DNA from: Frankiales bacterium
Lineage (GTDB): Bacteria > Actinomycetota > Actinomycetes > S36-B12 > CAIYMF01
DNA length: 64,000 nt
NCBI GenBank assembly: GCA_016125335.1
Contig: WGLY01000016.1
Coordinates: forward strand, 62,001 to 126,000
Direction of reading: 5' to 3'
The stretch's first letter is position 1. The number at the start of each line of letters is the position of its first letter. The position numbers and the translations under genes were made by a program. The notes under the pieces are model-generated. The model saw nothing but the letters and a program-made list of their open reading frames with translations, did not search any database and had not been told where the DNA came from. Positions 1 through 64,000 of the stretch are shown in pieces.

Positions 1-495
1 GTCGTCGCGGCAGCGGTCCCTCTCGGGGTCCGTGCACTGCGCATCCGCGCCGTCCGGCGCGTCGTCCTCGGCCCGGTGGTCGCTCTCGCGCTGCTCGGCG
101 CGGGCTTCGAGGCGCTGGTGTCGGCGCGGCGGGCGATGCCGGCCTCCGACTGCTGCACAGCTCTGCCGACGTGGTACCTGGCCGGTGCCGCGGCGTGGCT
201 GCTGGCATCCGCCGGCGTCGCCGCGTGGTGGACGGTCGCCATGCCGGTGGCGCTGCGGCGCGCGGCCCCGTCCGCGGACCGGCTGCGCCCGGCGGCCTGG
301 GTGTCCGCGGCGGTGGTCCCGCTGCTCCTCGTGCCGGCCGTGCTCGTGTCGGTCGTGGCCGCGACGCACGGCGGTGCGTGGGGGCCGGCGTACGCGGCGT
401 TGGTGTGGACCTGCGTGGCCGCGGTCGTGCTCGCCTGGGCCTGCGCCGCGACCAGCCTCGCCCGCGGCGTGCCGGCCCTGCTCGCGCACCCCTGA
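1..495 (+). CDS. C-terminal part of an unidentified membrane protein (cut by window edge)
   Basis: The reading frame is open from base 1 and ends at a TGA at 493-495, so the 5' end lies outside the window. The visible 164 residues contain about four hydrophobic segments rich in Ala, Val and Leu, separated by short Arg-containing loops, as expected for an integral membrane protein. I recognise no domain or catalytic motif. An internal ATG at 76 exists, but the frame continues upstream of it with similar hydrophobic composition, so the true start is probably further upstream. The function cannot be assigned. Confidence 0.6.
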   Translation, partial: VVAAAVPLGVRALRIRAVRRVVLGPVVALALLGAGFEALVSARRAMPASDCCTALPTWYLAGAAAWLLASAGVAAWWTVAMPVALRRAAPSADRLRPAAWVSAAVVPLLLVPAVLVSVVAATHGGAWGPAYAALVWTCVAAVVLAWACAATSLARGVPALLAHP

Positions 496-529
496 GTCCG
501 ACGCCGGTCGTCCGCGGTCCGGCGGACGG

Positions 530-874
530 TCAGTAGCGCAGGCCGTCCGGGCCGAGGGTGGCCGGGCGCACCTCGTCGACCAGCCCGACCGGCAGCGCGG
601 CGTACAGGTGCGGGAAGAGCTCGCCGGCACCGCCGTCCTCGAGCACCACCGGGACCCCGCCGGCCTCGAGCCGGTCGCGGTCCATGACGAGCACGACGAG
701 CGGCTCCGGCGCGTCGGCGTAGAAGCGCGCCGCGGTGGCCGCCACCTGCTCCGGGGTGGAGGCGTGGATGAAGCCCTCCTGCTCGAGGGTGCGCCCGCGC
801 GAGGAGGTGCGGTAGGCGCCCTCGGCCACGGCGCGCTCCCAGTCCGGGGCGAGGGCGATGTGGAGGATCCGCAC
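530..874 (-). CDS. DUF952 family protein
   Basis: This is a small soluble protein of about 114 residues starting at GTG 874 (VRILHIALAPDWERA). It carries the features of the DUF952 family: the opening ILHIA, a central GFIHAS followed by Thr-Pro-Glu-Gln, a VLVMDRDRL strand and a C-terminal FPHLYAALP with a conserved His. These are typical of short DUF952 proteins, whose function is not established. An upstream in-frame ATG at 901 would add nine residues outside the conserved fold, so I prefer the GTG. The gene is transcribed away from serA and has no evident functional link with it. Confidence 0.75.
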   Translation of the reverse strand: MRILHIALAPDWERAVAEGAYRTSSRGRTLEQEGFIHASTPEQVAATAARFYADAPEPLVVLVMDRDRLEAGGVPVVLEDGGAGELFPHLYAALPVGLVDEVRPATLGPDGLRY

Positions 875-942
875 GGCCGCGAGGCTAGGGCACCGGGCCA
901 CCTGCGAACCCCTCGCGGGAGGCGTCCCACGATCCGGACCTC

Positions 943-956
943 GTGAAGCGGTTCAC
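943..956. promoter_or_regulatory. Palindrome upstream of serA
   Basis: GTGAA-GCGG-TTCAC is a perfect 5-bp inverted repeat with a 4-nt centre, 12 nt upstream of a TACGAT hexamer (968-973) that could be the serA -10 element. The position suits an operator, but the binding protein is unknown and a 5-bp arm can arise by chance. Confidence 0.35.
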
Positions 957-1009
957 AAGCCGCTCGTTACGATGACGCCGTCTCCGACGCCGACCCGAAG
1001 GTGCCCACC

Positions 1010-2599
1010 GTGAGCAAGCCTGTCGTCCTCATCGCGGAAGAGCTGTCCCCGGCCACGGTGGAGGCCCTGGGGCCGGACTTCGAGATCCGCCACGTCGACG
1101 GCGCCGACCGCGCCGCGCTGTTGCCCGCGATCGCCGACGTCGACGCGATCCTCGTCCGCTCGGCCACCAAGGTCGACGCCGAGGCCATCGCCGCCGCCCG
1201 TCGCCTCAAGGTGGTGGCGCGCGCGGGCGTGGGCCTGGACAACGTCGACGTCAAGGCCGCGACGCAGGCCGGCGTGATGGTGGTCAACGCCCCCACGTCC
1301 AACATCGTCAGCGCCGCCGAGCTCGCCGTGGCGCTGCTGCTCGCGAGCGCCCGCAACATCGCCCCGGCCAACGCCTCGCTCAAGGCCGGCCAGTGGAAGC
1401 GCTCGAAGTACACCGGCGTCGAGCTCAGCGACAAGACCGTCGGGATCGTCGGTCTGGGCCGCATCGGCCTCCTCGTGGCGCAGCGGCTGTCCGCCTTCGG
1501 CGTGCGCCTGGTCGCCTACGACCCCTACGTGCAGCCGGCCCGCGCCGCGCAGCTCGGCATCCGCATGGCCGGCCTCGACGAGCTGCTCGCGGAGTCGGAC
1601 TTCATCACGGTGCACCTGCCCAAGACGCCCGACACCGTGGGCCTCATCGGCGAGGAGGCGCTGCGCAAGGTCAAGCCGAGCGTGCGCATCATCAACGCCG
1701 CCCGCGGCGGCATCGTCGACGAGCACGCCCTCTACGTGGCGATCAAGGAGGGCCGCGTCGCCGGCGCCGGGCTCGACGTGTTCGCCAGCGAGCCGTGCAC
1801 CGACTCGCCGCTGTTCGAGTTCGACCAGGTCGTCGCCACGCCGCACCTCGGCGCGTCCACGGACGAGGCCCAGGAGAAGGCGGGCATCGCCGTCGCCCGC
1901 TCGGTGCGGCTTGCCCTCGCGGGCGAGCTCGTGCCCGACGCCGTCAACGTCCAGGGCGGCTCGATCGCGGAGATCGTGCGGCCGGGCATCGCGCTGGCGG
2001 AGAACCTCGGCCGCGTGGCCGGCGCCCTCGCCGGGTCGCCACTGGAGGCGGTGGAGGTCGAGGCCCGTGGCGAGATCGCGGAGCACGACGTCAAGATCCT
2101 CGAGCTCTCCGCCATCAAGGGCGTGTTCTCCACCCAGACCACCGAGTCCGTCTCCTACGTCAACGCCCCCGTGCTCGCGGCCGAGCGGGGCGTGGCCATC
2201 ACCCTCACGACCGACGCCGAGAGCCCCGACTTCCGCAACGTCGTGCGCGTCACGCTCGCCCTCACCGACGGCCAGACCGTCTCGGTCGCGGGCACCGTGA
2301 CCGGACCGCGCAACCAGCAGAAGCTCGTCGAGATCGACGGGTTCGACGTCGACGTGCCGGTGAGCGCCCACCTCGCCTTCCTGCGCTACGTCGACCGGCC
2401 CGGCATCGTCGGCGTCGCCGGGCGGATCCTGGGCGACGCCGGGGTGAACATCGGCGGCATGCAGGTCAGCCGCGACGAGGCCGGCGGCCAGGCGCTCATC
2501 GCCCTCACCGTCGACTCCGTGATCCCGGCCGGCGCGCTCGAGGAGATCGTCGAGGCGATCGGTGCGAGCTACGCCCGCACGGTGGACCTCGAGGTCTGA
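1010..2599 (+). CDS. serA: D-3-phosphoglycerate dehydrogenase
   Basis: It oxidises 3-phosphoglycerate to 3-phosphohydroxypyruvate with NAD, the first step of serine synthesis, in the cytoplasm. The order is a substrate-binding half, a Rossmann domain with GIVGLGRIG near residue 145, catalytic Arg in NAARGGIVDE near 231 and catalytic His in TPHLGAS near 277, then the long C-terminal extension typical of actinobacterial SerA: an intervening domain (about 320-445) and an ACT domain (about 455-529) that senses serine. I chose GTG 1010 (MSKPVVLIAEEL) over GTG 1001, because the GAAGG ribosome-binding site at 997-1002 has proper spacing only to 1010. Length 529 residues is normal for this type. Confidence 0.95.
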   Translation: MSKPVVLIAEELSPATVEALGPDFEIRHVDGADRAALLPAIADVDAILVRSATKVDAEAIAAARRLKVVARAGVGLDNVDVKAATQAGVMVVNAPTSNIVSAAELAVALLLASARNIAPANASLKAGQWKRSKYTGVELSDKTVGIVGLGRIGLLVAQRLSAFGVRLVAYDPYVQPARAAQLGIRMAGLDELLAESDFITVHLPKTPDTVGLIGEEALRKVKPSVRIINAARGGIVDEHALYVAIKEGRVAGAGLDVFASEPCTDSPLFEFDQVVATPHLGASTDEAQEKAGIAVARSVRLALAGELVPDAVNVQGGSIAEIVRPGIALAENLGRVAGALAGSPLEAVEVEARGEIAEHDVKILELSAIKGVFSTQTTESVSYVNAPVLAAERGVAITLTTDAESPDFRNVVRVTLALTDGQTVSVAGTVTGPRNQQKLVEIDGFDVDVPVSAHLAFLRYVDRPGIVGVAGRILGDAGVNIGGMQVSRDEAGGQALIALTVDSVIPAGALEEIVEAIGASYARTVDLEV

Positions 2600-2636
2600 C
2601 CGGCCGGCACCGCAGGCGGTCCGTGGTCGCGCTCGC

Positions 2637-3302
2637 TCAGCCCTGCTCGCGCTCGAGCGCGGCCTGAAGGCCGTCCAGGATGAGGTCGAGCCCGTAGCCG
2701 AACGAGGAGCCGTAGCTGTAGCCGGGGCGCAGCACGTGCTCGCGGGTGAACGCGGCGAGGGTCGGGTAGGCGCCCTCGGGGAAGCCGGCCATGATCTGGT
2801 CGGCCAGCCCGGTGAGGTCCGCACCGTCCTCGAAGGGCAGGGCCGACTCCTCGAAGGCGAAGCCGTAGACGAACGCGTCGAGAACGGCGTAGGCGTGCGC
2901 CGTGAGCGCCCACGACAGCCCGCCGCGGCGCAGAGTGGCGAGCACGGCCTCGTGGTGGGCCAGGCTCTGCGGGCCCGGTGAGGTGCGCGACTCCATCAGG
3001 GGAGCGGCCCACGGGTGGCGGCGCAGGGTCGTGCGCATCGACTCGCAGCGCGCGCGCACGGCGGAGCGCCAGTCGAGGTCGGGATCGGGCACGGCGATCT
3101 CGGCGAACACCTGCTCGACCATCGCGTCGACGAGGTCGTCGCGCGACGCCACGTAGTGGTAGAGGCTCATCGGCCCGGCGCCGAGCGCGTCGGCGAGGCG
3201 CCGGATGGTGAGGGCCTCGAGGCCCTGGGCGTCCGCGAGGGCCATCGCGGACGCGACGACGCGGGCCGCGGACAGCGCGGGGCGCCGGGACCTCTCGGTC
3301 AT
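2637..3302 (-). CDS. TetR-family transcriptional repressor
   Basis: A 221-residue regulator starting at ATG 3302 behind a GGAAGGAG ribosome-binding site. Residues about 15-60 form the TetR helix-turn-helix (LTIRRLADALGAGPMSLYHY), and the rest resembles the tetracycline-repressor-like C-terminal domain that binds a ligand and dimerises. It is divergent from an oxidoreductase and a DUF4386 membrane protein. The 115-bp spacer holds two CGTAC-N3-GTACG palindromes that overlap the oxidoreductase promoter, so it most likely represses that operon and perhaps itself. The ligand is unknown; the neighbouring oxidoreductase suggests a quinone, aldehyde or xenobiotic. Confidence 0.88.
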   Translation of the reverse strand: MTERSRRPALSAARVVASAMALADAQGLEALTIRRLADALGAGPMSLYHYVASRDDLVDAMVEQVFAEIAVPDPDLDWRSAVRARCESMRTTLRRHPWAAPLMESRTSPGPQSLAHHEAVLATLRRGGLSWALTAHAYAVLDAFVYGFAFEESALPFEDGADLTGLADQIMAGFPEGAYPTLAAFTREHVLRPGYSYGSSFGYGLDLILDGLQAALEREQG

Positions 3303-3338
3303 CTCGCTCCTTCCGTGGATCCCCTCCGGTCGGGGACG

Positions 3339-3368
3339 TTGACGCATCGTACTTAGTACGAGTACGGT
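3339..3368 (+). promoter_or_regulatory. Promoter of the oxidoreductase operon
   Basis: TTGACG at 3339-3344 and TACGGT at 3363-3368 are separated by 18 nt, a good vegetative promoter for the gene starting at 3418. The first operator palindrome lies inside the spacer, so a bound repressor would block RNA polymerase. Confidence 0.6.
3348..3360. promoter_or_regulatory. TetR operator 1, CGTAC-N3-GTACG
   Basis: CGTACTTAGTACG is a perfect 5+5 palindrome around a 3-nt centre. It sits between the -35 and -10 of the divergent operon. An equivalent site begins 33 bp downstream, three helical turns away on the same face. Confidence 0.7.
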
Positions 3369-3380
3369 ACGACGCATCAT

Positions 3381-3393
3381 CGTACAAAGTACG
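3381..3393. promoter_or_regulatory. TetR operator 2, CGTAC-N3-GTACG
   Basis: CGTACAAAGTACG has the same arms as operator 1 with a different centre, 33 bp away from start to start. It lies about 13 bp after the -10 element, in the expected initial transcribed region. Conservation of the arms but not the centre supports recognition by one dimeric repressor. Confidence 0.7.
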
Positions 3394-3417
3394 ACACCGT
3401 GTCGTGAGGAGACCGCC

Positions 3418-4464
3418 GTGACCACCACCTCGAGCAGCCACCGCCCCGCCGCCCTGCGTGCCGACCTGCCCACCGTCATGCGCGCCGTGGCGCAGGACCG
3501 CTACGGCGAGGCCGACGTCCTGCACCCCGCCGAGCTGCCCGTGCCGGCGCCGGGCGAGGGGGAGGTGCTCGTCGAGGTCCACGCCGCGGGCGTCGACCGC
3601 GGCGTCTGGCACCTCATGGCCGGCCGGCCCTACGTCGCCCGGCTGCTGTTCGGGCTGACCCGGCCCCGGAACCCGGTCCCCGGCATGGACCTCGCCGGCG
3701 TCGTGGCCGCGGTCGGCGCCGGGGTCACGCGGTTCGCGGTCGGCAACCGGGTCTTCGGCATCGGTCGGGGCGCGTTCGCCGAGTACGCGATCGCGCCCGA
3801 GGCGAAGCTGGCCCACGTCCCCGCTGCCACCACGGCCGTCCAGGCCGCGGTGACGCCGATCTCCGGATTGACCGCGCTGCAGGCGCTCACCGACGTCGCG
3901 TCGGTGCAGCCCGGCGACCACGTCCTGGTCATCGGCGCCTCCGGAGGCGTGGGCAGCTTCGCCGTGCAGATCGCCACGGCGCTCGGCGCCGAGGTGACCG
4001 GTGTCGCGAGCGCCCCGAAGGCCGACCTCGTGCGCTCCCTCGGCGCCGCCCACGTGCTCGACCACGCGAGCGACGACTACCTCGACGGCACCGTGCGCTA
4101 CGACGTCATCGTCGACACGGGCGGGCTCAACCCGGTCCGCCGCCTGCGCCGTGCGCTGACCCGCACCGGCACGCTCGTCATCGTGGGCGGCGAGGGCGGA
4201 GGCGCCGTGACCGGCGGCGTCGGTCGCAGCCTCCGCGCGGCGGCGTGGTCGCCGTTCGTCTCCCAGCGGCTGCGCGGGATGCTCAGCGCCGAGCGCCGCG
4301 AGGACCTCGAGCGCCTCGCCGCGCTGCTCGCCTCCGGCGACCTCGTGCCCGCCGTCGGCGCTCGCTACCCCCTGGACCGGGCACCGCAGGCGATCGCCGA
4401 CCTGACCGCGGGCCGGGCCCGCGGCAAGTCGGTCGTCGTCGTGCGCAGCACCGGCCCGGCCTGA
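3418..4464 (+). CDS. NAD(P)-dependent MDR-family oxidoreductase (quinone oxidoreductase-like)
   Basis: A 348-residue zinc-free member of the medium-chain dehydrogenase/reductase superfamily. It has an N-terminal GroES-like domain (VRAVAQDRYGEADVL-type opening with MRAVAQ at about residue 21), then a Rossmann domain with VIGASGGVGSFAVQIA near residue 171 for NAD(P)H binding. The zinc-ligand cysteines of alcohol dehydrogenases are absent, so a reductase of quinones or activated alkenes is more likely than an alcohol dehydrogenase. It starts at GTG 3418 after GTGAGGAG. It is first in an operon with the DUF4386 gene and is probably controlled by the divergent TetR repressor. The substrate is not known. 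Confidence 0.87.
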   Translation: MTTTSSSHRPAALRADLPTVMRAVAQDRYGEADVLHPAELPVPAPGEGEVLVEVHAAGVDRGVWHLMAGRPYVARLLFGLTRPRNPVPGMDLAGVVAAVGAGVTRFAVGNRVFGIGRGAFAEYAIAPEAKLAHVPAATTAVQAAVTPISGLTALQALTDVASVQPGDHVLVIGASGGVGSFAVQIATALGAEVTGVASAPKADLVRSLGAAHVLDHASDDYLDGTVRYDVIVDTGGLNPVRRLRRALTRTGTLVIVGGEGGGAVTGGVGRSLRAAAWSPFVSQRLRGMLSAERREDLERLAALLASGDLVPAVGARYPLDRAPQAIADLTAGRARGKSVVVVRSTGPA

Positions 4465-4501
4465 CCGCCCCCGCCGTCCCGCCCCGTCCGAAGGAGACCT
4501 G

Positions 4502-5281
4502 ATGAGCACGTCCGTCCGTACCGACAGCAGCGCGATCGCGAGCACCGGCGCGGTGCGCGCGCAGCCCGCGTCGTCCCCCCGCCGCGTCGCCCGCATCGCG
4601 GGTGCGTCCTACCTCGCCATGTTCCTGCTCGCGCTCGTGGGGAGCGCCCTCGTGGTGCAGGGCGTGCTCGGCGCCGACGGGCCCCGGGCCATGTGGGACG
4701 CGGTCGCCGGCTCCCCGGGCCAGGTGCGCCTGGGCGTGGCCGCGTTCCTGGTCATCGTGGTGCTCGACGTCGTCATCGCGTGGGCCCTGCACGTGCTGCT
4801 GCGCCGGGTCGACCGGGACGTCTCGCTGGCGGCGGCCTGGTTGCGGCTCGCGTACTCCGCGGTGCTCGCCGTGGCCGTGGCGCAGCTGTGGCTGGGGGCG
4901 CAGCTGGTGGACCGGGCGACCGGTGCACCCACCGAGGTCGAGGTCGCGCAGGCGAGCTCCGCGCTCGAGGCGTTCCACTCCACGTGGATGCTCGGCCTCG
5001 GGCTGTTCGGGCTCCACCTCGTCCTGGTGGGTCGGCTCGTCACCCGCTCACGGCTGGCACCCGCGCCGCTCGGGCACCTGCTCGTCGCCGCCGGCACGGC
5101 GTACGTGCTCGACACCGTGCTGCGCGTCGTCCTGCCGGACTACGACGTCGTGTCCGGCGTGATGCTCGTGGTGGTCGCGGCGACCTCGATCGTCGGAGAG
5201 GTGTGGCTGGGCCTGTGGCTCCTCGTCTCGCGCCGCGTCGGACGTACGGCCGTGTCGGGAGCGCGTGCGCTGTCGGCGTAA
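4502..5281 (+). CDS. DUF4386 integral membrane protein
   Basis: A 259-residue membrane protein with about six predicted transmembrane segments (roughly residues 38-58, 82-104, 117-137, 160-180, 195-215 and 220-240) and an N-terminal cytoplasmic stretch rich in Ala, Ser and Arg. The opening RRVARIAGASYLAMFL and the overall layout match the DUF4386 family, whose function is unknown. It starts at ATG 4502 behind GAAGGAGACCTG and lies 37 nt after the oxidoreductase stop, so the two genes are probably cotranscribed and induced together. Confidence 0.82.
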   Translation: MSTSVRTDSSAIASTGAVRAQPASSPRRVARIAGASYLAMFLLALVGSALVVQGVLGADGPRAMWDAVAGSPGQVRLGVAAFLVIVVLDVVIAWALHVLLRRVDRDVSLAAAWLRLAYSAVLAVAVAQLWLGAQLVDRATGAPTEVEVAQASSALEAFHSTWMLGLGLFGLHLVLVGRLVTRSRLAPAPLGHLLVAAGTAYVLDTVLRVVLPDYDVVSGVMLVVVAATSIVGEVWLGLWLLVSRRVGRTAVSGARALSA

Positions 5282-5321
5282 GGGCTGGCACGCGGCGCCG
5301 GGGGACGGCCAGGCTCACGGC

Positions 5322-6323
5322 ATGAGGCTGCTGGTGCTCGGGGGTACGCAGTTCGTGGGCCACGCGCTGGTGGCCGAGGCGCTCGCCCGCGGCTGGGACG
5401 TCACGGTCGCCAACCGCGGGCTGTCCGGGCCGCCGGCGCCGGGCGTCACCGCTGTGGTGCTCGACCGCACGCAGCCCGGCGCCTTCGACGTCCTGGGGGA
5501 CGCGACGTACGACCTGGTCGCGGACACCTGGGCCGGGGCGCCGTCGGTGGTGCGCGACGCCGCGCGGGCGCTGGCGGGGCGGACCGGGCGGTGGCTGTAC
5601 GTGTCGAGCCGGTCGGTCTACGCCTGGCCGATCGAACGCGGCGCGGACGAGAGCGCGCCGGTGGTCGACGGCGACCCGGACGCCGCGGCCACGGAGTACG
5701 CCCAGGACAAGCGCGGCGGCGAGCTGGCGGCGGAGCGCGCCCTGGGCGCCGACCGCGTCGTGCACCTGAGGGCGGGGCTGATCCTCGGCCCGCGCGACAA
5801 CGTCGGCCGCCTCCCGTGGTGGCTGCGCCGCATGGCCCTCGGGGGGCCCACCCTCGCGCCGGACCGTCCCGGCCTGCCCATCCAGTACGTCGACCCCCGC
5901 GACCTCGCCGCCCTCGGGCTCGACGCCTCCGCCGACGGCCGCAGCGGGCCGGTCGACGTCGTGAGCCCGCCCGGCGCGGCCACCCTCGGCGACCTGCTCG
6001 GCGCGTGCATCGCGACGACCCGCTCCGACGCCGAGCTGGTCTGGGTCGAGCCCCGGTTCCTCCTCGACGCGCAGGTCGCGCCGTGGACCGAGCTCCCGGT
6101 CTGGCTGCCCGAGGACGACGAGGCCTACGCCCTGCACACCTCGGACGTCACCCGCGCGCTCGACTGGGGGCTGCGGATCCGCCCGCTGGCCGAGACCGTC
6201 GACGACTGCTGGTCGTGGGTGCAGGCGGTCGACCGCGACGGCACCGCCCCGCCGCCCCGCGACGGCATCGGGATCGACCCGGCGAGGGAAGCCGCCCTGC
6301 TGGCCGCCTGGGCCGCCCGCTGA
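5322..6323 (+). CDS. NAD-dependent epimerase/dehydratase-family reductase
   Basis: A 333-residue short-chain-type sugar epimerase/dehydratase-like protein. ATG 5322 opens directly with MRLLVLGGTQFVGHALV, the glycine-rich NAD(P)-binding loop. A YVSSRSVY segment and a YAQDK motif (Tyr and Lys of the YxxxK catalytic pair) follow near residues 105-135. A PLPIQYVD-like segment and a C-terminal substrate domain follow. The nearest known type is the actinobacterial isoflavone-reductase/epimerase-like group annotated as NAD-dependent epimerase, without a proven substrate. No clear ribosome-binding site precedes the ATG. The gene stands alone and converges on leuA. Confidence 0.82.
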   Translation: MRLLVLGGTQFVGHALVAEALARGWDVTVANRGLSGPPAPGVTAVVLDRTQPGAFDVLGDATYDLVADTWAGAPSVVRDAARALAGRTGRWLYVSSRSVYAWPIERGADESAPVVDGDPDAAATEYAQDKRGGELAAERALGADRVVHLRAGLILGPRDNVGRLPWWLRRMALGGPTLAPDRPGLPIQYVDPRDLAALGLDASADGRSGPVDVVSPPGAATLGDLLGACIATTRSDAELVWVEPRFLLDAQVAPWTELPVWLPEDDEAYALHTSDVTRALDWGLRIRPLAETVDDCWSWVQAVDRDGTAPPPRDGIGIDPAREAALLAAWAAR

Positions 6324-6336
6324 CCCCGACCGCGAC

Positions 6337-6399
6337 CGATGTCACTGGTGGAACGGTCGCTTCCCGGCGCGGGAGACGACCGTTCCACCCGTGACGTCG
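6337..6399. repeat. 63-bp palindromic repeat, copy 1
   Basis: Thirteen nt after the stop codon of the epimerase gene, a 63-bp sequence folds on itself over its whole length: 23-nt outer arms with one mismatch and one G-T wobble, then an inner TCCCG/CGGGA stem. A second copy with 55 of 63 identical bases is at 57472-57534. Base 15 pairs with base 49 as G-C here and A-T in the other copy, a compensatory change. It lies between convergent genes and could act as a bidirectional terminator or a REP/MITE-like element. Confidence 0.8.
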
Positions 6400-6411
6400 C
6401 GTTCGGGCGGA

Positions 6412-9436
<3,025 letters not shown>

Positions 9437-9439
<3 letters not shown>

Positions 9440-9467
9440 TCCAGCCGCGCGCCCCCCGGCTGGATCA
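9437..9467 (+). terminator. Terminator-like hairpin after leuB
   Basis: TGATCCAGCCG (9437-9447, including the leuB stop codon) and CGGCTGGATCA (9457-9467) form a perfect 11-bp stem with a 9-nt loop. No U-tract follows, which is common in high-GC actinobacteria. Confidence 0.7.
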
Positions 9468-9501
9468 GGCCCCGTCGCCCGCATCCATCCGCTCCGAGAG
9501 G

Positions 9502-9507
9502 TACGTT
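9502..9507 (+). promoter_or_regulatory. -10 element of ilvE
   Basis: TACGTT fits TANNNT and ends 6 nt before the ilvE ATG at 9514. This implies a leaderless transcript. A GAGAGG at 9496-9501 is too far (12 nt) for a standard ribosome-binding site. Confidence 0.5.
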
Positions 9508-9513
9508 CACGTC

Positions 9514-10620
9514 ATGTCGACCACGACTTTCACCCGCACGATCTCGACGTCCCCCCGCTCCGCCGAGCAGATCGCCGCGCTGCTGGAGAACCCCGGCTTC
9601 GGCCGCGTGTTCACCGACCACATGGTGACCATCCGCTGGAGCGAGGACGCCGGCTGGCACGACGCCGCGCTGGTCCCCTACGCGCCGATCGCCATGGACC
9701 CCGCGGTCAACGTCCTGCACTACGGGCAGGCGATCTTCGAGGGCCTCAAGGCCTACCGCATGCCGGACGGCTCCATCGCCTCGTTCCGCCCGGAGGCCAA
9801 CGCCCGTCGGTTCCAGCGCTCGGCCGCCCGCCTGGCGATGCCCGAGCTGCCCGAGGAGCTCTTCCTCGGCTCGCTCGAGGCCCTGGTGACCCAGGACGCG
9901 GCGTACGTCCCGGACGACCCGGAGAAGTCGCTCTACCTGCGCCCGTTCATGTTCGCCACCGAGGTGGGGCTCGGCGTGCGCCCGGCGTCGGAGTACCTCT
10001 ACGTGCTGATCGCCTCGCCGGCCGGCGCCTACTTCTCCGGCGGCGTCAAGCCGGTGTCGGTGTGGCTCTCGACGGAGTACGTGCGCGCCGCTCCCGGCGG
10101 CACGGGCGAGGCCAAGTGCGCCGGCAACTACGCCGCGTCCCTCGTCGCGCAGGCGCAGGCGGCGGAGAAGGGGTGCGACCAGGTGGTGTGGCTCGACGCC
10201 CACGAGCACCGCTGGGTCGAGGAGATGGGCGGCATGAACCTCTACTTCGTCCACGGCTCGGGCGAGCACGCGCGCATCGTCACCCCGGAGCTCTCCGGCG
10301 CCCTGCTGCCCGGCATCACGCGCGACTCGCTGCTCACCGTCGCCAAGGACCTCGGCCTCGGCGCCGAGGAGGGGCGCATCAACGTCGACGAGTGGCGGGA
10401 GGGCAACGCGTCCGGGGAGATCACCGAGGTGTTCGCCTGCGGCACCGCGGCGGTCATCACCCCGGTGGGCTCGGTGAAGAGCGCGGAGCACTCGTGGACC
10501 GTCGGGGACGGCAGCCCCGGCGAGGTCACGATGCGGCTGCGCCACGCCTTGCTCGACATCCAGACCGGGCGCTCGGCCGACGTGCACGGCTGGATGCGCA
10601 CGCTGGTCGCCGCCGGCTGA
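9514..10620 (+). CDS. ilvE: Branched-chain amino acid aminotransferase
   Basis: It performs the last transamination in leucine, isoleucine and valine synthesis, using glutamate and pyridoxal phosphate. The 368-residue class IV aminotransferase (fold type IV) begins [19 protein letters not shown]. It has [14 protein letters not shown] near residue 70, the PLP-lysine segment [11 protein letters not shown] near residue 200, and [11 protein letters not shown] followed by a C-terminal [16 protein letters not shown] phosphate-binding loop, as in BCAT enzymes. The gene lies between leuB and the SGNH hydrolase and probably has its own leaderless promoter. Confidence 0.95.
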
Positions 10621-10631
10621 CCGGGGCGGCG

Positions 10632-11924
10632 TCAGCCGGGGGGCGGGGACGACCCGCCGGCGCCTGCCGCGCTCGCGCCCGCGCTGCCGGTGGCCGAGGA
10701 CGTCGGCGGCTGGGTCGTCGCGGCCGGAGTCGTGGCGGCCGGGGACGAGCTCGTGGACCCGGACGGCGGCGCGGTGTGCGACGACCCGCCCGAGGCGCTC
10801 GACGTCGCGGAGCCGGTCGCGGACGACGAGGCCGAGCCGGCCGACGTCGAGGACGACGCAGCCGGCGGTGCCGCGGCGGGCGCCGAGGACCCGGACGACG
10901 CGGCCCCGGAGTACTGGTGGGAGATGGGGCCCCAGAAGACGCTGGGCGGCAGGTACTCGCGCTTGGCCTTGGGCGCCGAGGGGTCGAAGGGCGAGCAGGC
11001 GGTGGCGGCGTCGGCGTAGGCCGCGGCGCGGGCCTGGGCGCCGGCGTCGTTGGGGTGGATCCCGTCGCCGGCCATCCACTCGGGGTGCTGGGCGACCAGC
11101 GTGCTCCACCGCAGCATGCGCACGTTGGGTCGTCCGGCGACCGCGCGGTCGAGCGCGGCGTTGAGCGCCCCGGCGGTGTCGCCGATGTTGTCGGGCCGCA
11201 CGACGTCGACCCACACCACGCATCGCTGCGGGCCGAGCTGCTCGAGGATGCCGCGCGCCGCGGACTCGAGGACGGAGGCGTACTCGTCGTTGGTGCCGGA
11301 GCTCACGATCACCACCGGCGGGATGCTGGTGAGCAGCTTGAGCCGGGCGAGGGTGTCGGGGGTGGAGCGGCCGACGACGGCCTCGTAGCTGACGTAGCGG
11401 TCGGGCAGGTCCTCGGCGAGGTAGGGGTAGACGACGAGCCCCAGGGAGTCGCCGAGCACGAGCACCGGCTGGCCCGGCGGGAGCATCGGCGCGACGCCGG
11501 TGGCGGTGGCGTCCGGCACGCCGGAGGCGGCCGGGGTCACCAGCGCCGAGGGCGCGGCGGACGAGGACGACGGGGACGCCGTGGGCGTCGCGACGACCGA
11601 GCCCTCCGCGGGGGTGCGGGTGAGCCCGAAGGCCGCCGCCGCGGTGAGCGCCACGACCGCCAGCACCGCGCCCGAGACCAGGAGCGTGCGCCGGGTGAAC
11701 CGGGGCTCGTCGGTGTGGTGCGGCACGACGTCGGGGTCCGCGCCGTGGACGGCGGGGGCCACGTGGTGGCCCGGGGCGGACAGGTGGTGGCTCGGCCCGC
11801 CCTCGTGGGGGTGGGCCCCCCGCTCGTGGTGGTGCGCGACGGGCTCCGGCGCCGCGCCGACGACCGGCTGCGGCGCGGTGTCGTCGAGGTCGCCGTCGTC
11901 GGCGCCCCACCGGGTCGGGTCCAC
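10632..11924 (-). CDS. Membrane-anchored SGNH/GDSL-type hydrolase with Ser/Ala/Pro-rich tail
   Basis: About 430 residues from GTG 11924. A His-rich cytoplasmic N-terminus (about residues 15-75) precedes one membrane segment (LVSGAVLAVVALTAAAAFG, about 83-102), then a Ser/Ala/Pro linker, then an SGNH domain: VLVLGDSLGLV carries the catalytic Ser, SSGTND the Asn block, and GDGIHPNDAG the Asp and His. The last 90 residues are low-complexity Ser, Ala, Thr and Pro. It should act outside the membrane, perhaps as a cell-wall or polysaccharide esterase; the substrate is unknown. TACGCT lies 6 nt before the GTG, suggesting a leaderless start. ATG 12014 is an alternative start. Confidence 0.78.
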   Translation of the reverse strand: MDPTRWGADDGDLDDTAPQPVVGAAPEPVAHHHERGAHPHEGGPSHHLSAPGHHVAPAVHGADPDVVPHHTDEPRFTRRTLLVSGAVLAVVALTAAAAFGLTRTPAEGSVVATPTASPSSSSAAPSALVTPAASGVPDATATGVAPMLPPGQPVLVLGDSLGLVVYPYLAEDLPDRYVSYEAVVGRSTPDTLARLKLLTSIPPVVIVSSGTNDEYASVLESAARGILEQLGPQRCVVWVDVVRPDNIGDTAGALNAALDRAVAGRPNVRMLRWSTLVAQHPEWMAGDGIHPNDAGAQARAAAYADAATACSPFDPSAPKAKREYLPPSVFWGPISHQYSGAASSGSSAPAAAPPAASSSTSAGSASSSATGSATSSASGGSSHTAPPSGSTSSSPAATTPAATTQPPTSSATGSAGASAAGAGGSSPPPG

Positions 11925-12023
11925 CGACGAAGCGTACGGTCCGTGCTCGGCCGGCCCCGCGTCGAGGTCCGAGGGGCGAGACAGGTATGTCCGCCCGCTG
12001 GACCGGTGTGGCATCCTGAGCGG

Positions 12024-12050
12024 GTGAGCACCCAGGTGATCATTACGTAG
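12024..12050 (+). CDS. cimA leader peptide MSTQVIIT
   Basis: A nine-codon frame (GTG AGC ACC CAG GTG ATC ATT ACG TAG) encodes MSTQVIIT: valine, two isoleucines and threonine in a row. It ends directly at a pair of stable hairpins, the second with a U-tract, upstream of citramalate synthase. CATCCT at 12012-12017 resembles a -10 element and ends 6 nt before the GTG, so the peptide would be leaderless. Its composition matches the pathway, since CimA opens the threonine-independent isoleucine route. I infer a ribosome-mediated attenuation peptide; it is too short to prove by coding statistics. Confidence 0.72.
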   Translation: MSTQVIIT

Positions 12051-12110
12051 CGCGTCCGCGACCCCGTCGCCGACGCGCAGCCTCTCGCACCCCCGCGGGA
12101 GGCTTTTTCT
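12050..12110 (+). terminator. Attenuator before cimA: hairpin plus rho-independent terminator
   Basis: The first hairpin pairs GCGCGTC (12050-12056) with GACGCGC (12072-12078), extended by an inner GCGAC/GTCGC stem. The second pairs GCCTC-CG with CGGGAGGC (12080-12103) and runs into TTTTTCT at 12104-12110, a canonical terminator with a U-tract that is rare in this window. A ribosome stalled on the Ile codons would cover the start of hairpin 1. I did not find a convincing antiterminator pairing. Confidence 0.8.
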
Positions 12111-12191
12111 GTGGGCGGGGACGGGGAGCCGGGCGCACCCGGAGCACGAGCAGCAGCACCAGCAGCACCGACCGCGAGACCGAGGACCGAC

Positions 12192-13796
12192 ATGACCAGC
12201 GACGACTTCCACGTCTACGACACGACGCTGCGCGACGGGGCCCAGCGGGAGGGCATCTCCTACTCCGTCGCCGACAAGCTGGCCGTGGCGCGGCTGCTCG
12301 ACGAGCTGGGGGTAGGCTTCATCGAGGGCGGCTGGCCGGGCGCGCTGCCCAAGGACACCGAGTTCTTCGCCCGGGCGCGCACCGAGCTCGACCTGCGCCA
12401 CGCCCAGCTGGTGGCGTTCGGGTCCACGCGCCGCGCCGGCGTCCGCGTGGAGGACGACCCCCAGGTGCAGGCGCTGCTCGACTCCGGCGCGCCGGTGGTG
12501 ACGCTCGTGGCCAAGTCCGACGTGCGGCACGTGGCCGAGGCGCTGCGCACCACCCCCGAGGAGAACCTCGCCATGGTGCGAGACACCGTCGCCCACCTCG
12601 TCGCCCACGGCCGGCGCGTGTTCGTCGACTGCGAGCACTTCTTCGACGGCTACGCCCACGACCCTGACTACGGCGTGGAGCTGCTCAAGGTGGCGGCCGA
12701 GGCCGGCATGTCCGTGGGCGTGCTGTGCGACACCAACGGCGGCTCGCTGCCCAGCGGGATCGCCCGCATCGTGGCCGACGTCCGCGAGCGCTCCGGCGTG
12801 CGCGTCGGCATCCACTGCCAGGACGACACCGCCTGCGCGGTCGCCAACACCATCGCGGCCGTGGAGGCCGGTGCGACGCACGTGCAGTGCACCGCCAACG
12901 GGTACGGCGAGCGCACCGGCAACGCCGACCTGTTCGCCGTCGTCGGCAACCTCGAGACCAAGCTCGACATGCGCGTGCTGCCCGAGGGGCGCCTCGCCGA
13001 GATGGTCCGGGTGTCGCACGCGCTGGCCGACATCGCCAACCTGCCGCCGGACACCCACCAGGCCTACGTGGGCGTCTCGGCCTTCGCGCACAAGGCGGGG
13101 CTGCACGCCAGCGCCCTCAAGGTCAACGCCGACCTCTACAACCACATGGACCCGGCCCTGGTCGGCAACGACATGCGCGTGCTCGTGACCGAGATGGCCG
13201 GGCGGGCCAGCGTGGAGCTGAAGGGCCGCGAGCTCGGCATCGACCTCTCGCAGGACCCGGGCGTGCTCGGCCGCGTCGTCGAGCGGGTGAAGACCCTGGA
13301 GAGCGCCGGCTGGACGTTCGAGGCTGCCGATGCCTCCTTCGAGCTGCTGCTGCGCGACGAGCTCACCGGCGAGCGGCGCCGGCACTTCGCCGTCGAGTCG
13401 TGGCGCACGATCGTCGAGCAGGGTCCCGACGGCCGGGTCGTGAGCGAGGCGACGGTGAAGCTGCACGCCGGGGGCGAGCGGATCATCAGCACGGGGGAGG
13501 GCAACGGACCGGTCAACGCCCTCGACAACGCCCTGCGCGCGGGGCTCACCGCGGCGTTCCCGGAGCTGGCCGCGCTCGAGCTCGTGGACTACAAGGTGCG
13601 CATCCTCGAGGGGGTCACGGGCACCGACGCCGTCACCCGCGTGCTCGTGGGCACCACCGACGGCGAGCGGGAGTGGACCACCGTCGGCGTGCACGAGAAC
13701 GTCATCGCCGCGTCGTGGCTCGCGCTCGAGGACGCCGTCGCCTACGGCCTGCTCAAGGCCGGGCGCGTGGCGGAGACGCCCTCGCTCACCGACTAG
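12192..13796 (+). CDS. cimA: (R)-citramalate synthase
   Basis: It condenses pyruvate and acetyl-CoA to (R)-citramalate, which the LeuCD and LeuB enzymes convert to 2-oxobutyrate, giving isoleucine without threonine. The 534-residue protein has the HMGL barrel opening VYDTTLRDGAQREGISYSV, the cofactor/metal segment GIHCQDDTACAVAN, TANGYGERTGNADL, and a C-terminal LeuA-type regulatory domain. YDTTLRDG-QREG rather than DLRDGNQ separates it from the leuA product and points to the CimA subfamily; a second 2-isopropylmalate synthase is the alternative. It starts at ATG 12192 behind GAGG and is preceded by the MSTQVIIT attenuator. Confidence 0.9.
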   Translation: MTSDDFHVYDTTLRDGAQREGISYSVADKLAVARLLDELGVGFIEGGWPGALPKDTEFFARARTELDLRHAQLVAFGSTRRAGVRVEDDPQVQALLDSGAPVVTLVAKSDVRHVAEALRTTPEENLAMVRDTVAHLVAHGRRVFVDCEHFFDGYAHDPDYGVELLKVAAEAGMSVGVLCDTNGGSLPSGIARIVADVRERSGVRVGIHCQDDTACAVANTIAAVEAGATHVQCTANGYGERTGNADLFAVVGNLETKLDMRVLPEGRLAEMVRVSHALADIANLPPDTHQAYVGVSAFAHKAGLHASALKVNADLYNHMDPALVGNDMRVLVTEMAGRASVELKGRELGIDLSQDPGVLGRVVERVKTLESAGWTFEAADASFELLLRDELTGERRRHFAVESWRTIVEQGPDGRVVSEATVKLHAGGERIISTGEGNGPVNALDNALRAGLTAAFPELAALELVDYKVRILEGVTGTDAVTRVLVGTTDGEREWTTVGVHENVIAASWLALEDAVAYGLLKAGRVAETPSLTD

Positions 13797-13799
13797 TCT
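13794..13799 (+). promoter_or_regulatory. Possible -10 element of the FAH-family gene
   Basis: TAGTCT fits TANNNT, overlaps the cimA stop codon, and ends 6 nt before GTG 13806. It would let the downstream gene be transcribed independently as a leaderless message. Confidence 0.4.
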
Positions 13800-13805
13800 G
13801 CGCGG

Positions 13806-14600
13806 GTGCGCATCGCGAGGTTTGCCGGCCCCGACGGGGTCGTGGGGTTCGGGACGGTCGACGGGGTCGGCGACGACGGCGAGCCGGGTCCGGCCACGAC
13901 CGTGACGCCCATCGCGGGCCACCCGTTCGGTCCCGCCGAGCCGGCCGGGCCCCCGGTGCCCTTCGCGGACGTCCGCCTGCTCGCGCCGGTGCTGCCGAGC
14001 AAGATCATCGCCGTCGGCAAGAACTACGCCGCGCACGCCGCGGAGATGGGCGGCGACGTCCCGCTCGAGCCGATGATCTTCCTCAAGCCGTCCACCTCGG
14101 TGATCGGGCCCGGCGACCGCATCGACCTGCCGCCGCAGTCCGAGCGGGTGGAGCACGAGGCCGAGCTCGCGATCGTGATCGGCCGGCTGTGCAGCCAGGT
14201 GCCCGCCGCGCGGGTGCCGGAGGTGGTGCTCGGCTACACCTGCGCCAACGACGTGACGGCCCGCGACCTGCAGCGCTCGGACGGCCAGTGGGGCCGGGCC
14301 AAGGGGTTCGACACCTTCTGCCCGCTCGGGCCGTGGATCGACACCGAGGCCGACCCGGCCGCGCTGCGGGTCTCCGCGCGGGTCAACGGCGAGGTCCGCC
14401 AGGACGCGAGCACCTCGGACCTCGTCTTCGGCGTGGCCGCGCTGGTCACGTGGATCAGCAACGTCATGACCCTGCTGCCCGGCGACGTGATCCTCACCGG
14501 CACGCCCGCCGGTGTCGGCCCGCTCGTCGAGGGCGACACCGTGTCGGTCTCCATCTCCTCCATCGGCACCCTCACCAACCGGGTGGTCCTGCGTGACTGA
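13806..14600 (+). CDS. Fumarylacetoacetate hydrolase family protein
   Basis: A 264-residue protein with a short N-terminal domain followed by the FAH catalytic fold. Visible marks are [17 protein letters not shown], the metal ligands in [11 protein letters not shown] near residue 120, [29 protein letters not shown], and a C-terminal [13 protein letters not shown]. Family members hydrolyse C-C bonds in oxo-acids or decarboxylate oxaloacetate; the substrate here cannot be told. It overlaps gltX by 8 nt, so the two are translationally linked, an arrangement common in actinobacteria. Confidence 0.88.
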
Positions 14601-16104
14601 GAGCTCCCCGTCCCCGTCGCTGCCGCCGGCGGGGTCCTCGCCCGTGCGCGTGCGCTTCTGCCCCTCGCCGACCGGCAACCCGCACGTGGGCATGGTGCGC
14701 ACCGCGCTGTTCAACTGGGCCTACGCCCGCCACACCGGCGGGACGTTCGTGTTCCGCATCGAGGACACCGACTCCGCGCGCGACACCGAGCAGTCCTACG
14801 AGGACCTGCTCGGCGCCCTGCGGTGGCTCGGCCTCGACTGGGACGAGGGCCCGGAGGTCGGTGGGCCGCACGCGCCGTACCGGCAGAGCCAGCGGCTCGA
14901 GGTGTACGCCGACGTCGCGCGCAGGCTGCTCGAGGCGGGGTACGCCTACGAGTCGTTCTCGACGCCGGACGAGGTGGAGGAGCGGCGCCGTGCGGCCGGC
15001 CAGGACCCGAAGCTGGGCTACGACAACGCCGATCGCCACCTCACCGACGAGCAGAAGGCGGCGCTGCGCGCGGAGGGGCGGCTTCCCGTGCTGCGCCTGC
15101 GGATGCCCGACCGCGTGATGATGTGGGACGACCTGGTGCGGGGCGAGGTGTCCTTCGCCACCGAGCACGTGCCGGACTACGTGATCGTGCGAGGCAACGG
15201 CGAGCCGCTGTACACGCTGGTCAACCCCGTCGACGACGCGCTCATGGGGATCACGCACGTGCTGCGCGGCGAGGACCTGCTCTCCAGCACGCCCCGCCAG
15301 CTCGCGATGTACGAGGCGCTCGCCGCGATCGGCGTCGGCGACGGCACGACGCCGCGGTTCGGCCACCTGCCCTACGTGATGGGCGAGGGGAACAAGAAGC
15401 TCTCCAAGCGCGACCCGCAGAGCTCGCTCAACCTCTACCGCGAGGAGGGCTACCTGCCCGAGGGGCTGCTCAACTACCTCGCGCTGCTCGGCTGGTCGCC
15501 GGGCGACGACCTCGAGTTCTTCTCCCCCCGCGAGATGGCCGGCCTGTTCGACATCGCGCGGGTGCAGCCCAACCCGGCGCGGTTCGACCCCAAGAAGTGC
15601 CTCGCGATCAACGCGCAGTGGATCCGGCACGTGGACGCCGCCGACCTGGGCCGCCGGCTCGTGCCGTACCTGGCCGCGCTCGGTGCCGTCGACGGGACAC
15701 CCACCTCCGAGCAGCAGGCCGTCATCGACGCCGCGGTGCCGCTGGTGCAGGAGCGGATGGAGACCCTGCGCGCCGGCGCCGAGCAGCTCGCGTTCCTGCT
15801 CGTGCGCGAGGAGGACTTCGTCGTGGACGCCGAGGACCGCGAGCGGGTCCTCACCCCCGAGGCGCTGCCCGCGGTGCAGGCGGCGTACGACGCGCTGGCG
15901 GCCCTGGACTCCTTCGGCCACGAGCAGGTCGAGGCCGCGCTGCGCGCCGCGCTGGTCGAGGGTCTCGGGCTCAAGCCGAAGGTCGCGTTCGGTCCCGTCC
16001 GCGTCGCGGTCACCGGGCGCCGCGTGTCGCCCCCGCTGTTCGAGTCGATCGAGATCCTCGGCCGCGAGCGCACCCTCGCCCGGCTGGCCGCCGCGCTGTC
16101 CTGA
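14593..16104 (+). CDS. gltX: Glutamyl-tRNA synthetase
   Basis: It charges tRNA-Glu and, in bacteria that use the amidotransferase route, tRNA-Gln as well. The 503-residue class I synthetase carries the HIGH-box variant in [20 protein letters not shown] near residue 25, FRIEDTD, and the KMSKS variant KKLSKRD near residue 268, followed by the helical anticodon-binding region. GTG 14593 lies inside the end of the FAH gene (8-nt overlap). Its own substrates, tRNA-Gln and tRNA-Glu, are encoded just downstream, a notable co-location. Confidence 0.96.
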
Positions 16105-16177
16105 GGACCGGCCGGGCCGGCCCGCGAGGACGCCGTCGGGACCGGGGGCGCCGCGACCCGCGCGCGGGGGCACCGGT

Positions 16178-16207
16178 TTGGGGCTCGCTGCGACCTGCGG
16201 CTATGCT
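16178..16207 (+). promoter_or_regulatory. Promoter of the tRNA genes
   Basis: TTGGGG (16178-16183) and TATGCT (16202-16207) are separated by 18 nt. The -35 region lies in the string CCGGTTTGGGGCTCG, which is repeated exactly at the rpmB promoter on the other strand with the same 18-nt spacing. Confidence 0.65.
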
Positions 16208-16241
16208 GCTCCGGTCGTCGACCCGCGAGGGTCGGAGGCCT

Positions 16242-16313
16242 TGGGGTATGGGGTAATTGGCAGCCCGACGGATTCTGGCTCCGTTAGTCTAGGTTCGAGT
16301 CCTGGTACCCCAG
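16242..16313 (+). tRNA. tRNA-Gln (anticodon CUG)
   Basis: A 72-nt cloverleaf. The acceptor TGGGGTA pairs with TACCCCA, with discriminator G. The anticodon loop TTCTGGC gives CUG, reading CAG. A TTCGAGT T-loop closes the T-arm. The 3' CCA is not encoded and must be added. The acceptor sequence is the same as in E. coli tRNA-Gln. Confidence 0.93.
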
Positions 16314-16443
16314 CTGATCGCTTCGATCGCTCGAATCCCGCCGCGGACACCGAGATTTGGTGCGCGCGCGGCGGCTCGGGTACCGTCTCGATCCGCTGGT
16401 ACGGCGTTCCTGCTCGTCAGGGCGCGTCCGTCCCGGCACCCAC

Positions 16444-16516
16444 GGCCCCGTTGTGTAGTGGCCTAGCACGCCGCCCTCTCAAGGCGGTAGCGCGGGTTCG
16501 AATCCCGTCGGGGCTA
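16444..16516 (+). tRNA. tRNA-Glu (anticodon CUC)
   Basis: A 73-nt cloverleaf. CCGCC-CTCTCAA-GGCGG is the anticodon arm, giving CUC for GAG codons. The T-arm holds TTCGAAT. The acceptor GGCCCCG pairs with CGGGGCT, with a G-T wobble at the first pair. The 5' end is therefore placed with one base of uncertainty. CCA is not encoded. Confidence 0.9.
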
Positions 16517-16540
16517 CGTGGCGATGTCGTCACGGCATCC

Positions 16541-16580
16541 CGAACGGCCCGGCCCCTCCTCGGAGGGACCGGGCCGTTCG
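16541..16580 (+). terminator. Strong terminator after the tRNA genes
   Basis: CGAACGGCCCGG...CCGGGCCGTTCG is a 40-nt almost perfect palindrome (one mismatched position in the stem and a TC loop). It lies 24 nt after tRNA-Glu and just downstream of the convergent MTHFR-like gene, so it can serve both strands. Confidence 0.85.
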
Positions 16581-16598
16581 TCGTGTGCGGGCGGAACG

Positions 16599-17549
16599 TC
16601 AGCGCGGGGCCGGCGCGTCGAGGAGCCGCCGCACCTCCGCGGCGAGGGCGACCGACGCCTCGATCTCCACCCGGCGGTTGGTCAGGCTCTCGACGTTGAT
16701 GCCGAAGGGCAGCCCGAGCCGCCGGCAGAAGCCGACGAGCGCCTGCGCGTTGGCCAGGCACAGCTCGTAGGAGTCCGTCAGCGGATCGGGTGAGCGGCGC
16801 AGCTCGGTCCGCAGCCAGCGGGGGACGTCGATCCCGAGCCACGACATGAACTCCAGCGTCTTCACGGACCCGCACGGCGCGAGGGTGAGGACGACCGGAC
16901 GGGGACGGACGCCCTCGTCGCGGCAGGCGTACGCGTAGTCGGACAGCAGGTCGCGGATGTGGTCGAGGTCGTAGCAGACCTGGGAGACGAAGAACTCGCA
17001 GCCGGCGTCCTGCTTGCCGATCATGCGGCGGTGCTCCTGGCCCGTGCCGACGTGCCGCTCGGCGATGCAGACGCCGCCCATCAGCGGCCGCCGGGGCAGT
17101 CCGGCGTGCAGCCGGTAGGCGTCGGAGAGCCGGGTCGTCACGGCCTGGTGGCGGGACGCGGCGCCGACCAGGACGGTGAGCACCCGGTCGGTGTCGACCC
17201 CGCTCATCCAGCGGCCGAGCTCGGCCTCGGCGTACTTGCTCACGGCGCGGTAGACGACCACCGGGCCGGTCCAGCCGGACAGGTGCCGGGCCACGAAGTC
17301 CGCCGGGTCCATCATCGGCATGAACGGGAACGGCCGGGGGTCGGGGGAGCGGTCGCTCTCGGCGTCGACGTCGTAGACGATCAGCGCGTCCGGGGCGACC
17401 GCCTCGAGGCGCTCGAGGGTCGCCTCGGCGATCTCGTCAGCACGGTGCGGTTCCGTCGTCCGGCTGGGTGGGGTGATGCCGTAGAGCAGCAGCCCGTGCT
17501 CCGCGCGTCGCAGCAGCTCGGGTGCCGCCCCGGTCCCGTCCACCGACAT
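16599..17549 (-). CDS. Methylenetetrahydrofolate reductase-family protein (divergent type)
   Basis: A 316-residue TIM-barrel protein of the MTHFR superfamily. It has an opening LLLYGITPPSR, a VYDVDAESDR segment, and the C-terminal block YELCLANAQALVGFCRRLGLPFGINVESLTNRRVEIEAS. It differs from canonical MetF: the usual PPKG-type opening is replaced by TPPSR. It resembles the divergent mycobacterial MTHFR-like proteins that use NADH without tightly bound flavin; that link is from memory. CATGCT ends 6 nt before ATG 17549, so I prefer this leaderless start over GTG 17555. It probably supplies methyltetrahydrofolate for methionine synthesis. Confidence 0.7.
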   Translation of the reverse strand: MSVDGTGAAPELLRRAEHGLLLYGITPPSRTTEPHRADEIAEATLERLEAVAPDALIVYDVDAESDRSPDPRPFPFMPMMDPADFVARHLSGWTGPVVVYRAVSKYAEAELGRWMSGVDTDRVLTVLVGAASRHQAVTTRLSDAYRLHAGLPRRPLMGGVCIAERHVGTGQEHRRMIGKQDAGCEFFVSQVCYDLDHIRDLLSDYAYACRDEGVRPRPVVLTLAPCGSVKTLEFMSWLGIDVPRWLRTELRRSPDPLTDSYELCLANAQALVGFCRRLGLPFGINVESLTNRRVEIEASVALAAEVRRLLDAPAPR

Positions 17550-17600
17550 CGGCACAGCATGCCAAGGCGCGCGCCGTCGCGCTGCGCTCGGCGCGCCTGC

Positions 17601-17798
17601 TCAGACGCGCTTGGAGGGCATCAGCAGCACGAGCACCAGGGCGATGAACGAGAAGAAGAACGCGAGCAGCCCCCAGAGGAACGAGGACCGCCCCTTGCGC
17701 CGGGCGATCGCCGCCGTCCAGGCGATGATGAGGATCCAGAGGATGAAGCCGATGGTGTAGCCGATGACGAGCGACGTGTCGGCGGCGAGCAGGTTCAC
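17601..17798 (-). CDS. Small membrane protein, two transmembrane helices
   Basis: A 65-residue protein starting at GTG 17798 behind GGGAGG. Residues about 8-30 (LVIGYTIGFILWILIIAW) and 40-60 (LLAFFFSFIALVLVLL) are hydrophobic, with a basic RRKGRSS turn between them that should face the cytoplasm. I recognise no family. It resembles the short two-helix proteins often found in actinobacteria, with no assigned function. It may be cotranscribed with the MTHFR-like gene 50 nt downstream. Confidence 0.7.
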   Translation of the reverse strand: MNLLAADTSLVIGYTIGFILWILIIAWTAAIARRKGRSSFLWGLLAFFFSFIALVLVLLMPSKRV

Positions 17799-17972
17799 GC
17801 GGCCTCCCGGGGCCTGAGGGTCACGCGATTATGGCGCGACATCCTGTCTGTCGCGCTCGATCCGGTGAGGTCGGTCCGACGCGCCCGGCGAGCACGTCGT
17901 CGAGGGTGGCGGTGGCGTGTCGGGTGGCGGCGGCGCCCTGGGTCGGGCACGGTCCTGGGCGGGAGGGCTGCC

Positions 17973-19238
17973 ATGGGGACCGAGCCGACGGACGACGGGC
18001 GACTCGCGCCGGCGCTGCGCGCCTGGTTCCTCGGGCCGCCGCGCCGTCACGGCGAGGTGCTGACGGACCGCGTCGTGAGCTTCCTCGAGCTCTTCTACGA
18101 CCTCGTGTTCGTGGTGCTCGTCGGTCAGGTGGCGCACACGCTCGCCGGCAACCTCGGCTGGGCCGGGGTGGCCGACTTCGCCGTCGTGTTCGGGCTGGTC
18201 TGGATCGCCTGGCTCAACGGCTCGCTCTACCACGAGATGCACGGCCGCGAGGACGGCCGGGGACGCACGTACATCTTCGTGCAGATGCTGCTGCTCGTGG
18301 TGCTGGCGGTGTACGCCGGTGAGGCGACGGGCTCGCAGAGCACCGGGTTCGCCGTCACCTACACGCTGCTCCTCGCGGTGCTGGCGCTGCAGTGGTGGAC
18401 CATCCGGCGCTACGACGTCGAGGAGTCGTTCCGCCGCAGCACCGTGCACTACGTGCTCGCGATCGCCCTCGTCGGGGTGCTGATGCTCGCGAGCGCCGCG
18501 CTCCCCGACGGTCCTCGGCTCGTGGTGTGGGCGGGGATCGTGGTGGGCTGGGTGCTCTCCGCGGTCGTGGAGTTCAACCGCGCGGAGATGCCGGAGTGGG
18601 ACGTCCCGGTCACCGAGTCGATGGCCGAGCGCTTCGGCCTGCTGACCATCATCGTGCTCGGCGAGGTCGTCGTCGGCGTCACGGACGGGCTCATCGAGGT
18701 GGGCCCCACCCCGGTCGCGGTCGCCACCGGCCTGCTCGCGCTGTGCGTCGGGTTCGGGTTCTGGTGGAACTACTTCGACGCCGTCGGCCGCCGCACGCCG
18801 CAGGCCCGGCGCGGCCAGTTCACGCTGTGGCTGGTGATCCACCTGCCGCTCACGGGCGCCATCGCGGCGGCCGGGGCGGGCATGGTGAGCCTGGTCGAGC
18901 ACGCGGCCGACGACCACGTGCCGGCCGGCACCGCCTGGCTGCTGGCGGGCTCGTCCGCGCTGCTGCTCGGTCTGCTCGGCGCGCTCGTCCGCACGCTCGA
19001 CTACCGCGACGCGCTGGGCGGGCTCGTGGGCACCGTGTCGCGCTCGGCCTGGGCGGGCGCGCTGGCCTGCATGGCGGTCGGGCTGGCGGCGGCCGTCGTC
19101 CCCGGCGTGCGCGGTTGGGTGCTGGCGCTGTCGCTCACCGTCGTCAACGGCCTGGTGTGGGCCTACGTGTTCGCCCGGCAGGTGCGGCAGTCCGGGCTGC
19201 CCGCGCCTGGGCGCCCCGCGGCCGGCGCCGAGGCGTGA
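17973..19238 (+). CDS. Low temperature requirement protein A (LtrA) family membrane protein
   Basis: A 421-residue integral membrane protein with about ten hydrophobic segments. The N-terminal VSFLELFYDLVFVVLVGQVAH block is the signature of the LtrA family. A second FGLLTIIVLGEVVVGV block at about residue 225 repeats the pattern (Glu in a membrane helix). Family members are widespread in actinobacteria; the function and substrate are unknown. The start is ATG 17973 behind GGGAGG. It is divergent from the small membrane protein. Confidence 0.88.
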   Translation: MGTEPTDDGRLAPALRAWFLGPPRRHGEVLTDRVVSFLELFYDLVFVVLVGQVAHTLAGNLGWAGVADFAVVFGLVWIAWLNGSLYHEMHGREDGRGRTYIFVQMLLLVVLAVYAGEATGSQSTGFAVTYTLLLAVLALQWWTIRRYDVEESFRRSTVHYVLAIALVGVLMLASAALPDGPRLVVWAGIVVGWVLSAVVEFNRAEMPEWDVPVTESMAERFGLLTIIVLGEVVVGVTDGLIEVGPTPVAVATGLLALCVGFGFWWNYFDAVGRRTPQARRGQFTLWLVIHLPLTGAIAAAGAGMVSLVEHAADDHVPAGTAWLLAGSSALLLGLLGALVRTLDYRDALGGLVGTVSRSAWAGALACMAVGLAAAVVPGVRGWVLALSLTVVNGLVWAYVFARQVRQSGLPAPGRPAAGAEA

Positions 19239-19248
19239 CCCACGGCGG

Positions 19249-21186
19249 TCACCAGATCTCGATGCGCTCCGCCTCGGCCCGCAGCATCGGCGCGTCCGGT
19301 GCGAGCCCCCAGGCCTCGGCGAAGGCGGTGAGGTTCGACAGCGGGCCGAGCACCCGGAACCGGCGCGGGCTGTGCGGGTCCACCTGCGCGAGCGTCCGCG
19401 CGAGCTCGTCGCTGGTGTGACCTCGCCAGATGGTGGCGTAGGCGAGGAAGAACCGCTGGGCCGGGCTCAGCCCGTCCACGTCGGGGGCGTCGTGGCAGAC
19501 GCGCTCGTGCGCCCGCATCGCCAGCGTGACGCCGCCGAGGTCGGCGATGTTCTCGCCGAGGGTCAGCCGCCCGTTGACGTGGACGTCGCCGACCGCGACG
19601 TAGCCGTCGTACTGGGCCACCAGCAGGTCCGCGAGCCCGGTGAAGTGAGCGGCGTCCTCGTCGGTCCACCAGTCGCGGAACGCCCCCGTGTCGTCGAAGC
19701 GGCGCCCGGCGTCGTCGAACGCGTGGGTGATCTCGTGGGCGATCACCGCGCCGATGGCGCCGAAGTTCACCGCGTCGTCGGCCGCGGCGTCGAACATCGG
19801 CGGCTGGAGGATCCCCGCGGGGAAGACGATCTCGTTGCGGGTGGGGTGGTAGTACGCGTTCACCGCGTGCGGCGGCATCTCCCACTCGCCGCGGTCCACG
19901 GGGCGGTGCAGGTCCGCGAGCTGGCGGTCGAGCTCGAAGCGGGCCGCGGCGAACCGGTTGGCGGCGTAGGAGGACCGGTCGATCCGCAGACCGGACCAGT
20001 CGCGCCACTCGTCCGGATAGCCGATCTTCACGGTGAAGGCGTCGAGCTTGGCCAGGCCCTGCTCGCGGGTCGCCTCCGTCATCCACGCGCGGGTGAGCAG
20101 CGAGCGGCGCATCTCCTCGCGCAGCTCGGCCACCATCGCGTCGGCGCGCTCCTTGGCCGCCGGGGGGAACCGCTCCTCGACGAAGCGGCGTCCCAGCGCC
20201 TCGCCCATGTCCTCGCCGAGGGCGTCGACGACGCGCTTCCACCGCTCCTTCTGCTCCTTCTTGCCTCCGACGCGCCGGCCGTAGAAGTCGAAGGCCTCCT
20301 CGTCGATGGCGGCGGGCAGCGCGCTCGCGGTGGCCCGCACGACGTGGAACGTGAGGTAGGCCCGCAGCACCTCGAGGTCCGTCGACCCGAGGATCTCGGC
20401 CAGCGCGGCGACGTAGCGGGGGCTCTGGAGGTTGACCGACTCGACCGGACCGGCGCCGAGGGCCTCGAGGTAGGCCGGCAGGCGCAGGCCCGGTGCGCGC
20501 TCGTCGAGGGCGTCGACCGGGGCGCGGTTGAGGGTGTTGCGCGGGTCGCGGCGCTCCTGCGCGCGCAGCTGCTCGGCGGCCAGCCGGGTCTCGAGCCCGA
20601 GGACGGCCGCGGCGAGCCGCGCGGCCTCGTCGTCGGGCGTGCCGACGTGGCGCAGCTGGTTCGCGACGTGCCCGACGTAGGCCTCGCGCAGCGCGACTGC
20701 CGCGTCGTCGGGGGAGTCGTAGGAGTCGCGGTCGGGCAGGCCGAGCCCTCCCTGCACGATCCAGAGCAGGTACCGGGTGGAGTCGTCGTGGTCGACCGTC
20801 ACCCCGGACAGGAACAGGGCGGGGACGCCGTGCCCGTGCAGCAGCGGGAGCAGGTCCAGCACGTCGTCCACGGACGCCACGGCGTCCACACGGTCGAGCA
20901 GGGGACGGATCGGCTCGAGGCCGAGCGACTCGATCGCGGCGGTGTCCATGCCCGCCGCGAAGTAGTCGCCGAGCGCGCGGTCGAGGTCGCCGGACGGCGA
21001 CTGCGCGGCGCGCTCGAGCAGCTCGCGCAGGAGCTGCTGGTTGCGCTCGCTGATCTCCTCGAACACGCCCCAGCCGCCGAAGCCGGCGGGGATCGGGTTG
21101 GCGTCGAGCCAGCCGCCGTTGGCGAACCTGTAGAAGTCGGCGCCGGGGTCGGCAGAGGGGTCGCGGTCGCTCGCGCGCAGGGTCAT
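19249..21186 (-). CDS. M13-family zinc metallopeptidase (neprilysin-like)
   Basis: A 645-residue peptidase. The zinc-binding HEITHAFDDAGR motif is near residue 483, the substrate-binding NAYYHPTRNEIVFPAGILQPP precedes it near 443, and the third zinc ligand Glu with Asp lies in GENIADLGG near 541. The N-terminal 400 residues match the M13 cap domain. No signal peptide or membrane segment is seen, so unlike mammalian neprilysin it is probably cytoplasmic, as is common for actinobacterial members. It starts at ATG 21186 behind GAGGAG and is convergent with the LtrA gene. It likely cleaves oligopeptides. Confidence 0.93.
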   Translation of the reverse strand: MTLRASDRDPSADPGADFYRFANGGWLDANPIPAGFGGWGVFEEISERNQQLLRELLERAAQSPSGDLDRALGDYFAAGMDTAAIESLGLEPIRPLLDRVDAVASVDDVLDLLPLLHGHGVPALFLSGVTVDHDDSTRYLLWIVQGGLGLPDRDSYDSPDDAAVALREAYVGHVANQLRHVGTPDDEAARLAAAVLGLETRLAAEQLRAQERRDPRNTLNRAPVDALDERAPGLRLPAYLEALGAGPVESVNLQSPRYVAALAEILGSTDLEVLRAYLTFHVVRATASALPAAIDEEAFDFYGRRVGGKKEQKERWKRVVDALGEDMGEALGRRFVEERFPPAAKERADAMVAELREEMRRSLLTRAWMTEATREQGLAKLDAFTVKIGYPDEWRDWSGLRIDRSSYAANRFAAARFELDRQLADLHRPVDRGEWEMPPHAVNAYYHPTRNEIVFPAGILQPPMFDAAADDAVNFGAIGAVIAHEITHAFDDAGRRFDDTGAFRDWWTDEDAAHFTGLADLLVAQYDGYVAVGDVHVNGRLTLGENIADLGGVTLAMRAHERVCHDAPDVDGLSPAQRFFLAYATIWRGHTSDELARTLAQVDPHSPRRFRVLGPLSNLTAFAEAWGLAPDAPMLRAEAERIEIW

Positions 21187-21251
21187 CAGGGCTCCTCGAG
21201 GTCGTCCCCGACCCTATGCGCGGCCCCGGCCCCGGACCGTGCGGGCAGCGC

Positions 21252-21974
21252 TCAGACGCCGCCGTTGCGGCGCAGCGCCTCGGTGAGCCGCGCGGCGGCC
21301 GTGACGACGGCCTGGGCGTGCAGGCGGCCCGGCGCACGGCCGAGCCGCTCCATGGGTCCGCTCACCGACACGGCGGCGACGACGCGGCCGCCCTGCCCGC
21401 GCACCGGCGCGGAGACCGACGCGACGCCCACCTCGCGCTCGCTCACGCTCTGCGCCCAGCCGCGCCGGCGGACCCCGGCCAGCGTCGTCGCGCTGAACTT
21501 CGCCCCCATCAGCCCGCGGTGCATCCGCTCCGGCTCCTCCCAGGCGAGCAGCACCTGGGCCGCGGAGCCCGCGTGCATCGTGAGCACCGACCCGAGGGGC
21601 ACGGTGTCGCGCAGCCCGGACAGCCGCTCGGCCGCGGCCACGCAGATCCGCTGGTCGCCCTGGCGCCGGTAGAGCTGCGCCGACTCGCCGGTGGCGTCGC
21701 GCAGGGCCGTGAGCACCGGGCCGGCGGCCGCGAGCAGCCGGTCCTCGCCGGCGGCCGCGGCGAGCTCCGCGAGTCGGGGCCCGAGCACGAAGCGGCCCTG
21801 GAAGTCGCGGGCCACGAGCCGGTGGTGCTCGAGCGCCGTGGCGAGGCGGTGCGCGGTGGGCCGGGCCAGCCCGGTCGACTGCACGAGACCGGCCAGGGTG
21901 AGGGGCCCGGCCTCGAGCGCCCCCAGCACCGCGGCCGCTTTGTCGAGGACGCCGACTCCGCTAGTGTTGTCCAT
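21252..21974 (-). CDS. ndgR: IclR-family regulator NdgR/LtbR
   Basis: A 240-residue IclR-type regulator opening [17 protein letters not shown], very like Streptomyces NdgR and its corynebacterial relative LtbR. Residues about 20-60 form the winged helix-turn-helix ([22 protein letters not shown]); the rest is the IclR ligand-binding domain. Known relatives control leuCD and other amino-acid genes, and the gene is divergent from leuC here as there. An inverted repeat at 21976-21997 overlaps its own promoter, so autoregulation and control of leuCD are likely. No ribosome-binding site is evident. Confidence 0.9.
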
Positions 21975-21975
21975 G

Positions 21976-21999
21976 TGGTGATACTGCCGTCTCACCATA
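21976..21999. promoter_or_regulatory. ndgR/leuC intergenic operator and ndgR -10
   Basis: TGGTGA (21976-21981) and TCACCA (21992-21997) form an inverted repeat with a 10-nt spacer. TATGGT on the minus strand (21999-21994), a -10 candidate for ndgR, overlaps the right arm. A smaller CCAT-N5-ATGG repeat follows. The site lies between two divergent genes and is the natural place for NdgR binding. Confidence 0.55.
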
Positions 22000-22051
22000 C
22001 GAGATGGCAAGTCAGGACGGGCAGCAGGACGCATCGGTGAGGGAGCGGGTC

Positions 22052-23455
22052 ATGGGCAGGACGCTGGCCGAGAAGGTCTGGGACGCGCACGTCGTGCGCC
22101 GGGCCGAGGGCGAGCCCGACCTCGTCTACATCGACCTGCACCTCGTCCACGAGGTCACCAGCCCGCAGGCCTTCGACGGGCTGCGCGACGCCGGGCGCCG
22201 CGTGCGCCGGCCGGACCTCACCGTGGCCACCGAGGACCACAACGTCCCGACCGCGGACATCGACAAGCCCATCGCCGACCCGATCTCGCGGGCACAGGTC
22301 GAGGCGCTGCGCGCCAACGCCGAGGAGTTCGGCGTCACGCTCTACAGCCTCGGCGACACCGAGCAGGGCATCGTCCACGTGGTCGGTCCGCAGCTGGGGC
22401 TGACGCAGCCCGGCATGACCGTGGTGTGCGGCGACTCGCACACCTCCACCCACGGCGCGTTCGGCGCGCTGGCCTTCGGCATCGGCACCAGCGAGGTCGA
22501 GCACGTGCTCGCCACGCAGACCCTCTCGCTCAAGCCGTTCCGCACCATGGCCATCGAGGTCGACGGCGAGCTGCCCGAGGGGGTGACCGCCAAGGACCTC
22601 ATCCTCGCGGTCATCGCCGAGATCGGCACCGGCGGCGGCCAGGGCTACGTCCTGGAGTACCGCGGCCCCGCCATCCGCGCGCTGTCGATGGAGGCGCGCA
22701 TGACGGTCTGCAACATGTCGATCGAGGCGGGCGCACGTGCCGGTCTCGTCGCGCCGGACCAGACCACCTTCGACTACCTCGAGGGCCGCCCGCACTCGCC
22801 GCAGGGCGACGACTGGGACACCGCCGTCGCGTACTGGCGCAGCCTCGTGACCGACGACGACGCGACCTTCGACCGCGTGGTGCGCATCGACGCCTCGACG
22901 CTCTCGCCGTTCGTGACGTGGGGGACGAACCCGGGCCAGGGTGTCCCGCTCTCGGCCTCGGTGCCGTCCCCGGACGACTGCACGGACCCGGTCGACCGCG
23001 CCGCCGTCGAGCGCGCCCTGGCGTACATGGACCTGCGCGCCGGCACGCCGATGAAGGAGATCGCCGTCGACACCGTCTTCATCGGCTCGTGCACCAACGG
23101 GCGGATCGAGGACCTGCGCGCCGCGGCCGCGGTGCTCGAGGGCCGCACCGTGGCGGAGGGCGTCACGGCCCTCGTGGTGCCGGGCTCGGTGCGCGTGCGC
23201 CTGGCCGCCGAGGCCGAGGGGCTCGACAAGGTGTTCGAGGCCGCCGGCGCGCAGTGGCGCAACGCCGGCTGCTCCATGTGCCTGGCGATGAACGCCGACA
23301 AGGTCGCGCCGGGGCACCGGAGCGCGTCGACGTCCAACCGCAACTTCGAGGGCCGTCAGGGGCCGGGCAGCCGCACCCACCTCGTCTCGCCGCAGGTCGC
23401 CGCGGCGACCGCGGTGGCCGGCCACCTCGCCGCCCCCGCCGACCTGCCCGCCTGA
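22052..23455 (+). CDS. leuC: 3-isopropylmalate dehydratase large subunit
   Basis: With LeuD it isomerises 2- to 3-isopropylmalate, and the same enzyme should process citramalate for the cimA route. The 467-residue aconitase-family protein starts at ATG 22052 ([15 protein letters not shown]) behind GAGGGAG; an in-frame ATG at 22004 would add 16 non-conserved residues. The 4Fe-4S cysteines are visible in GSCTNGR near residue 346 and CSMCLAMN near 410. The [13 protein letters not shown] block lies near residue 130. It forms an operon with leuD and is divergent from ndgR. Confidence 0.95.
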
Positions 23456-23480
23456 CCGCCCCGACGACGAGGAGACCACG

Positions 23481-24068
23481 ATGGACGCGTTCACCGTGCA
23501 CACCGGAAGGGCGGTGCCGCTGCGCCGCAGCAACGTCGACACCGACCAGATCATCCCGGCCGAGTACCTCAAGCGGATCACCCGCCACGGCTACGAGGAC
23601 GCGCTGTTCGCCGCCTGGCGGCAGGACCCGTCGTTCGTCCTCAACGACCCGCGGTACGCCGGCGCCTCCGTGCTCGTGGCCGGCCCGGACTTCGGCACCG
23701 GCTCCTCCCGCGAGCACGCGGCCTGGGCGCTGCAGGACTACGGGTTCCGCGTCGTGCTCTCGCCCCGCTTCGCCGACATCTTCCGGGGCAACAGCGGCAA
23801 GATCGGCCTGCTGACCGCCGTCGTCCCGCAGGACGTCGTCGAGCGGCTCTGGGACCTCCTCGACGCCGAGCCCGCCACGGAGGTGACCGTCGACCTCGAG
23901 GCGCGCGAGGTGCGCGCGGGCGACCTGGTGGCCCCCTTCGACGTCGACGACTACACCCGCTGGCGGCTGCTCGAGGGCCTCGACGACATCGGCCTCACCC
24001 TCCAGCACGAGGCCGGCATCACGGCGTTCGAGGCCCGTCGGCCGGCCTTCCTGCCCTCCGTCGGCTGA
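23481..24068 (+). CDS. leuD: 3-isopropylmalate dehydratase small subunit
   Basis: The 195-residue swivel domain partner of LeuC. It shows [19 protein letters not shown] near residue 18 and the substrate-contact loop [14 protein letters not shown] near residue 73, both standard for LeuD. It starts at ATG 23481 behind CGAGGAG, 25 nt after leuC. Length is normal. It completes the leucine route together with the leuA and leuB genes 15 kb upstream. Confidence 0.95.
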
Positions 24069-24075
24069 CGCCGGC

Positions 24076-24094
24076 GGGGCCTCCGGAAGGCCCC
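24076..24094 (+). terminator. Hairpin after leuD
   Basis: GGGGCCT-CCGGA-AGGCCCC is a perfect 7-bp stem 7 nt after the leuD stop, without a U-tract. It is a plausible end of the leuCD operon. Confidence 0.5.
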
Positions 24095-24207
24095 GGAAGG
24101 GGCTCCGAACGGCTCGGGTGGCGCCTCGGGCGGCCCACGGACCGCCCGGCGTGACGAACGGCACGCCGAACTCGTTGCGACACACCGGAAATCCCCGGCG
24201 CGCCTGA

Positions 24208-24237
24208 CTGCATCCGCGCGCATCTCGGGGTTAGGTT
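24208..24237 (+). promoter_or_regulatory. hup promoter
   Basis: TAGGTT at 24232-24237 is a good -10 element; CTGCAT at 24208-24213 is an 18-nt-spaced but weak -35. The transcript would have a leader of about 40 nt ending in the GGAGGAAC ribosome-binding site. Confidence 0.45.
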
Positions 24238-24285
24238 GCCGTGTGAGCCGGGCGGTGGGTCCGGCAGTCCTACCGGAGGAACACC

Positions 24286-24702
24286 GTGGCAGAGAGCGTC
24301 AACAAGGCAGAGCTCGTCGACCGTCTCGCGGCTCGCCTCGACGTCACCAAGAAGCTGGCCGGCGAGGCCATCGAGGCGTTCGTCGACGAGATCACCAAGG
24401 CCGTGGCCAAGGGCGACAAGGTCGCCATCAGCGGCTTCGGCGTGTTCGAGAAGGCCGACCGCGCCGCTCGCGTGGGCCGCAACCCGCAGACCGGCGCGAC
24501 CGTGAAGATCAAGGCCACCTCGGTGCCGAAGTTCCGCGCGGGCGCGGAGTTCAAGGCCACCGTGGCCGGCAAGCGCCGCACCGCCGCCAAGAAGGCGGCC
24601 CCGGCCAAGAAGGCGCCGGCCAAGGCCGCCGCCAAGAAGGCCCCGGCCAAGAAGGCCGCTCCGGCCAAGAAGGCCCCGGCCAAGCGCGCCGCCAAGCGCT
24701 AG
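24286..24702 (+). CDS. hup: HU-family nucleoid protein with Lys/Ala-rich tail
   Basis: A 138-residue DNA-bending protein. Residues 1-90 are the HU fold ([19 protein letters not shown], then [25 protein letters not shown] with the DNA-clamp arm). The last 48 residues repeat AKKAPAK-like units, as in mycobacterial HupB and Streptomyces HupS, and should bind DNA or RNA through lysines. It starts at GTG 24286 with a strong GGAGGAAC site. The tail is encoded by near-repeats of GCCAAGAAGGC between 24587 and 24690, so its length may vary between strains. Confidence 0.95.
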
Positions 24703-24735
24703 GCCACCGGCGCAGCAGCGCCGCGCACGACCTCG

Positions 24736-24767
24736 GACGGGCCGGGACCCACGGGTCCCGGCCCGTC
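24736..24767. terminator. Bidirectional terminator between hup and cofC
   Basis: GACGGGCCGGGACCC and GGGTCCCGGCCCGTC form a near-perfect 15-bp stem with a two-base loop between two convergent genes. It lies 33 nt after the hup stop. Confidence 0.8.
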
Positions 24768-24793
24768 CCGTCGTGCCTGGGCGTGGTCGCGCG

Positions 24794-25450
24794 TCACCCG
24801 TGCGACGACGCGCCCACCACGGCGGCGGTCGCGCTGCCGAGCCCGAGGCGCCCGGCGTCCCAGAGGTCGACCTCCGTGTCGACGTCGCGGCGCAGCCCGG
24901 GGACGGCGGGAGGGGAGAGCGGCACGGCTCCGGAGGCCGCGTGGGCCGCGCGCGAGCGTGGCCCGAACCGGGGGTCGAGCAGCGCGCCCGGCCGCACCGA
25001 GAGCAGCGTGGTGCCCGTGCCGGCGGCGTCCGCGACGAACCCGCGCGGCGTGGCCGCGGCCGCGAGCAGCGCGCGGTCCACCTCGTCCGAGCGCAGGGCG
25101 GGCAGATCCGCTGCCACCACGGCGATCCCGACGCCCGGGTGCTCCGCCCGCACGACGTCGGCGGCGTGCGCCACGGCCGGGTTGAGGCCCGGCTCGGGCC
25201 CGTCGGGCAGCCACCGGACGTCGACCGCCGTGAGCGCCCCGCGCACCTGCTCGTCGTCGGTGACGACGACCACCTCGCGCACCCGCGTGGCAGCGGCCAT
25301 CGCGCGCACGGAGTCGAGCGCGAACGCGAGCGCGAGCGAGCGCCGCTGCGCCGCGGGACGGGTCGAGAGCCGGGACTTCGCCTGCTCGAGCCTCTTGACC
25401 GGGGCCAGGAGGATCCACTCGAGCTCGGGGACGGGCGGCATGTGCGCCAT
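24794..25450 (-). CDS. cofC: 2-phospho-L-lactate (phosphoenolpyruvate) guanylyltransferase
   Basis: It activates phosphoenolpyruvate or 2-phospholactate with GTP for the side chain of coenzyme F420. The protein has about 218 residues. WILLAPVKRLEQAKSRL near residue 10 is the nucleotide-binding opening (Lys of the APVK loop). VVVTDDEQV and IAVVAADLPALRSDEV follow, the latter the metal-binding Asp segment, with a final RDVDTEVDLWDA. ATG 25450 and ATG 25441 are both possible starts; the ribosome-binding site is weak. It stands apart from other F420 genes in the window, as in many actinobacteria. Confidence 0.85.
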   Translation of the reverse strand: MAHMPPVPELEWILLAPVKRLEQAKSRLSTRPAAQRRSLALAFALDSVRAMAAATRVREVVVVTDDEQVRGALTAVDVRWLPDGPEPGLNPAVAHAADVVRAEHPGVGIAVVAADLPALRSDEVDRALLAAAATPRGFVADAAGTGTTLLSVRPGALLDPRFGPRSRAAHAASGAVPLSPPAVPGLRRDVDTEVDLWDAGRLGLGSATAAVVGASSHG

Positions 25451-25565
25451 CCTGTCCCATCGCCGTGCGGGCCCGACGCGCGGACCTGTGCGGCGGGACG
25501 CGGCGGCGCGCCGGTGCGAGGATGCAGGTCGGTCGCGGCGCGCGGCCGCCGGGGAGGAGGACGTC

Positions 25566-26366
25566 GTGGCCAGGGTGCGGCACGGCAAGCGGCTGGGGTT
25601 CTCCTACACCCTGGCCATCGTCGTCCTGCGCCCGCTCCTCCTCGCGCTGACCAAGCGCGACTGGCACGGCGCCGAGCACCTGCGGGCCACCGTGCGCCCC
25701 GACGGCACCCAGGAGGGCGTCATCGTCTGCCCGAACCACATCTCGTGGTTCGACCCGCTGGAGTGCGCGCACTTCCTCTACGACAACGGCCGCCCGCCGC
25801 GGTTCCTGGCCAAGGAGGCGGTGTTCCGCATCCCCGTGGTGGGGGCGATCATCCGCGGCGCCGGCCAGATCCCGGTCTACCGCGAGACCGCCGACGCCGT
25901 GCACGCCGTGCGCGACGCGGTGGCCGCCCTCGACCGGGGCGAGTGCGTCGTGGTCTACCCGGAGGGCACGGTGAGCCGCGACCCCGGCCTGTGGCCCATG
26001 ACCGGCAAGACCGGCGCGGCCCGGATCGCCCTGGCCACGGGGGCGCCCCTGCTGCCGATGGCGCAGTGGGGCGCGCAGGCGGTGATCCGCCCCTACACCG
26101 CCGAGCTGCGCCTCATCCCGCGCAAGACCATGGGCGTGCGCGTCGGCCCGCCCGTGGACCTCGACGACCTGCGCGGCCGGCCGGTGGACGCCGACACCCT
26201 GAGGATCGCCACGGAGCGGCTGATGGCGGCGATCACCGCGCTCCTGGAGGAGGTCCGGGGGGAGACTGCCCCTCGGGAGCGCTTCGACCTGCGCGCCCAC
26301 CGCGCCGCCGAGGCGGCGCGGGCGGCGGCCGAGGGCGGCGCGGCTGAGGGAGGGCGGGCGGTCTGA
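25566..26366 (+). CDS. 1-acyl-glycerol-3-phosphate acyltransferase family protein
   Basis: A 266-residue PlsC-like acyltransferase. The catalytic H-x4-D box is in CPNHISWFDPLECAHF near residue 58, an FLAKEAVFRIP segment follows near 80, and VVYPEGTVSRDPGLWP is the substrate-binding block near 132. The first 30 residues are hydrophobic and may anchor it to the membrane. It starts at GTG 25566 behind GGGGAGGAGG and overlaps gpsA by one base (TGATG), so the two probably make phosphatidic acid precursors together. It could also act on other glycerolipids. Confidence 0.87.
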   Translation: MARVRHGKRLGFSYTLAIVVLRPLLLALTKRDWHGAEHLRATVRPDGTQEGVIVCPNHISWFDPLECAHFLYDNGRPPRFLAKEAVFRIPVVGAIIRGAGQIPVYRETADAVHAVRDAVAALDRGECVVVYPEGTVSRDPGLWPMTGKTGAARIALATGAPLLPMAQWGAQAVIRPYTAELRLIPRKTMGVRVGPPVDLDDLRGRPVDADTLRIATERLMAAITALLEEVRGETAPRERFDLRAHRAAEAARAAAEGGAAEGGRAV

Positions 26367-27370
26367 TGCGCGTGGCGGTGATGGGCAGCGGCTCCTGGGG
26401 CACGGCGTTCGCGCAGGTGCTCATCGACGCCGGCAACGACGTCGTCCTGTGGTCGCGGTCGGCGCAGCTGGCCGCGACGATCGACGCCACCCACGAGAAC
26501 CCGCGCTACCACCCCGGCATCGAGCTGCCGGCGACCCTGCGCGCGACCGCGGACGCGGGCGAGGCGCTGTCCGGCGCCGAGGTCGTGGTGCTCGCCGTCC
26601 CGGCGCAGTCGCTGCGCGACAACCTCACCGCGTGGGACGGGCTGGTGCCCGCCGAGTCGGTGCTGGTCTCGCTCATGAAGGGCATCGAGCTGGGCACGAC
26701 CCTGCGGATGAGCCAGGTGGCCGCGCAGATCAGCGGCATCCCGGCGGAGCGGGTCGCCGTGGTCTCCGGCCCCAACCTGGCCCGCGAGATCATGGTGCGC
26801 CAGCCCGCGGCCACCACCGTGGCGTGCCCGGACGGCGAGCTCGCCGAGCGGCTCGCGGACGCGTGCACGACGGCGTACTTCCGCCCCTACTGGACCACCG
26901 ACGTCGTCGGCACCGAGATCGGCGGCTCGGCCAAGAACGTCATCGCCCTCGCCAACGGCATGGCCGTGGGGATGGGCTACGGCGAGAACGCGCAGTCGGC
27001 CCTGATCACCCGGGGCCTGGCCGAGATGACCCGGCTCGGCGTCGCGCTGGGCGCCTCGCCGCTGACGTTCCTGGGGCTGGCCGGCATCGGCGACCTCGTG
27101 GCCACCTGCCAGTCGCCCCTCTCGCGCAACCGCACCTTCGGCGAGTACCTCGGCCGCGGCCTGACCATCGAGGAGGCCACGGCGAAGGCGACGCAGACCT
27201 GCGAGGGCGTCAAGAGCTGCGCGTCGATCCTGCAGCTCGGCGTCGACAACGGGGTCGACCTGCCGATCACCGAGCAGGTGGTGGAGGTCGTCCACCACGG
27301 GCTCGACCCCCGCGAGATGCTGACCCACTTCATGGGCCGCGCGCTCAAGCCCGAGTCCGAGGTGCGCTGA
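26366..27370 (+). CDS. gpsA: Glycerol-3-phosphate dehydrogenase [NAD(P)+]
   Basis: It reduces dihydroxyacetone phosphate to sn-glycerol 3-phosphate for phospholipid synthesis. The 334-residue protein opens with the dinucleotide fold MGSGSWGTAFAQVL. It has the ENPRYHPGIELP block, SGPNLAREIM, the catalytic Lys in EIGGSAKNVIALANGMA near residue 192, and GIGDLVATCQSPLSRNRTFG. ATG 26366 shares its A with the stop codon of the acyltransferase gene, giving translational coupling. Length is normal. Confidence 0.95.
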   Translation: MRVAVMGSGSWGTAFAQVLIDAGNDVVLWSRSAQLAATIDATHENPRYHPGIELPATLRATADAGEALSGAEVVVLAVPAQSLRDNLTAWDGLVPAESVLVSLMKGIELGTTLRMSQVAAQISGIPAERVAVVSGPNLAREIMVRQPAATTVACPDGELAERLADACTTAYFRPYWTTDVVGTEIGGSAKNVIALANGMAVGMGYGENAQSALITRGLAEMTRLGVALGASPLTFLGLAGIGDLVATCQSPLSRNRTFGEYLGRGLTIEEATAKATQTCEGVKSCASILQLGVDNGVDLPITEQVVEVVHHGLDPREMLTHFMGRALKPESEVR

Positions 27371-27378
27371 GCCGCGGC

Positions 27379-28503
27379 TCAGCCCGCGGCGATCGTGTCG
27401 AGCGCCTGCGCGAGGTCGGCCCACAGGTCCTCGACGTCCTCGATCCCGACGGACAGGCGCACGAGCGTCTCCGGGATGTCGGGACGCTCCTCGGGCCAGC
27501 GCCGGCGCCGTTCCACGAGGGTCTCGACACCGCCCAGGCTCGTCGCGTGGGTCACGAGGCGCACCGACTCGCAGAAGCGCTCGGCGTCGTCCGCCGTGCC
27601 GGTGGTCTCGAACGCCACGATCGAGCCGTACCCGCGCATCTGCCGTGAGGCGATCGCGTGCCCGGGGTCGTCGGGCAGGCCCGGGTAGCGCACGCGGGTG
27701 ACGGCCGGGTGCTCGCGCAGCCGGCGCGCGAGCTCCAGTGCGGAGGCCTGCGACTGCCGCACCCGCAGCGCGAGCGTCCGGATCCCGCGCAGCGCCAGGT
27801 AGGCCTCGAACGGGCCGGGGATGGACCCCACCAGCGTGCGCGTGCGCAGCAGCCGGTCGTAGTAGGCGTCGTCCGACACGACGGCGATGCCCATGAGGAC
27901 GTCGCTGTGCCCGGCCAGGGACTTGGTGGCCGAGTGCACGACGACGTCGACGCTGAGCTCGAGGGGGCGCTGGAGGAGCGGGCCGGCGAACGTGTTGTCG
28001 CACACGGTGAGCACGCCGAGGCTGCGCGCCGCCGCGGTGACCGCCGTGAGGTCGCACACCTCCATCGCGGGGTTGGTGGGCGACTCGATCCACAGCAGGT
28101 GCGCGCCGGCGCAGGACGCCAGCACGGACTCGGCGTCGTCGACCGGGGCGAGCCGCACGACGACGCGGCCGGCGGCCTCGAGGTCGCGCAGCCGGGCGGC
28201 GACGCCGGAGTAGGTGTGGCTCGACACCACCACCACCCCGCCCGTCGGCACGAGGTCGAGCACCGCCGAGATCGCCCCCATGCCGCTGGCGAAGGCCAGC
28301 GCGCGGCCGCCCTCCAGGGCGCCCATGACCTCCTCGAGCGCCTCCCACGTGGGGTTGGACGTGCGCGCGTAGGCGATGGGACCGCCGGCGTGGAACGTCG
28401 CGCTGAGCACGACGGGCGTGTTCACGGGGGCGTCCGGGGCGCGCTCGGGACGGCCGGCGGCCACGACGAGGGTCTCGGGGGACACGGGCGTGGGGTGGGT
28501 CAC
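27379..28503 (-). CDS. Cystathionine gamma-lyase/synthase-family PLP enzyme
   Basis: A 374-residue Cys/Met metabolism PLP enzyme. YARTSNPTWEALEEVMGALEGG near residue 45 contains the phosphate-binding Tyr and Arg from the neighbouring subunit, VCDNTFAGPLLQRPLELSVD holds the PLP-ring Asp, and SATKSLAGHSDVLMG the Schiff-base Lys near residue 192. It should act on cystathionine, homocysteine precursors or methionine; the reaction cannot be fixed from sequence, although cystathionine gamma-lyase is the usual call. GTG 28503 is 6 nt after TAGCGT, suggesting a leaderless start. It is divergent from ddl. Confidence 0.85.
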   Translation of the reverse strand: MTHPTPVSPETLVVAAGRPERAPDAPVNTPVVLSATFHAGGPIAYARTSNPTWEALEEVMGALEGGRALAFASGMGAISAVLDLVPTGGVVVVSSHTYSGVAARLRDLEAAGRVVVRLAPVDDAESVLASCAGAHLLWIESPTNPAMEVCDLTAVTAAARSLGVLTVCDNTFAGPLLQRPLELSVDVVVHSATKSLAGHSDVLMGIAVVSDDAYYDRLLRTRTLVGSIPGPFEAYLALRGIRTLALRVRQSQASALELARRLREHPAVTRVRYPGLPDDPGHAIASRQMRGYGSIVAFETTGTADDAERFCESVRLVTHATSLGGVETLVERRRRWPEERPDIPETLVRLSVGIEDVEDLWADLAQALDTIAAG

Positions 28504-28509
28504 GCGAGG

Positions 28510-28548
28510 ACGCTAGCGCCACCCGCTCGGGCGGCTCCCCCCTAGGGT
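28510..28548. promoter_or_regulatory. Face-to-face leaderless promoters of the Cys/Met enzyme and ddl
   Basis: On the minus strand TAGCGT (28515-28510) ends 6 nt before GTG 28503. On the plus strand TAGGGT (28543-28548) ends 6 nt before ATG 28555. The whole spacer is 51 bp, so each promoter's -35 region overlaps the other's transcribed or promoter DNA, and the two should compete. Confidence 0.55.
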
Positions 28549-28554
28549 GGCGGG

Positions 28555-29661
28555 ATGGACCAGCGCATCCGGGTGGCCGTGGTGTTCGGGGGACGCTCGA
28601 GCGAGCACGCCATCTCCTGCGTGTCGGCCGGGTCCGTCCTGTCGGCCCTCGACCGCGGGCGCTACGACGTCGTGCCCATCGGGCTGACCCCGGACGGCCG
28701 CTGGGTGCTCGAGGCCGACGACCCGGAGCGGCTGCGCATCACCGACGGCAAGCTGCCGGAGGTGGATGCCACCGGGGTGTCGCTCGTGCTGGCCGGCGAC
28801 CCGACCCGCCACGACCTCGAGGTGCACGCGCCCGGCGACGTGCCGGCCACGCTCGCCGGCGTCGACGTCGTGTTCCCCGTGCTGCACGGCCCCTACGGCG
28901 AGGACGGCACGATCCAGGGGCTGCTCGAGCTGGCCGGCGTCCCCTACGTCGGGTCCGGGGTGCTCGCCTCCGCCGCGGCCATGGACAAGGGCGCCATGAA
29001 GGCGCTGCTCGCCCACGCCGGGCTCGAGCAGGCGCCCTACACCGTGGTGACCGACCGCGACTGGCGCCGCGACCGCGCCGGGGCCCTCGCCCGCGCCTGG
29101 GAGCTGGGGTTCCCGCTGTTCGTCAAGCCGGCCCGCGCCGGCTCCAGCGTCGGCATCTCCAAGGTGCGCGACGCCGAGGGGCTGGTCGCGGCGATCGAGG
29201 CCGCGCGCGAGCACGACCCGCGCGTGGTGGTCGAGGCCGCCGTGGAGGGCGCCCGGGAGGTCGAGTGCGGTGTGCTCGTCGACGAGCACGGCGAGCCGCA
29301 GGCCAGCGTCTGCGCCGAGATCGTCGTGCACGGCGACCACGAGTTCTACGACTTCGAGGCCAAGTACCTCGAGGACGCCGCGGACCTGGTGGTGCCGGCC
29401 GACCTGCCCCCGGAGGTGTCCGAGCGGGTGCGCGAGCTGTCCGTGCGCGCCTTCGACGCGCTGTCGTGCGAGGGGCTGGCCCGCTGCGACTTCTTCGTCA
29501 CCGCCGACGGCCGCGTGCTGGTGAACGAGGTCAACACGATGCCCGGGTTCACCGCGATCTCGATGTTCCCGCGGGTGTGGGCCGCCAGCGGAGTCGACTA
29601 CCCCGCGCTCGTCGACCGCCTCGTCGCCGACGCGCTGCGCCGCGGCACCGGCCTGCGCTGA
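28555..29661 (+). CDS. ddl: D-alanine--D-alanine ligase
   Basis: It joins two D-alanines with ATP for peptidoglycan precursors. The 368-residue ATP-grasp enzyme opens VAVVFGGRSSEHAISCVSAGSVL with the catalytic Glu. FPVLHGPYGEDGTIQGLLELAGVPYVGSG follows near residue 105, PARAGSSVGISKV is the ATP-binding loop near 195, and the metal ligands lie in DFFVTADGRVLVNEVNTMPGFT near 318. The SSVG serine and Tyr of the omega-loop are present, so a normal D-Ala-D-Ala rather than D-Ala-D-Lac ligase is likely. It probably starts leaderless. Confidence 0.95.
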   Translation: MDQRIRVAVVFGGRSSEHAISCVSAGSVLSALDRGRYDVVPIGLTPDGRWVLEADDPERLRITDGKLPEVDATGVSLVLAGDPTRHDLEVHAPGDVPATLAGVDVVFPVLHGPYGEDGTIQGLLELAGVPYVGSGVLASAAAMDKGAMKALLAHAGLEQAPYTVVTDRDWRRDRAGALARAWELGFPLFVKPARAGSSVGISKVRDAEGLVAAIEAAREHDPRVVVEAAVEGAREVECGVLVDEHGEPQASVCAEIVVHGDHEFYDFEAKYLEDAADLVVPADLPPEVSERVRELSVRAFDALSCEGLARCDFFVTADGRVLVNEVNTMPGFTAISMFPRVWAASGVDYPALVDRLVADALRRGTGLR

Positions 29662-29670
29662 GTCGCGCGC

Positions 29671-30168
29671 CTACGACGCCGAGGGGCTCGGGGACGCGGA
29701 CCCGGCGACCGGGTCCATCTCGGTGATGACCGGCGCGAGGTCCGTGAGCGCGGAGGCCTCGGGGGCGTAGTGGTCGGGCACGCTCACCTCGATGTTGAGC
29801 TCGCGGCCCACCGTCGTGAACATGACCCCCGCGGTGAGCTGCTCGGGCAGCCAGTCGACGCCGTCGACCGTGACCAGCTGCGAGGTGGGGGTCAGCGCCA
29901 GCGGGGTCGCCACCCCGCAGCGCAGCACGATCGCCGGGCTGCCCCACGCCTGCGTGTAGGGGCTCTGCGGCTTGGTGGCGGTGGTGTCGGCCCCGGCCAC
30001 CCGCTCGGGGAGCCGGCCGTGCAGCGCGGCGCAGGCGTACGCGGCCGCGCCGGAGGGCGGCGGGTCCGGCGGCGCCACGGCGACGTCGGCCGAGCAGGCG
30101 GCGAGCAGCCCGGCGAGGGCGAGCAGTCCGAGCGGCGGGAGCGGGCGCGGAAGGCGCAGGGCGGGCAC
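29671..30168 (-). CDS. DUF3515 family lipoprotein
   Basis: A 165-residue exported protein. A hydrophobic signal (LPPLGLLALAGLLAAC) ends in the lipobox LAAC, so Cys 25 would be lipidated and the protein anchored outside the membrane. The mature part contains two further cysteines (YACAALHGRLP and VLRCGVATP) that could form a disulfide, and ends in a Ser/Pro tail. These features match DUF3515, an actinobacterial family usually beside ddl and thiL, as here, with no known function. The last base is 10 nt from the ddl stop on the other strand. Confidence 0.85.
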   Translation of the reverse strand: MPALRLPRPLPPLGLLALAGLLAACSADVAVAPPDPPPSGAAAYACAALHGRLPERVAGADTTATKPQSPYTQAWGSPAIVLRCGVATPLALTPTSQLVTVDGVDWLPEQLTAGVMFTTVGRELNIEVSVPDHYAPEASALTDLAPVITEMDPVAGSASPSPSAS

Positions 30169-30171
30169 CGG

Positions 30172-30408
30172 CTACAGGTGCACGACGGGGCAGGTGAGGG
30201 TGCGGGTGATGCCCTCGACGGCCTGGATGCGGGCCACGACGAGCTTGCCGAGCTCGTCGACGCTGCGGGCCTCGGCGCGGACGATGACGTCGTAGGGCCC
30301 CGTGACGTCCTCGGCGAGCGTGACGCCCTTGATCTGTCCGATCTCGGCGGCGACGTTCGCCGCCTTGCCGACCTCGGTCTGGATGAGGATGTAGGCCTGG
30401 ACCACCAC
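30172..30408 (-). CDS. Stand-alone Lrp/AsnC ligand-binding (RAM) domain protein
   Basis: A 78-residue protein (VVVQAYILIQTEVGKAANVA...) equal to the RAM domain of Lrp/AsnC regulators, with the typical beta-alpha-beta repeats and an IKGVTLAEDVTGPYDVIV segment. There is no helix-turn-helix, so it cannot bind DNA the usual way; it may bind an amino acid and mix with full-length Lrp proteins. GTG 30408 is chosen because AGGAGG lies 6 nt upstream. It follows the DUF3515 gene's opposite end by 3 nt in the same direction, so the two are probably cotranscribed. It is divergent from thiL. Confidence 0.88.
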   Translation of the reverse strand: MVVQAYILIQTEVGKAANVAAEIGQIKGVTLAEDVTGPYDVIVRAEARSVDELGKLVVARIQAVEGITRTLTCPVVHL

Positions 30409-30609
30409 GGTCGTCCTCCTTGGTCTGGGCGGGGGGCGGACCCCGGACGCCGGCGCGCACCGGGGACGGCCGGACGGGGCCGGTGAGCCGGTACCCGGGA
30501 CACTACTGCCCGACGGCGCGCGACCGGGCACCGGATCCCGGCCGGGCGGGCACGGCTCCCCGCAGCGGGCGGGGCCCGGCAGCGGACGGCGAGCGGCGAG
30601 GAGGCAGGG

Positions 30610-31572
30610 ATGGCCGAGGGGTCACGCGGCACGGTGGGCGAGCTGGGCGAGTTCGGCCTGGTCGCCGCCGTCGCGAGCCGGTTCCCGCTCACCGCCGACG
30701 TGCTGGTGGGTCCCGGCGACGACGCCGCGGTCGTGGCCGCCCCGGACGGCCGGGTGGTCGCCTCGACCGACCTGCTCGTCGAGGGCCGGCACTTCCGCCG
30801 CGACTGGTCGAGCGCCCACGACGTCGGGCGCAAGGCCGCGGCGCAGAACCTGGCCGACGTCGTGGCGACCGGGGCGCGCCCCACCGTGCTCCTCGTGGGG
30901 CTCGGCGTCCCGCCCGACCTCCCGGCCGACTGGGCCCTCGGGCTCGCCGACGGGCTGGCGGAGGAGTGCGCGCTCGTGGGCGCGACCGTGGTGGGCGGGG
31001 ACGTCGTGCGCTCGGACTCGGTGGTCGTGGCCGTGACCGCCCTGGGGGACCTCGAGGGCCGCGACCCGGTCACGCGCGGGGGCGCCCGGCCCGGGGATGT
31101 CGTCGCGCTGGCCGGCCGGGTGGGCTGGGCCGCCGCGGGCCTCGCGGTGCTGGGGCGCGGCTTCCGGTCGCCGCGGGTGCTCGTGGACGCCCACCGCGTG
31201 CCGCAGCCGCCCTACGCGGCCGGGCCGGCCGCGGCGCGGGCCGGGGCCACGGCCATGATCGACGTCTCCGACGGTCTCGTGCAGGACGCCGGGCACCTCG
31301 CCCGGGCCAGCGGCGTCGTGGTGGACCTCGACCCGGGGCTGCTGCCGGCGGACGGCCCGGTGGCCGAGGCCGCCTCCGCCTTCAACCTCGACCCGCGGGG
31401 CTGGGTGCTCGGCGGCGGCGACGACCACGCCCTGCTCGCCGCCTTCCCCGCGGGGACGACGCTGCCCGAGGGCTTCCGCGCCGTGGGCGCGGTGCGCGAG
31501 GGCGAGCCGGCCGTGCTCGTGGGGGGCGAGCCCTACGCCGGCGCGGCCGGGCACGACCACTTCGCCGGCTGA
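30610..31572 (+). CDS. thiL: Thiamine-monophosphate kinase
   Basis: It phosphorylates thiamine monophosphate to the active cofactor thiamine diphosphate with ATP. The 320-residue protein opens GELGEFGLVAAVASRFP. It has VGPGDDAAVV near residue 37, TDLLVEGRHFRRDWSSAHDVGRKAAAQNLADV near 56 with metal-binding Asp, TVVGGDVVRSDSVVVAVTALG, and IDVSDGLVQDAGHLARASGV, all ThiL signatures. The final GDDHALLAAFP contacts the substrate. It starts at ATG 30610 behind CGAGGAGGC. Length is normal. Confidence 0.94.
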   Translation: MAEGSRGTVGELGEFGLVAAVASRFPLTADVLVGPGDDAAVVAAPDGRVVASTDLLVEGRHFRRDWSSAHDVGRKAAAQNLADVVATGARPTVLLVGLGVPPDLPADWALGLADGLAEECALVGATVVGGDVVRSDSVVVAVTALGDLEGRDPVTRGGARPGDVVALAGRVGWAAAGLAVLGRGFRSPRVLVDAHRVPQPPYAAGPAAARAGATAMIDVSDGLVQDAGHLARASGVVVDLDPGLLPADGPVAEAASAFNLDPRGWVLGGGDDHALLAAFPAGTTLPEGFRAVGAVREGEPAVLVGGEPYAGAAGHDHFAG

Positions 31573-31591
31573 CCCGCCGCGGGCCCGCCGC

Positions 31592-31801
31592 TCAGGTCAG
31601 CCGCCAGCGGCGACCGGCGAGGGACACCTCGTCGCCCGGCCCGAGCTGCGCGCCGCGACGGGTCTCGACCCGGCCGTTCACCGTCACCTCGCCGGCCTCG
31701 AGCACGGACTTGGCCTCGCCGCCGGACTCGACGGCGCCGGCGTACTTGAGGAACTGGCCCAGGCGGATCCCCTCCGGGCCGATCGGGACCTCGACGCTCA
31801 C
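31592..31801 (-). CDS. S4-domain RNA-binding protein (YbcJ-like)
   Basis: A 69-residue protein formed almost entirely by an S4 domain: IRLGQFLKYAGAVESGGEAKSVLEAGEVTVNGRVETRRGAQLGPGDEVSL. The GEVTVNGR turn is the usual RNA-contact loop. Such small proteins are often linked to ribosome work. GTG 31801 is the start; upstream CACACT ends 6 nt before it and may be a weak -10 element of a leaderless transcript. It lies downstream of rpmB, separated by a strong terminator. Confidence 0.82.
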   Translation of the reverse strand: MSVEVPIGPEGIRLGQFLKYAGAVESGGEAKSVLEAGEVTVNGRVETRRGAQLGPGDEVSLAGRRWRLT

Positions 31802-31835
31802 CGCGCCAGTGTGGCGCAGCGGCCCCGGGAACGGC

Positions 31836-31871
31836 AGGAGGGCCGCACCCCTGACGGGGTGCGGCCCTCCT
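31836..31871 (-). terminator. Terminator after rpmB
   Basis: AGGAGGGCCGCACCCC-TGAC-GGGGTGCGGCCCTCCT is a perfect 16-bp stem, 17 nt downstream of the rpmB stop on the minus strand. It is the most stable hairpin of its region and ends just before the S4 gene. Confidence 0.85.
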
Positions 31872-31887
31872 GGGGAGCCTGGGACGC

Positions 31888-32076
31888 TCAGACGCGGGCG
31901 ACCTTGCCGGCCTTGATGCACGAGGTGCACACGTTGAGCTTCTTGGGGCTCGCGCCCACCATCGCGCGCACGGTCTGGATGTTCGGGTTCCAGCGGCGCT
32001 TGGTCCGGCGGTGCGAGTGGGAGATCGAGTGGCCGAAACCGGGGCCCTTGCCGCAGACGTCGCAGGTGGCAGCCAC
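31888..32076 (-). CDS. rpmB: 50S ribosomal protein L28
   Basis: A 62-residue ribosomal protein starting at GTG 32076 ([19 protein letters not shown]). It carries two CxxC pairs, CDVC near residue 5 and CTSC near 52, which bind zinc in the zinc-containing form of L28. [19 protein letters not shown] is the rRNA-binding core. Some actinobacteria have a second zinc-free paralogue used when zinc is scarce; none is in this window. The gene is preceded by a promoter with the CCGGTTTGGGG element and a leader of about 80 nt. Confidence 0.95.
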
Positions 32077-32160
32077 AGTCGTAGTCCTCACGGTCGAGAT
32101 CGGGTGTCGTCGCGCCCGGCGAGGGCCGGGGCGAGCCCGGGACGACCGGGCAGCCCGCAC

Positions 32161-32190
32161 AGACTACAGCGACGCCCGGCCGAGCCCCAA
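32161..32190 (-). promoter_or_regulatory. rpmB promoter
   Basis: On the minus strand, TTGGGG (32190-32185) and TAGTCT (32166-32161) are separated by 18 nt. The -35 lies in CCGGTTTGGGGCTCG, identical over 15 bases to the tRNA-Gln promoter at the same spacing. Confidence 0.7.
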
Positions 32191-32334
32191 ACCGGCGGCC
32201 GGCGGCGCGCAGCACCGGCGTGCGTCGCGGGGCGACACTACGCTCGCGGGCACGACGACGTCCCGGCCGTGACCGGGGCCGGTCCGCGCGGCCGGTCCCG
32301 CCGCGGCCCCGCCCATCCCGAGGAGCCCGCCACC

Positions 32335-33939
32335 GTGCTCGAGCGTCTCGACGCCGCCGGCATCCGCCGGTGGGCCGACCTCGGGCTCGAGGGCCTCGCG
32401 CGCCACCGCGGCGAGATCGACGCGCTCAACGTCTTCCCGGTGCCCGACGGCGACACGGGCACCAACCTGTTCCTCACCTTCGACGCGGCGCGCACGGCGC
32501 TGTGCGGGCTCGAGGCCGCCGCCGACCTGCCGGCCACGGTCGCCACCTTCGCCCAGGGCGCCCTGCTCGGCGCCCGGGGCAACTCCGGGATCATCCTCAG
32601 CCAGCTCGTGCGCGGGTTCGCCGACACCGTGTCCTCGGTGGACCTCTCCGCCGACGTCCTGGCCCAGCACGAGGTGCTCGCCCAGGCCTTCCGCCGGGCG
32701 GCGCAGTCGGCCTACGACGCGGTGGCCGAGCCGCGCGAGGGCACCGTGCTCACCGTGGCCCGCGCCGCGGCCGACGCCGTCGGACGGCTCGGGCCGGGCA
32801 CCAGCCTGGCGGCCGTCGTGACCGCGGCCGCCGACGCCGCGGCGGAGGCGCTGGCGCGCACGCCCGAGCAGCTCGACGTGCTCGCCCGCGCGGGCGTGGT
32901 CGACGCCGGCGGTCGTGGGCTCGTCGTCGTCCTCGAGGCCCTGGTGGAGACCGTCACCGGCGTGCGCCGCGACCCGGGCCCCACCGCGCCCGCGATCCCG
33001 ATCGACGCCCACGGCGAGCCCGACGCCGGCGGCGGCCGCTACGAGGTCATGTACCTCCTCGACGCCGACGAGGCGGCGGTGCACGCCCTGCGCACCGCCC
33101 TGGTGGCCCTCGGCGACTCGGTCGTGGTCGTCGGCGGCCCGGCCCTGTGGAACGTCCACGCCCACGTGGACGACGTCGGCGCCGCGATCGAGGCGGGGAT
33201 CGAGGCCGGCCGGCCCCACCGGGTGCGCGTCACGGACCTGCGCGAGCAGGTCGAGACGCTGCGCGGGCTGGCCCGCGGCCGCTCGGTGGTGGCCGTCGCC
33301 CACGGCCCGGGCACGGCCGCGCTGCTCGAGGCCTCCGGCGCCGCCGTGGTGCGCGCCCGCGCCAACGTCGCGCCGTCCACTGCGGAGATGCTCGACGCCG
33401 TGCACCGCGCCGGCACCCGCGAGATCGTGCTGCTGCCCAGCGACTCCGACAGCCGGCCCGTGGCGGAGGCCGCGGCGGAGGAGGCCCGCGCCGAGGGGCT
33501 GCGCGCCTCGGTGGTGCCCACCCGCTCCATCGTGCAGACCCTCGCGGCGGTCGCCGTGCACGACCCCGACACGCGCTTCGACGACGACGTCGTGGCCATG
33601 ACCCGGGCGGCGAGCGCCACGCGCTACGGCGGCGTGTCCGTGGCCTCGCGCGAGGCGATCACCTCCGCGGGCGTGTGCCGCGTGGGCGACGTGCTCGGCA
33701 TCGTCGAGGGGGACGTCGTCGAGATCGGCGAGACGGTCGAGGACGTCGCCGTGCGGATCCTCACCCGGATCCTGCACGCGGGCGGCGGCGAGCTCGTGAC
33801 GCTCGTGCTGGGGGAGGACTGCCCGGCCGACGTCGCGGCGACGGTGGAGCGCCGCATGCGCCGCGACCACCACGGTGTGGAGGTGGTCGCGTACTCCGGC
33901 GGGCAGCCCCTGTGGCCGCTCATCGTCGGGGTGGAGTGA
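32335..33939 (+). CDS. DAK2-domain protein (fatty acid kinase FakA-like)
   Basis: A 534-residue protein. Residues 10-200 are the DAK2 (DhaL-like) ATP-binding domain with INALNVFPVPDGDTGTNLFLTF (here EIDALNVFPVPDGDTG) whose Asp residues bind magnesium, and GALLGARGNSGIILSQ. The C-terminal half matches the DegV-associated domains of FakA. In Firmicutes FakA phosphorylates fatty acids bound to FakB; no FakB is visible here, so the substrate is uncertain. It starts at GTG 32335 behind AGGAG and overlaps recG by one base (TGATG), an order common in actinobacteria. Confidence 0.88.
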   Translation: MLERLDAAGIRRWADLGLEGLARHRGEIDALNVFPVPDGDTGTNLFLTFDAARTALCGLEAAADLPATVATFAQGALLGARGNSGIILSQLVRGFADTVSSVDLSADVLAQHEVLAQAFRRAAQSAYDAVAEPREGTVLTVARAAADAVGRLGPGTSLAAVVTAAADAAAEALARTPEQLDVLARAGVVDAGGRGLVVVLEALVETVTGVRRDPGPTAPAIPIDAHGEPDAGGGRYEVMYLLDADEAAVHALRTALVALGDSVVVVGGPALWNVHAHVDDVGAAIEAGIEAGRPHRVRVTDLREQVETLRGLARGRSVVAVAHGPGTAALLEASGAAVVRARANVAPSTAEMLDAVHRAGTREIVLLPSDSDSRPVAEAAAEEARAEGLRASVVPTRSIVQTLAAVAVHDPDTRFDDDVVAMTRAASATRYGGVSVASREAITSAGVCRVGDVLGIVEGDVVEIGETVEDVAVRILTRILHAGGGELVTLVLGEDCPADVAATVERRMRRDHHGVEVVAYSGGQPLWPLIVGVE

Positions 33940-36164
33940 TGCCCGAGCTCTCGCTGGGCGACCGCCTCGGCCCGGTGGTCGGCGCGCGCACCGCCAAGGT
34001 GCTGGGCGAGGCCCTCGGGCTGCACACGGTCGAGGAGCTGCTGCGCCACTACCCGCGCCGCTACGCCGAGCGCGGGCAGCTCACCGACCTCGCGTCGCTC
34101 GAGATGGACGAGCACGTCACGGTGATGGCCAGGGTCGCCGCGGCCAGCACCCACTCCTACGTCGACCAGCGCACGCGCCGGCGCGCCGAGCGCCTCGAGG
34201 TCGTCGTCACCGACGGCACCGGCGAGCTGCGGCTCACCTTCTTCAAGCAGTCGTGGCGGGCCCGCGAGCTGGCGCCGGGCAGGTCCGGCCTGTTCAGCGG
34301 GAAGGTCTCGGTGTTCCGCGGACGCCGCCAGCTCACCCACCCGGACTACATCCTGCTCCCGGACCCGCGCTCGGCGGCGCCGTCCTCGATCGACGGCGAC
34401 GAGTCCGTGCTCCGGTACGCCGGGTCGCTGATCCCCGTCTACCCGGCCACGGCGACGTTGGCGACCTGGAAGATCGCCAGCGCCGTCGGGGTGGTCCTCG
34501 ACCAGCTGCCCGACGAGCTCGACGACCCGGTCCCCGAGTCGATCCGCGAGCGCCACGGGCTGCCCTCGCTGCGCGAGGCGCTGCTCGGCATCCACCGCCC
34601 CGAGGACCACCGCGAGATCGCCCGGGCCCGCGACCGGCTGCGCTGGGACGAGGCGTTCGTGCTCCAGGCCGTCCTCGCGCAGCGGCGGCGCGCGGCGTCC
34701 GCGTTCCCGGCGGTGCCCCGGCCGGCGCGCGCCGGGGGCCTGCTCGAGGCGTTCGACCGGCGCCTGCCGTTCGAGCTCACCCGCGGCCAGGTGGAGGTCG
34801 GCGAGGTGGTCGCCCAGGACCTCGACCGGCCGCACCCCATGCACCGCCTGCTGCAGGGCGAGGTCGGCTCCGGCAAGACCTTGGTGGCGCTGCGCGCGAT
34901 GCTCACCGTCGTCGACACGGGCGGCCAGGCGGCGCTGCTGGCCCCCACGGAGGTGCTCGCGCAGCAGCACCACCGCTCGATCACCGCCATGCTCGGCCCG
35001 CTGGCCGAGCGCGGCATGCTCGGCGGCGGCGACCTGGGCACCCGGGTCGCGCTGCTGACCGGGTCGGCCGGCGCGGCCAGGCGGCGTCAGGCGATGCTCG
35101 ACATCGCCTCCGGCGAGGCCGGCATCGTCGTCGGCACGCACGCCCTGCTCGAGCAGGCCGTGCAGTTCTTCGACCTCGGGCTCGTCGTGGTCGACGAGCA
35201 GCACCGGTTCGGCGTCGAGCAGCGGGCGGCGCTGGCGGCCAAGGCGCGAGACGACCGCCGGCCGCACGTGCTGGTGATGACCGCGACGCCGATCCCGCGC
35301 ACGATCGCCATGACGGTGTTCGGCGACCTCGAGACCTCGGTGCTCACCGAGCTGCCGCAGGGCCGCTCGCCGATCGAGACCCACGTGGTGCCCGCGCAGG
35401 AGAAGCCGGCGTTCCTCGACCGCGCCTGGGAGCGCATCGTCGAGGAGGTGGGCCAGGGACGGCAGGCCTACGTCGTCTGCCCGCGCATCGGCGGCGACCG
35501 GGCCGCGGCCGAGGACGTCGGCGGCGCGGGCGACCGGCCGCCCGTCGCCGTGCTGGACCTGGCCCCGGAGCTCATCGACGGCAAGCTGGCCGGGGTCCGG
35601 GTCGGCGTCCTGCACGGCCGCATGCCGCCGGACGAGAAGGACGACGTGATGCGCCGCTTCGCCGCGGGTCCCGGCGCCGCCGACGGCCTCGACGTGCTGG
35701 TGGCCACGACCGTCATCGAGGTGGGCGTCGACGTGCCCAACGCGACGGTGATGGTCGTGATGGACGCCGACCGCTTCGGCGTCTCCCAGCTGCACCAGCT
35801 GCGCGGCCGCGTGGGCCGAGGCGCGCACCCGGGCCTGTGCCTGCTCGTCACCGACCTGCCGGCCGGCGCGCCCGCGCGCGAGCGGCTCGGCGCGGTGGCC
35901 GCGACCCTCGACGGCTTCGAGCTGTCCCGCCTCGACCTCGAGACACGGCGCGAGGGCGACGTGCTCGGCGTCTCGCAGTCCGGGCAGCGCTCGAGCCTGC
36001 GGGTGCTCTCCGTGTTGCGCGATGAGGACGTGATCGCGGCGGCGCGCGAGGAGGCGAGCGTGATCGTCGCCGAGGACCCCACCCTCGTGGAGCACCCCGC
36101 CCTCGCCCGCGCGGTCGCCGCGACCCTCGACGAGGAGCGGGCCGACTACCTCGACAAGTCCTGA
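33939..36164 (+). CDS. recG: ATP-dependent DNA helicase RecG
   Basis: It regresses stalled replication forks and processes recombination intermediates. The 741-residue protein has an N-terminal wedge/OB domain, then superfamily 2 helicase motifs: motif I in LLQGEVGSGKTLVAL near residue 310, DEQHRFGVEQR (the DEQH form of motif II) near 422, TATPIPRT near 446, and motif VI in LHQLRGRVGRG near 620. The end resembles a C-terminal fork-reversal region. ATG 33939 overlaps the DAK2 stop codon. A segment near residue 530 (RAAAEDVGGAGDRPPVAV) is an actinobacterial insertion. Confidence 0.95.
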   Translation: MPELSLGDRLGPVVGARTAKVLGEALGLHTVEELLRHYPRRYAERGQLTDLASLEMDEHVTVMARVAAASTHSYVDQRTRRRAERLEVVVTDGTGELRLTFFKQSWRARELAPGRSGLFSGKVSVFRGRRQLTHPDYILLPDPRSAAPSSIDGDESVLRYAGSLIPVYPATATLATWKIASAVGVVLDQLPDELDDPVPESIRERHGLPSLREALLGIHRPEDHREIARARDRLRWDEAFVLQAVLAQRRRAASAFPAVPRPARAGGLLEAFDRRLPFELTRGQVEVGEVVAQDLDRPHPMHRLLQGEVGSGKTLVALRAMLTVVDTGGQAALLAPTEVLAQQHHRSITAMLGPLAERGMLGGGDLGTRVALLTGSAGAARRRQAMLDIASGEAGIVVGTHALLEQAVQFFDLGLVVVDEQHRFGVEQRAALAAKARDDRRPHVLVMTATPIPRTIAMTVFGDLETSVLTELPQGRSPIETHVVPAQEKPAFLDRAWERIVEEVGQGRQAYVVCPRIGGDRAAAEDVGGAGDRPPVAVLDLAPELIDGKLAGVRVGVLHGRMPPDEKDDVMRRFAAGPGAADGLDVLVATTVIEVGVDVPNATVMVVMDADRFGVSQLHQLRGRVGRGAHPGLCLLVTDLPAGAPARERLGAVAATLDGFELSRLDLETRREGDVLGVSQSGQRSSLRVLSVLRDEDVIAAAREEASVIVAEDPTLVEHPALARAVAATLDEERADYLDKS

Positions 36165-36200
36165 CCGCCGGCACGGGCTGCCCCCGCGGGGCGCAGGGCC

Positions 36201-36206
36201 TAGGTT
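36201..36206 (+). promoter_or_regulatory. -10 element of the hydrolase gene
   Basis: TAGGTT ends 7 nt before ATG 36214, implying a leaderless message independent of recG. Confidence 0.45.
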
Positions 36207-36213
36207 TCCCGTC

Positions 36214-37086
36214 ATGACGACGCTCCCGCTCGCCGACGGCCGCACCCTCGACGTGAGGCGCACCGGCGACCCGTCGGCGCCCGCCCTCGTCTACCACCAC
36301 GGCACGCCGGGCAGCAGCCGCATCTCCGGCGTGCTCGAGCGGGCGGCCCTCGCGCGGGGCCTGCAGGTGGTGTCGTGGTCGCGTCCCGGCTACGCCGACA
36401 GCGCGCGCCGCCCGGGCCGCACCGTGGCCGACGTCGTCGACGACGCGGTCGAGGTGCTCGACGGGCTCGGCGTCGGCACGGCGGTCACGCTGGGCTGGTC
36501 CGGCGGCGGGCCGCACACCCTGGCGTGCGGCGCCCTGCGCCCGGACCGCTTCCGCGCGGTCGGCGTCATCGCGGGGGTCGCGCCGTTCGCGGAGTCGTGG
36601 GGCTCGCTCGCGTGGATCGAGGGCATGGGTCAGGACAACCACGACGAGTTCGGCGCGGCCGAGCGGGGCGAGGCGGCCCTGCGGGCCCACCTCGAGCCGC
36701 AGCAGCCGGTCCTCGCCCGGATCACCGCCGACCAGGTGGTCGAGTCGATGGCCTCGCTGCTGCCCGACGTCGACCGCGCCCACTGCACCGACGAGTTCGG
36801 CGACGACCTCGCCGCGATCATGCGCGACGCGGTGTCGGTGGGCGTCGACGGCTGGATCGACGACGACCTCGCGTTCGTGCGGCCGTGGGGGTTCGACCTC
36901 GCCGCGGTGGAGGTCCCGGTCTCGCTGTGGCAGGGCAGCGCGGACCTGATGGTGCCGTTCGCGCACGGCGGGTGGCTGGCCGAGCGGCTGCCCGACGTCC
37001 GGGCCCACCTGCTCGAGGGCGACGGGCACCTCTCGGTGCTCGTGGGCCGGATGGACGAGATCCTCGACGACCTCCTGCGCGCCTGA
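36214..37086 (+). CDS. Alpha/beta-hydrolase
   Basis: A 290-residue alpha/beta-fold hydrolase. YHHGTPGSSRISG near residue 28 forms the oxyanion hole, GWSGGGPHTLACG carries the nucleophile Ser 96, GSADLMVPFAHG near 245 the acid Asp, and EGDGHLSVL near 270 the His. The HGTPGSS opening is usual for esterase or epoxide-hydrolase-like members; the substrate is unknown. It sits between recG and rsmD with its own probable leaderless promoter. The gene could be a lineage-specific insertion in this locus. Confidence 0.87.
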   Translation: MTTLPLADGRTLDVRRTGDPSAPALVYHHGTPGSSRISGVLERAALARGLQVVSWSRPGYADSARRPGRTVADVVDDAVEVLDGLGVGTAVTLGWSGGGPHTLACGALRPDRFRAVGVIAGVAPFAESWGSLAWIEGMGQDNHDEFGAAERGEAALRAHLEPQQPVLARITADQVVESMASLLPDVDRAHCTDEFGDDLAAIMRDAVSVGVDGWIDDDLAFVRPWGFDLAAVEVPVSLWQGSADLMVPFAHGGWLAERLPDVRAHLLEGDGHLSVLVGRMDEILDDLLRA

Positions 37087-37099
37087 GCGGGCCGCGGCC

Positions 37100-37678
37100 G
37101 TGAGGATCGTGGCGGGGGCCGCCCGCGGGCGCCGGCTGACCCCGCCGGCGGCGGGCACGCGGCCTACCTCGGACCGTGTGCGCGAGGCCCTGTTCAGCGC
37201 GATCGAGTCGCGCCTGGGCGCCCTCGGCGGCCTGCGCGTGCTCGACCTCTACGCCGGGTCCGGCGCGGTGGGGCTCGAGGCCCTCTCGCGCGGCGCGGCG
37301 CACGTGCTGCTCGTGGAGCGCGACCGGGCCGCGGCGGAGGTGGTGCGCGCGAACGTGGCCGCGGTCGCGCTGCCCGGCGCCGAGCTCGTGCGCGGCGACG
37401 TGCGCAGCGTCGTCTCGCGCACGCCGCCGGCCGCCGCGCGGGCGCCGTACGACGTCGTGTTCGCCGACCCGCCCTACGAGGTCGCCGACGCCGAGGTGGT
37501 CGAGGTCCTGACGGCCCTGGGGGAGGGCGGCTGGCTCGACGACGGCTCGCTCGTGGTGGTGGAGCGTGCGCGCCGTGGCGAGGGCTTCGCCTGGCCGGCG
37601 GGGTTCGAGCCCCTGCGCGACCGCAGCTACGGCGGCACCGTCGTGAGGAGCGCCCTTTGGTACGGTCGCGGCGCCTGA
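37100..37678 (+). CDS. rsmD: 16S rRNA (guanine(966)-N2)-methyltransferase
   Basis: It methylates G966 (E. coli numbering) of 16S rRNA. The 192-residue protein opens [19 protein letters not shown], then RPTSDRVREALFSAI, the SAM-binding VLDLYAGSGAVGLEALSRGA near residue 48, and the catalytic DPPY in VVFADPPYEVADAE near 120. These are the standard RsmD signatures. GTG 37100 is the start. It is followed closely by coaD, the pairing seen in most bacteria. Confidence 0.94.
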   Translation: MRIVAGAARGRRLTPPAAGTRPTSDRVREALFSAIESRLGALGGLRVLDLYAGSGAVGLEALSRGAAHVLLVERDRAAAEVVRANVAAVALPGAELVRGDVRSVVSRTPPAAARAPYDVVFADPPYEVADAEVVEVLTALGEGGWLDDGSLVVVERARRGEGFAWPAGFEPLRDRSYGGTVVRSALWYGRGA

Positions 37679-37717
37679 GCCACCCGCTGCCGGGGTGTCC
37701 GCGAGGAGGTCGTGAGA

Positions 37718-38206
37718 GTGCGCAAGGCTGTCTGCCCCGGGTCGTTCGACCCGGTGACCAACGGGCACCTCGACGTGTTCGTGCGCGCCGCGGAGATCTT
37801 CGACGAGGTCACGGTCGCGGTCCTGATCAACAAGACCAAGAGCAGCCTGTTCACGGTCGAGGAGCGCATGGACATGCTCCGGGAGGTCGTGGCGCCCTAC
37901 CCCACGGTGGTCGTCGACTCCTTCCACGGCCTGCTGGTCGACTACTGCCGCGAGCACGAGATCCCGGCGATCGTGAAGGGGCTGCGGGCGGTCAGCGACT
38001 TCGACTACGAGCTGCAGATGGCGCAGATGAACCACCGGCTCGCGAAGATCGACACCGTCTTCATCAGCACCAACCCGCGCTACAGCTACCTGTCCTCGAG
38101 CCTGGTCAAGGAGGTGGCGACGTACGGTGGTGACGTGTCCGGGCTGGTCCCCGACTCCGTGCTCGCCCGGCTGACCGAGCGGGTGGGCGCGCGGCACGAC
38201 GGCTAG
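37718..38206 (+). CDS. coaD: Phosphopantetheine adenylyltransferase
   Basis: It makes dephospho-CoA from 4'-phosphopantetheine and ATP, the fourth step of CoA synthesis. The 162-residue protein opens [21 protein letters not shown] with the T/HxGH ATP-binding motif (TNGH). [16 protein letters not shown] follows, then the [20 protein letters not shown] block. GTG 37718 is preferred over GTG 37712, because AGGAGG at 37704-37709 lies 8 nt from the former and only 2 nt from the latter. It follows rsmD. Confidence 0.94.
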
Positions 38207-38260
38207 CACCGGAGCAGCGGCGGACCCGCGCCCGGGCGCCCCTCACAGCGAAGGAACCAC

Positions 38261-38728
38261 GTGGACGTCCACGACAAGCTCGACGAGCTCTCCACCCTGG
38301 TGGAGGGCGCCCGCGCCATGCCGATGTCGGCGTCGTGCGTGGTCAACCGCGGGCAGGTGCTCGACCTGCTCGACGACGTGCGCGCCCTGCTGCCGCACTC
38401 GCTGGCGCAGGCCGACGACCTGCTCGGCAACCGCGAGGACATCGTCGCCGCCGCGCGCGAGGAGGCCGAGGGGATCCTCGCCGACGCCCGGCGGCACGCG
38501 GCCGAGATGGTGTCCGAGCACGAGGTCTACCGGGCCGCCGTCGCCGAGGCCGAGTCGGCCCGGATGCGCCGCGAGACCGACGACTACGTCGACGCCAAGC
38601 TGGCCAACTTCGAGGTGGCGCTGCACAAGACCATCGCCGCCGTGCAGAAGGGCCGGGACAAGATCCGCGGCCGGCACGACTTCGAGGAGCTGGCCGGGCA
38701 CGAGGACGACCGGCCGCTGCCGGGCTGA
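38261..38728 (+). CDS. DivIVA-like coiled-coil protein
   Basis: A 155-residue, largely helical, charged protein. It opens with VDVHDKLDELSTLVEGARAM, a helix pair, and has a long coiled-coil from about residue 60 to 130 (REDIVAAAREEAEGILADARRHAAEMV), similar to the Rv2927c-type proteins placed between coaD and yceD in many actinobacteria and sometimes called cell-division initiation or ATP-synthase-B-like. No catalytic motif is seen. GTG 38261 follows GAAGGAACCAC. A role in the cytoskeleton or cell pole is suggested by similarity to DivIVA helices, not shown. Confidence 0.75.
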   Translation: MDVHDKLDELSTLVEGARAMPMSASCVVNRGQVLDLLDDVRALLPHSLAQADDLLGNREDIVAAAREEAEGILADARRHAAEMVSEHEVYRAAVAEAESARMRRETDDYVDAKLANFEVALHKTIAAVQKGRDKIRGRHDFEELAGHEDDRPLPG

Positions 38729-38746
38729 GCCCGGCCGCGGACCGGT

Positions 38747-38776
38747 TTGGGCCGGACCGGCCCCCTCGGCTACCCT
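38747..38776 (+). promoter_or_regulatory. yceD-rpmF promoter
   Basis: TTGGGC (38747-38752) and TACCCT (38771-38776) are separated by 18 nt. ACCGGTTTGGG here is identical to the string at the tRNA-Gln promoter. Confidence 0.65.
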
Positions 38777-38833
38777 GGCGTGTCGGCCTGCATGAGGCCG
38801 AGCCCCACCGTGCCCGGCCCCGGAAGGCGTCAC

Positions 38834-39430
38834 CTGACCGCGATCGACCCCCGTTCCCCTCTCGTGCTCGACACCCGAGAGCTGGGACGACGTGCGGGGT
38901 CGATGAAGCAGGTGTCGCTCACCGTGCCGGCCCCGGAGGGGATCGGGATCATGTCGATCGGCGTGCCCCCGGGATCGGACATCGAGCTAGACCTCCGGCT
39001 CGAGTCGGTGATCGAGGGCGTCCTCGTGTCGGGGACGGCGACGGTGCAGCTGGCCGGCGAGTGCAGCCGCTGCCTGGACCCTGTCTCCGACGAGCTCGAG
39101 ATCGACCTGCAGGAGCTCTTCGTCTACGAGGAGACCGACGCGCGCGGTCGCCCGGTGGAGCCCGAGCAGGACGACGAGGAGGACGAGCAGTACCACGTGG
39201 TCGGGGATCACCTCGACCTCGAGCCGGTGCTGCGCGACGCGGTGGTGCTCGACCTGCCGCTCGCACCGGTGTGCCGGGAGGACTGCCCGGGGCTGTGCCC
39301 GCAGTGCGGGTTCCGCCTCGAGGAGGACCCGGGCCACCAGCACGACGTGATCGACCCGCGGTGGGCCGCCCTCGGCGCCCTCGGCACGGTCGGGCAGACA
39401 GAGATCGGTACCGAGAAGGAAGAGGGCTGA
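38834..39430 (+). CDS. DUF177 (YceD) family protein, probable CTG start
   Basis: About 198 residues. PLVLDTRELGRRAGSMKQVSLTVPAPEGIG is the usual actinobacterial opening of this family. A zinc-binding pair follows: CSRC near residue 75, and CREDCPGLCPQCG near 150. YceD is linked to rRNA processing and always precedes rpmF. The start is unusual: the in-frame ATG 38792 and GTG 38780 lack ribosome-binding sites and would precede the conserved region by 15-20 residues, whereas CTG 38834 has GGAAGG 6 nt upstream and gives MTAIDPRSPLVLDT. The CTG start is an inference. Confidence 0.8.
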   Translation: MTAIDPRSPLVLDTRELGRRAGSMKQVSLTVPAPEGIGIMSIGVPPGSDIELDLRLESVIEGVLVSGTATVQLAGECSRCLDPVSDELEIDLQELFVYEETDARGRPVEPEQDDEEDEQYHVVGDHLDLEPVLRDAVVLDLPLAPVCREDCPGLCPQCGFRLEEDPGHQHDVIDPRWAALGALGTVGQTEIGTEKEEG

Positions 39431-39435
39431 GGGCC

Positions 39436-39612
39436 ATGGCCGTCCCCAAGCGGAAGACCTCGCGCAGCAACACGCGCCACCGCCGTTCGCAGTGGAAGGC
39501 GAAGCTGCCGCAGATCAACAAGGTGGTGCGCAACGGCCGCGTCGAGTTCGTGGTGCCCCACCGCGTCGACGTCGACGGCGAGTACAACGGCCGCCAGGTC
39601 CTCGACGTCTGA
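39436..39612 (+). CDS. rpmF: 50S ribosomal protein L32
   Basis: A 58-residue ribosomal protein, MAVPKRKTSRSNTRHRRSQW then a second half ending in EYNGRQVLDV. The four zinc-binding cysteines of the C+ type of L32 are absent: there is no Cys in the whole protein. It is therefore the zinc-independent form. It starts at ATG 39436, 5 nt after the yceD stop, in the conserved yceD-rpmF operon. Confidence 0.95.
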   Translation: MAVPKRKTSRSNTRHRRSQWKAKLPQINKVVRNGRVEFVVPHRVDVDGEYNGRQVLDV

Positions 39613-39673
39613 GCCGGGCCACCGCCCGGGCCGCGGACCCGCGAGCACCGCGGGCACCGCGCCGCACACCTCC

Positions 39674-39712
39674 CACGACACCGGAGCGCCCCCGGGGCGA
39701 GCCGGTGTCGTG
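39674..39712 (+). terminator. Terminator after rpmF
   Basis: CACGACACCGG (39674-39684) and CCGGTGTCGTG (39702-39712) form a perfect 11-bp stem around a GC-rich 17-nt loop. It ends the yceD-rpmF operon, without a U-tract. Confidence 0.75.
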
Positions 39713-39776
39713 GCGTGTCCGGGCCCCGGCGCCGCCCGCCCGGGCGACCCGCGAGGTGGGCGGCCGGGTGTCCGGC

Positions 39777-39782
39777 TAGCGT
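39777..39782 (+). promoter_or_regulatory. -10 element of the acyl-carrier-like gene
   Basis: TAGCGT ends 7 nt before ATG 39790, suggesting a leaderless transcript that continues into rnc and mutM. Confidence 0.45.
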
Positions 39783-39789
39783 GACCCCC

Positions 39790-40056
39790 ATGACCGGCAG
39801 GACCGACCCGACGCTCGACGTCGCGGCCCGGGCCCTCGCGGTCGTGCTCGACCTCCAGGCCGACGACCTGCGGGCAGACAGCCCGCTCGACGACCTGGGT
39901 GCCGACTCGATCGCCCGGGTGCTGTGGGCCGACGCCGTCGAGGACCAGACCGCAGCCGCGGGGAGCCCGCTCGTCGTCGACGACGACGCCGCGCTCGCCA
40001 CGGCCACCACGCTCGGCGACCTCGCCGCCCGCCTCGCCCCGGCGGGTGGACGGTGA
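39790..40056 (+). CDS. Divergent acyl carrier protein-like protein
   Basis: An 88-residue acidic protein with ACP-like layout. [13 protein letters not shown] matches the 4'-phosphopantetheine attachment site, with Ser 40 in DSI instead of the common DSL. The helix-2 region (WADAVED) and the final [13 protein letters not shown] fit the fold. Primary fatty-acid ACPs usually have DSLDxVEL, so this one is divergent; it could serve a special pathway or be a degenerate copy. It overlaps rnc (GTGA), where many bacteria have acpP. If Ser 40 is modified it depends on a phosphopantetheinyl transferase not in the window. Confidence 0.72.
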
Positions 40057-40790
40057 CCGCGGCCGTCCCGCTCGACCCGTCGCGCCCCCCGCTGGACGAC
40101 CTCACCGACCGCCTGGGCGTCGCGGTCGACGGCGAGCTGCTGCAGCGGGCGCTCACCCACCGCTCGTTCGCGTACGAGAACGGCGGGCTGCCCACCAACG
40201 AGCGGCTGGAGTTCCTCGGCGACTCCGTGCTGGGCCTCGTGGTGACCGACACCCTCTACCGCACCCACCCGGACCTGCCCGAGGGCCAGCTGGCCAAGCT
40301 GCGGGCGGCGGTGGTCAACGCCAAGGCGCTGGCCGGCATCGGCCGGGGGCTGCGCCTGGGGGAGCACCTCCTGCTGGGCCGCGGCGAGGAGACCACCGGC
40401 GGGCGCGACAAGTCCTCGATCGTCGCCGACACCGTCGAGGCGGTCATCGGCGCGGTCTACCTCGACCGCGGCCTCGAGGTCGCCACCGGGCTCGTCCACC
40501 GGCTGTTCGACCCGCTCATCGCGGAGTCCGCCGGGCTCGGGGCCGGCCTGGACTGGAAGACCAGCCTCCAGGAGCTGTGCGCCGCCCGGTCCTACGGCGT
40601 GCCGGAGTACGTCGTCGACGAGAGCGGCCCGGACCACGCCAAGTCCTTCCGCGCGCGGGTGCGGGTCAACGGCGCGCTCTACGGCGACGGCCGGGGCCGC
40701 AGCAAGAAGGAGGCCGAGCAGCAGGCCGCGTCCACCGCGTACGCGGAGCTCCAGGACGCCGACGACCCGCCGGCCGCCGAGGGCGCGTAG
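40053..40790 (+). CDS. rnc: Ribonuclease III
   Basis: It cleaves double-stranded RNA in rRNA processing and mRNA turnover. The 245-residue protein has the RNase III signature [21 protein letters not shown] near residue 50, with the catalytic Glu and Asp, and [22 protein letters not shown] near 118 with the second acid pair. The C-terminal dsRNA-binding domain (about 165-235) ends [19 protein letters not shown] 40053 overlaps the stop codon of the ACP-like gene by four bases. The next gene, mutM, starts immediately after the stop. Confidence 0.95.
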
Positions 40791-41663
40791 GTGCCCGAGC
40801 TCCCCGAGGTCGAGGTGGTCCGCCGCGGCCTGGACCGCTGGGTGTCCGGCCGGACCGTCGCCGAGGCCGAGGTGCGCCACCCGCGCGCCGCGCGCCGGCA
40901 CCCCGCCGGCGGCGCCGACCTCGCGGCGAGGCTCGTCGGGCGCACCGTGGCCGGCGCCAGCCGCCGCGGCAAGTACCTGTGGCTGCCCCTCGACGGCCGC
41001 GACGTGGCGCTCGTGGCGCACCTGGGGATGAGCGGCCAGCTGCTCGTGCAGCCGCCCGACGCGCCGGCCGAGACCCACCTGCGGGCGCGGGTGGCGTTCA
41101 CCGACGGGGGCCGCGAGCTGCGCTTCGTGGACCAGCGCACCTTCGGCGGGCTGATGCTCGACCCGCTCGTGCCGGACGACCGCGGCGGCGCGGTGCCGGC
41201 GTCGGTGGCCCACATCGCGCGCGACCCGCTCGACCCGGACTTCGACGACGACGCGTGGGTGCGCCGGCTGCGCGCCCGGCGCACCGGGCTCAAGCGGGCC
41301 CTGCTCGACCAGACCCTGGCCTCGGGCATCGGCAACATCTACGCCGACGAGGCCCTCTGGCGGGCCCGGCTGCACTGGGCGGCACCCACGGACGCCCTCG
41401 CCCCGGCACGCGCCCGCGAGCTGCTCGGCCACGCTCGCGACGTGATGGGGGAGGCCCTGGCGCAGGGCGGCACGTCCTTCGACGCGCTCTACGTCAACGT
41501 CAACGGCGAGTCCGGCTGGTTCGACCGCTCCCTCGCCGCCTACGGGCAGGCCGACCGCCCGTGCCCTCGGTGCGGTCGCCCGATCGTGCGCGAGCCGTTC
41601 ATGAACCGCTCGTCCTACCGGTGCCCGCGGTGCCAGCGCACCCCCAGGGCCCCGCGCCCGTGA
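40791..41663 (+). CDS. mutM: Formamidopyrimidine-DNA glycosylase
   Basis: It removes 8-oxoguanine and formamidopyrimidines and nicks the abasic site. The 290-residue protein begins with the catalytic Pro ([13 protein letters not shown]) after the GTG-encoded Met, has the Lys in [10 protein letters not shown] near residue 62, and the [11 protein letters not shown] helix-two-turn-helix segment near 183. It ends with a zinc finger, CPRCGRPI ... YRCPRCQRT. All functional residues are present. It follows rnc without a gap and overlaps the next gene by four bases. Confidence 0.95.
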
Positions 41664-41968
41664 GCGCGCCGGGCACCCGCGGCGGGCCGCCGGCCGAGGG
41701 CCCGGCCCGGGTCACGGCGTGGGTGAGCGGGCGGGTGCAGGGGGTGGGGTTCCGGTGGTGGACCCGCGCCCGCGCGCTCGAGCTGGGGCTGACCGGCTGG
41801 GCCCGCAACCTCGACGACGGCCGGGTGGAGGTGGTGGCCGAGGGCCCGGTGGAGGGCTGCCGCGCGCTGCTCGTCGCGCTGCGCTCCGGCACGACGCCGG
41901 GGTTCGTGGCCACGGTCACCGAGCGGTGGTCGGCGCCGCGCGGCGAGACCGGGTTCCGGGAGCGCTGA
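41660..41968 (+). CDS. Acylphosphatase
   Basis: A 102-residue protein; residues about 16-102 are the acylphosphatase fold. [16 protein letters not shown] contains the catalytic Arg (VGFRWW) and [18 protein letters not shown] the catalytic Asn. It hydrolyses carboxyl-phosphate bonds such as acetyl phosphate. GTG 41660 overlaps the mutM stop. The first 15 residues are Gly/Pro-rich and not part of the domain. mutM, this gene and the small coiled-coil gene lead into smc, a common actinobacterial order. Confidence 0.9.
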
Positions 41969-42010
41969 GCGGGCCGTCACCGGTGTGACGCAGCAGGCGG
42001 TCCCGCCGGG

Positions 42011-42040
42011 TTGACGCTGCGGGAGCGCCGCTGTCACCCT
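42011..42040 (+). promoter_or_regulatory. Promoter upstream of the small coiled-coil gene
   Basis: TTGACG (42011-42016) and CACCCT (42035-42040) are separated by 18 nt. The first gene downstream starts at 42159, so the transcript would have an untranslated leader of about 110 nt; I see no known RNA family in it. Confidence 0.5.
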
Positions 42041-42158
42041 GAGTGTCGAGGCCGCCTGCGACAGCGCGGCCGACGCATCCGTACCTCGCGCCGGTGACGG
42101 CGCACCGGTCGCGCGCCCGTCCGGCGCCCTGAACGAGACACGTGTCGAGGGAGACCCG

Positions 42159-42371
42159 ATGTCCAAGGCGATCTACGGCCACCTGGGCGGTCCGGACGCC
42201 CAGCTCCTCGCCGAGGTGGCGCGGCTGCGCCGCCGGGTCCGTGAGCTCGAGGAGCAGGTCGCGGCCCACGAGGCCGACCTCGCGGTGGGCGCCGACGTCG
42301 TGGCGCTGCGCGACGCCGACCTCGACCACGCGCTGCGCGAGCTCGGCACCGCCGAGCCGGCCCTGACCTGA
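42159..42371 (+). CDS. Small conserved coiled-coil protein upstream of smc
   Basis: A 70-residue acidic protein, MSKAIYGHLGGPDAQLLAEV followed by a heptad-like helix (RLRRRVRELEEQVAAHEADL) and an Ala/Asp-rich end. I recall similar MSKAIYGHxGGPD proteins in other actinobacteria, usually near smc, with no known function. It starts at ATG 42159 behind GAGGGAG. It might bind DNA or a chromosome-segregation factor given its neighbour, but there is no direct evidence. Confidence 0.7.
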   Translation: MSKAIYGHLGGPDAQLLAEVARLRRRVRELEEQVAAHEADLAVGADVVALRDADLDHALRELGTAEPALT

Positions 42372-42442
42372 GGCCCCCGTCCGGCCCGCTGCCCACCACC
42401 CGACCGGTGTGGCGCGGCAGCCGCGCGCCCGGGCCGCGAGGG

Positions 42443-42448
42443 TAGGGT
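42443..42448 (+). promoter_or_regulatory. smc -10 element
   Basis: TAGGGT lies 63 nt before the smc TTG start. No clear -35 is seen. Confidence 0.45.
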
Positions 42449-42511
42449 GAGGGCTCTTCCCCGGACGCACGCCCCACACCCGTAGCCGCCGACGCGCCTG
42501 GAGTTCCTCTC

Positions 42512-45500
42512 TTGCACCTCAAGAGCCTCACCCTGCGCGGATTCAAGTCCTTCGCGTCGTCCACCACGCTGCACTTCGAGCCGGGGATCACCTGCGTCGT
42601 CGGCCCGAACGGGTCCGGCAAGTCCAACGTCGTGGACGCGATCGCGTGGGTCATGGGCGAGCAGGGCGCCAAGAGCCTGCGCGGCGGCAAGATGGAGGAC
42701 GTCATCTTCGCCGGCACCGCCGGCCGCCCGCCCCTGGGCCGGGCCGAGGTCCTGCTCACCATCGACAACCACGACGGCGTCCTGCCGATCGAGTACGCCG
42801 AGGTCACGATCTCGCGGACGATGTTCCGCAACGGCGGCTCGGAGTACGCCATCAACGGCGCCCCGTGCCGGCTGCTCGACGTCCAGGAGCTGCTCTCCGA
42901 CTCGGGCATCGGGCGCGAGATGCACGTCATCGTCGGGCAGGGGAAGCTCGACGACATCCTCTCCGCCTCCCCCGAGGAGCGCCGCGGGTTCATCGAGGAG
43001 GCTGCCGGCGTCCTCAAGCACCGCAAGCGCAAGGAGAAGGCGCTGCGCAAGCTCGAGTCGATGCAGGCCAACCTCACCCGCCTGCAGGACCTGACGAGCG
43101 AGCTGCGCCGCCAGCTCAAGCCCTTGGGCAAGCAGGCCGAGGTGGCCCGGCGCGCCGCGGTGATCCAGGCCGACGTCCGCGACTCCCGGCTGCGCCTGCT
43201 CGCCGACGACCTCGTCACCCTGCGCGAGGCGCTCGAGCAGGAGGTCGCCGACGAGTCCGCGCTGCGCGAGCGGCGCGCCGAGGTCGAGGCCGAGCTCGCC
43301 GGCGCCACCGCGCGCGAGGCCGTGCTCGAGGCCGAGATCGCCGACGAGGCGCCGACGCTCGCCCGCGCCCAGGAGACCTGGTACCGGCTCTCGAGCCTGC
43401 GCGAGCGGGTGCGCAGCACCGCGGACCTCGCGAGCGAGCGCGTGCGCCACCTCGAGCCCGAGCCGGAGGAGGAGCGCCGCGGGCGCGACCCCGAGGAGCT
43501 CGAGGCCGAGGCGCACGAGGTCCGCGAGCAGGAGGCCGCGCTCGCCCGGCAGGTGGCCGCCGACCGCGACGTGCTGGCCGCGGCCGTCTCGGCGCGGGCC
43601 CAGGCCGAGGCCGACCACGCCGCCGAGGAGCGCCGGCTGGCCGCGCTCGTGCGGGCGGCCGCCGACCGGCGCGAGGGCCTGGTGCGGCTCACCGGCCAGG
43701 TGCACGCGGCCACGTCGCGGCTCGAGGCGCGTGCCGCCGAGGTCGAGCGGCTGACCGCGCAGCACGCCGACGCGCGCGCCCGCGCGGACCGCGCGACCGC
43801 CGACTTCCACGCCCTCGAGTCCCAGGTGGCCGGCCTCGACGAGGGCGAGGTGGGGCTCGACGAGGAGCACGAGCTCGCCGCCGCCGCGCTCGCCGAGGTG
43901 GAGGCCCGGGTCGAGGCGCTGCGGCTCGAGGAGCAGGAGGCCGAGCGGGAGCGCCACGCGCTCACCGCCCGGGTCGAGGCGCTCGAGCTCGGCCTCGCCC
44001 GCAAGGACGGCGGCGCCGCGCTGCTCGCCGCAGGCGAGCGGCTCTCCGGGGTCCTGGGCACCGTGGCCGCGCTGGTGCATGTGGAGCCCGGCTTCGAGGC
44101 GGCGGTGTCCGCCGCGCTCGGGCCCCTGGCCGACGCCGTCGCGGTCGGCACGGTCGACCACGCCGTCGACGCGCTCACCCTGCTCAAGGACGACGACGCC
44201 GGGCGGGCCGCGCTGCTCGTGGGCGGAGCCGGGGCGCCGGACCGCTCGGCCTGGCCGGCCCTGCCGCCGGGCGCCCGCTGGGCGGTCGACCTCGTGCGCG
44301 CGCCCGACGCGCTGGCCGGCTCGGTGGCCGTGGCGCTCGCGCGCGTGGCCGTCGTCGACGACCTCGCCACGGCCCGGGCGCTGGCCCGCCAGGACGTCGT
44401 CGCGGTCACCCGCGCCGGCGACCTCGTGTCCGCCGGGGTGGTGCACGGCGGCTCGTCGTCGGCGCCCTCGCTGCTCGAGGTGCAGGCGGCGGTCGACGAG
44501 GCGCGCGAGTTCCTCGAGCGCGCCGGCCACCGCTGCGAGCGCGTGCGCTTCGAGCTCGGCGGGGCGGCGTCGGCGCTGCACGCGGCGCAGGAGCGCGTCG
44601 AGGCGGCGCTCGCCCGCCTGCACGAGTCCGACGCCCGGATGGCCGCCGTCGCCGAGCAGCTCGGCCAGCTCGGCTCCGCGGCCCGGGCGGCGGCGGGCGA
44701 GGCCGACCGGCTCGCCGCGGCGATCGCCTCGGCCACCGCCGCGAAGGACGCCGACCAGGCCACCCACGACGAGCTGTCGGCCCGGCTCGCCGCCGCGGAG
44801 GCGGCCCCGTCCGACGACGAGCCCTCCACCGACGAGCGCGACCGGCTCGGCGGGCTCGCCGTCGCGGCGCGTCAGGCCGAGGTCGACGCCCGGCTCGCGG
44901 TGCGCACGGGGGAGGAGCGCGCCCGTGCGCTGTCCGGCCGGGCGGAGTCCCTCGAGCGGGCCGCGACGGCCGAGCGGGCCGCCCGGGCCGCCTCGGTGCA
45001 GCGGCGCGAGTCCCGCGCGCGGGCGGCGGCGGTGGCCACGGCCGTCGCGGCCGGTGCCCGCGCCACGCTCGCACGGCTCGAGGTGTCGCTGGCCATCGCC
45101 TCCAGCGAGCGCGAGGACGCCGAGCGCGCCCGCACGCGCCGGGAGGGCGAGCTGCTCGCGCTGCGGGGCCGCACCCGTGAGCTGCAGACCGAGCTCGAGT
45201 CGCTCACGTCGTCCGTGCACCGCGACGAGATGGCCCGCGCCGAGCAGCGGCTGCGCATCGAGGCCATCGAGGGCAAGGCGATGGAGGACCACGGCGTCGA
45301 CGCCGAGACCCTCGAGGCCGAGTACGGCCCGGACGTGCTCGTCCCGCCGTCCGCGGTGGCCCCGGGCGACGAGGTCCACCCCGACGAGCCGGAGCCGGCG
45401 GCGTACCCCTACGTGCGTGCCGAGCAGGAGAAGCGGCTGCGCAGCGCCGAGAAGTCCCTGGCGCTGCTGGGCAAGGTCAACCCGCTCGCCCTGGAGGAGT

Positions 45501-46132
45501 TCTCCGCGCTCGAGGAGCGCCACCGCTTCCTCAACGAGCAGCTCGACGACCTCAAGCGCTCGCGCGACGAGCTGCTCTCGATCATCAAGGACGTCGACGA
45601 GCGCGTGCAGCAGGTGTTCGCGGAGGCCTACGCCGACACCGAGCGCGAGTTCGAGCGGATCTTCCCGCGGATGTTCCCCGGCGGCGAGGGCCGGCTGCTG
45701 CTCACCGAGCCGGGCGACATGCTCACCACGGGCATCGAGGTCGAGGCCCGGCCCCCCGGCAAGAAGGTCAAGCGGCTCTCGCTGCTCTCCGGCGGCGAGC
45801 GCTCGCTGACGGCGGTCGCCTTCCTCGTGGCGCTGTTCAAGGCCCGCCCGAGCCCCTTCTACATCATGGACGAGGTCGAGGCGGCGCTCGACGACGTCAA
45901 CCTGCAGCGGCTGCTCGGCATCCTCGAGGAGCTGCGCGCGGACTCCCAGCTGCTGGTCATCACGCACCAGAAGCGCACCATGGAGATCGCCGACGCGCTC
46001 TACGGCGTCTCGATGCGCGGCGACGGCGTCACCACCGTCATCGGGCAGCGGCTGCGCGACGCGCGCGACCCGGAGCCGGGGGAGGTCGACGTCACCGACG
46101 GCTCGGCCGAGCCCGCCGCCCTCCCGGCCTGA
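42512..46132 (+). CDS. smc: Chromosome segregation protein SMC
   Basis: A 1206-residue ATPase that, with ScpA/ScpB, organises and separates chromosomes. It starts at TTG 42512 (MHLKSLTLRGFKSFASSTTL). The Walker A GPNGSGKSN is near residue 32. Long coiled-coil arms rich in Arg, Glu and Ala follow (about 165-500 and 680-1030), with a hinge between (SGVLGTVAALVHVEPGFEAAVSAALG and GGAGAPD segments, about 510-660). The C-terminal ABC half has the LSGGE signature near 1092 and Walker B FYIMDEVEAALDD near 1118. Length is typical. Confidence 0.96.
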   Translation: MHLKSLTLRGFKSFASSTTLHFEPGITCVVGPNGSGKSNVVDAIAWVMGEQGAKSLRGGKMEDVIFAGTAGRPPLGRAEVLLTIDNHDGVLPIEYAEVTISRTMFRNGGSEYAINGAPCRLLDVQELLSDSGIGREMHVIVGQGKLDDILSASPEERRGFIEEAAGVLKHRKRKEKALRKLESMQANLTRLQDLTSELRRQLKPLGKQAEVARRAAVIQADVRDSRLRLLADDLVTLREALEQEVADESALRERRAEVEAELAGATAREAVLEAEIADEAPTLARAQETWYRLSSLRERVRSTADLASERVRHLEPEPEEERRGRDPEELEAEAHEVREQEAALARQVAADRDVLAAAVSARAQAEADHAAEERRLAALVRAAADRREGLVRLTGQVHAATSRLEARAAEVERLTAQHADARARADRATADFHALESQVAGLDEGEVGLDEEHELAAAALAEVEARVEALRLEEQEAERERHALTARVEALELGLARKDGGAALLAAGERLSGVLGTVAALVHVEPGFEAAVSAALGPLADAVAVGTVDHAVDALTLLKDDDAGRAALLVGGAGAPDRSAWPALPPGARWAVDLVRAPDALAGSVAVALARVAVVDDLATARALARQDVVAVTRAGDLVSAGVVHGGSSSAPSLLEVQAAVDEAREFLERAGHRCERVRFELGGAASALHAAQERVEAALARLHESDARMAAVAEQLGQLGSAARAAAGEADRLAAAIASATAAKDADQATHDELSARLAAAEAAPSDDEPSTDERDRLGGLAVAARQAEVDARLAVRTGEERARALSGRAESLERAATAERAARAASVQRRESRARAAAVATAVAAGARATLARLEVSLAIASSEREDAERARTRREGELLALRGRTRELQTELESLTSSVHRDEMARAEQRLRIEAIEGKAMEDHGVDAETLEAEYGPDVLVPPSAVAPGDEVHPDEPEPAAYPYVRAEQEKRLRSAEKSLALLGKVNPLALEEFSALEERHRFLNEQLDDLKRSRDELLSIIKDVDERVQQVFAEAYADTEREFERIFPRMFPGGEGRLLLTEPGDMLTTGIEVEARPPGKKVKRLSLLSGGERSLTAVAFLVALFKARPSPFYIMDEVEAALDDVNLQRLLGILEELRADSQLLVITHQKRTMEIADALYGVSMRGDGVTTVIGQRLRDARDPEPGEVDVTDGSAEPAALPA

Positions 46133-46146
46133 GCCGGGGTCGGCCC

Positions 46147-47490
46147 GTGCGCGCCGCGGCCCTGCGCCTCGACGCGCTGCTGACCCGTCGGGTGCTGCTC
46201 ACCGGCGCGGTGGTCGTCGTGGTGCTCGACGTCGTCGGGCTCGTCGTCAACGTGGTGCTGGGGCACCCGCCGCGCACGTTCATCGGCACGGCGCTGCTGC
46301 CCGACTACGTGGCGCACTGGACCGGCGGGCGCCTGCTGCTCGACGGGCGCACCGACACGCTGTACGACGTCGCGGTGCAGCACACCGTGCAGACGCCGGT
46401 GACCGGCAGCGCGACGGAGCTGTCGTGGTTCGTCGGGCCGCCGGTGGCGGCGGTGCTGTTCGCGCCGTTCGCCCTCCTGCCCTACCCGGCGAGCGCCGCG
46501 GCGTGGACCGTGGTCTCGCTCGCGCTGCTGGTCGGCTCGGCCGTGCTGGCCCGGCCGCTGCTGCCCCGCCTGGGGTCCGCGCGGACGTGGCCGGCCGTGG
46601 TGCTCGTGGTCGCGGCCACGCAACCCGTGCTCGAGGTGGTGGGCATCGGGCAGGACTCGGCGCTGAGCCTGTTCCTCTGGGTGTGCGGGCTGCGCCTGCT
46701 GGCCTCGGGCCGCGACGCGGCGGCGGGCGCGGTGCTCGCGCTCGGCCTGGTCAAGCCGCAGCTGTTCGCCCTGGTGCCGCTCCTGCTGCTGGTGCAGCGA
46801 CGCTGGCGCGGCCTCGCGGCCTGGTGCGCCGCGGCGAGCGGCCTCGCGCTCGTGTCGGTGGCCGTGGTCGGTCCGCGCGCGGTGGCCGACTGGGCATCAG
46901 TGCTGGTGTCGCAGGAGTACCACGACCGGATCCAGTCGTTCCAGGCCTGGATGATGCAGGGGGTGCCGTCGTTCCTCACGGCGGTGGTCCCGCCCGCGCT
47001 CGGGCCGGCCGCCGGCGCCGTCGGCTACGCCGTGGCCGCTGCCCTCGTCGTCGCGACGCTCGTGGTCGCCTGGCGCGCACCCCGCGGGGCGGTCGTGCCG
47101 GTGTGGGCGCTCGGACTGCTCACCACCGTCGTCGCGAACCCGCACCTGCTGGGCTACGACCTCGTGGTCGCCCTGCCGGCCCTGCTCGTCGTGCTCGACC
47201 GGCACGACCGGCCGTTCGTGCGCCTGTCGCTGCTGCTCATGGCTGCTCTCACCTGGTCGAGCCTGCCCCGGCACCGCTGGGCCGGCGGGCTGGAGTGGCC
47301 GGGCGTCGTGCTCGCCGCGTCGTGGTGCACGCTGCCCCTGCTCGGGCTGTGGGCGGTCATGTGGCGCGACTGCCGCCTCCTGCCCTCGGAACCGTCCTCG
47401 GAGCGCGTCGCGTCCGGCGCGGTCCCGGCGTCCGCTGCGACCGGCGCCGGGTCGGGGCGCCCGGCCGCCGATGGGAGGATGCCGGGGTGA
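46147..47490 (+). CDS. GT87-family membrane glycosyltransferase
   Basis: A 447-residue protein with about ten transmembrane segments. It begins with a helix near residue 17, then the loop PDYVAHWTGGRLLLDGRTDTLYDV near residue 58, with Asp and Trp, which is the hallmark of GT87 (DUF2029) polyprenyl-phosphate-mannose-type transferases such as PimE. A short extracellular motif QDSALSLFLWVCGL lies near 175. It probably transfers a sugar from a lipid carrier on the outer face of the membrane; the acceptor is unknown. It overlaps ftsY by four bases, a curious position between smc and ftsY. Confidence 0.78.
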   Translation: MRAAALRLDALLTRRVLLTGAVVVVVLDVVGLVVNVVLGHPPRTFIGTALLPDYVAHWTGGRLLLDGRTDTLYDVAVQHTVQTPVTGSATELSWFVGPPVAAVLFAPFALLPYPASAAAWTVVSLALLVGSAVLARPLLPRLGSARTWPAVVLVVAATQPVLEVVGIGQDSALSLFLWVCGLRLLASGRDAAAGAVLALGLVKPQLFALVPLLLLVQRRWRGLAAWCAAASGLALVSVAVVGPRAVADWASVLVSQEYHDRIQSFQAWMMQGVPSFLTAVVPPALGPAAGAVGYAVAAALVVATLVVAWRAPRGAVVPVWALGLLTTVVANPHLLGYDLVVALPALLVVLDRHDRPFVRLSLLLMAALTWSSLPRHRWAGGLEWPGVVLAASWCTLPLLGLWAVMWRDCRLLPSEPSSERVASGAVPASAATGAGSGRPAADGRMPG

Positions 47491-48638
47491 ACCCCGCGCT
47501 CCTCTACGTCCTGATCGCGGTCGCGGTCCTGCTCGTCGCCGTGGTCGCCGTCGCGCTCGTGCGCGGCCGCGGCCGCGAGGGCGGGCACCGCACCCCGACC
47601 CTCCCGCCGATCCACCCCACGGCACCGCCCACGCACGAGCCCGCGTCGCACGTCGCGGTGATCGAGGACGTCGAGCTGCCCGGCGGGCAGGCGCCCACAG
47701 CAGTGCTCGAGCGCCCGGAGCCCAGCGCCGGGCGCCTGGCCCGGCTGCGCGCCCGGCTGGCCCGGTCCAACACCGCGGTGGGCAAGGGCCTGCTCGCCCT
47801 GCTGACCCGCGACCGGCTCGACGAGGCCACCTGGGAGGAGGTCGAGGAGACCCTCCTCGCCTCGGACCTCGGCGTCGGCCCGACGCAGGAGCTCGTCGAG
47901 CGGCTGCGGGCCCGCACCCGGGCCGAGTCCGTCGCCGACGCCGCCGGCGCGCGGGCGATCCTGCGCGAGGAGCTGCTCGCGCTGGTCGACCCCGCGCTGG
48001 ACCGGTCGGTCGCCACCCACACCGACGCCGAGCGTCCCGCCGTCGTGCTGGTCGTCGGCGTGAACGGCACCGGCAAGACCACCACCACCGGCAAGCTCGC
48101 CCGGGTGCTCGTGGCCGACGGCCGCACCGTGGTGCTCGGCGCGGCCGACACCTTCCGCGCGGCGGCCAGCCAGCAGCTGCAGACCTGGGGCGACCGCGTC
48201 GGCGCCACCGTGGTGACCGGCCCGGAGGGCGCGGACCCCGCGGCGGTGGCCTTCGACGCGGTAAAGCACGCGCTCGACGAGCACGCCGACGTCTGCCTGC
48301 TCGACACCGCCGGCCGCCTGCACACCAAGACCGGCCTCATGGACGAGCTCGGCAAGGTCAAGCGGGTGGTGGAGAAGCAGGCGCCCGTCGACGAGGTGCT
48401 GCTCGTGCTCGACGCGACCACCGGCCAGAACGGCCTGCGCCAGGCGCAGGTGTTCGGCGAGGTGGTCGACGTCACCGGCATCGTGCTGACCAAGCTCGAC
48501 GGCACCGCCAAGGGCGGCATCGTCGTGGCCGTGCAGCGCGAGCTCGGCGTCCCGGTGAAGCTGGTGGGCCTCGGCGAGGGCCCCGACGACCTCGCGCCGT
48601 TCGACGCCGAGGCGTTCGTCGACGCGCTGCTCGACTGA
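47487..48638 (+). CDS. ftsY: Signal recognition particle receptor FtsY
   Basis: It receives ribosome-SRP complexes at the membrane. The 383-residue protein starts at GTG 47487 with a hydrophobic anchor (LLYVLIAVAVLLVAVVAVAL, residues 5-24), a linker of about 60 residues, and the NG GTPase: GVNGTGKTTTTGKL near residue 192, DTFRAAASQQLQ near 223, DTAGRLHTKTGLM near 273, and TKLDGTAKGG near 332. Unlike E. coli, the long acidic A domain is short here and replaced by the membrane helix, as usual in actinobacteria. GTGA overlap with the GT87 gene. Confidence 0.95.
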   Translation: MNPALLYVLIAVAVLLVAVVAVALVRGRGREGGHRTPTLPPIHPTAPPTHEPASHVAVIEDVELPGGQAPTAVLERPEPSAGRLARLRARLARSNTAVGKGLLALLTRDRLDEATWEEVEETLLASDLGVGPTQELVERLRARTRAESVADAAGARAILREELLALVDPALDRSVATHTDAERPAVVLVVGVNGTGKTTTTGKLARVLVADGRTVVLGAADTFRAAASQQLQTWGDRVGATVVTGPEGADPAAVAFDAVKHALDEHADVCLLDTAGRLHTKTGLMDELGKVKRVVEKQAPVDEVLLVLDATTGQNGLRQAQVFGEVVDVTGIVLTKLDGTAKGGIVVAVQRELGVPVKLVGLGEGPDDLAPFDAEAFVDALLD

Positions 48639-48641
48639 CCG

Positions 48642-49160
48642 GTGGGCGCCCTCGAGCTGCGGACGGCGACGGACGAGGACCTGCCGGCCGTCGCCGCGCT
48701 CGTGGTGCGCGCCTACCGCGGCCCCGGGTCCGAGCACGGCTGGACCAGCGAGGCCGACTACATCGCCGGCCCGCGCACCGACGTCGCGACCGTGCGCGGC
48801 CTGGCCGCCGTCCCCGGCAGCGTGTTCGTGGTGGCCGTGCTCGACGACGAGGTCGTCGGCACCGCGCTGCTCCAGCGGCGCGGCGGAACGGCCTACTTCG
48901 GGATGTTCGCCGTCGACCCGCAGCGCCAGCGGCTGGGCACCGGCGCGGCCGTGCTGGCCGCCTGCGAGACGCTCGCGCGCGACGAGTGGGGCTGCGCCCG
49001 GCTCGAGATGACGGTGATCGACCGGCGCACCGACCTCATCGCCTGGTACGAGCGGCGCGGCTACGCCCCCACCGGCGAGGTCGACGACTTCCCCTGGCAC
49101 GCCGGGATCACGCCGGTGCGCACGGACTTCCGGCTCCTGCACCTCGCCCGGCGGCTCTGA
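48642..49160 (+). CDS. GNAT-family N-acetyltransferase
   Basis: A 172-residue GNAT enzyme. RTATDEDLPAVAALVVRAYRG opens the fold, FVVAVLDDEVVGTALLQR is the central strand pair, FGMFAVDPQRQRLGTGAAVLAACE near residue 86 the acetyl-CoA loop (Q/RxxG/A), and LEMTVIDRRTDLIAWYERRGYAPTGE the C-terminal signature. The acceptor is unknown. It begins 4 nt after the ftsY stop and is probably in the same operon. Confidence 0.87.
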   Translation: MGALELRTATDEDLPAVAALVVRAYRGPGSEHGWTSEADYIAGPRTDVATVRGLAAVPGSVFVVAVLDDEVVGTALLQRRGGTAYFGMFAVDPQRQRLGTGAAVLAACETLARDEWGCARLEMTVIDRRTDLIAWYERRGYAPTGEVDDFPWHAGITPVRTDFRLLHLARRL

Positions 49161-49242
49161 CGCGATCCCCGCGCCCTGCCCCGCTGAAGCCGGGCGGCCT
49201 GCGCCGGACGGGCGACCCGGTGACCGGGCGCGACACACGCCC

Positions 49243-49300
49243 GTAACACGCCGCGGCGAAACGTCACCGACGCGAAACACGGGGTGCCCGGCGCTGGAAC
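49243..49300 (+). promoter_or_regulatory. GlnR-like box upstream of amtB
   Basis: GTCAC-N6-GAAAC at 49263-49278 matches the GlnR half-site pair (GTnAC-N6-GAAAC). GTGCC (49284) and GGAAC (49296-49300) follow at about 11-bp steps, giving an imperfect tandem. A further GTAAC (49243) and GAAAC (49258) lie just upstream. In Streptomyces the amtB-glnK-glnD operon is activated by GlnR under nitrogen limitation. Confidence 0.6.
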
Positions 49301-49399
49301 ACCCCGCCGATGGAGTTCACCCCAGGTCGGCGCAGGGACGCGTCGGGTGCAGCCGGACGCGTCCCACGCGCCGCTGCTCATTGGGGAGGAGATCGATCG

Positions 49400-51072
<1,673 letters not shown>

Positions 51073-51101
51073 CGCGGGGAGCATCAACGGGAGGAGGCGC
51101 G

Positions 51102-53501
51102 GTGCGGGTCACGGTGGACGAGGCGACGAGCTCCTACGCCGAGGCCCGCGCCGAGCTCCTGGCACGACCGGGAGCGCCCGGCGCCGCGAGGCGCCGGGCG
51201 CTCACCGCGCTCACCGACGAGTGGCTGCACGCCCTCTACGTGGCGGCCGGTGCCGGCGACGTGGGGGCGGCGCTGGTGGCGGTGGGCGGCTACGGCCGCG
51301 GCGACCTCGCGCCGGGCAGCGACCTCGACCTGCTCCTGCTCCACCCGGCGAACGTCGCCGTGCAGGAGGTCACCGCCGTCGCCGACCGGCTCTGGTACCC
51401 GGTGTGGGACGCCGGGCTGCGACTCGACCACGCCGTGCGGGCGCCGGCGGAGGCACGTCGCCTGGCGGCGCAGGACATCAAGGTGGTGCTCGGCCTGCTC
51501 GACGCGCGGACCGTCGTGGGCGACGACGGCCTGACGAAGGCGCTGCGCGAGTCGGTCCTGGGGGACTGGCGCGCGCTCGCGCCGCGCCGGCTCGACGAGC
51601 TGCACCACGGCGTCGACGAGCGGATCGCGCGCTCGGGGGAGCTCGCGCACCTGCTCGAGCCCGACCTCAAGGACAGCTACGGCGGCCTGCGCGACCTCGT
51701 GGCGCTGCGCGCCGTCGCGGCGTCGTGGGTCACCGACGCGCCGGTGGCCGCGCTCGCGCCGCACCGCGAGCTGCTGCTCGACGTCCGCGACGCCCTGCAC
51801 CTCGTGACCGGCCGGGCCACCGACCGGCTGCTCCAGCAGGAGCAGACCGCGGTCGCCGCCCGGATGGAGGTCGAGGGCCAGGACCCCGCCGACACCCTGC
51901 TGCGGCGGGTGTCGGCCGCGGGCCGCGCCGTGTCGTACGCCGCGGACACCACGTGGCACCGGGTCGAGCGGCTGACCCGGCGCACCGGCGTCCGCAACGG
52001 CATCGCCGCCACGGCACGCCGGCTGCGCGGCTCCCGCGGCGAGCGGGCCCCGCTGGCCGACGGCGTCGTGGTGCAGGACGGCGAGGCGGTGCTGGCGGCC
52101 GAGGCCCGGCCCGAGCGCGACCCCGTGCTGGTGCTGCGGGCGGCCGCCGCGGCGGCCCAGGCGGGCCTGCGGCTCGCGCCCCACGCCGTCGACCGGCTGG
52201 CCCGCGACTCCGCCCCGATGCCCGAGCCGTGGCCGGCGCCGGCCCGCGACGCGCTGGTGTCGCTGCTGGGCGCGGGCCGTCCGGCGATCCCGGTGTGGGA
52301 GGCGCTCGACCAGGCCGAGGTGTGGAACCGGTTGATCCCGGGGTGGGCGCCGGTGCGCAGCGCCCCCCAGCGCAACCCCGTGCACCGCTTCACCGTCGAC
52401 CGCCACCTCGTCGAGACGGCCGTGCAGGCCGCGGCGCACGCGCGGCGGGTCGGACGCCCGGACCTGCTGCTGGTGGGCGCGCTGCTGCACGACATCGGCA
52501 AGGGCCGGCCGGGCGACCACACCGACGTGGGCGTCGCGCTCGTGCAGGACATCGCGCCGCGGCTGGGCTTCGCGCCCGACGACTGCGACGTGCTGGTGTC
52601 GCTGGTCCGCCACCACCTGCTGCTCCCGGAGACGGCCACCCGCCGCGACCTCGACGACCCGGCGACCGTCGCGTCGGTCGCGGCGGCGGTGGGCTCCCAG
52701 GACGTGCTCGACCTGCTGCACGCGCTCACCGAGGCCGACGCGGCCGCCACCGGCCCGGCCGCGTGGAGCGACTGGAAGCGCTCGCTGATCGACGACCTCG
52801 TGGCGCGGACCCGAGCGGTGCTCGCCGGGCGGCCCGTGCCCGAGGCACCGCGCACCACGATGGCCCAGGCGCGCGTGGCCGAGGCGGTGCGCCTGGTGTC
52901 GGCCGAGGGCATCGCGGTGCTCCTCGACGACGAGCCGCAGGCCGGCGTCGTCACGGTCACCGTGGCCGCGCCGGACCGCACCGGCCTGCTGTCCACCGTG
53001 GCCGGGGTGCTCTCGCTGCACCGCCTCGCCGTGCGCGGGGCGCAGGTCGACACCGTGACCGCCCCCGACGGCGGCCGCCGGGCCGTGCAGGTGTGGACCG
53101 TGACGCCGGCCTACGGCGACCCGCCCCCCGTCGAGCGGCTGCGCGAGGACGTGACCCGTGCCGTGGCCGGCTCGCTGGACGTCGCGGCCCGTCTCGACGC
53201 GCGGGACGCCGCCTACGCCGGGCCCCGCGAGGTCGCCGCACCCCGCGTGGACGTCGTGCCGGGCGCCAGCGAGCGGGCCACCGTGCTCGAGGTCCGGGCC
53301 CACGACGCGCCGGCGCTGCTGCACCGCGTGACCCGGGCCATCGCCGCGGCCGACGTCACGATCATCGCGGCGCGGGTGGCCACGCTCGGGTCCGAGGTCG
53401 TCGACGTCTTCTACCTGGTCGACCACGACGGCGTCCCGCTCACGGACGCGCGCGCGGCGACGGTGCGGGTGACCGTGCTCGGGGCGCTCGACCGGCGCTG
53501 A
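51102..53501 (+). CDS. glnD: PII nucleotidylyltransferase
   Basis: A 799-residue bifunctional enzyme that modifies PII at low glutamine and removes the group at high glutamine. The nucleotidyltransferase domain is marked by VAVGGYGRGDLAPGSDLDLLLLH near residue 57 (GGxGR...S-D-x-D), the HD hydrolase by LLVGALLHDIGKGRPGDH near 462, and two ACT domains end the protein (TVTVAAPDRTGLLSTVAG near 618 and LEVRAHDAPALLHRVTRAIA near 730). In Actinobacteria the homologue adenylylates PII. It starts at GTG 51102 behind GGGAGGAGG. Confidence 0.94.
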   Translation: MRVTVDEATSSYAEARAELLARPGAPGAARRRALTALTDEWLHALYVAAGAGDVGAALVAVGGYGRGDLAPGSDLDLLLLHPANVAVQEVTAVADRLWYPVWDAGLRLDHAVRAPAEARRLAAQDIKVVLGLLDARTVVGDDGLTKALRESVLGDWRALAPRRLDELHHGVDERIARSGELAHLLEPDLKDSYGGLRDLVALRAVAASWVTDAPVAALAPHRELLLDVRDALHLVTGRATDRLLQQEQTAVAARMEVEGQDPADTLLRRVSAAGRAVSYAADTTWHRVERLTRRTGVRNGIAATARRLRGSRGERAPLADGVVVQDGEAVLAAEARPERDPVLVLRAAAAAAQAGLRLAPHAVDRLARDSAPMPEPWPAPARDALVSLLGAGRPAIPVWEALDQAEVWNRLIPGWAPVRSAPQRNPVHRFTVDRHLVETAVQAAAHARRVGRPDLLLVGALLHDIGKGRPGDHTDVGVALVQDIAPRLGFAPDDCDVLVSLVRHHLLLPETATRRDLDDPATVASVAAAVGSQDVLDLLHALTEADAAATGPAAWSDWKRSLIDDLVARTRAVLAGRPVPEAPRTTMAQARVAEAVRLVSAEGIAVLLDDEPQAGVVTVTVAAPDRTGLLSTVAGVLSLHRLAVRGAQVDTVTAPDGGRRAVQVWTVTPAYGDPPPVERLREDVTRAVAGSLDVAARLDARDAAYAGPREVAAPRVDVVPGASERATVLEVRAHDAPALLHRVTRAIAAADVTIIAARVATLGSEVVDVFYLVDHDGVPLTDARAATVRVTVLGALDRR

Positions 53502-53545
53502 GGGGACCGCCAGCGGCGCCCGGCGCCGGCCCGGGCGGTCCCCGT

Positions 53546-53551
53546 TACCCT
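53546..53551 (+). promoter_or_regulatory. ffh -10 element
   Basis: TACCCT lies 62 nt before the TTG start of ffh, implying a leader of about 55 nt. No canonical -35 is visible. Confidence 0.45.
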
Positions 53552-53613
53552 GGGAGTCCCGCCGGCCCGCGCGCCGGCGGCGTGGTCCCGGACCTCCGAC
53601 GACAGGACGTTCC

Positions 53614-55182
53614 TTGTTCACCTCGCTCTCCGACCGGCTCAGCGCGACCTTCCGCAACCTGCGCGGCAAGGGCCGCCTGTCGGAGGCCGACGTCGACGCG
53701 ACCGTCAAGGAGATCCGCACCGCCCTGCTCGAGGCCGACGTCGCCCTGCCGGTGGTCCGGCAGTTCACCGCCACGGTGCGCGAGCGGGCGCTGTCCGACG
53801 AGGTCAACCGCGCGCTCAACCCGGCGCAGCAGGTCGTCAAGATCGTGCACGAGGAGCTCGTCGCGGTGCTCGGCGGCCAGACCCGCCGCCTGCGCCTGGC
53901 CAAGAACCCGCCCACGGTGATCCTGCTCGCGGGCCTCCAGGGCGCCGGCAAGACCACCCTGGCGGGCAAGCTCGCCCTGCACCTGAAGGAGGCCGGGCAC
54001 GCGCCGCTGCTCGTGGCGGCCGACCTCCAGCGCCCCAACGCCGTCGACCAGCTCAGCGTCGTCGCGGAGCGGGCCGGGGTGGCGGTGCACGCGCCCGAAC
54101 CCGGCAACGGCGTGGGCGACCCCGTGGCCGTGGCCCGCAGCGGCGTCGAGCTCGCCCGCACCCGGCTCTACGACGTCGTGATCGTCGACACCGCGGGCCG
54201 CCTCGCCATCGACGCCGACCTGATGGGCCAGCTCCAGCGCGTGCGCGACGCGGTCTCGCCCGACGAGACCCTCCTCGTGGTCGACGCGATGATCGGCCAG
54301 GACGCCGTGCAGACCGCCGTCGCCTTCGACGAGGGCGTGGGCATCGACGGCGTCGTCCTGGCCAAGCTCGACGGCGACGCCCGCGGTGGCGCCGCGCTGT
54401 CGGTGGTGACGGTCACCGGCAAGCCGATCCTGTTCGCCTCGGTGGGGGAGAAGCTCACCGACCTCGAGACCTTCCACCCCGACCGGATGGCCTCGCGCAT
54501 CCTCGACATGGGCGACGTGCTCACCCTGATCGAGCAGGCCGAGAAGGCCTTCGACGCCGAGCAGGCCGCGCGGATGGCCGGCAAGGTCGCCAAGGGCGAC
54601 GACTTCACGCTCGAGGACTTCCTCGAGCAGATGATGAGCCTCAAGAAGATGGGCTCGCTGACCAAGCTGCTCGGGATGCTGCCGGGCATGGGCGAGATGA
54701 AGGCCCAGCTCGACTCGCTCGACGAGCGCGAGCTCGACCGGGTCGCCGCGATCATCCGGTCGATGACGCCCGCCGAGCGCGCCGACCACACCCTGCTCAA
54801 CGGCTCTCGCCGGGCCCGCATCGCCCGCGGCGCCGGCGTCGAGGTCTCGGCCGTCAACCAGCTCGTCGACCGCTTCGTCGAGTCGCAGAAGATGATGCGG
54901 CAGATGCGCGCCGGCGGCGGCATGCCCGGGCTGCCGGGGATGCCGGGCGCGGGCGGGGGCAAGCGGGCCAAGTCGCGGCAGAAGCCCCAGGCCAAGCAGG
55001 CCAAGGGCGCCAAGCGCAGCGGCAACCCGGCCAAGCGCGCCGCTGCGGGGTCCGGGCAGCCGGCTCCCGGCGCGCCCGGCGGCGGCTTCAACCCCGCGGC
55101 CTTCGGGCTCGACGCCGCGGCCCTCGAGGAGCAGCTCGGCGAGCTGCCGCCGGAGTTCAAGGGCCTGCTCGACAAGGGCTGA
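53614..55182 (+). CDS. ffh: Signal recognition particle protein
   Basis: It binds signal sequences of nascent proteins together with 4.5S RNA and docks to FtsY. The 522-residue protein starts at TTG 53614 (MFTSLSDRLSATFRNL). The N-domain is followed by the GTPase motifs LLAGLQGAGKTTLAGKLA near residue 105, DTAGRLAIDADLM near 190, and LAKLDGDARGGAAL near 248. The Met-rich M domain (about 325-440) has the RNA-binding SxxxxARIARGAG segment (SRRARIARGAGVEV) and the flexible MMRQMRAGGGMPGLPGM. A Lys/Ala-rich tail of about 60 residues follows. Confidence 0.95.
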   Translation: MFTSLSDRLSATFRNLRGKGRLSEADVDATVKEIRTALLEADVALPVVRQFTATVRERALSDEVNRALNPAQQVVKIVHEELVAVLGGQTRRLRLAKNPPTVILLAGLQGAGKTTLAGKLALHLKEAGHAPLLVAADLQRPNAVDQLSVVAERAGVAVHAPEPGNGVGDPVAVARSGVELARTRLYDVVIVDTAGRLAIDADLMGQLQRVRDAVSPDETLLVVDAMIGQDAVQTAVAFDEGVGIDGVVLAKLDGDARGGAALSVVTVTGKPILFASVGEKLTDLETFHPDRMASRILDMGDVLTLIEQAEKAFDAEQAARMAGKVAKGDDFTLEDFLEQMMSLKKMGSLTKLLGMLPGMGEMKAQLDSLDERELDRVAAIIRSMTPAERADHTLLNGSRRARIARGAGVEVSAVNQLVDRFVESQKMMRQMRAGGGMPGLPGMPGAGGGKRAKSRQKPQAKQAKGAKRSGNPAKRAAAGSGQPAPGAPGGGFNPAAFGLDAAALEEQLGELPPEFKGLLDKG

Positions 55183-55255
55183 CCGTCCGCTGCGGGCGTC
55201 CCCGCCGGCGTGGGGGACCCCGCCGTGAGGCGGCGATTTCCGGACGCCGCCGACC

Positions 55256-55267
55256 CTCTGGCAGACT
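55256..55267 (+). promoter_or_regulatory. rpsP operon promoter (TGgCAGACT)
   Basis: CTCTGGCAGACT contains TGG plus CAGACT, an extended -10 (TGn-NANNNT). The same TGGCAGACT stands before rplS. The S16 gene starts at 55402, leaving a leader of about 130 nt. Confidence 0.5.
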
Positions 55268-55401
55268 GTGCGGGTCGATCCCGCCATGTCCGGCGGCCCT
55301 CTAACCGGCCGGACCGCGCGGAGTCCTCGGGAAACGCGTCGTCCCGCACCCCACGCTGGGTCGGCCGGTCCCACCCCGTCGTTACAGGAGAACCAGCCCC
55401 C

Positions 55402-55926
55402 GTGGCCGTCAAGATCAAGCTCAAGCGCATGGGCAAGATGCGCAACGCCCAGTACCGCATCGTCGTCGCCGACGCCCGCACCAAGCGGGACGGGCGCGCG
55501 ATCGAGGAGATCGGGCTCTACCAGCCCAAGGAGGAGCCGAGCCTGATCCAGGTCGACTCCGCCCGGGCGCAGTACTGGCTCGGCGTCGGCGCGCAGCCGA
55601 CCGAGGCCGTCCAGGTGCTGCTCAAGATCACCGGCGACTGGCAGAAGTTCCACGGCCTCGCGGGTGCCGAGGGCACCCTGAAGGTGGCCGAGCCCAAGGC
55701 CGACAAGAAGGCCGTGTTCGAGGCTGCGGCGCTCGAGGCCGCGGACGAGCCGGTCAAGGAGGCGACGACCCCGAAGAAGAAGGCCGCCGCCAAGGCCGAC
55801 ACCGCCGCCGCCGAGGCTCCGGCCGAGGCCGCGACCGACGAGGCCCCGGCTGCCGAGGCGCCCGCCGAGGAGACCCCTGCCGCGGAGGCCCCTGCCGCGG
55901 AGGCCGCCGAGAGCACCGAGGCCTGA
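55402..55926 (+). CDS. rpsP: 30S ribosomal protein S16 with long acidic tail
   Basis: A 174-residue S16. Residues 1-80 are the conserved ribosomal core ([24 protein letters not shown], then [16 protein letters not shown]). The last 80 residues are an Ala/Glu/Pro/Lys-rich, low-complexity tail with repeats of PAAEAP. Actinobacterial S16 proteins often have such extensions; their role is unknown. It starts at GTG 55402 behind ACAGGAG and begins the rpsP-khpA-rimM-trmD operon, which makes the small-subunit protein and its maturation factors. Confidence 0.94.
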
Positions 55927-55927
55927 C

Positions 55928-56173
55928 GTGCTCGAGGAGGCGCTCGAGCACCTGGTCAAGGGCATCGTCGACCACCCCGAGGACGTCGACGTCCGCGACC
56001 GCGCCAGCCGGCGCGGTCCGGGCCGCGCCCTCGAGGTGCGCGTGCACCCGGACGACATGGGTCGCGTGATCGGCAAGTCCGGGCGCACGGCGACCGCCCT
56101 GCGCACCGTGCTGTCCGCGCTGTCGTCGGGCAAGAACGTGCGCGTCGACTTCCTCGACCTCGGAGAGCGCTGA
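55928..56173 (+). CDS. khpA: KH-domain RNA-binding protein KhpA
   Basis: An 81-residue protein made of one KH domain: [21 protein letters not shown], then [27 protein letters not shown], where GKSG is the nucleic-acid-binding GxxG loop. The usual partner is a KhpB (EloR/Jag) protein. It starts at GTG 55928, 1 nt after the rpsP stop, and lies between rpsP and rimM as in most Gram-positive bacteria. Confidence 0.93.
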
Positions 56174-56178
56174 GCTTC

Positions 56179-56751
56179 GTGCTCGTCGTGGTCGGACGCA
56201 TCGGCCGCCCCCACGGGATCCGTGGCGAGGTGACCGTCGAGGTGCGCACCGACTCCCCGGAGACCCGTTTCGCGCCCGGCTCGGTCCTCGTGACCGAGCC
56301 GGCGCGGCTCGGCCCCCTCACCGTCGCAGCCGCCCGCTGGCACAGCGGGCGGCTGCTGCTGTCCGTGGCCGGCGTCCGCGACCGCACCGGGGCCGAGGCC
56401 CTGCGCGGAGCGGTCCTGTCGGCCGACGTCGCGGACGACGAGGTCCCCGAGGACCCCGAGGAGTTCTTCGACCACCAGCTGCGGGGGCTGCGCGTGGTCG
56501 GCGTCGACGGCGCGCCCATCGGCACGGTCGGCGACGTGGTGCACCTGCCCGGCCAGGACCTGCTCAGCGTCGTCCGCGAGGACGGCCGCGAGGTGCTCGT
56601 CCCGTTCGTGGCCGAGCTCGTGCCGGACATCGACGTCGAGGCCGGCGTGGTGACCGTGGCGCCCCCGCCGGGGCTGCTCGAGCTCGACGAGCCGGACGGG
56701 TCCGACGAGCCGGGAGCGCCCGCCGGCCCGTCCGCCGGCGCGGGGGGCTGA
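56179..56751 (+). CDS. rimM: Ribosome maturation factor RimM
   Basis: A 190-residue protein that helps assemble the 30S head, with affinity for S19. It opens [22 protein letters not shown], the RimM N-domain signature. The PRC-barrel half is visible in [34 protein letters not shown] near residue 95. The last 20 residues are a Pro/Gly/Ala-rich tail. It starts at GTG 56179, 5 nt after the khpA stop. Confidence 0.93.
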
Positions 56752-56754
56752 GCC

Positions 56755-57468
56755 GTGCGGATCGACGTCGTCACGATCTTCCCCGACTACCTGGCCCCGC
56801 TGGGGCTCTCGCTGGTGGGCAAGGCGGCGCAGGCCGGCACGCTCGACCTGCGCGTGCACGACCTGCGCGAGCACACCCACGACCGCCACCGCACCGTCGA
56901 CGACACCCCGTACGGCGGCGGGCCCGGCATGGTGATGCGGCCCGAGCCGTGGGGCGAGGCCCTCGACGCCGTGCTCGCGAGCGGGCCGGCGTCGCGCCCC
57001 CGGCTGGTGGTGCCCACGCCGAGCGGGCGCCGCTTCACCCAGGAGGTCGCGCAGGAGTACGCCGACGAGCCCTGGCTGGTGTTCGCCTGCGGCCGCTACG
57101 AGGGCATCGACGCCCGGGTGGTGGAGGAGTACGCCGACCGCACCACGGTCGACGAGGTCAGCATCGGCGACTACGTGCTGGCCGGTGGCGAGGCCGCCGT
57201 GCTCGTGGTGGTCGAGGCCGTGGCCCGGCTGCTGCCCGGCGTGCTCGGCAACCCGGAGAGCGCCGTCGACGACTCCTTCGCGGCCGGCGCCATGCAGTCG
57301 CTGCTCGAGGGTCCCGTGTACACCAAGCCCCCGGTGTGGCGGGAGCGGGCCGTCCCCGACGTGCTGCTCTCGGGCGACCACGGCCGCATCGCGGCCTGGC
57401 GCGCCGAGCAGGCCCGCGCCCGCACCCGCGAGCGCCGTCCCGACCTCCTGCCCCCCGACCACCCCTGA
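56755..57468 (+). CDS. trmD: tRNA (guanine(37)-N1)-methyltransferase
   Basis: It methylates G37 next to the anticodon to prevent frameshifting. The 237-residue SPOUT enzyme opens [20 protein letters not shown]. It has the [16 protein letters not shown] block near residue 44, [21 protein letters not shown] near 104 and [24 protein letters not shown] near 135, which form the trefoil knot for SAM. The start is GTG 56755, 3 nt after the rimM stop. It ends the operon; a palindromic repeat begins 3 nt after its stop. Confidence 0.95.
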
Positions 57469-57471
57469 CCG

Positions 57472-57534
57472 CGATGTCACTGGTGAAAGGGTCGCTTCCC
57501 GGCCGCGGAGACGACCGTTTCACCAGTGACATCG
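57472..57534. repeat. 63-bp palindromic repeat, copy 2
   Basis: Three nt after the trmD stop, the second copy of the repeat at 6337-6399 appears, with 55 of 63 bases identical. The outer 23-nt arms pair with one mismatch. Bases that mismatch or wobble in copy 1 (10/54 and 4/60) are proper pairs here, and pair 15/49 has changed from G-C to A-T, which keeps the stem. The central 33-35 region has been rearranged. Function may be transcript termination or mRNA end protection. Confidence 0.8.
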
Positions 57535-57570
57535 GGCCGGGGCGCAGCGGATTGGGAGGGTCCCGTCCTG

Positions 57571-57582
57571 CTGTGGCAGACT
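57571..57582 (+). promoter_or_regulatory. rplS promoter (TGgCAGACT)
   Basis: CTGTGGCAGACT holds an extended -10 of TGg-CAGACT; TTGGGA at 57552-57557 is a 19-nt-spaced -35 candidate. The leader before rplS would be about 110 nt. The TGGCAGACT string is shared with the rpsP promoter. Confidence 0.5.
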
Positions 57583-57702
57583 TCGGGGGTTCGCGCCGCG
57601 CTCCCTGCCTCCGGGGGGACCCGGCGGTCCCGCCCTCCGGGCGGCGGACACCCTGACGAACCCCGTACCGCGAGCGACCGGTGGCGCGCGCGAGGAGACA
57701 CC

Positions 57703-58062
57703 ATGAACACGCTCGACTTCGTCGACGCCGCGTCGCTGCGCAACGACCTGCCCGACTTCCGCCCCGGCGACACCGTGAAGGTCCACGTGAAGGTCGTCGA
57801 GGGCAACCGCTCCCGCATCCAGGTCTTCCAGGGCGTCGTGATCCGCCGCCAGGGCGGCGGCGTGCGCGAGACCTTCACCGTCCGCAAGGTCAGCTTCGGC
57901 GTCGGCGTCGAGCGCACCTTCCCGGTGCACACGCCCATCGTCGAGAAGGTCGAGCTCGTCACGCGCGGCGACGTCCGCCGGGCGAAGCTGTACTACCTGC
58001 GCGACCTGCGCGGCAAGAAGGCCAAGATCAAGGAGAAGCGGGACAACTCGCCGAAGGACTGA
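57703..58062 (+). CDS. rplS: 50S ribosomal protein L19
   Basis: A 119-residue ribosomal protein at the 30S-50S interface. [53 protein letters not shown] is the conserved core, and [30 protein letters not shown] the L19 C-terminal signature. It starts at ATG 57703 behind CGAGGAGA and is followed by a strong terminator, so it is transcribed alone. Confidence 0.96.
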
Positions 58063-58110
58063 CCCGGCCCGCCGCCCCGGCGGCGCGGTCCCGGTCCGCA
58101 CGAGCACGCC

Positions 58111-58137
58111 ACGCCCGGCCCCCTCGGGGCCGGGCGT
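58111..58137 (+). terminator. Terminator after rplS
   Basis: ACGCCCGGCCCC-CTC-GGGGCCGGGCGT is a perfect 12-bp stem, 48 nt after the rplS stop. No U-tract follows. Confidence 0.8.
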
Positions 58138-58164
58138 GCGTCATGTCCGCCCAGGTCCAGCAGT

Positions 58165-58170
58165 TAGGCT
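58165..58170 (+). promoter_or_regulatory. lepB -10 element
   Basis: TAGGCT ends 9 nt before the ATG of the first lepB gene at 58180, suggesting a very short or absent untranslated leader. Confidence 0.4.
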
Positions 58171-58179
58171 CGTCCCACC

Positions 58180-58944
58180 ATGGCTCACCAAGCGCCCGTC
58201 GGGTCGCCCCGTCCCGAGACGCCGACCCCGAGCACCCGGCGAGCCGCCCACGCCCGACCCGAGCACCGGCACTCCTTCTGGAAGGAGCTGCCGGTCCTGC
58301 TGCTCATCGCGTTCGGGCTCGCCTTCCTGGTCAAGACCTTCGTGGTGCAGGCCTACTACATCCCCAGCGGCTCCATGGAGAACACGCTGCAGGTGGGCGA
58401 CCGGGTCATGGTCAACAAGCTCGTCTACCACGTCCGCGACATCGCCCGGGGCGACGTCGTGGTGTTCAACGGCGTCGACTCCTTCACCCCCGAGGTGTCG
58501 ATCACGCCGCCCTCGGACCCGCTCGGCAAGGTGCTCGACTGGTTCGGCCGCACCTTCGGGTTCGCACCGCCGGACGAGCGCGACTTCGTCAAGCGCGTCA
58601 TCGGCATCCCCGGCGACCACGTGGTCTGCTGCGACGCCACCGGCCACGTCACCGTCAACGGGGTCCCCCTCAGCGAGACCGACTACCTGTTCCCCGGCAA
58701 CGCCCCGAGCACGGACAAGTTCGACGTCGTCGTGCCCCCGGGCAAGCTGTGGGTGATGGGCGACCACCGCGCGATGTCGAGCGACTCGCGGGCCCACCTC
58801 GGCGACCCGGGCGGCGGGTTCGTGCCGGTCGACCGCGTCATCGGGCGCGCGTTCGCCGTCGTGTGGCCCCTGTCGCGGATGCAGGTGCTCCCGGTGCCGG
58901 CCACCTTCGACCAGCCCGCGCTCGACCAGGGAGCGTCCCCATGA
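58180..58944 (+). CDS. lepB: Signal peptidase I (first copy)
   Basis: A 254-residue membrane serine protease that cleaves signal peptides outside the membrane. A cytoplasmic tail of about 35 residues precedes one transmembrane helix (LPVLLLIAFGLAFLVKTFVV, 37-56). The catalytic Ser 65 is in YIPSGSMENTL, and the general-base Lys 138 in DFVKRVIGIPGDHV. The GDHRAMSSDSRAH block, normally GDNRxxSxDSR, has His for Asn. It overlaps the second lepB by four bases. Tandem lepB genes at rplS are common in Streptomyces and relatives. Confidence 0.93.
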   Translation: MAHQAPVGSPRPETPTPSTRRAAHARPEHRHSFWKELPVLLLIAFGLAFLVKTFVVQAYYIPSGSMENTLQVGDRVMVNKLVYHVRDIARGDVVVFNGVDSFTPEVSITPPSDPLGKVLDWFGRTFGFAPPDERDFVKRVIGIPGDHVVCCDATGHVTVNGVPLSETDYLFPGNAPSTDKFDVVVPPGKLWVMGDHRAMSSDSRAHLGDPGGGFVPVDRVIGRAFAVVWPLSRMQVLPVPATFDQPALDQGASP

Positions 58945-59696
58945 CGACGCCGTCCACGCCGGCCACCCGCGAGGCCGAGCGCCGGGCCGCCCGCAAGGGC
59001 GGTGCGCTGCGCGAGCTCGTCGTCATCGTCGCGGTGGCGCTGGTGCTCTCGGTCCTGGTGCGCACCTTCGTCGCGCAGGCGTTCTACGTGCCCAGCGCCT
59101 CGATGGAGAACACGCTGCAGATCCAGGACCGCATCATCGCCTCGAAGCTGAGCACCGAGTTCGGCGGCGTGCACCGCGGCGAGATCGTCGTGTTCACCGA
59201 CCCCGGCGGCTGGCTGGAGGGCGTGCCCCCCGACACCGGCGTCAAGGGCTGGCTCAAGAAGGCGTTCATCTTCGTCGGGCTGCTGCCCTCGGACACCGGC
59301 GAGGACCTCGTCAAGCGGGTGATCGGCGTCGGCGGCGACCACGTCGTGTGCTGCGACGCCAAGCACCGCATCCAGGTCAACGGCGTCTCGCTCGACGAGA
59401 CCTACATCAAGCCCGGTGCGGGCACGGCGCAGGTGAAGTTCGACATCACCGTGCCCGAGGGCCGCATCTTCGTGCTCGGCGACAACCGGGCCGACTCGGC
59501 CGACTCGCGCTACCACCTCGACGTCGCCAGCGGCACCGTGCCGGTGGGCAACGTGGTCGGCCGCGTCGTGGCGGTCCTCTGGCCCACGTCGCACTGGTCC
59601 GGCGAGCCGGTCCCGTCGATCTTCGAGAACCCGGCACTGGACGCCCCACCGGGGTCGCGACCGAGCTCGGACGCGTCCGGGTCGGCGTCTCGCTGA
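58941..59696 (+). CDS. lepB: Signal peptidase I (second copy)
   Basis: A 251-residue paralogue of the preceding gene. The transmembrane helix is LRELVVIVAVALVLSVLVRT (23-42). The catalytic Ser 54 is in YVPSASMENTL, the Lys 125 in DLVKRVIGVGGDHV, and the LGDNRADSADSRYHL block is canonical. Residues 85-115 (a PPDTGVKGWLKKAFIFVG segment) form an insertion that differs from copy 1. Both Ser/Lys pairs are intact, so both proteins should be active with different substrates. Its ATG overlaps the first copy's stop. Confidence 0.93.
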   Translation: MTTPSTPATREAERRAARKGGALRELVVIVAVALVLSVLVRTFVAQAFYVPSASMENTLQIQDRIIASKLSTEFGGVHRGEIVVFTDPGGWLEGVPPDTGVKGWLKKAFIFVGLLPSDTGEDLVKRVIGVGGDHVVCCDAKHRIQVNGVSLDETYIKPGAGTAQVKFDITVPEGRIFVLGDNRADSADSRYHLDVASGTVPVGNVVGRVVAVLWPTSHWSGEPVPSIFENPALDAPPGSRPSSDASGSASR

Positions 59697-59716
59697 CGGG
59701 CACGCGGGTGGCCACC

Positions 59717-60232
59717 GTGACGGCCTGGCCGGGCTTCGACGTCGAGCGCTCCAGCGTCCGCGTGGTGCTGCTCGACGACGACGGCCGGCTGCTGCTGTTC
59801 CGCACGATCGACCCCACCATGCCCGAGACGGGCGAGTGGTGGGAGCTGCCCGGCGGCGGGATGGAGCCCGGGGAGGACGTCGTCGCCACCGCCGTGCGCG
59901 AGATCGCCGAGGAGACCGGCTTCGCCCTCGACCCGGCCGGCGTGGGTGCCCCCACCTGGGTGCGCGACTCGACGTACGTGCGCCGTCACCGGCGCACCTG
60001 GCAGCACGAGGTGGTCGTCACCGCCCGGGTGCCCGGCCGCGCGCCGGTGCCGCGGCGCGAGGGCCGCACGCCCGAGGAGCTCGAGGAGTACGTCGGGCAC
60101 CGCTGGTGGACGGCCGAGGAGGTGCGCGAGGCGGGCGGCGGCACGCGGTTCTTCCCGGCCCGGCTGCCCGGGCTGATCGGACCGTTCCTGGCCGGCGAGC
60201 GGGTCGACGAGCCCTTCGACCACTGGAACTAG
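59717..60232 (+). CDS. Nudix hydrolase
   Basis: A protein of about 171 residues. The Nudix box GGGMEPGEDVVATAVREIAEETGF near residue 45 contains all Glu residues for metal binding (GX5EX7REUXEEXGU). The rest (RSSVRVVLLDDDGRLLLFRTID and EYVGHRWWTAEEVREAG) fits the fold. It probably cleaves a nucleoside diphosphate derivative, substrate unknown. GTG 59717 and GTG 59708 are both possible starts; the ribosome-binding site is weak. A second, unrelated Nudix gene follows. Confidence 0.85.
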   Translation: MTAWPGFDVERSSVRVVLLDDDGRLLLFRTIDPTMPETGEWWELPGGGMEPGEDVVATAVREIAEETGFALDPAGVGAPTWVRDSTYVRRHRRTWQHEVVVTARVPGRAPVPRREGRTPEELEEYVGHRWWTAEEVREAGGGTRFFPARLPGLIGPFLAGERVDEPFDHWN

Positions 60233-60242
60233 GCGGCCGACG

Positions 60243-60248
60243 TAGGGT
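60243..60248 (+). promoter_or_regulatory. -10 element of the second Nudix gene
   Basis: TAGGGT ends 6 nt before GTG 60255, a leaderless arrangement. Confidence 0.45.
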
Positions 60249-60254
60249 CGGCGC

Positions 60255-60770
60255 GTGGGGCAGACGGGCGACGTCGGACCGCTGCGGCGGCGCGCCGCGC
60301 GGGTGGTCGCCGTCTCCGACCGCGAGCGGCTCCTGCTGCTGCGCGGCGGCGACCCGGCCCGTCCCGGCCGCCACATCTGGCACGCGCCCGGCGGCGGCGT
60401 CGACCCCGGCGAGGACGACCGCGCCGCGGCCGTGCGGGAGTTCGCCGAGGAGACCGGCCGCCACGTCGAGCTCGGACCGCTCGTGTGGGACCGCGAGCTG
60501 GAGTTCTCGTTCAACCACGTGCTCTACCACCAGTTCGAGGTGTTCTTCCTCGCGCACGTCGGGCCGGAGTTCGAGCCCGACGACGCCGGCCACAACGAGA
60601 TCGAGCAGTCCTACCTCAGCGGTCACGGCTGGTTCTCCGTCGCGGAGCTGCGCGAGGTCGCGCGCACCGACCTGCTCGCGCCGCCCGACCTGCCCGACCG
60701 GCTCGACGACCTGCTGCGCACCGGGGTCCCGGACCGGCCGGTCCGCGTGCTCGGGGCGGTGCTGCCGTGA
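60255..60770 (+). CDS. Nudix hydrolase
   Basis: A 171-residue Nudix protein. The box [24 protein letters not shown] near residue 46 is complete. [37 protein letters not shown] precedes it, and [25 protein letters not shown] follows. Its low similarity to the preceding Nudix protein outside the box argues for different substrates rather than a recent duplication. It overlaps rnhB by four bases (GTGA), so it may share its operon. Confidence 0.87.
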
Positions 60771-61519
60771 GCCGGGCCCCGTCGCTGCGCGTCGAGCGCG
60801 AGATCCTGCGCTCGCGCGGCGTCCGCTGGCTCGCGGCGGTCGACGAGGTGGGCCGCGGGGCCCTCGGCGGCCCGGTGACGGTGGGGGTGGTGCTCGTCGA
60901 ACTCGAGACCCGGGCCGCCCCGGCCGGCGTGCGCGACTCCAAGCTGCTCACCCCGGCGGCCCGCGAGCGGCTCGTGCCGCGGCTGCGCCGCTGGGCACCG
61001 GCCTGGGCCGTGGCCCACGCGAGCGCGGAGGAGATCGACGCGGTCGGCATCCTGCGGGCCCTGCGCCTGGCCGGCGAGCGCGCCTTCGCCGCGCTGCCCG
61101 AGCGTCCCGACCACGTCCTGCTCGACGGCAGCTACGACTGGGTGTCGCGCCCGGCGCCGGCCCTCTTCGACGACGACGGCGCCCCGAGCGACCCGGACGC
61201 CTGGAGCGCGCCGCCGCCCGTCACCGTCCGGGTGAAGGCCGACATGTCGTGCTCGTCCGTGGCGGCGGCGAGCGTGCTGGCCAAGACCACCCGCGACGCG
61301 CTCATGGTCGGTCTGGCCGCGCGGTTCCCGGCGTACGGCTGGGACGTGAACAAGGGCTACGCCAGCCCGGAGCACCTCGAGGCCCTGCGGGCGCACGGGC
61401 CGTGCGAGGAGCACCGGCGCAGCTGGGCCATCCCCGGCGGCCGGGACCGGGAGGGCCTCGAGCCCGACGCCGATCTCGCCGACGAGGCGCTCGGCCTCGA
61501 CCAGGTCGCCGGAGCCTGA
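60767..61519 (+). CDS. rnhB: Ribonuclease HII
   Basis: It cuts RNA in RNA-DNA hybrids, including single ribonucleotides in DNA. The 250-residue protein has the catalytic Asp 26 and Glu 27 in [20 protein letters not shown], then [14 protein letters not shown], and [14 protein letters not shown] near residue 120 with a further Asp. [22 protein letters not shown] and the C-terminal [17 protein letters not shown] complete the signature. A short insertion ([13 protein letters not shown], near 140) is seen in some actinobacterial forms. It starts at GTG 60767. Confidence 0.93.
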
Positions 61520-61623
61520 GGGGCGTCCCGGTCGCTGCGGCGCGCGCGGCTGCGCCAGGATGGGTCCGGGCCCGCGACCGCGCCGCCCCCCGCGTCGGGA
61601 GCAGGTCAGGAGGGGGTGGCGCG

Positions 61624-61941
61624 ATGTCGGCGGAGGACCTCGAGCGCTACGAGACCGAGATCGAGCTCGGCCTCTACCGCGAGTACCGCGACGTCGTCGG
61701 GCTGTTCTCCTACGTCGTGGAGACCGAGCGGCGCTTCTATCTCACCAACTCCGTCGACGTGCAGGTGCGCACCGGCGACGGCGGCGAGGTGTGGTTCGAG
61801 GTGCGGATGTCCGACGCCTGGGTCTGGGACATGTACCGGCAGGCCCGGTTCGTGAAGAACGTGCGGGTGCTCACGTTCAAGGACGTCAACGTCGAGGAGC
61901 TCGCCAAGCCCGACCTGCAGATCCCCGACGGCGGTCGCTGA
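61624..61941 (+). CDS. DUF2469 family protein
   Basis: A 105-residue protein, MSAEDLERYETEIELGLYREYRDVVGLFSYVVETERRFYLTN, matching the actinobacterial DUF2469 family over its full length. It is acidic at the start and aromatic-rich (VWDMYRQARFVKNVRVLTFKDVNVEEL). The function is unknown, but the gene always sits next to rnhB and yraN, as here. The start is ATG 61624 with GGAGGGGG a few nt before. Confidence 0.92.
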   Translation: MSAEDLERYETEIELGLYREYRDVVGLFSYVVETERRFYLTNSVDVQVRTGDGGEVWFEVRMSDAWVWDMYRQARFVKNVRVLTFKDVNVEELAKPDLQIPDGGR

Positions 61942-62068
61942 GCCGTCCCCAGCCGGCGCCGGGCGGCCCGGCGTCCCCAGGCACCGTCGCGGCCCCCGTC
62001 CGCGCGGCGCCCCTCCACGGTGAGGTCCTCCCACGGCGCGCCCGCGCCGGGAAGGAGCCTCGCCGCCC

Positions 62069-62488
62069 ATGCCGCCCCGCCCGCCCGGCCCGTCCCCGTC
62101 CTCCGCCCCGTCCGGCCCGCCCGCCCGTCCGGTGCGGCGCAAGGACGCGCTGGGCCGCTACGGCGAGGACGTCGCCGCCCGCCACCTCGAGGCGGAGGGC
62201 TTCGTCGTGCTCGAGCGCAACTGGCGCTGCGACCAGGGCGAGGTCGACATCCTCGCCCGCGACGGCGACGTGCTCGTGGTGTGCGAGGTCAAGACGCGCA
62301 GCAGCCTGAGCCACGGCTCGCCGTTCGAGGCGGTGACCGAGCGCAAGCTGCACCGGCTCGAGCGGCTGGGCATCCGCTGGATGCGCGAGCGCGGCGTGCG
62401 GCCGCGGTCGATGCGCGTCGACGTCGTCGCGGTGCTGCGGCCCGCGTCGGGGCGCACGGTCGTGCAGCACACGCGGGGCCTGTCGTGA
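62069..62488 (+). CDS. yraN: YraN (UPF0102) family endonuclease-like protein
   Basis: A 139-residue protein. After a Pro/Ser-rich start of 22 residues, RKDALGRYGEDVAARHLEAEGFVVLERNWRCDQGEVDILARDGDVLVVCEVKTR carries the UPF0102 motif with acidic and Lys residues in a PD-(D/E)XK-like core (GEVDIL and EVKTR). A nuclease role is suggested by that fold, not proved. It begins at ATG 62069 behind GGGAAGGAG and overlaps the next gene by four bases. Confidence 0.92.
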   Translation: MPPRPPGPSPSSAPSGPPARPVRRKDALGRYGEDVAARHLEAEGFVVLERNWRCDQGEVDILARDGDVLVVCEVKTRSSLSHGSPFEAVTERKLHRLERLGIRWMRERGVRPRSMRVDVVAVLRPASGRTVVQHTRGLS

Positions 62489-64000
62489 GCGGCGTGGCCC
62501 GCACCCGCGGGGTCGTCCTGCTCGGCGTCGACGGCCACGTCATCGGGGTCGAGGCGCACGTGTCGATCGGCGTCTCGGGCTTCTCGGTGGTCGGCCTGGC
62601 GGACAAGCTCGTCACCGAGGCGCGCGACCGATGCCGGTCCGCCGTGCTCAACACCGGCCTGGAGTGGCCCGGGCCCAAGATCACTGTGGGTCTCTCGCCC
62701 GCCGAGCTGCCCAAGCGCGGCCCGACGCTCGACCTCGCGATCGCGCTGGCGCTGCTGGCGGCCAGCGGCCAGGTGCCGCAGGCCACCGCCCACGAGTCCG
62801 TCGTCGTCGGCGAGCTGGGCCTCGACGGCCGGGTGCGCCCGGTGCGCGGCGCGCTCGTGGCCGCCCTGGCGGCGCGGGCGGCCGGGGCCCGGTCGTTCAT
62901 CGTGCCCGCCGCCAACGTCGCCGAGGCGTCCCTCGTGCCCGGCCTGGTCGTTCACGGCGTGCGGTCCCTCGCCGACCTCGTCGCCCTCGTGCGCGGCGTC
63001 GACCCGCCGGAGCCGGCGGACCCGCTCGAGCCGGACCCGACGCCCCCCGTGCCGCCGCGGCCGGTGCCGGACCTGGTCGACGTGCGCGGCCAGCACGAGG
63101 CCCGGGCCGCGCTCGAGCTCGCGGCCGCCGGCGGGCACCACCTGGCGATGACCGGGCCGCCCGGCGTCGGCAAGACCATGCTGGCCGAGCGGCTGCCGGG
63201 CCTGCTCCCGGCGCTCGACGAGCAGGCCGCGCTCGAGGTGACCGCGATCCACTCCGTGGCCGGCCGCCTCGGGGGAGGCGGGCGGCTCATCACGGTGCCG
63301 CCGTTCGAGGCGCCCCACCACACGGCCACCCACGCCGCGATGGTCGGCGGGGGCTCCGGCGTGCCGCGCGTGGGGCTGGTGTCGCTGGCCCACCGCGGGG
63401 TGCTCTTCCTCGACGAGGCCCCCGAGTTCGACGCGAGCGCCCTCGACGCCCTGCGCCAGCCGCTGGAGTCCGGCGAGATGGTGGTCACCCGCTCGGCCTT
63501 CTCGGTCACCTTCCCGGCCCGGTTCCACCTCGTCCTGGCGATGAACCCGTGCCCGTGCGGGCGCGGCGGCGACGTGGAGCGAGGGGCGCGGGCGACGGCG
63601 TGCGTGTGCACGCCCCAGCAGCGCCGGCGCTACCTCTCGCGCATCAGCGGGCCGCTGCTCGACCGGGTCGACCTGCGGGTCGCCCTCGTGCGCCCCACCC
63701 TGGCCGACCTCGAGTTCGGGGCGTCGTCGGCCGAGCCCACGGTGGCGGTCGCCGCGCGCGTGGCCACCGCGCGCGAGCGCGCGGCCCGGCGCCTGGCGGG
63801 CACGCCCTGGCGGGTGAACGCCGACGTCCCCGGCCCGGTGGTGCGCCGCCAGTTCGGGCTCGACCGCGACGCCGCGGAGCCGCTGGACACCGCGCTGTCC
63901 CGCGGGCTGGTCTCGGCCCGGGCGGCCGACCGGATCGTGCGCGTCGCGTGGACGGTCGCCGACCTCGCCGGCCGCGACCGCCCGGACCGCTCCGACGTCG
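62485..64000 (+). CDS. YifB/ComM family AAA ATPase (magnesium chelatase-like), cut by window edge
   Basis: The reading frame starts at GTG 62485 (VSGVARTRGVVLLGVDGHVIG) and stays open to the end of the window, about 505 residues. The N-terminal 180 residues are the Lon-protease-like ChlI domain (GVSGFSVVGLADKLVTEARDR and GLSPAELPKRGPTLDLAIALALL). The AAA core follows: Walker A GPPGVGKTMLAERLP near residue 223, FLDEAPEFD near 308, and PARFHLVLAMNPCPCG near 340. ComM proteins extend branches during DNA recombination in natural transformation. It overlaps yraN by four bases. The end is missing here. Confidence 0.94.
   Translation, partial: MSGVARTRGVVLLGVDGHVIGVEAHVSIGVSGFSVVGLADKLVTEARDRCRSAVLNTGLEWPGPKITVGLSPAELPKRGPTLDLAIALALLAASGQVPQATAHESVVVGELGLDGRVRPVRGALVAALAARAAGARSFIVPAANVAEASLVPGLVVHGVRSLADLVALVRGVDPPEPADPLEPDPTPPVPPRPVPDLVDVRGQHEARAALELAAAGGHHLAMTGPPGVGKTMLAERLPGLLPALDEQAALEVTAIHSVAGRLGGGGRLITVPPFEAPHHTATHAAMVGGGSGVPRVGLVSLAHRGVLFLDEAPEFDASALDALRQPLESGEMVVTRSAFSVTFPARFHLVLAMNPCPCGRGGDVERGARATACVCTPQQRRRYLSRISGPLLDRVDLRVALVRPTLADLEFGASSAEPTVAVAARVATARERAARRLAGTPWRVNADVPGPVVRRQFGLDRDAAEPLDTALSRGLVSARAADRIVRVAWTVADLAGRDRPDRSDV

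Follow-up and report, generated by a model that had tools for sequence, protein, structure and literature searches.

Classical attenuation requires a segment of RNA upstream of the terminator that is able to capture one of the terminator's arms. In S. lividans, leuS is known to have a leader. The described actinobacterial leaders of branched-chain amino acid genes are those of ilvB (ilvBNC/ilvBHC), represented in the parts of the sources consulted by ilvL of C. glutamicum, ilvB1 of M. tuberculosis and ilvL of S. lividans (PMC1262725, PMC11857589, PMC10272879, PMC13236596, PMC8079986). For M. tuberculosis ilvB1, changing its four control codons to Ala led to low, inhibitor-independent expression and loss of induction (PMC13236596), and Val-to-Ala changes in the ilvB leader of C. 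glutamicum abolish its response to valine (PMC11857589).

The 64,000-nt stretch of actinobacterial DNA analysed here (the window) carries a gene which the initial annotation called cimA, a name borne out by the family model TIGR00977. CimA commits pyruvate to isoleucine, and the description of its pathway as threonine-independent is right for the enzyme itself; a threonine dehydratase scoring above its family cut-off is also encoded in the genome from which the window comes (G000:C20:38258-39391), so both routes to 2-oxobutyrate exist there. The gene is divergent from its upstream neighbour, beyond which lie leuB and ilvE, as judged by inspection of translations. RNA-based control of CimA was not found in the literature searched. 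The initial annotation knew of no described attenuator for cimA, and our search of open-access papers for a cimA or citramalate synthase leader likewise found none, an earlier mention being possible; the searched parts of two surveys (PMC1262725, PMC2965389) and of the S. lividans transcriptome (PMC8079986) contain no cimA leader. The features of the locus are as follows.

12007..12017, + strand: extended -10 promoter element TGTGG-CATCCT; its GTGGCA block is invariant in 10 genomes of the genus
12024..12050, + strand: leader peptide ORF MSTQVIIT, with GTG start, eight sense codons and TAG stop at 12048-12050
12039..12044, + strand: control codons ATC ATT (Ile-Ile), invariant in 10/10 genomes of the genus
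12050..12078, + strand: hairpin 1, the proposed relay hairpin, GCGCGTC-C-GCGAC / GTCGC-C-GACGCGC; supported by compensatory changes and coevolution of its arms
12079..12108, + strand: intrinsic terminator with a 10-bp stem at 12079-12104 and TTTTT at 12104-12108; supported by compensatory changes
12182..12186, + strand: GAGGA, a Shine-Dalgarno-like motif for cimA, independent of the leader and read from the sequence
12192..13796, + strand: cimA, (R)-citramalate synthase (607 bits with TIGR00977, whose cut-off is 450)

The GTG-initiated frame MSTQVIIT, the long hairpin, the terminator with its TTTTT tract and the CATCCT 6 nt before the GTG, all described previously, are indeed present. The leader reads GTG (12024), AGC ACC CAG GTG ATC ATT ACG and TAG, and its status as an ORF is based on a short in-frame ORF with a terminal Ile run being found at the equivalent position throughout the class. 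Hairpin 1 consists of 7 bp, a C/C mismatch, 5 bp and a CCC loop; it begins 5 nt past the last Ile codon and ends 0 nt ahead of the terminator. The end of the element is separated from the cimA ATG (12192) by 83 nt. Two hallmarks of a ribosome-mediated attenuator, a leader ORF with tandem codons for the end product and an intrinsic terminator between that leader and the first gene, are thus found here. The remark that U-tract terminators are scarce also agrees with our count, in which 12 kb held three terminator-like sites (0.9 in shuffles), of which only the one in the cimA leader has an uninterrupted T5.

Upstream of the leader, CATCCT occupies 12012-12017, 6 nt before the GTG, with a TG ahead of it in the manner of an extended -10 element; a scan for E. 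coli-type promoters found no sigma-70 -35/-10 pair at the element. A [TC]ANNNT hexamer stands 6-7 nt upstream of the leader start codon in 147/194 distinct elements, a spacing which places the -10 for a transcript start at the start codon and implies a leaderless leader. Leaderless leader peptides are frequent in actinobacteria, according to the part of the S. lividans transcriptome study consulted (PMC8079986), and we infer that transcription of the element probably starts at or next to the leader GTG. Some 20-35 bp 5' of the -10, at window positions 11977-11992, lies a GCGAGACAGGTATGTCC-like stretch (consensus GTGAGACnnggnTGTCC) common to several genomes of the same genus; candidate readings are a -35 region, an operator or a piece of the promoter of the divergent gene.

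Neither folding energy nor existing RNA families single out the element. The energy of the window element is not significant (z -0.71), and as energy alone is uninformative, proof of the element rests on comparison. Searches with Rfam at gathering thresholds retrieved two tRNAs in the window and no T-box, riboswitch or leader family, and the best match over the element is at chance level (E 0.93).

The initial annotation had proposed aligning the region upstream of cimA from relatives and asking whether its elements are conserved while the rest drifts. In all 10 same-genus genomes with sequence upstream of cimA, the promoter-leader-hairpin-terminator block is conserved and its flanks drift. 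The block runs GTGGCAYCCT, 6-7 nt, ATG or GTG, variable codons, ATC ATT, one variable codon and a TAG fused to GCGCGTC; this is followed by the arm GACGCGC, then AGCCTCTCGCA-loop-TGCGGGGGGCT and T5. The idea thus passed its comparative check as far as the Ile codons, the hairpin and the terminator are concerned, the Thr codon being free to vary. A covariance model of these ten elements matched 16/17 genomes of the family, with E-values from 4e-9 to 2e-27, and 112/166 genomes of the order Candidatus Nanopelagicales, in 34/40 genera. A second model (R2), built from 100 matches of the first search, matched 257/395 genomes of the class and 33/396 of the phylum, counts that include sibling leaders of other genes. 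We retrieved and read about 180 matched loci, together representing about 30 families. Strong matches at the order level lie, in essentially all cases, tens of nucleotides 5' of cimA on the same strand, as do more than 50 of the 98 loci examined at class and phylum level.

To obtain a sample not biased by the element, we searched for cimA itself, which yielded 80 named loci from Candidatus Nanopelagicales, Streptomyces, Kitasatospora, Blastococcus, Modestobacter, Geodermatophilus, Lentzea, Kutzneria, Saccharomonospora, Actinomadura, Thermobifida, Actinoplanes and others. Exactly one element in the correct orientation was found at 74/80 of these loci, including those of Streptomyces, with zero other matches in 435 kb; the sequences behind these counts are related, and the counts are not independent. 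The proposal of an attenuator-type leader for cimA therefore extends well beyond the window. Of the six loci without the element, three have cimA close behind ilvE, two have it close behind leuB (both upstream genes named by sequence inspection) and one is on a contig that starts inside cimA, which suggests that the element accompanies cimA genes with their own promoter and is missing where cimA appears to be intra-operonic. In one genome the hairpin and terminator occur a second time, as a partial copy joined to a cimA-like coding sequence close to the end of a contig (L016:66-174), probably an assembly artefact of that genome.

The leader codons point to isoleucine. Among the 194 distinct elements, 120 have two consecutive Ile codons, 73 have three and one has four; a few relatives have split or single Ile codons (IKIR, IRIP, CITT). 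ATT is the final Ile codon of the run in 153/194, whereas these cimA genes themselves use it for 17% of their Ile codons and the cimA of the window for 0/13. The residue following the Ile run is free: in leaders that stop at the stem it is T in 26, N in 22 and S in 16, then L, G, I, P, A, D, R, H, M and others, and E, F, Q and C are also seen there. The tandem Ile codons, the free codon after them and the enrichment of ATT together indicate that the signal is isoleucine, read by a codon that is little used in high-G+C genomes. The suggestion that the Ile codons act as the sensor is thereby strengthened, and threonine as a second signal, also suggested from the leader of the window, is not supported, the codon in question being free. 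Judged from sequence comparison, Ile-responsive attenuation of cimA, taken overall and irrespective of how the switch operates, is very probable.

We then asked which RNA structures evolution has maintained. On the genus set alone the sequences are too conserved for covariation to be informative. At the order level, 17/23 pairs show double changes, with 182 double-change cells against 41 in shuffles, a score reached by 0/500 shuffles, and both hairpins are supported. When duplex energies of cognate segments were compared with those of segments exchanged among species, strong coevolution appeared inside hairpin 1 (z -31.5) and inside the terminator (z -23.1), and nowhere else. Cross-pairings between the two hairpins, arm with arm or loop with arm, are about equal to or worse than swapped ones when cognate (z -1.6 to +5.8).

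These results bear on the classical mechanism that the initial annotation implied. In a three-hairpin attenuator, a hidden antiterminator, such as a pseudoknot or a loop-arm exchange as in Corynebacterium ilvB, would form when the ribosome stalls on Ile. Logic of this kind has been described in C. glutamicum (PMC11857589) and other Corynebacterium (PMC10272879) and predicted for M. tuberculosis ilvB1 (PMC13236596). In the cimA elements, however, an automatic criterion picks the terminator as the best fold in 131/132 even when the ribosome is placed on the Ile codons, and in 132/132 when it is placed at the stop. We also folded the RNA as it would be before the 3' arm of the terminator has been made, the ribosome being positioned on the control codon. 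In the E. coli trp, thr, his, leu and phe attenuators, used as positive controls, 0.60-0.90 of the 5' arm of the terminator is sequestered under these conditions (5/5), whereas the fraction gets to 0.6 in 0/194 cimA-type elements, with a median of 0. Cognate cross-pairings that are mostly worse than swapped ones argue in the same direction. Constrained folding, folding ahead of the 3' arm and the comparison of cognate with swapped energies together led us to reject a base-paired antiterminator, loop-arm exchange included, with pseudoknots covered by pairwise complementarity alone. As the defining fold of a ribosome-mediated attenuator, an antiterminator mutually exclusive with the terminator, was not found by these computations, we class the element as a variant that works like an attenuator, and we consider the classical reading unlikely.

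What the elements share instead is their geometry. Hairpin 1 begins 4-6 nt past the last Ile codon in 121/132 elements, and the gap between it and the terminator is 0 nt in 116/132 and at most 2 nt throughout these 132, despite lengths of 21 to 76 nt for the hairpin (21-78 nt among the elements used for the spacing below). The stop codon lies at the foot of hairpin 1 (119 elements) or within its loop (75), and either way the 5' arm of hairpin 1 is covered once the ribosome has reached the stop. We calculated the spacing between the ribosomal P site and the polymerase active site, assuming an active site 8 nt past the base of the terminator and, for the stalled state, both hairpins formed and a ribosome whose A site contains the penultimate Ile codon. 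Across the 194 elements, the folded spacing with a ribosome stalled on Ile is 18-26 nt (median 22, sd 1.55), whereas the linear, unfolded spacing is 42-102 nt (sd 19.8); elements with a hairpin 1 longer than 60 nt, mostly from Streptomyces, have a slightly larger folded spacing. With the ribosome at the stop codon the spacing is 30-71 nt, and a 2-nt shift in the assumptions would narrow the margin between the two states and leave their order unchanged. For the window element the values are 22 nt stalled and 42 nt at the stop. The shortest described ribosome-polymerase complex, a collided one known from E. coli structures, spans 28 nt (PMC11711091). Since the folded spacing falls below this value in all 194 elements, a stalled ribosome, hairpin 1 and a complete terminator should not coexist, and since at least 30 nt are available at the stop codon, a ribosome there and the terminator can. 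The gap between the two states is partly a consequence of having any hairpin at that place; the constancy of the folded spacing is independent evidence.

We propose on this basis that transcription and translation would begin together at the leader GTG. With ample charged tRNA-Ile, the ribosome would reach the stop, cover hairpin 1 and melt it; the RNA then left up to the polymerase, 42 nt here, would suffice for the terminator, and transcription would end with cimA off. With charged tRNA-Ile scarce, the ribosome would stall while reading the Ile codons, its front reaching the base of hairpin 1. The hairpin would then remain folded and, being fused to the terminator, would press the base of the latter against the ribosome; about 22 nt would separate the P site from the active site, less than both machines can share, so that the terminator would be unable to close and cimA would be read. 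Without translation, both hairpins would fold freely and transcription would end. Whether the steric relay through hairpin 1 is the switching step is, on this modelling, an evenly balanced question. That the element is an Ile-responsive, ribosome-mediated transcription attenuator of cimA with such a relay is the reading that the comparative data lead us, with some confidence, to prefer.

The 1:2 hairpin of E. coli trp is a known pause site, and hairpin 1 might likewise serve as a pause hairpin, with termination set by the ribosome's release of the paused polymerase and not by contact with the terminator. As such a role would have it, hairpin 1 does lie directly 3' of the leader, and only a ribosome that gets as far as the stop would melt it. 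A pause, however, leaves unexplained both the 0-2 nt gap and a folded spacing that stays constant despite the variable length of the hairpin, and by itself it gives no account of how starvation would prevent termination; we regard it as slightly less likely than a hidden antiterminator.

The steric relay that we prefer may not be confined to cimA. Weak second matches of the model, at first sight noise, mostly proved to be real leaders of ilvB, leuA, leuS, leuB and ilvA. With model R2, ilvB leaders turn up in other actinomycetes; they read Leu-Val-Val-X-stop, often CTC GTA GTT, and have the same back-to-back hairpins. The model also recovers a leuA leader (LLLT), leuS leaders (LLLT, LLLR) and an ilvA leader (Met-Ala-Ile-Thr-stop, MAIT). 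Their recovery by one model places the cimA element with other branched-chain leaders of actinobacteria, a group whose described member is that of ilvB. By analogy, the codon mutants of the M. tuberculosis and C. glutamicum siblings lend support to the mechanism proposed for cimA; control-codon changes in another sibling, S. coelicolor ilvB, were reported as ineffective (cited in the part of PMC1262725 consulted), which counts against it. The same S. coelicolor result, together with a terminator that folds in nearly all modelled states, would suit a constitutive damping terminator behind a translated, non-regulatory uORF, yet we think this very improbable: tandem Ile codons with ATT bias keep a distance of 4-6 nt to hairpin 1 in most elements, across about 30 families, and each sibling leader encodes the amino acid that suits its gene's pathway (Val/Leu before ilvB, Leu before leuA and leuS, Ile before cimA and leuB).

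Several individual loci deserve mention. Leu-Leu-Leu leaders of like architecture stand ahead of leucyl-tRNA synthetase genes (L128:3408-3515, L236:1682-1792). In one class-level family, the MAIT leader precedes a threonine dehydratase-like gene (ilvA) and not cimA (L194:1427-1543, L211). At the phylum level, outside the class, an Ile-rich leader built in the same way (e.g., ATC ATC ATC GAG TAG) precedes leuB (L165, L174, L170), which suggests that this leuB serves the citramalate/isoleucine route. A match with ...CTG CTG ATC ACC TAG ahead of a prephenate dehydratase-like gene (pheA; L163:1501-1609) is possibly due to chance.

The leader element precedes about nine in ten of the actinobacterial cimA genes sampled. 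If the steric relay is true, it explains why actinobacterial branched-chain leaders have long resembled attenuators with missing parts; the mechanism would need no competing fold, so that searches based on fold competition would miss such elements, and the measured 28-nt limit between ribosome and polymerase would become a regulatory ruler. We put forward, more tentatively than the reading for cimA itself and as slightly short of an even prospect, that this architecture is class-wide in actinobacteria, covering cimA and its sibling branched-chain genes, and that it switches without an antiterminator RNA, through a hairpin relay of variable length and steric conflict with the terminator and polymerase.

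Compared with known systems, the cimA element has in common with the ilvB leaders a short leaderless leader rich in branched-chain codons, a hairpin, a U-tract terminator and a branched-chain amino acid gene downstream. Unlike them, it has cimA as its target, senses Ile only and has a hairpin 1 that neither overlaps the terminator nor pairs with it in an alternative way: the GCC boundary common to hairpin and terminator in C. glutamicum ilvB is absent from it, as is the pairing of the P1 loop with the terminator seen in Corynebacterium ilvB-II. With the trp, his, leu, thr and phe attenuators of E. coli it shares control codons in a leader peptide and an intrinsic terminator ahead of the gene, but the same computation that found a base-paired antiterminator in 5/5 of those found one in 0/194 cimA-type elements. 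The proposed switch also resembles that of E. coli pyrBI, where a ribosome near RNA polymerase blocks the terminator by contact, without an antiterminator. In pyrBI the two machines are brought close by polymerase pausing at low UTP, whereas at cimA closeness would come from a ribosome stalled for charged Ile-tRNA and relayed to the terminator by a hairpin.
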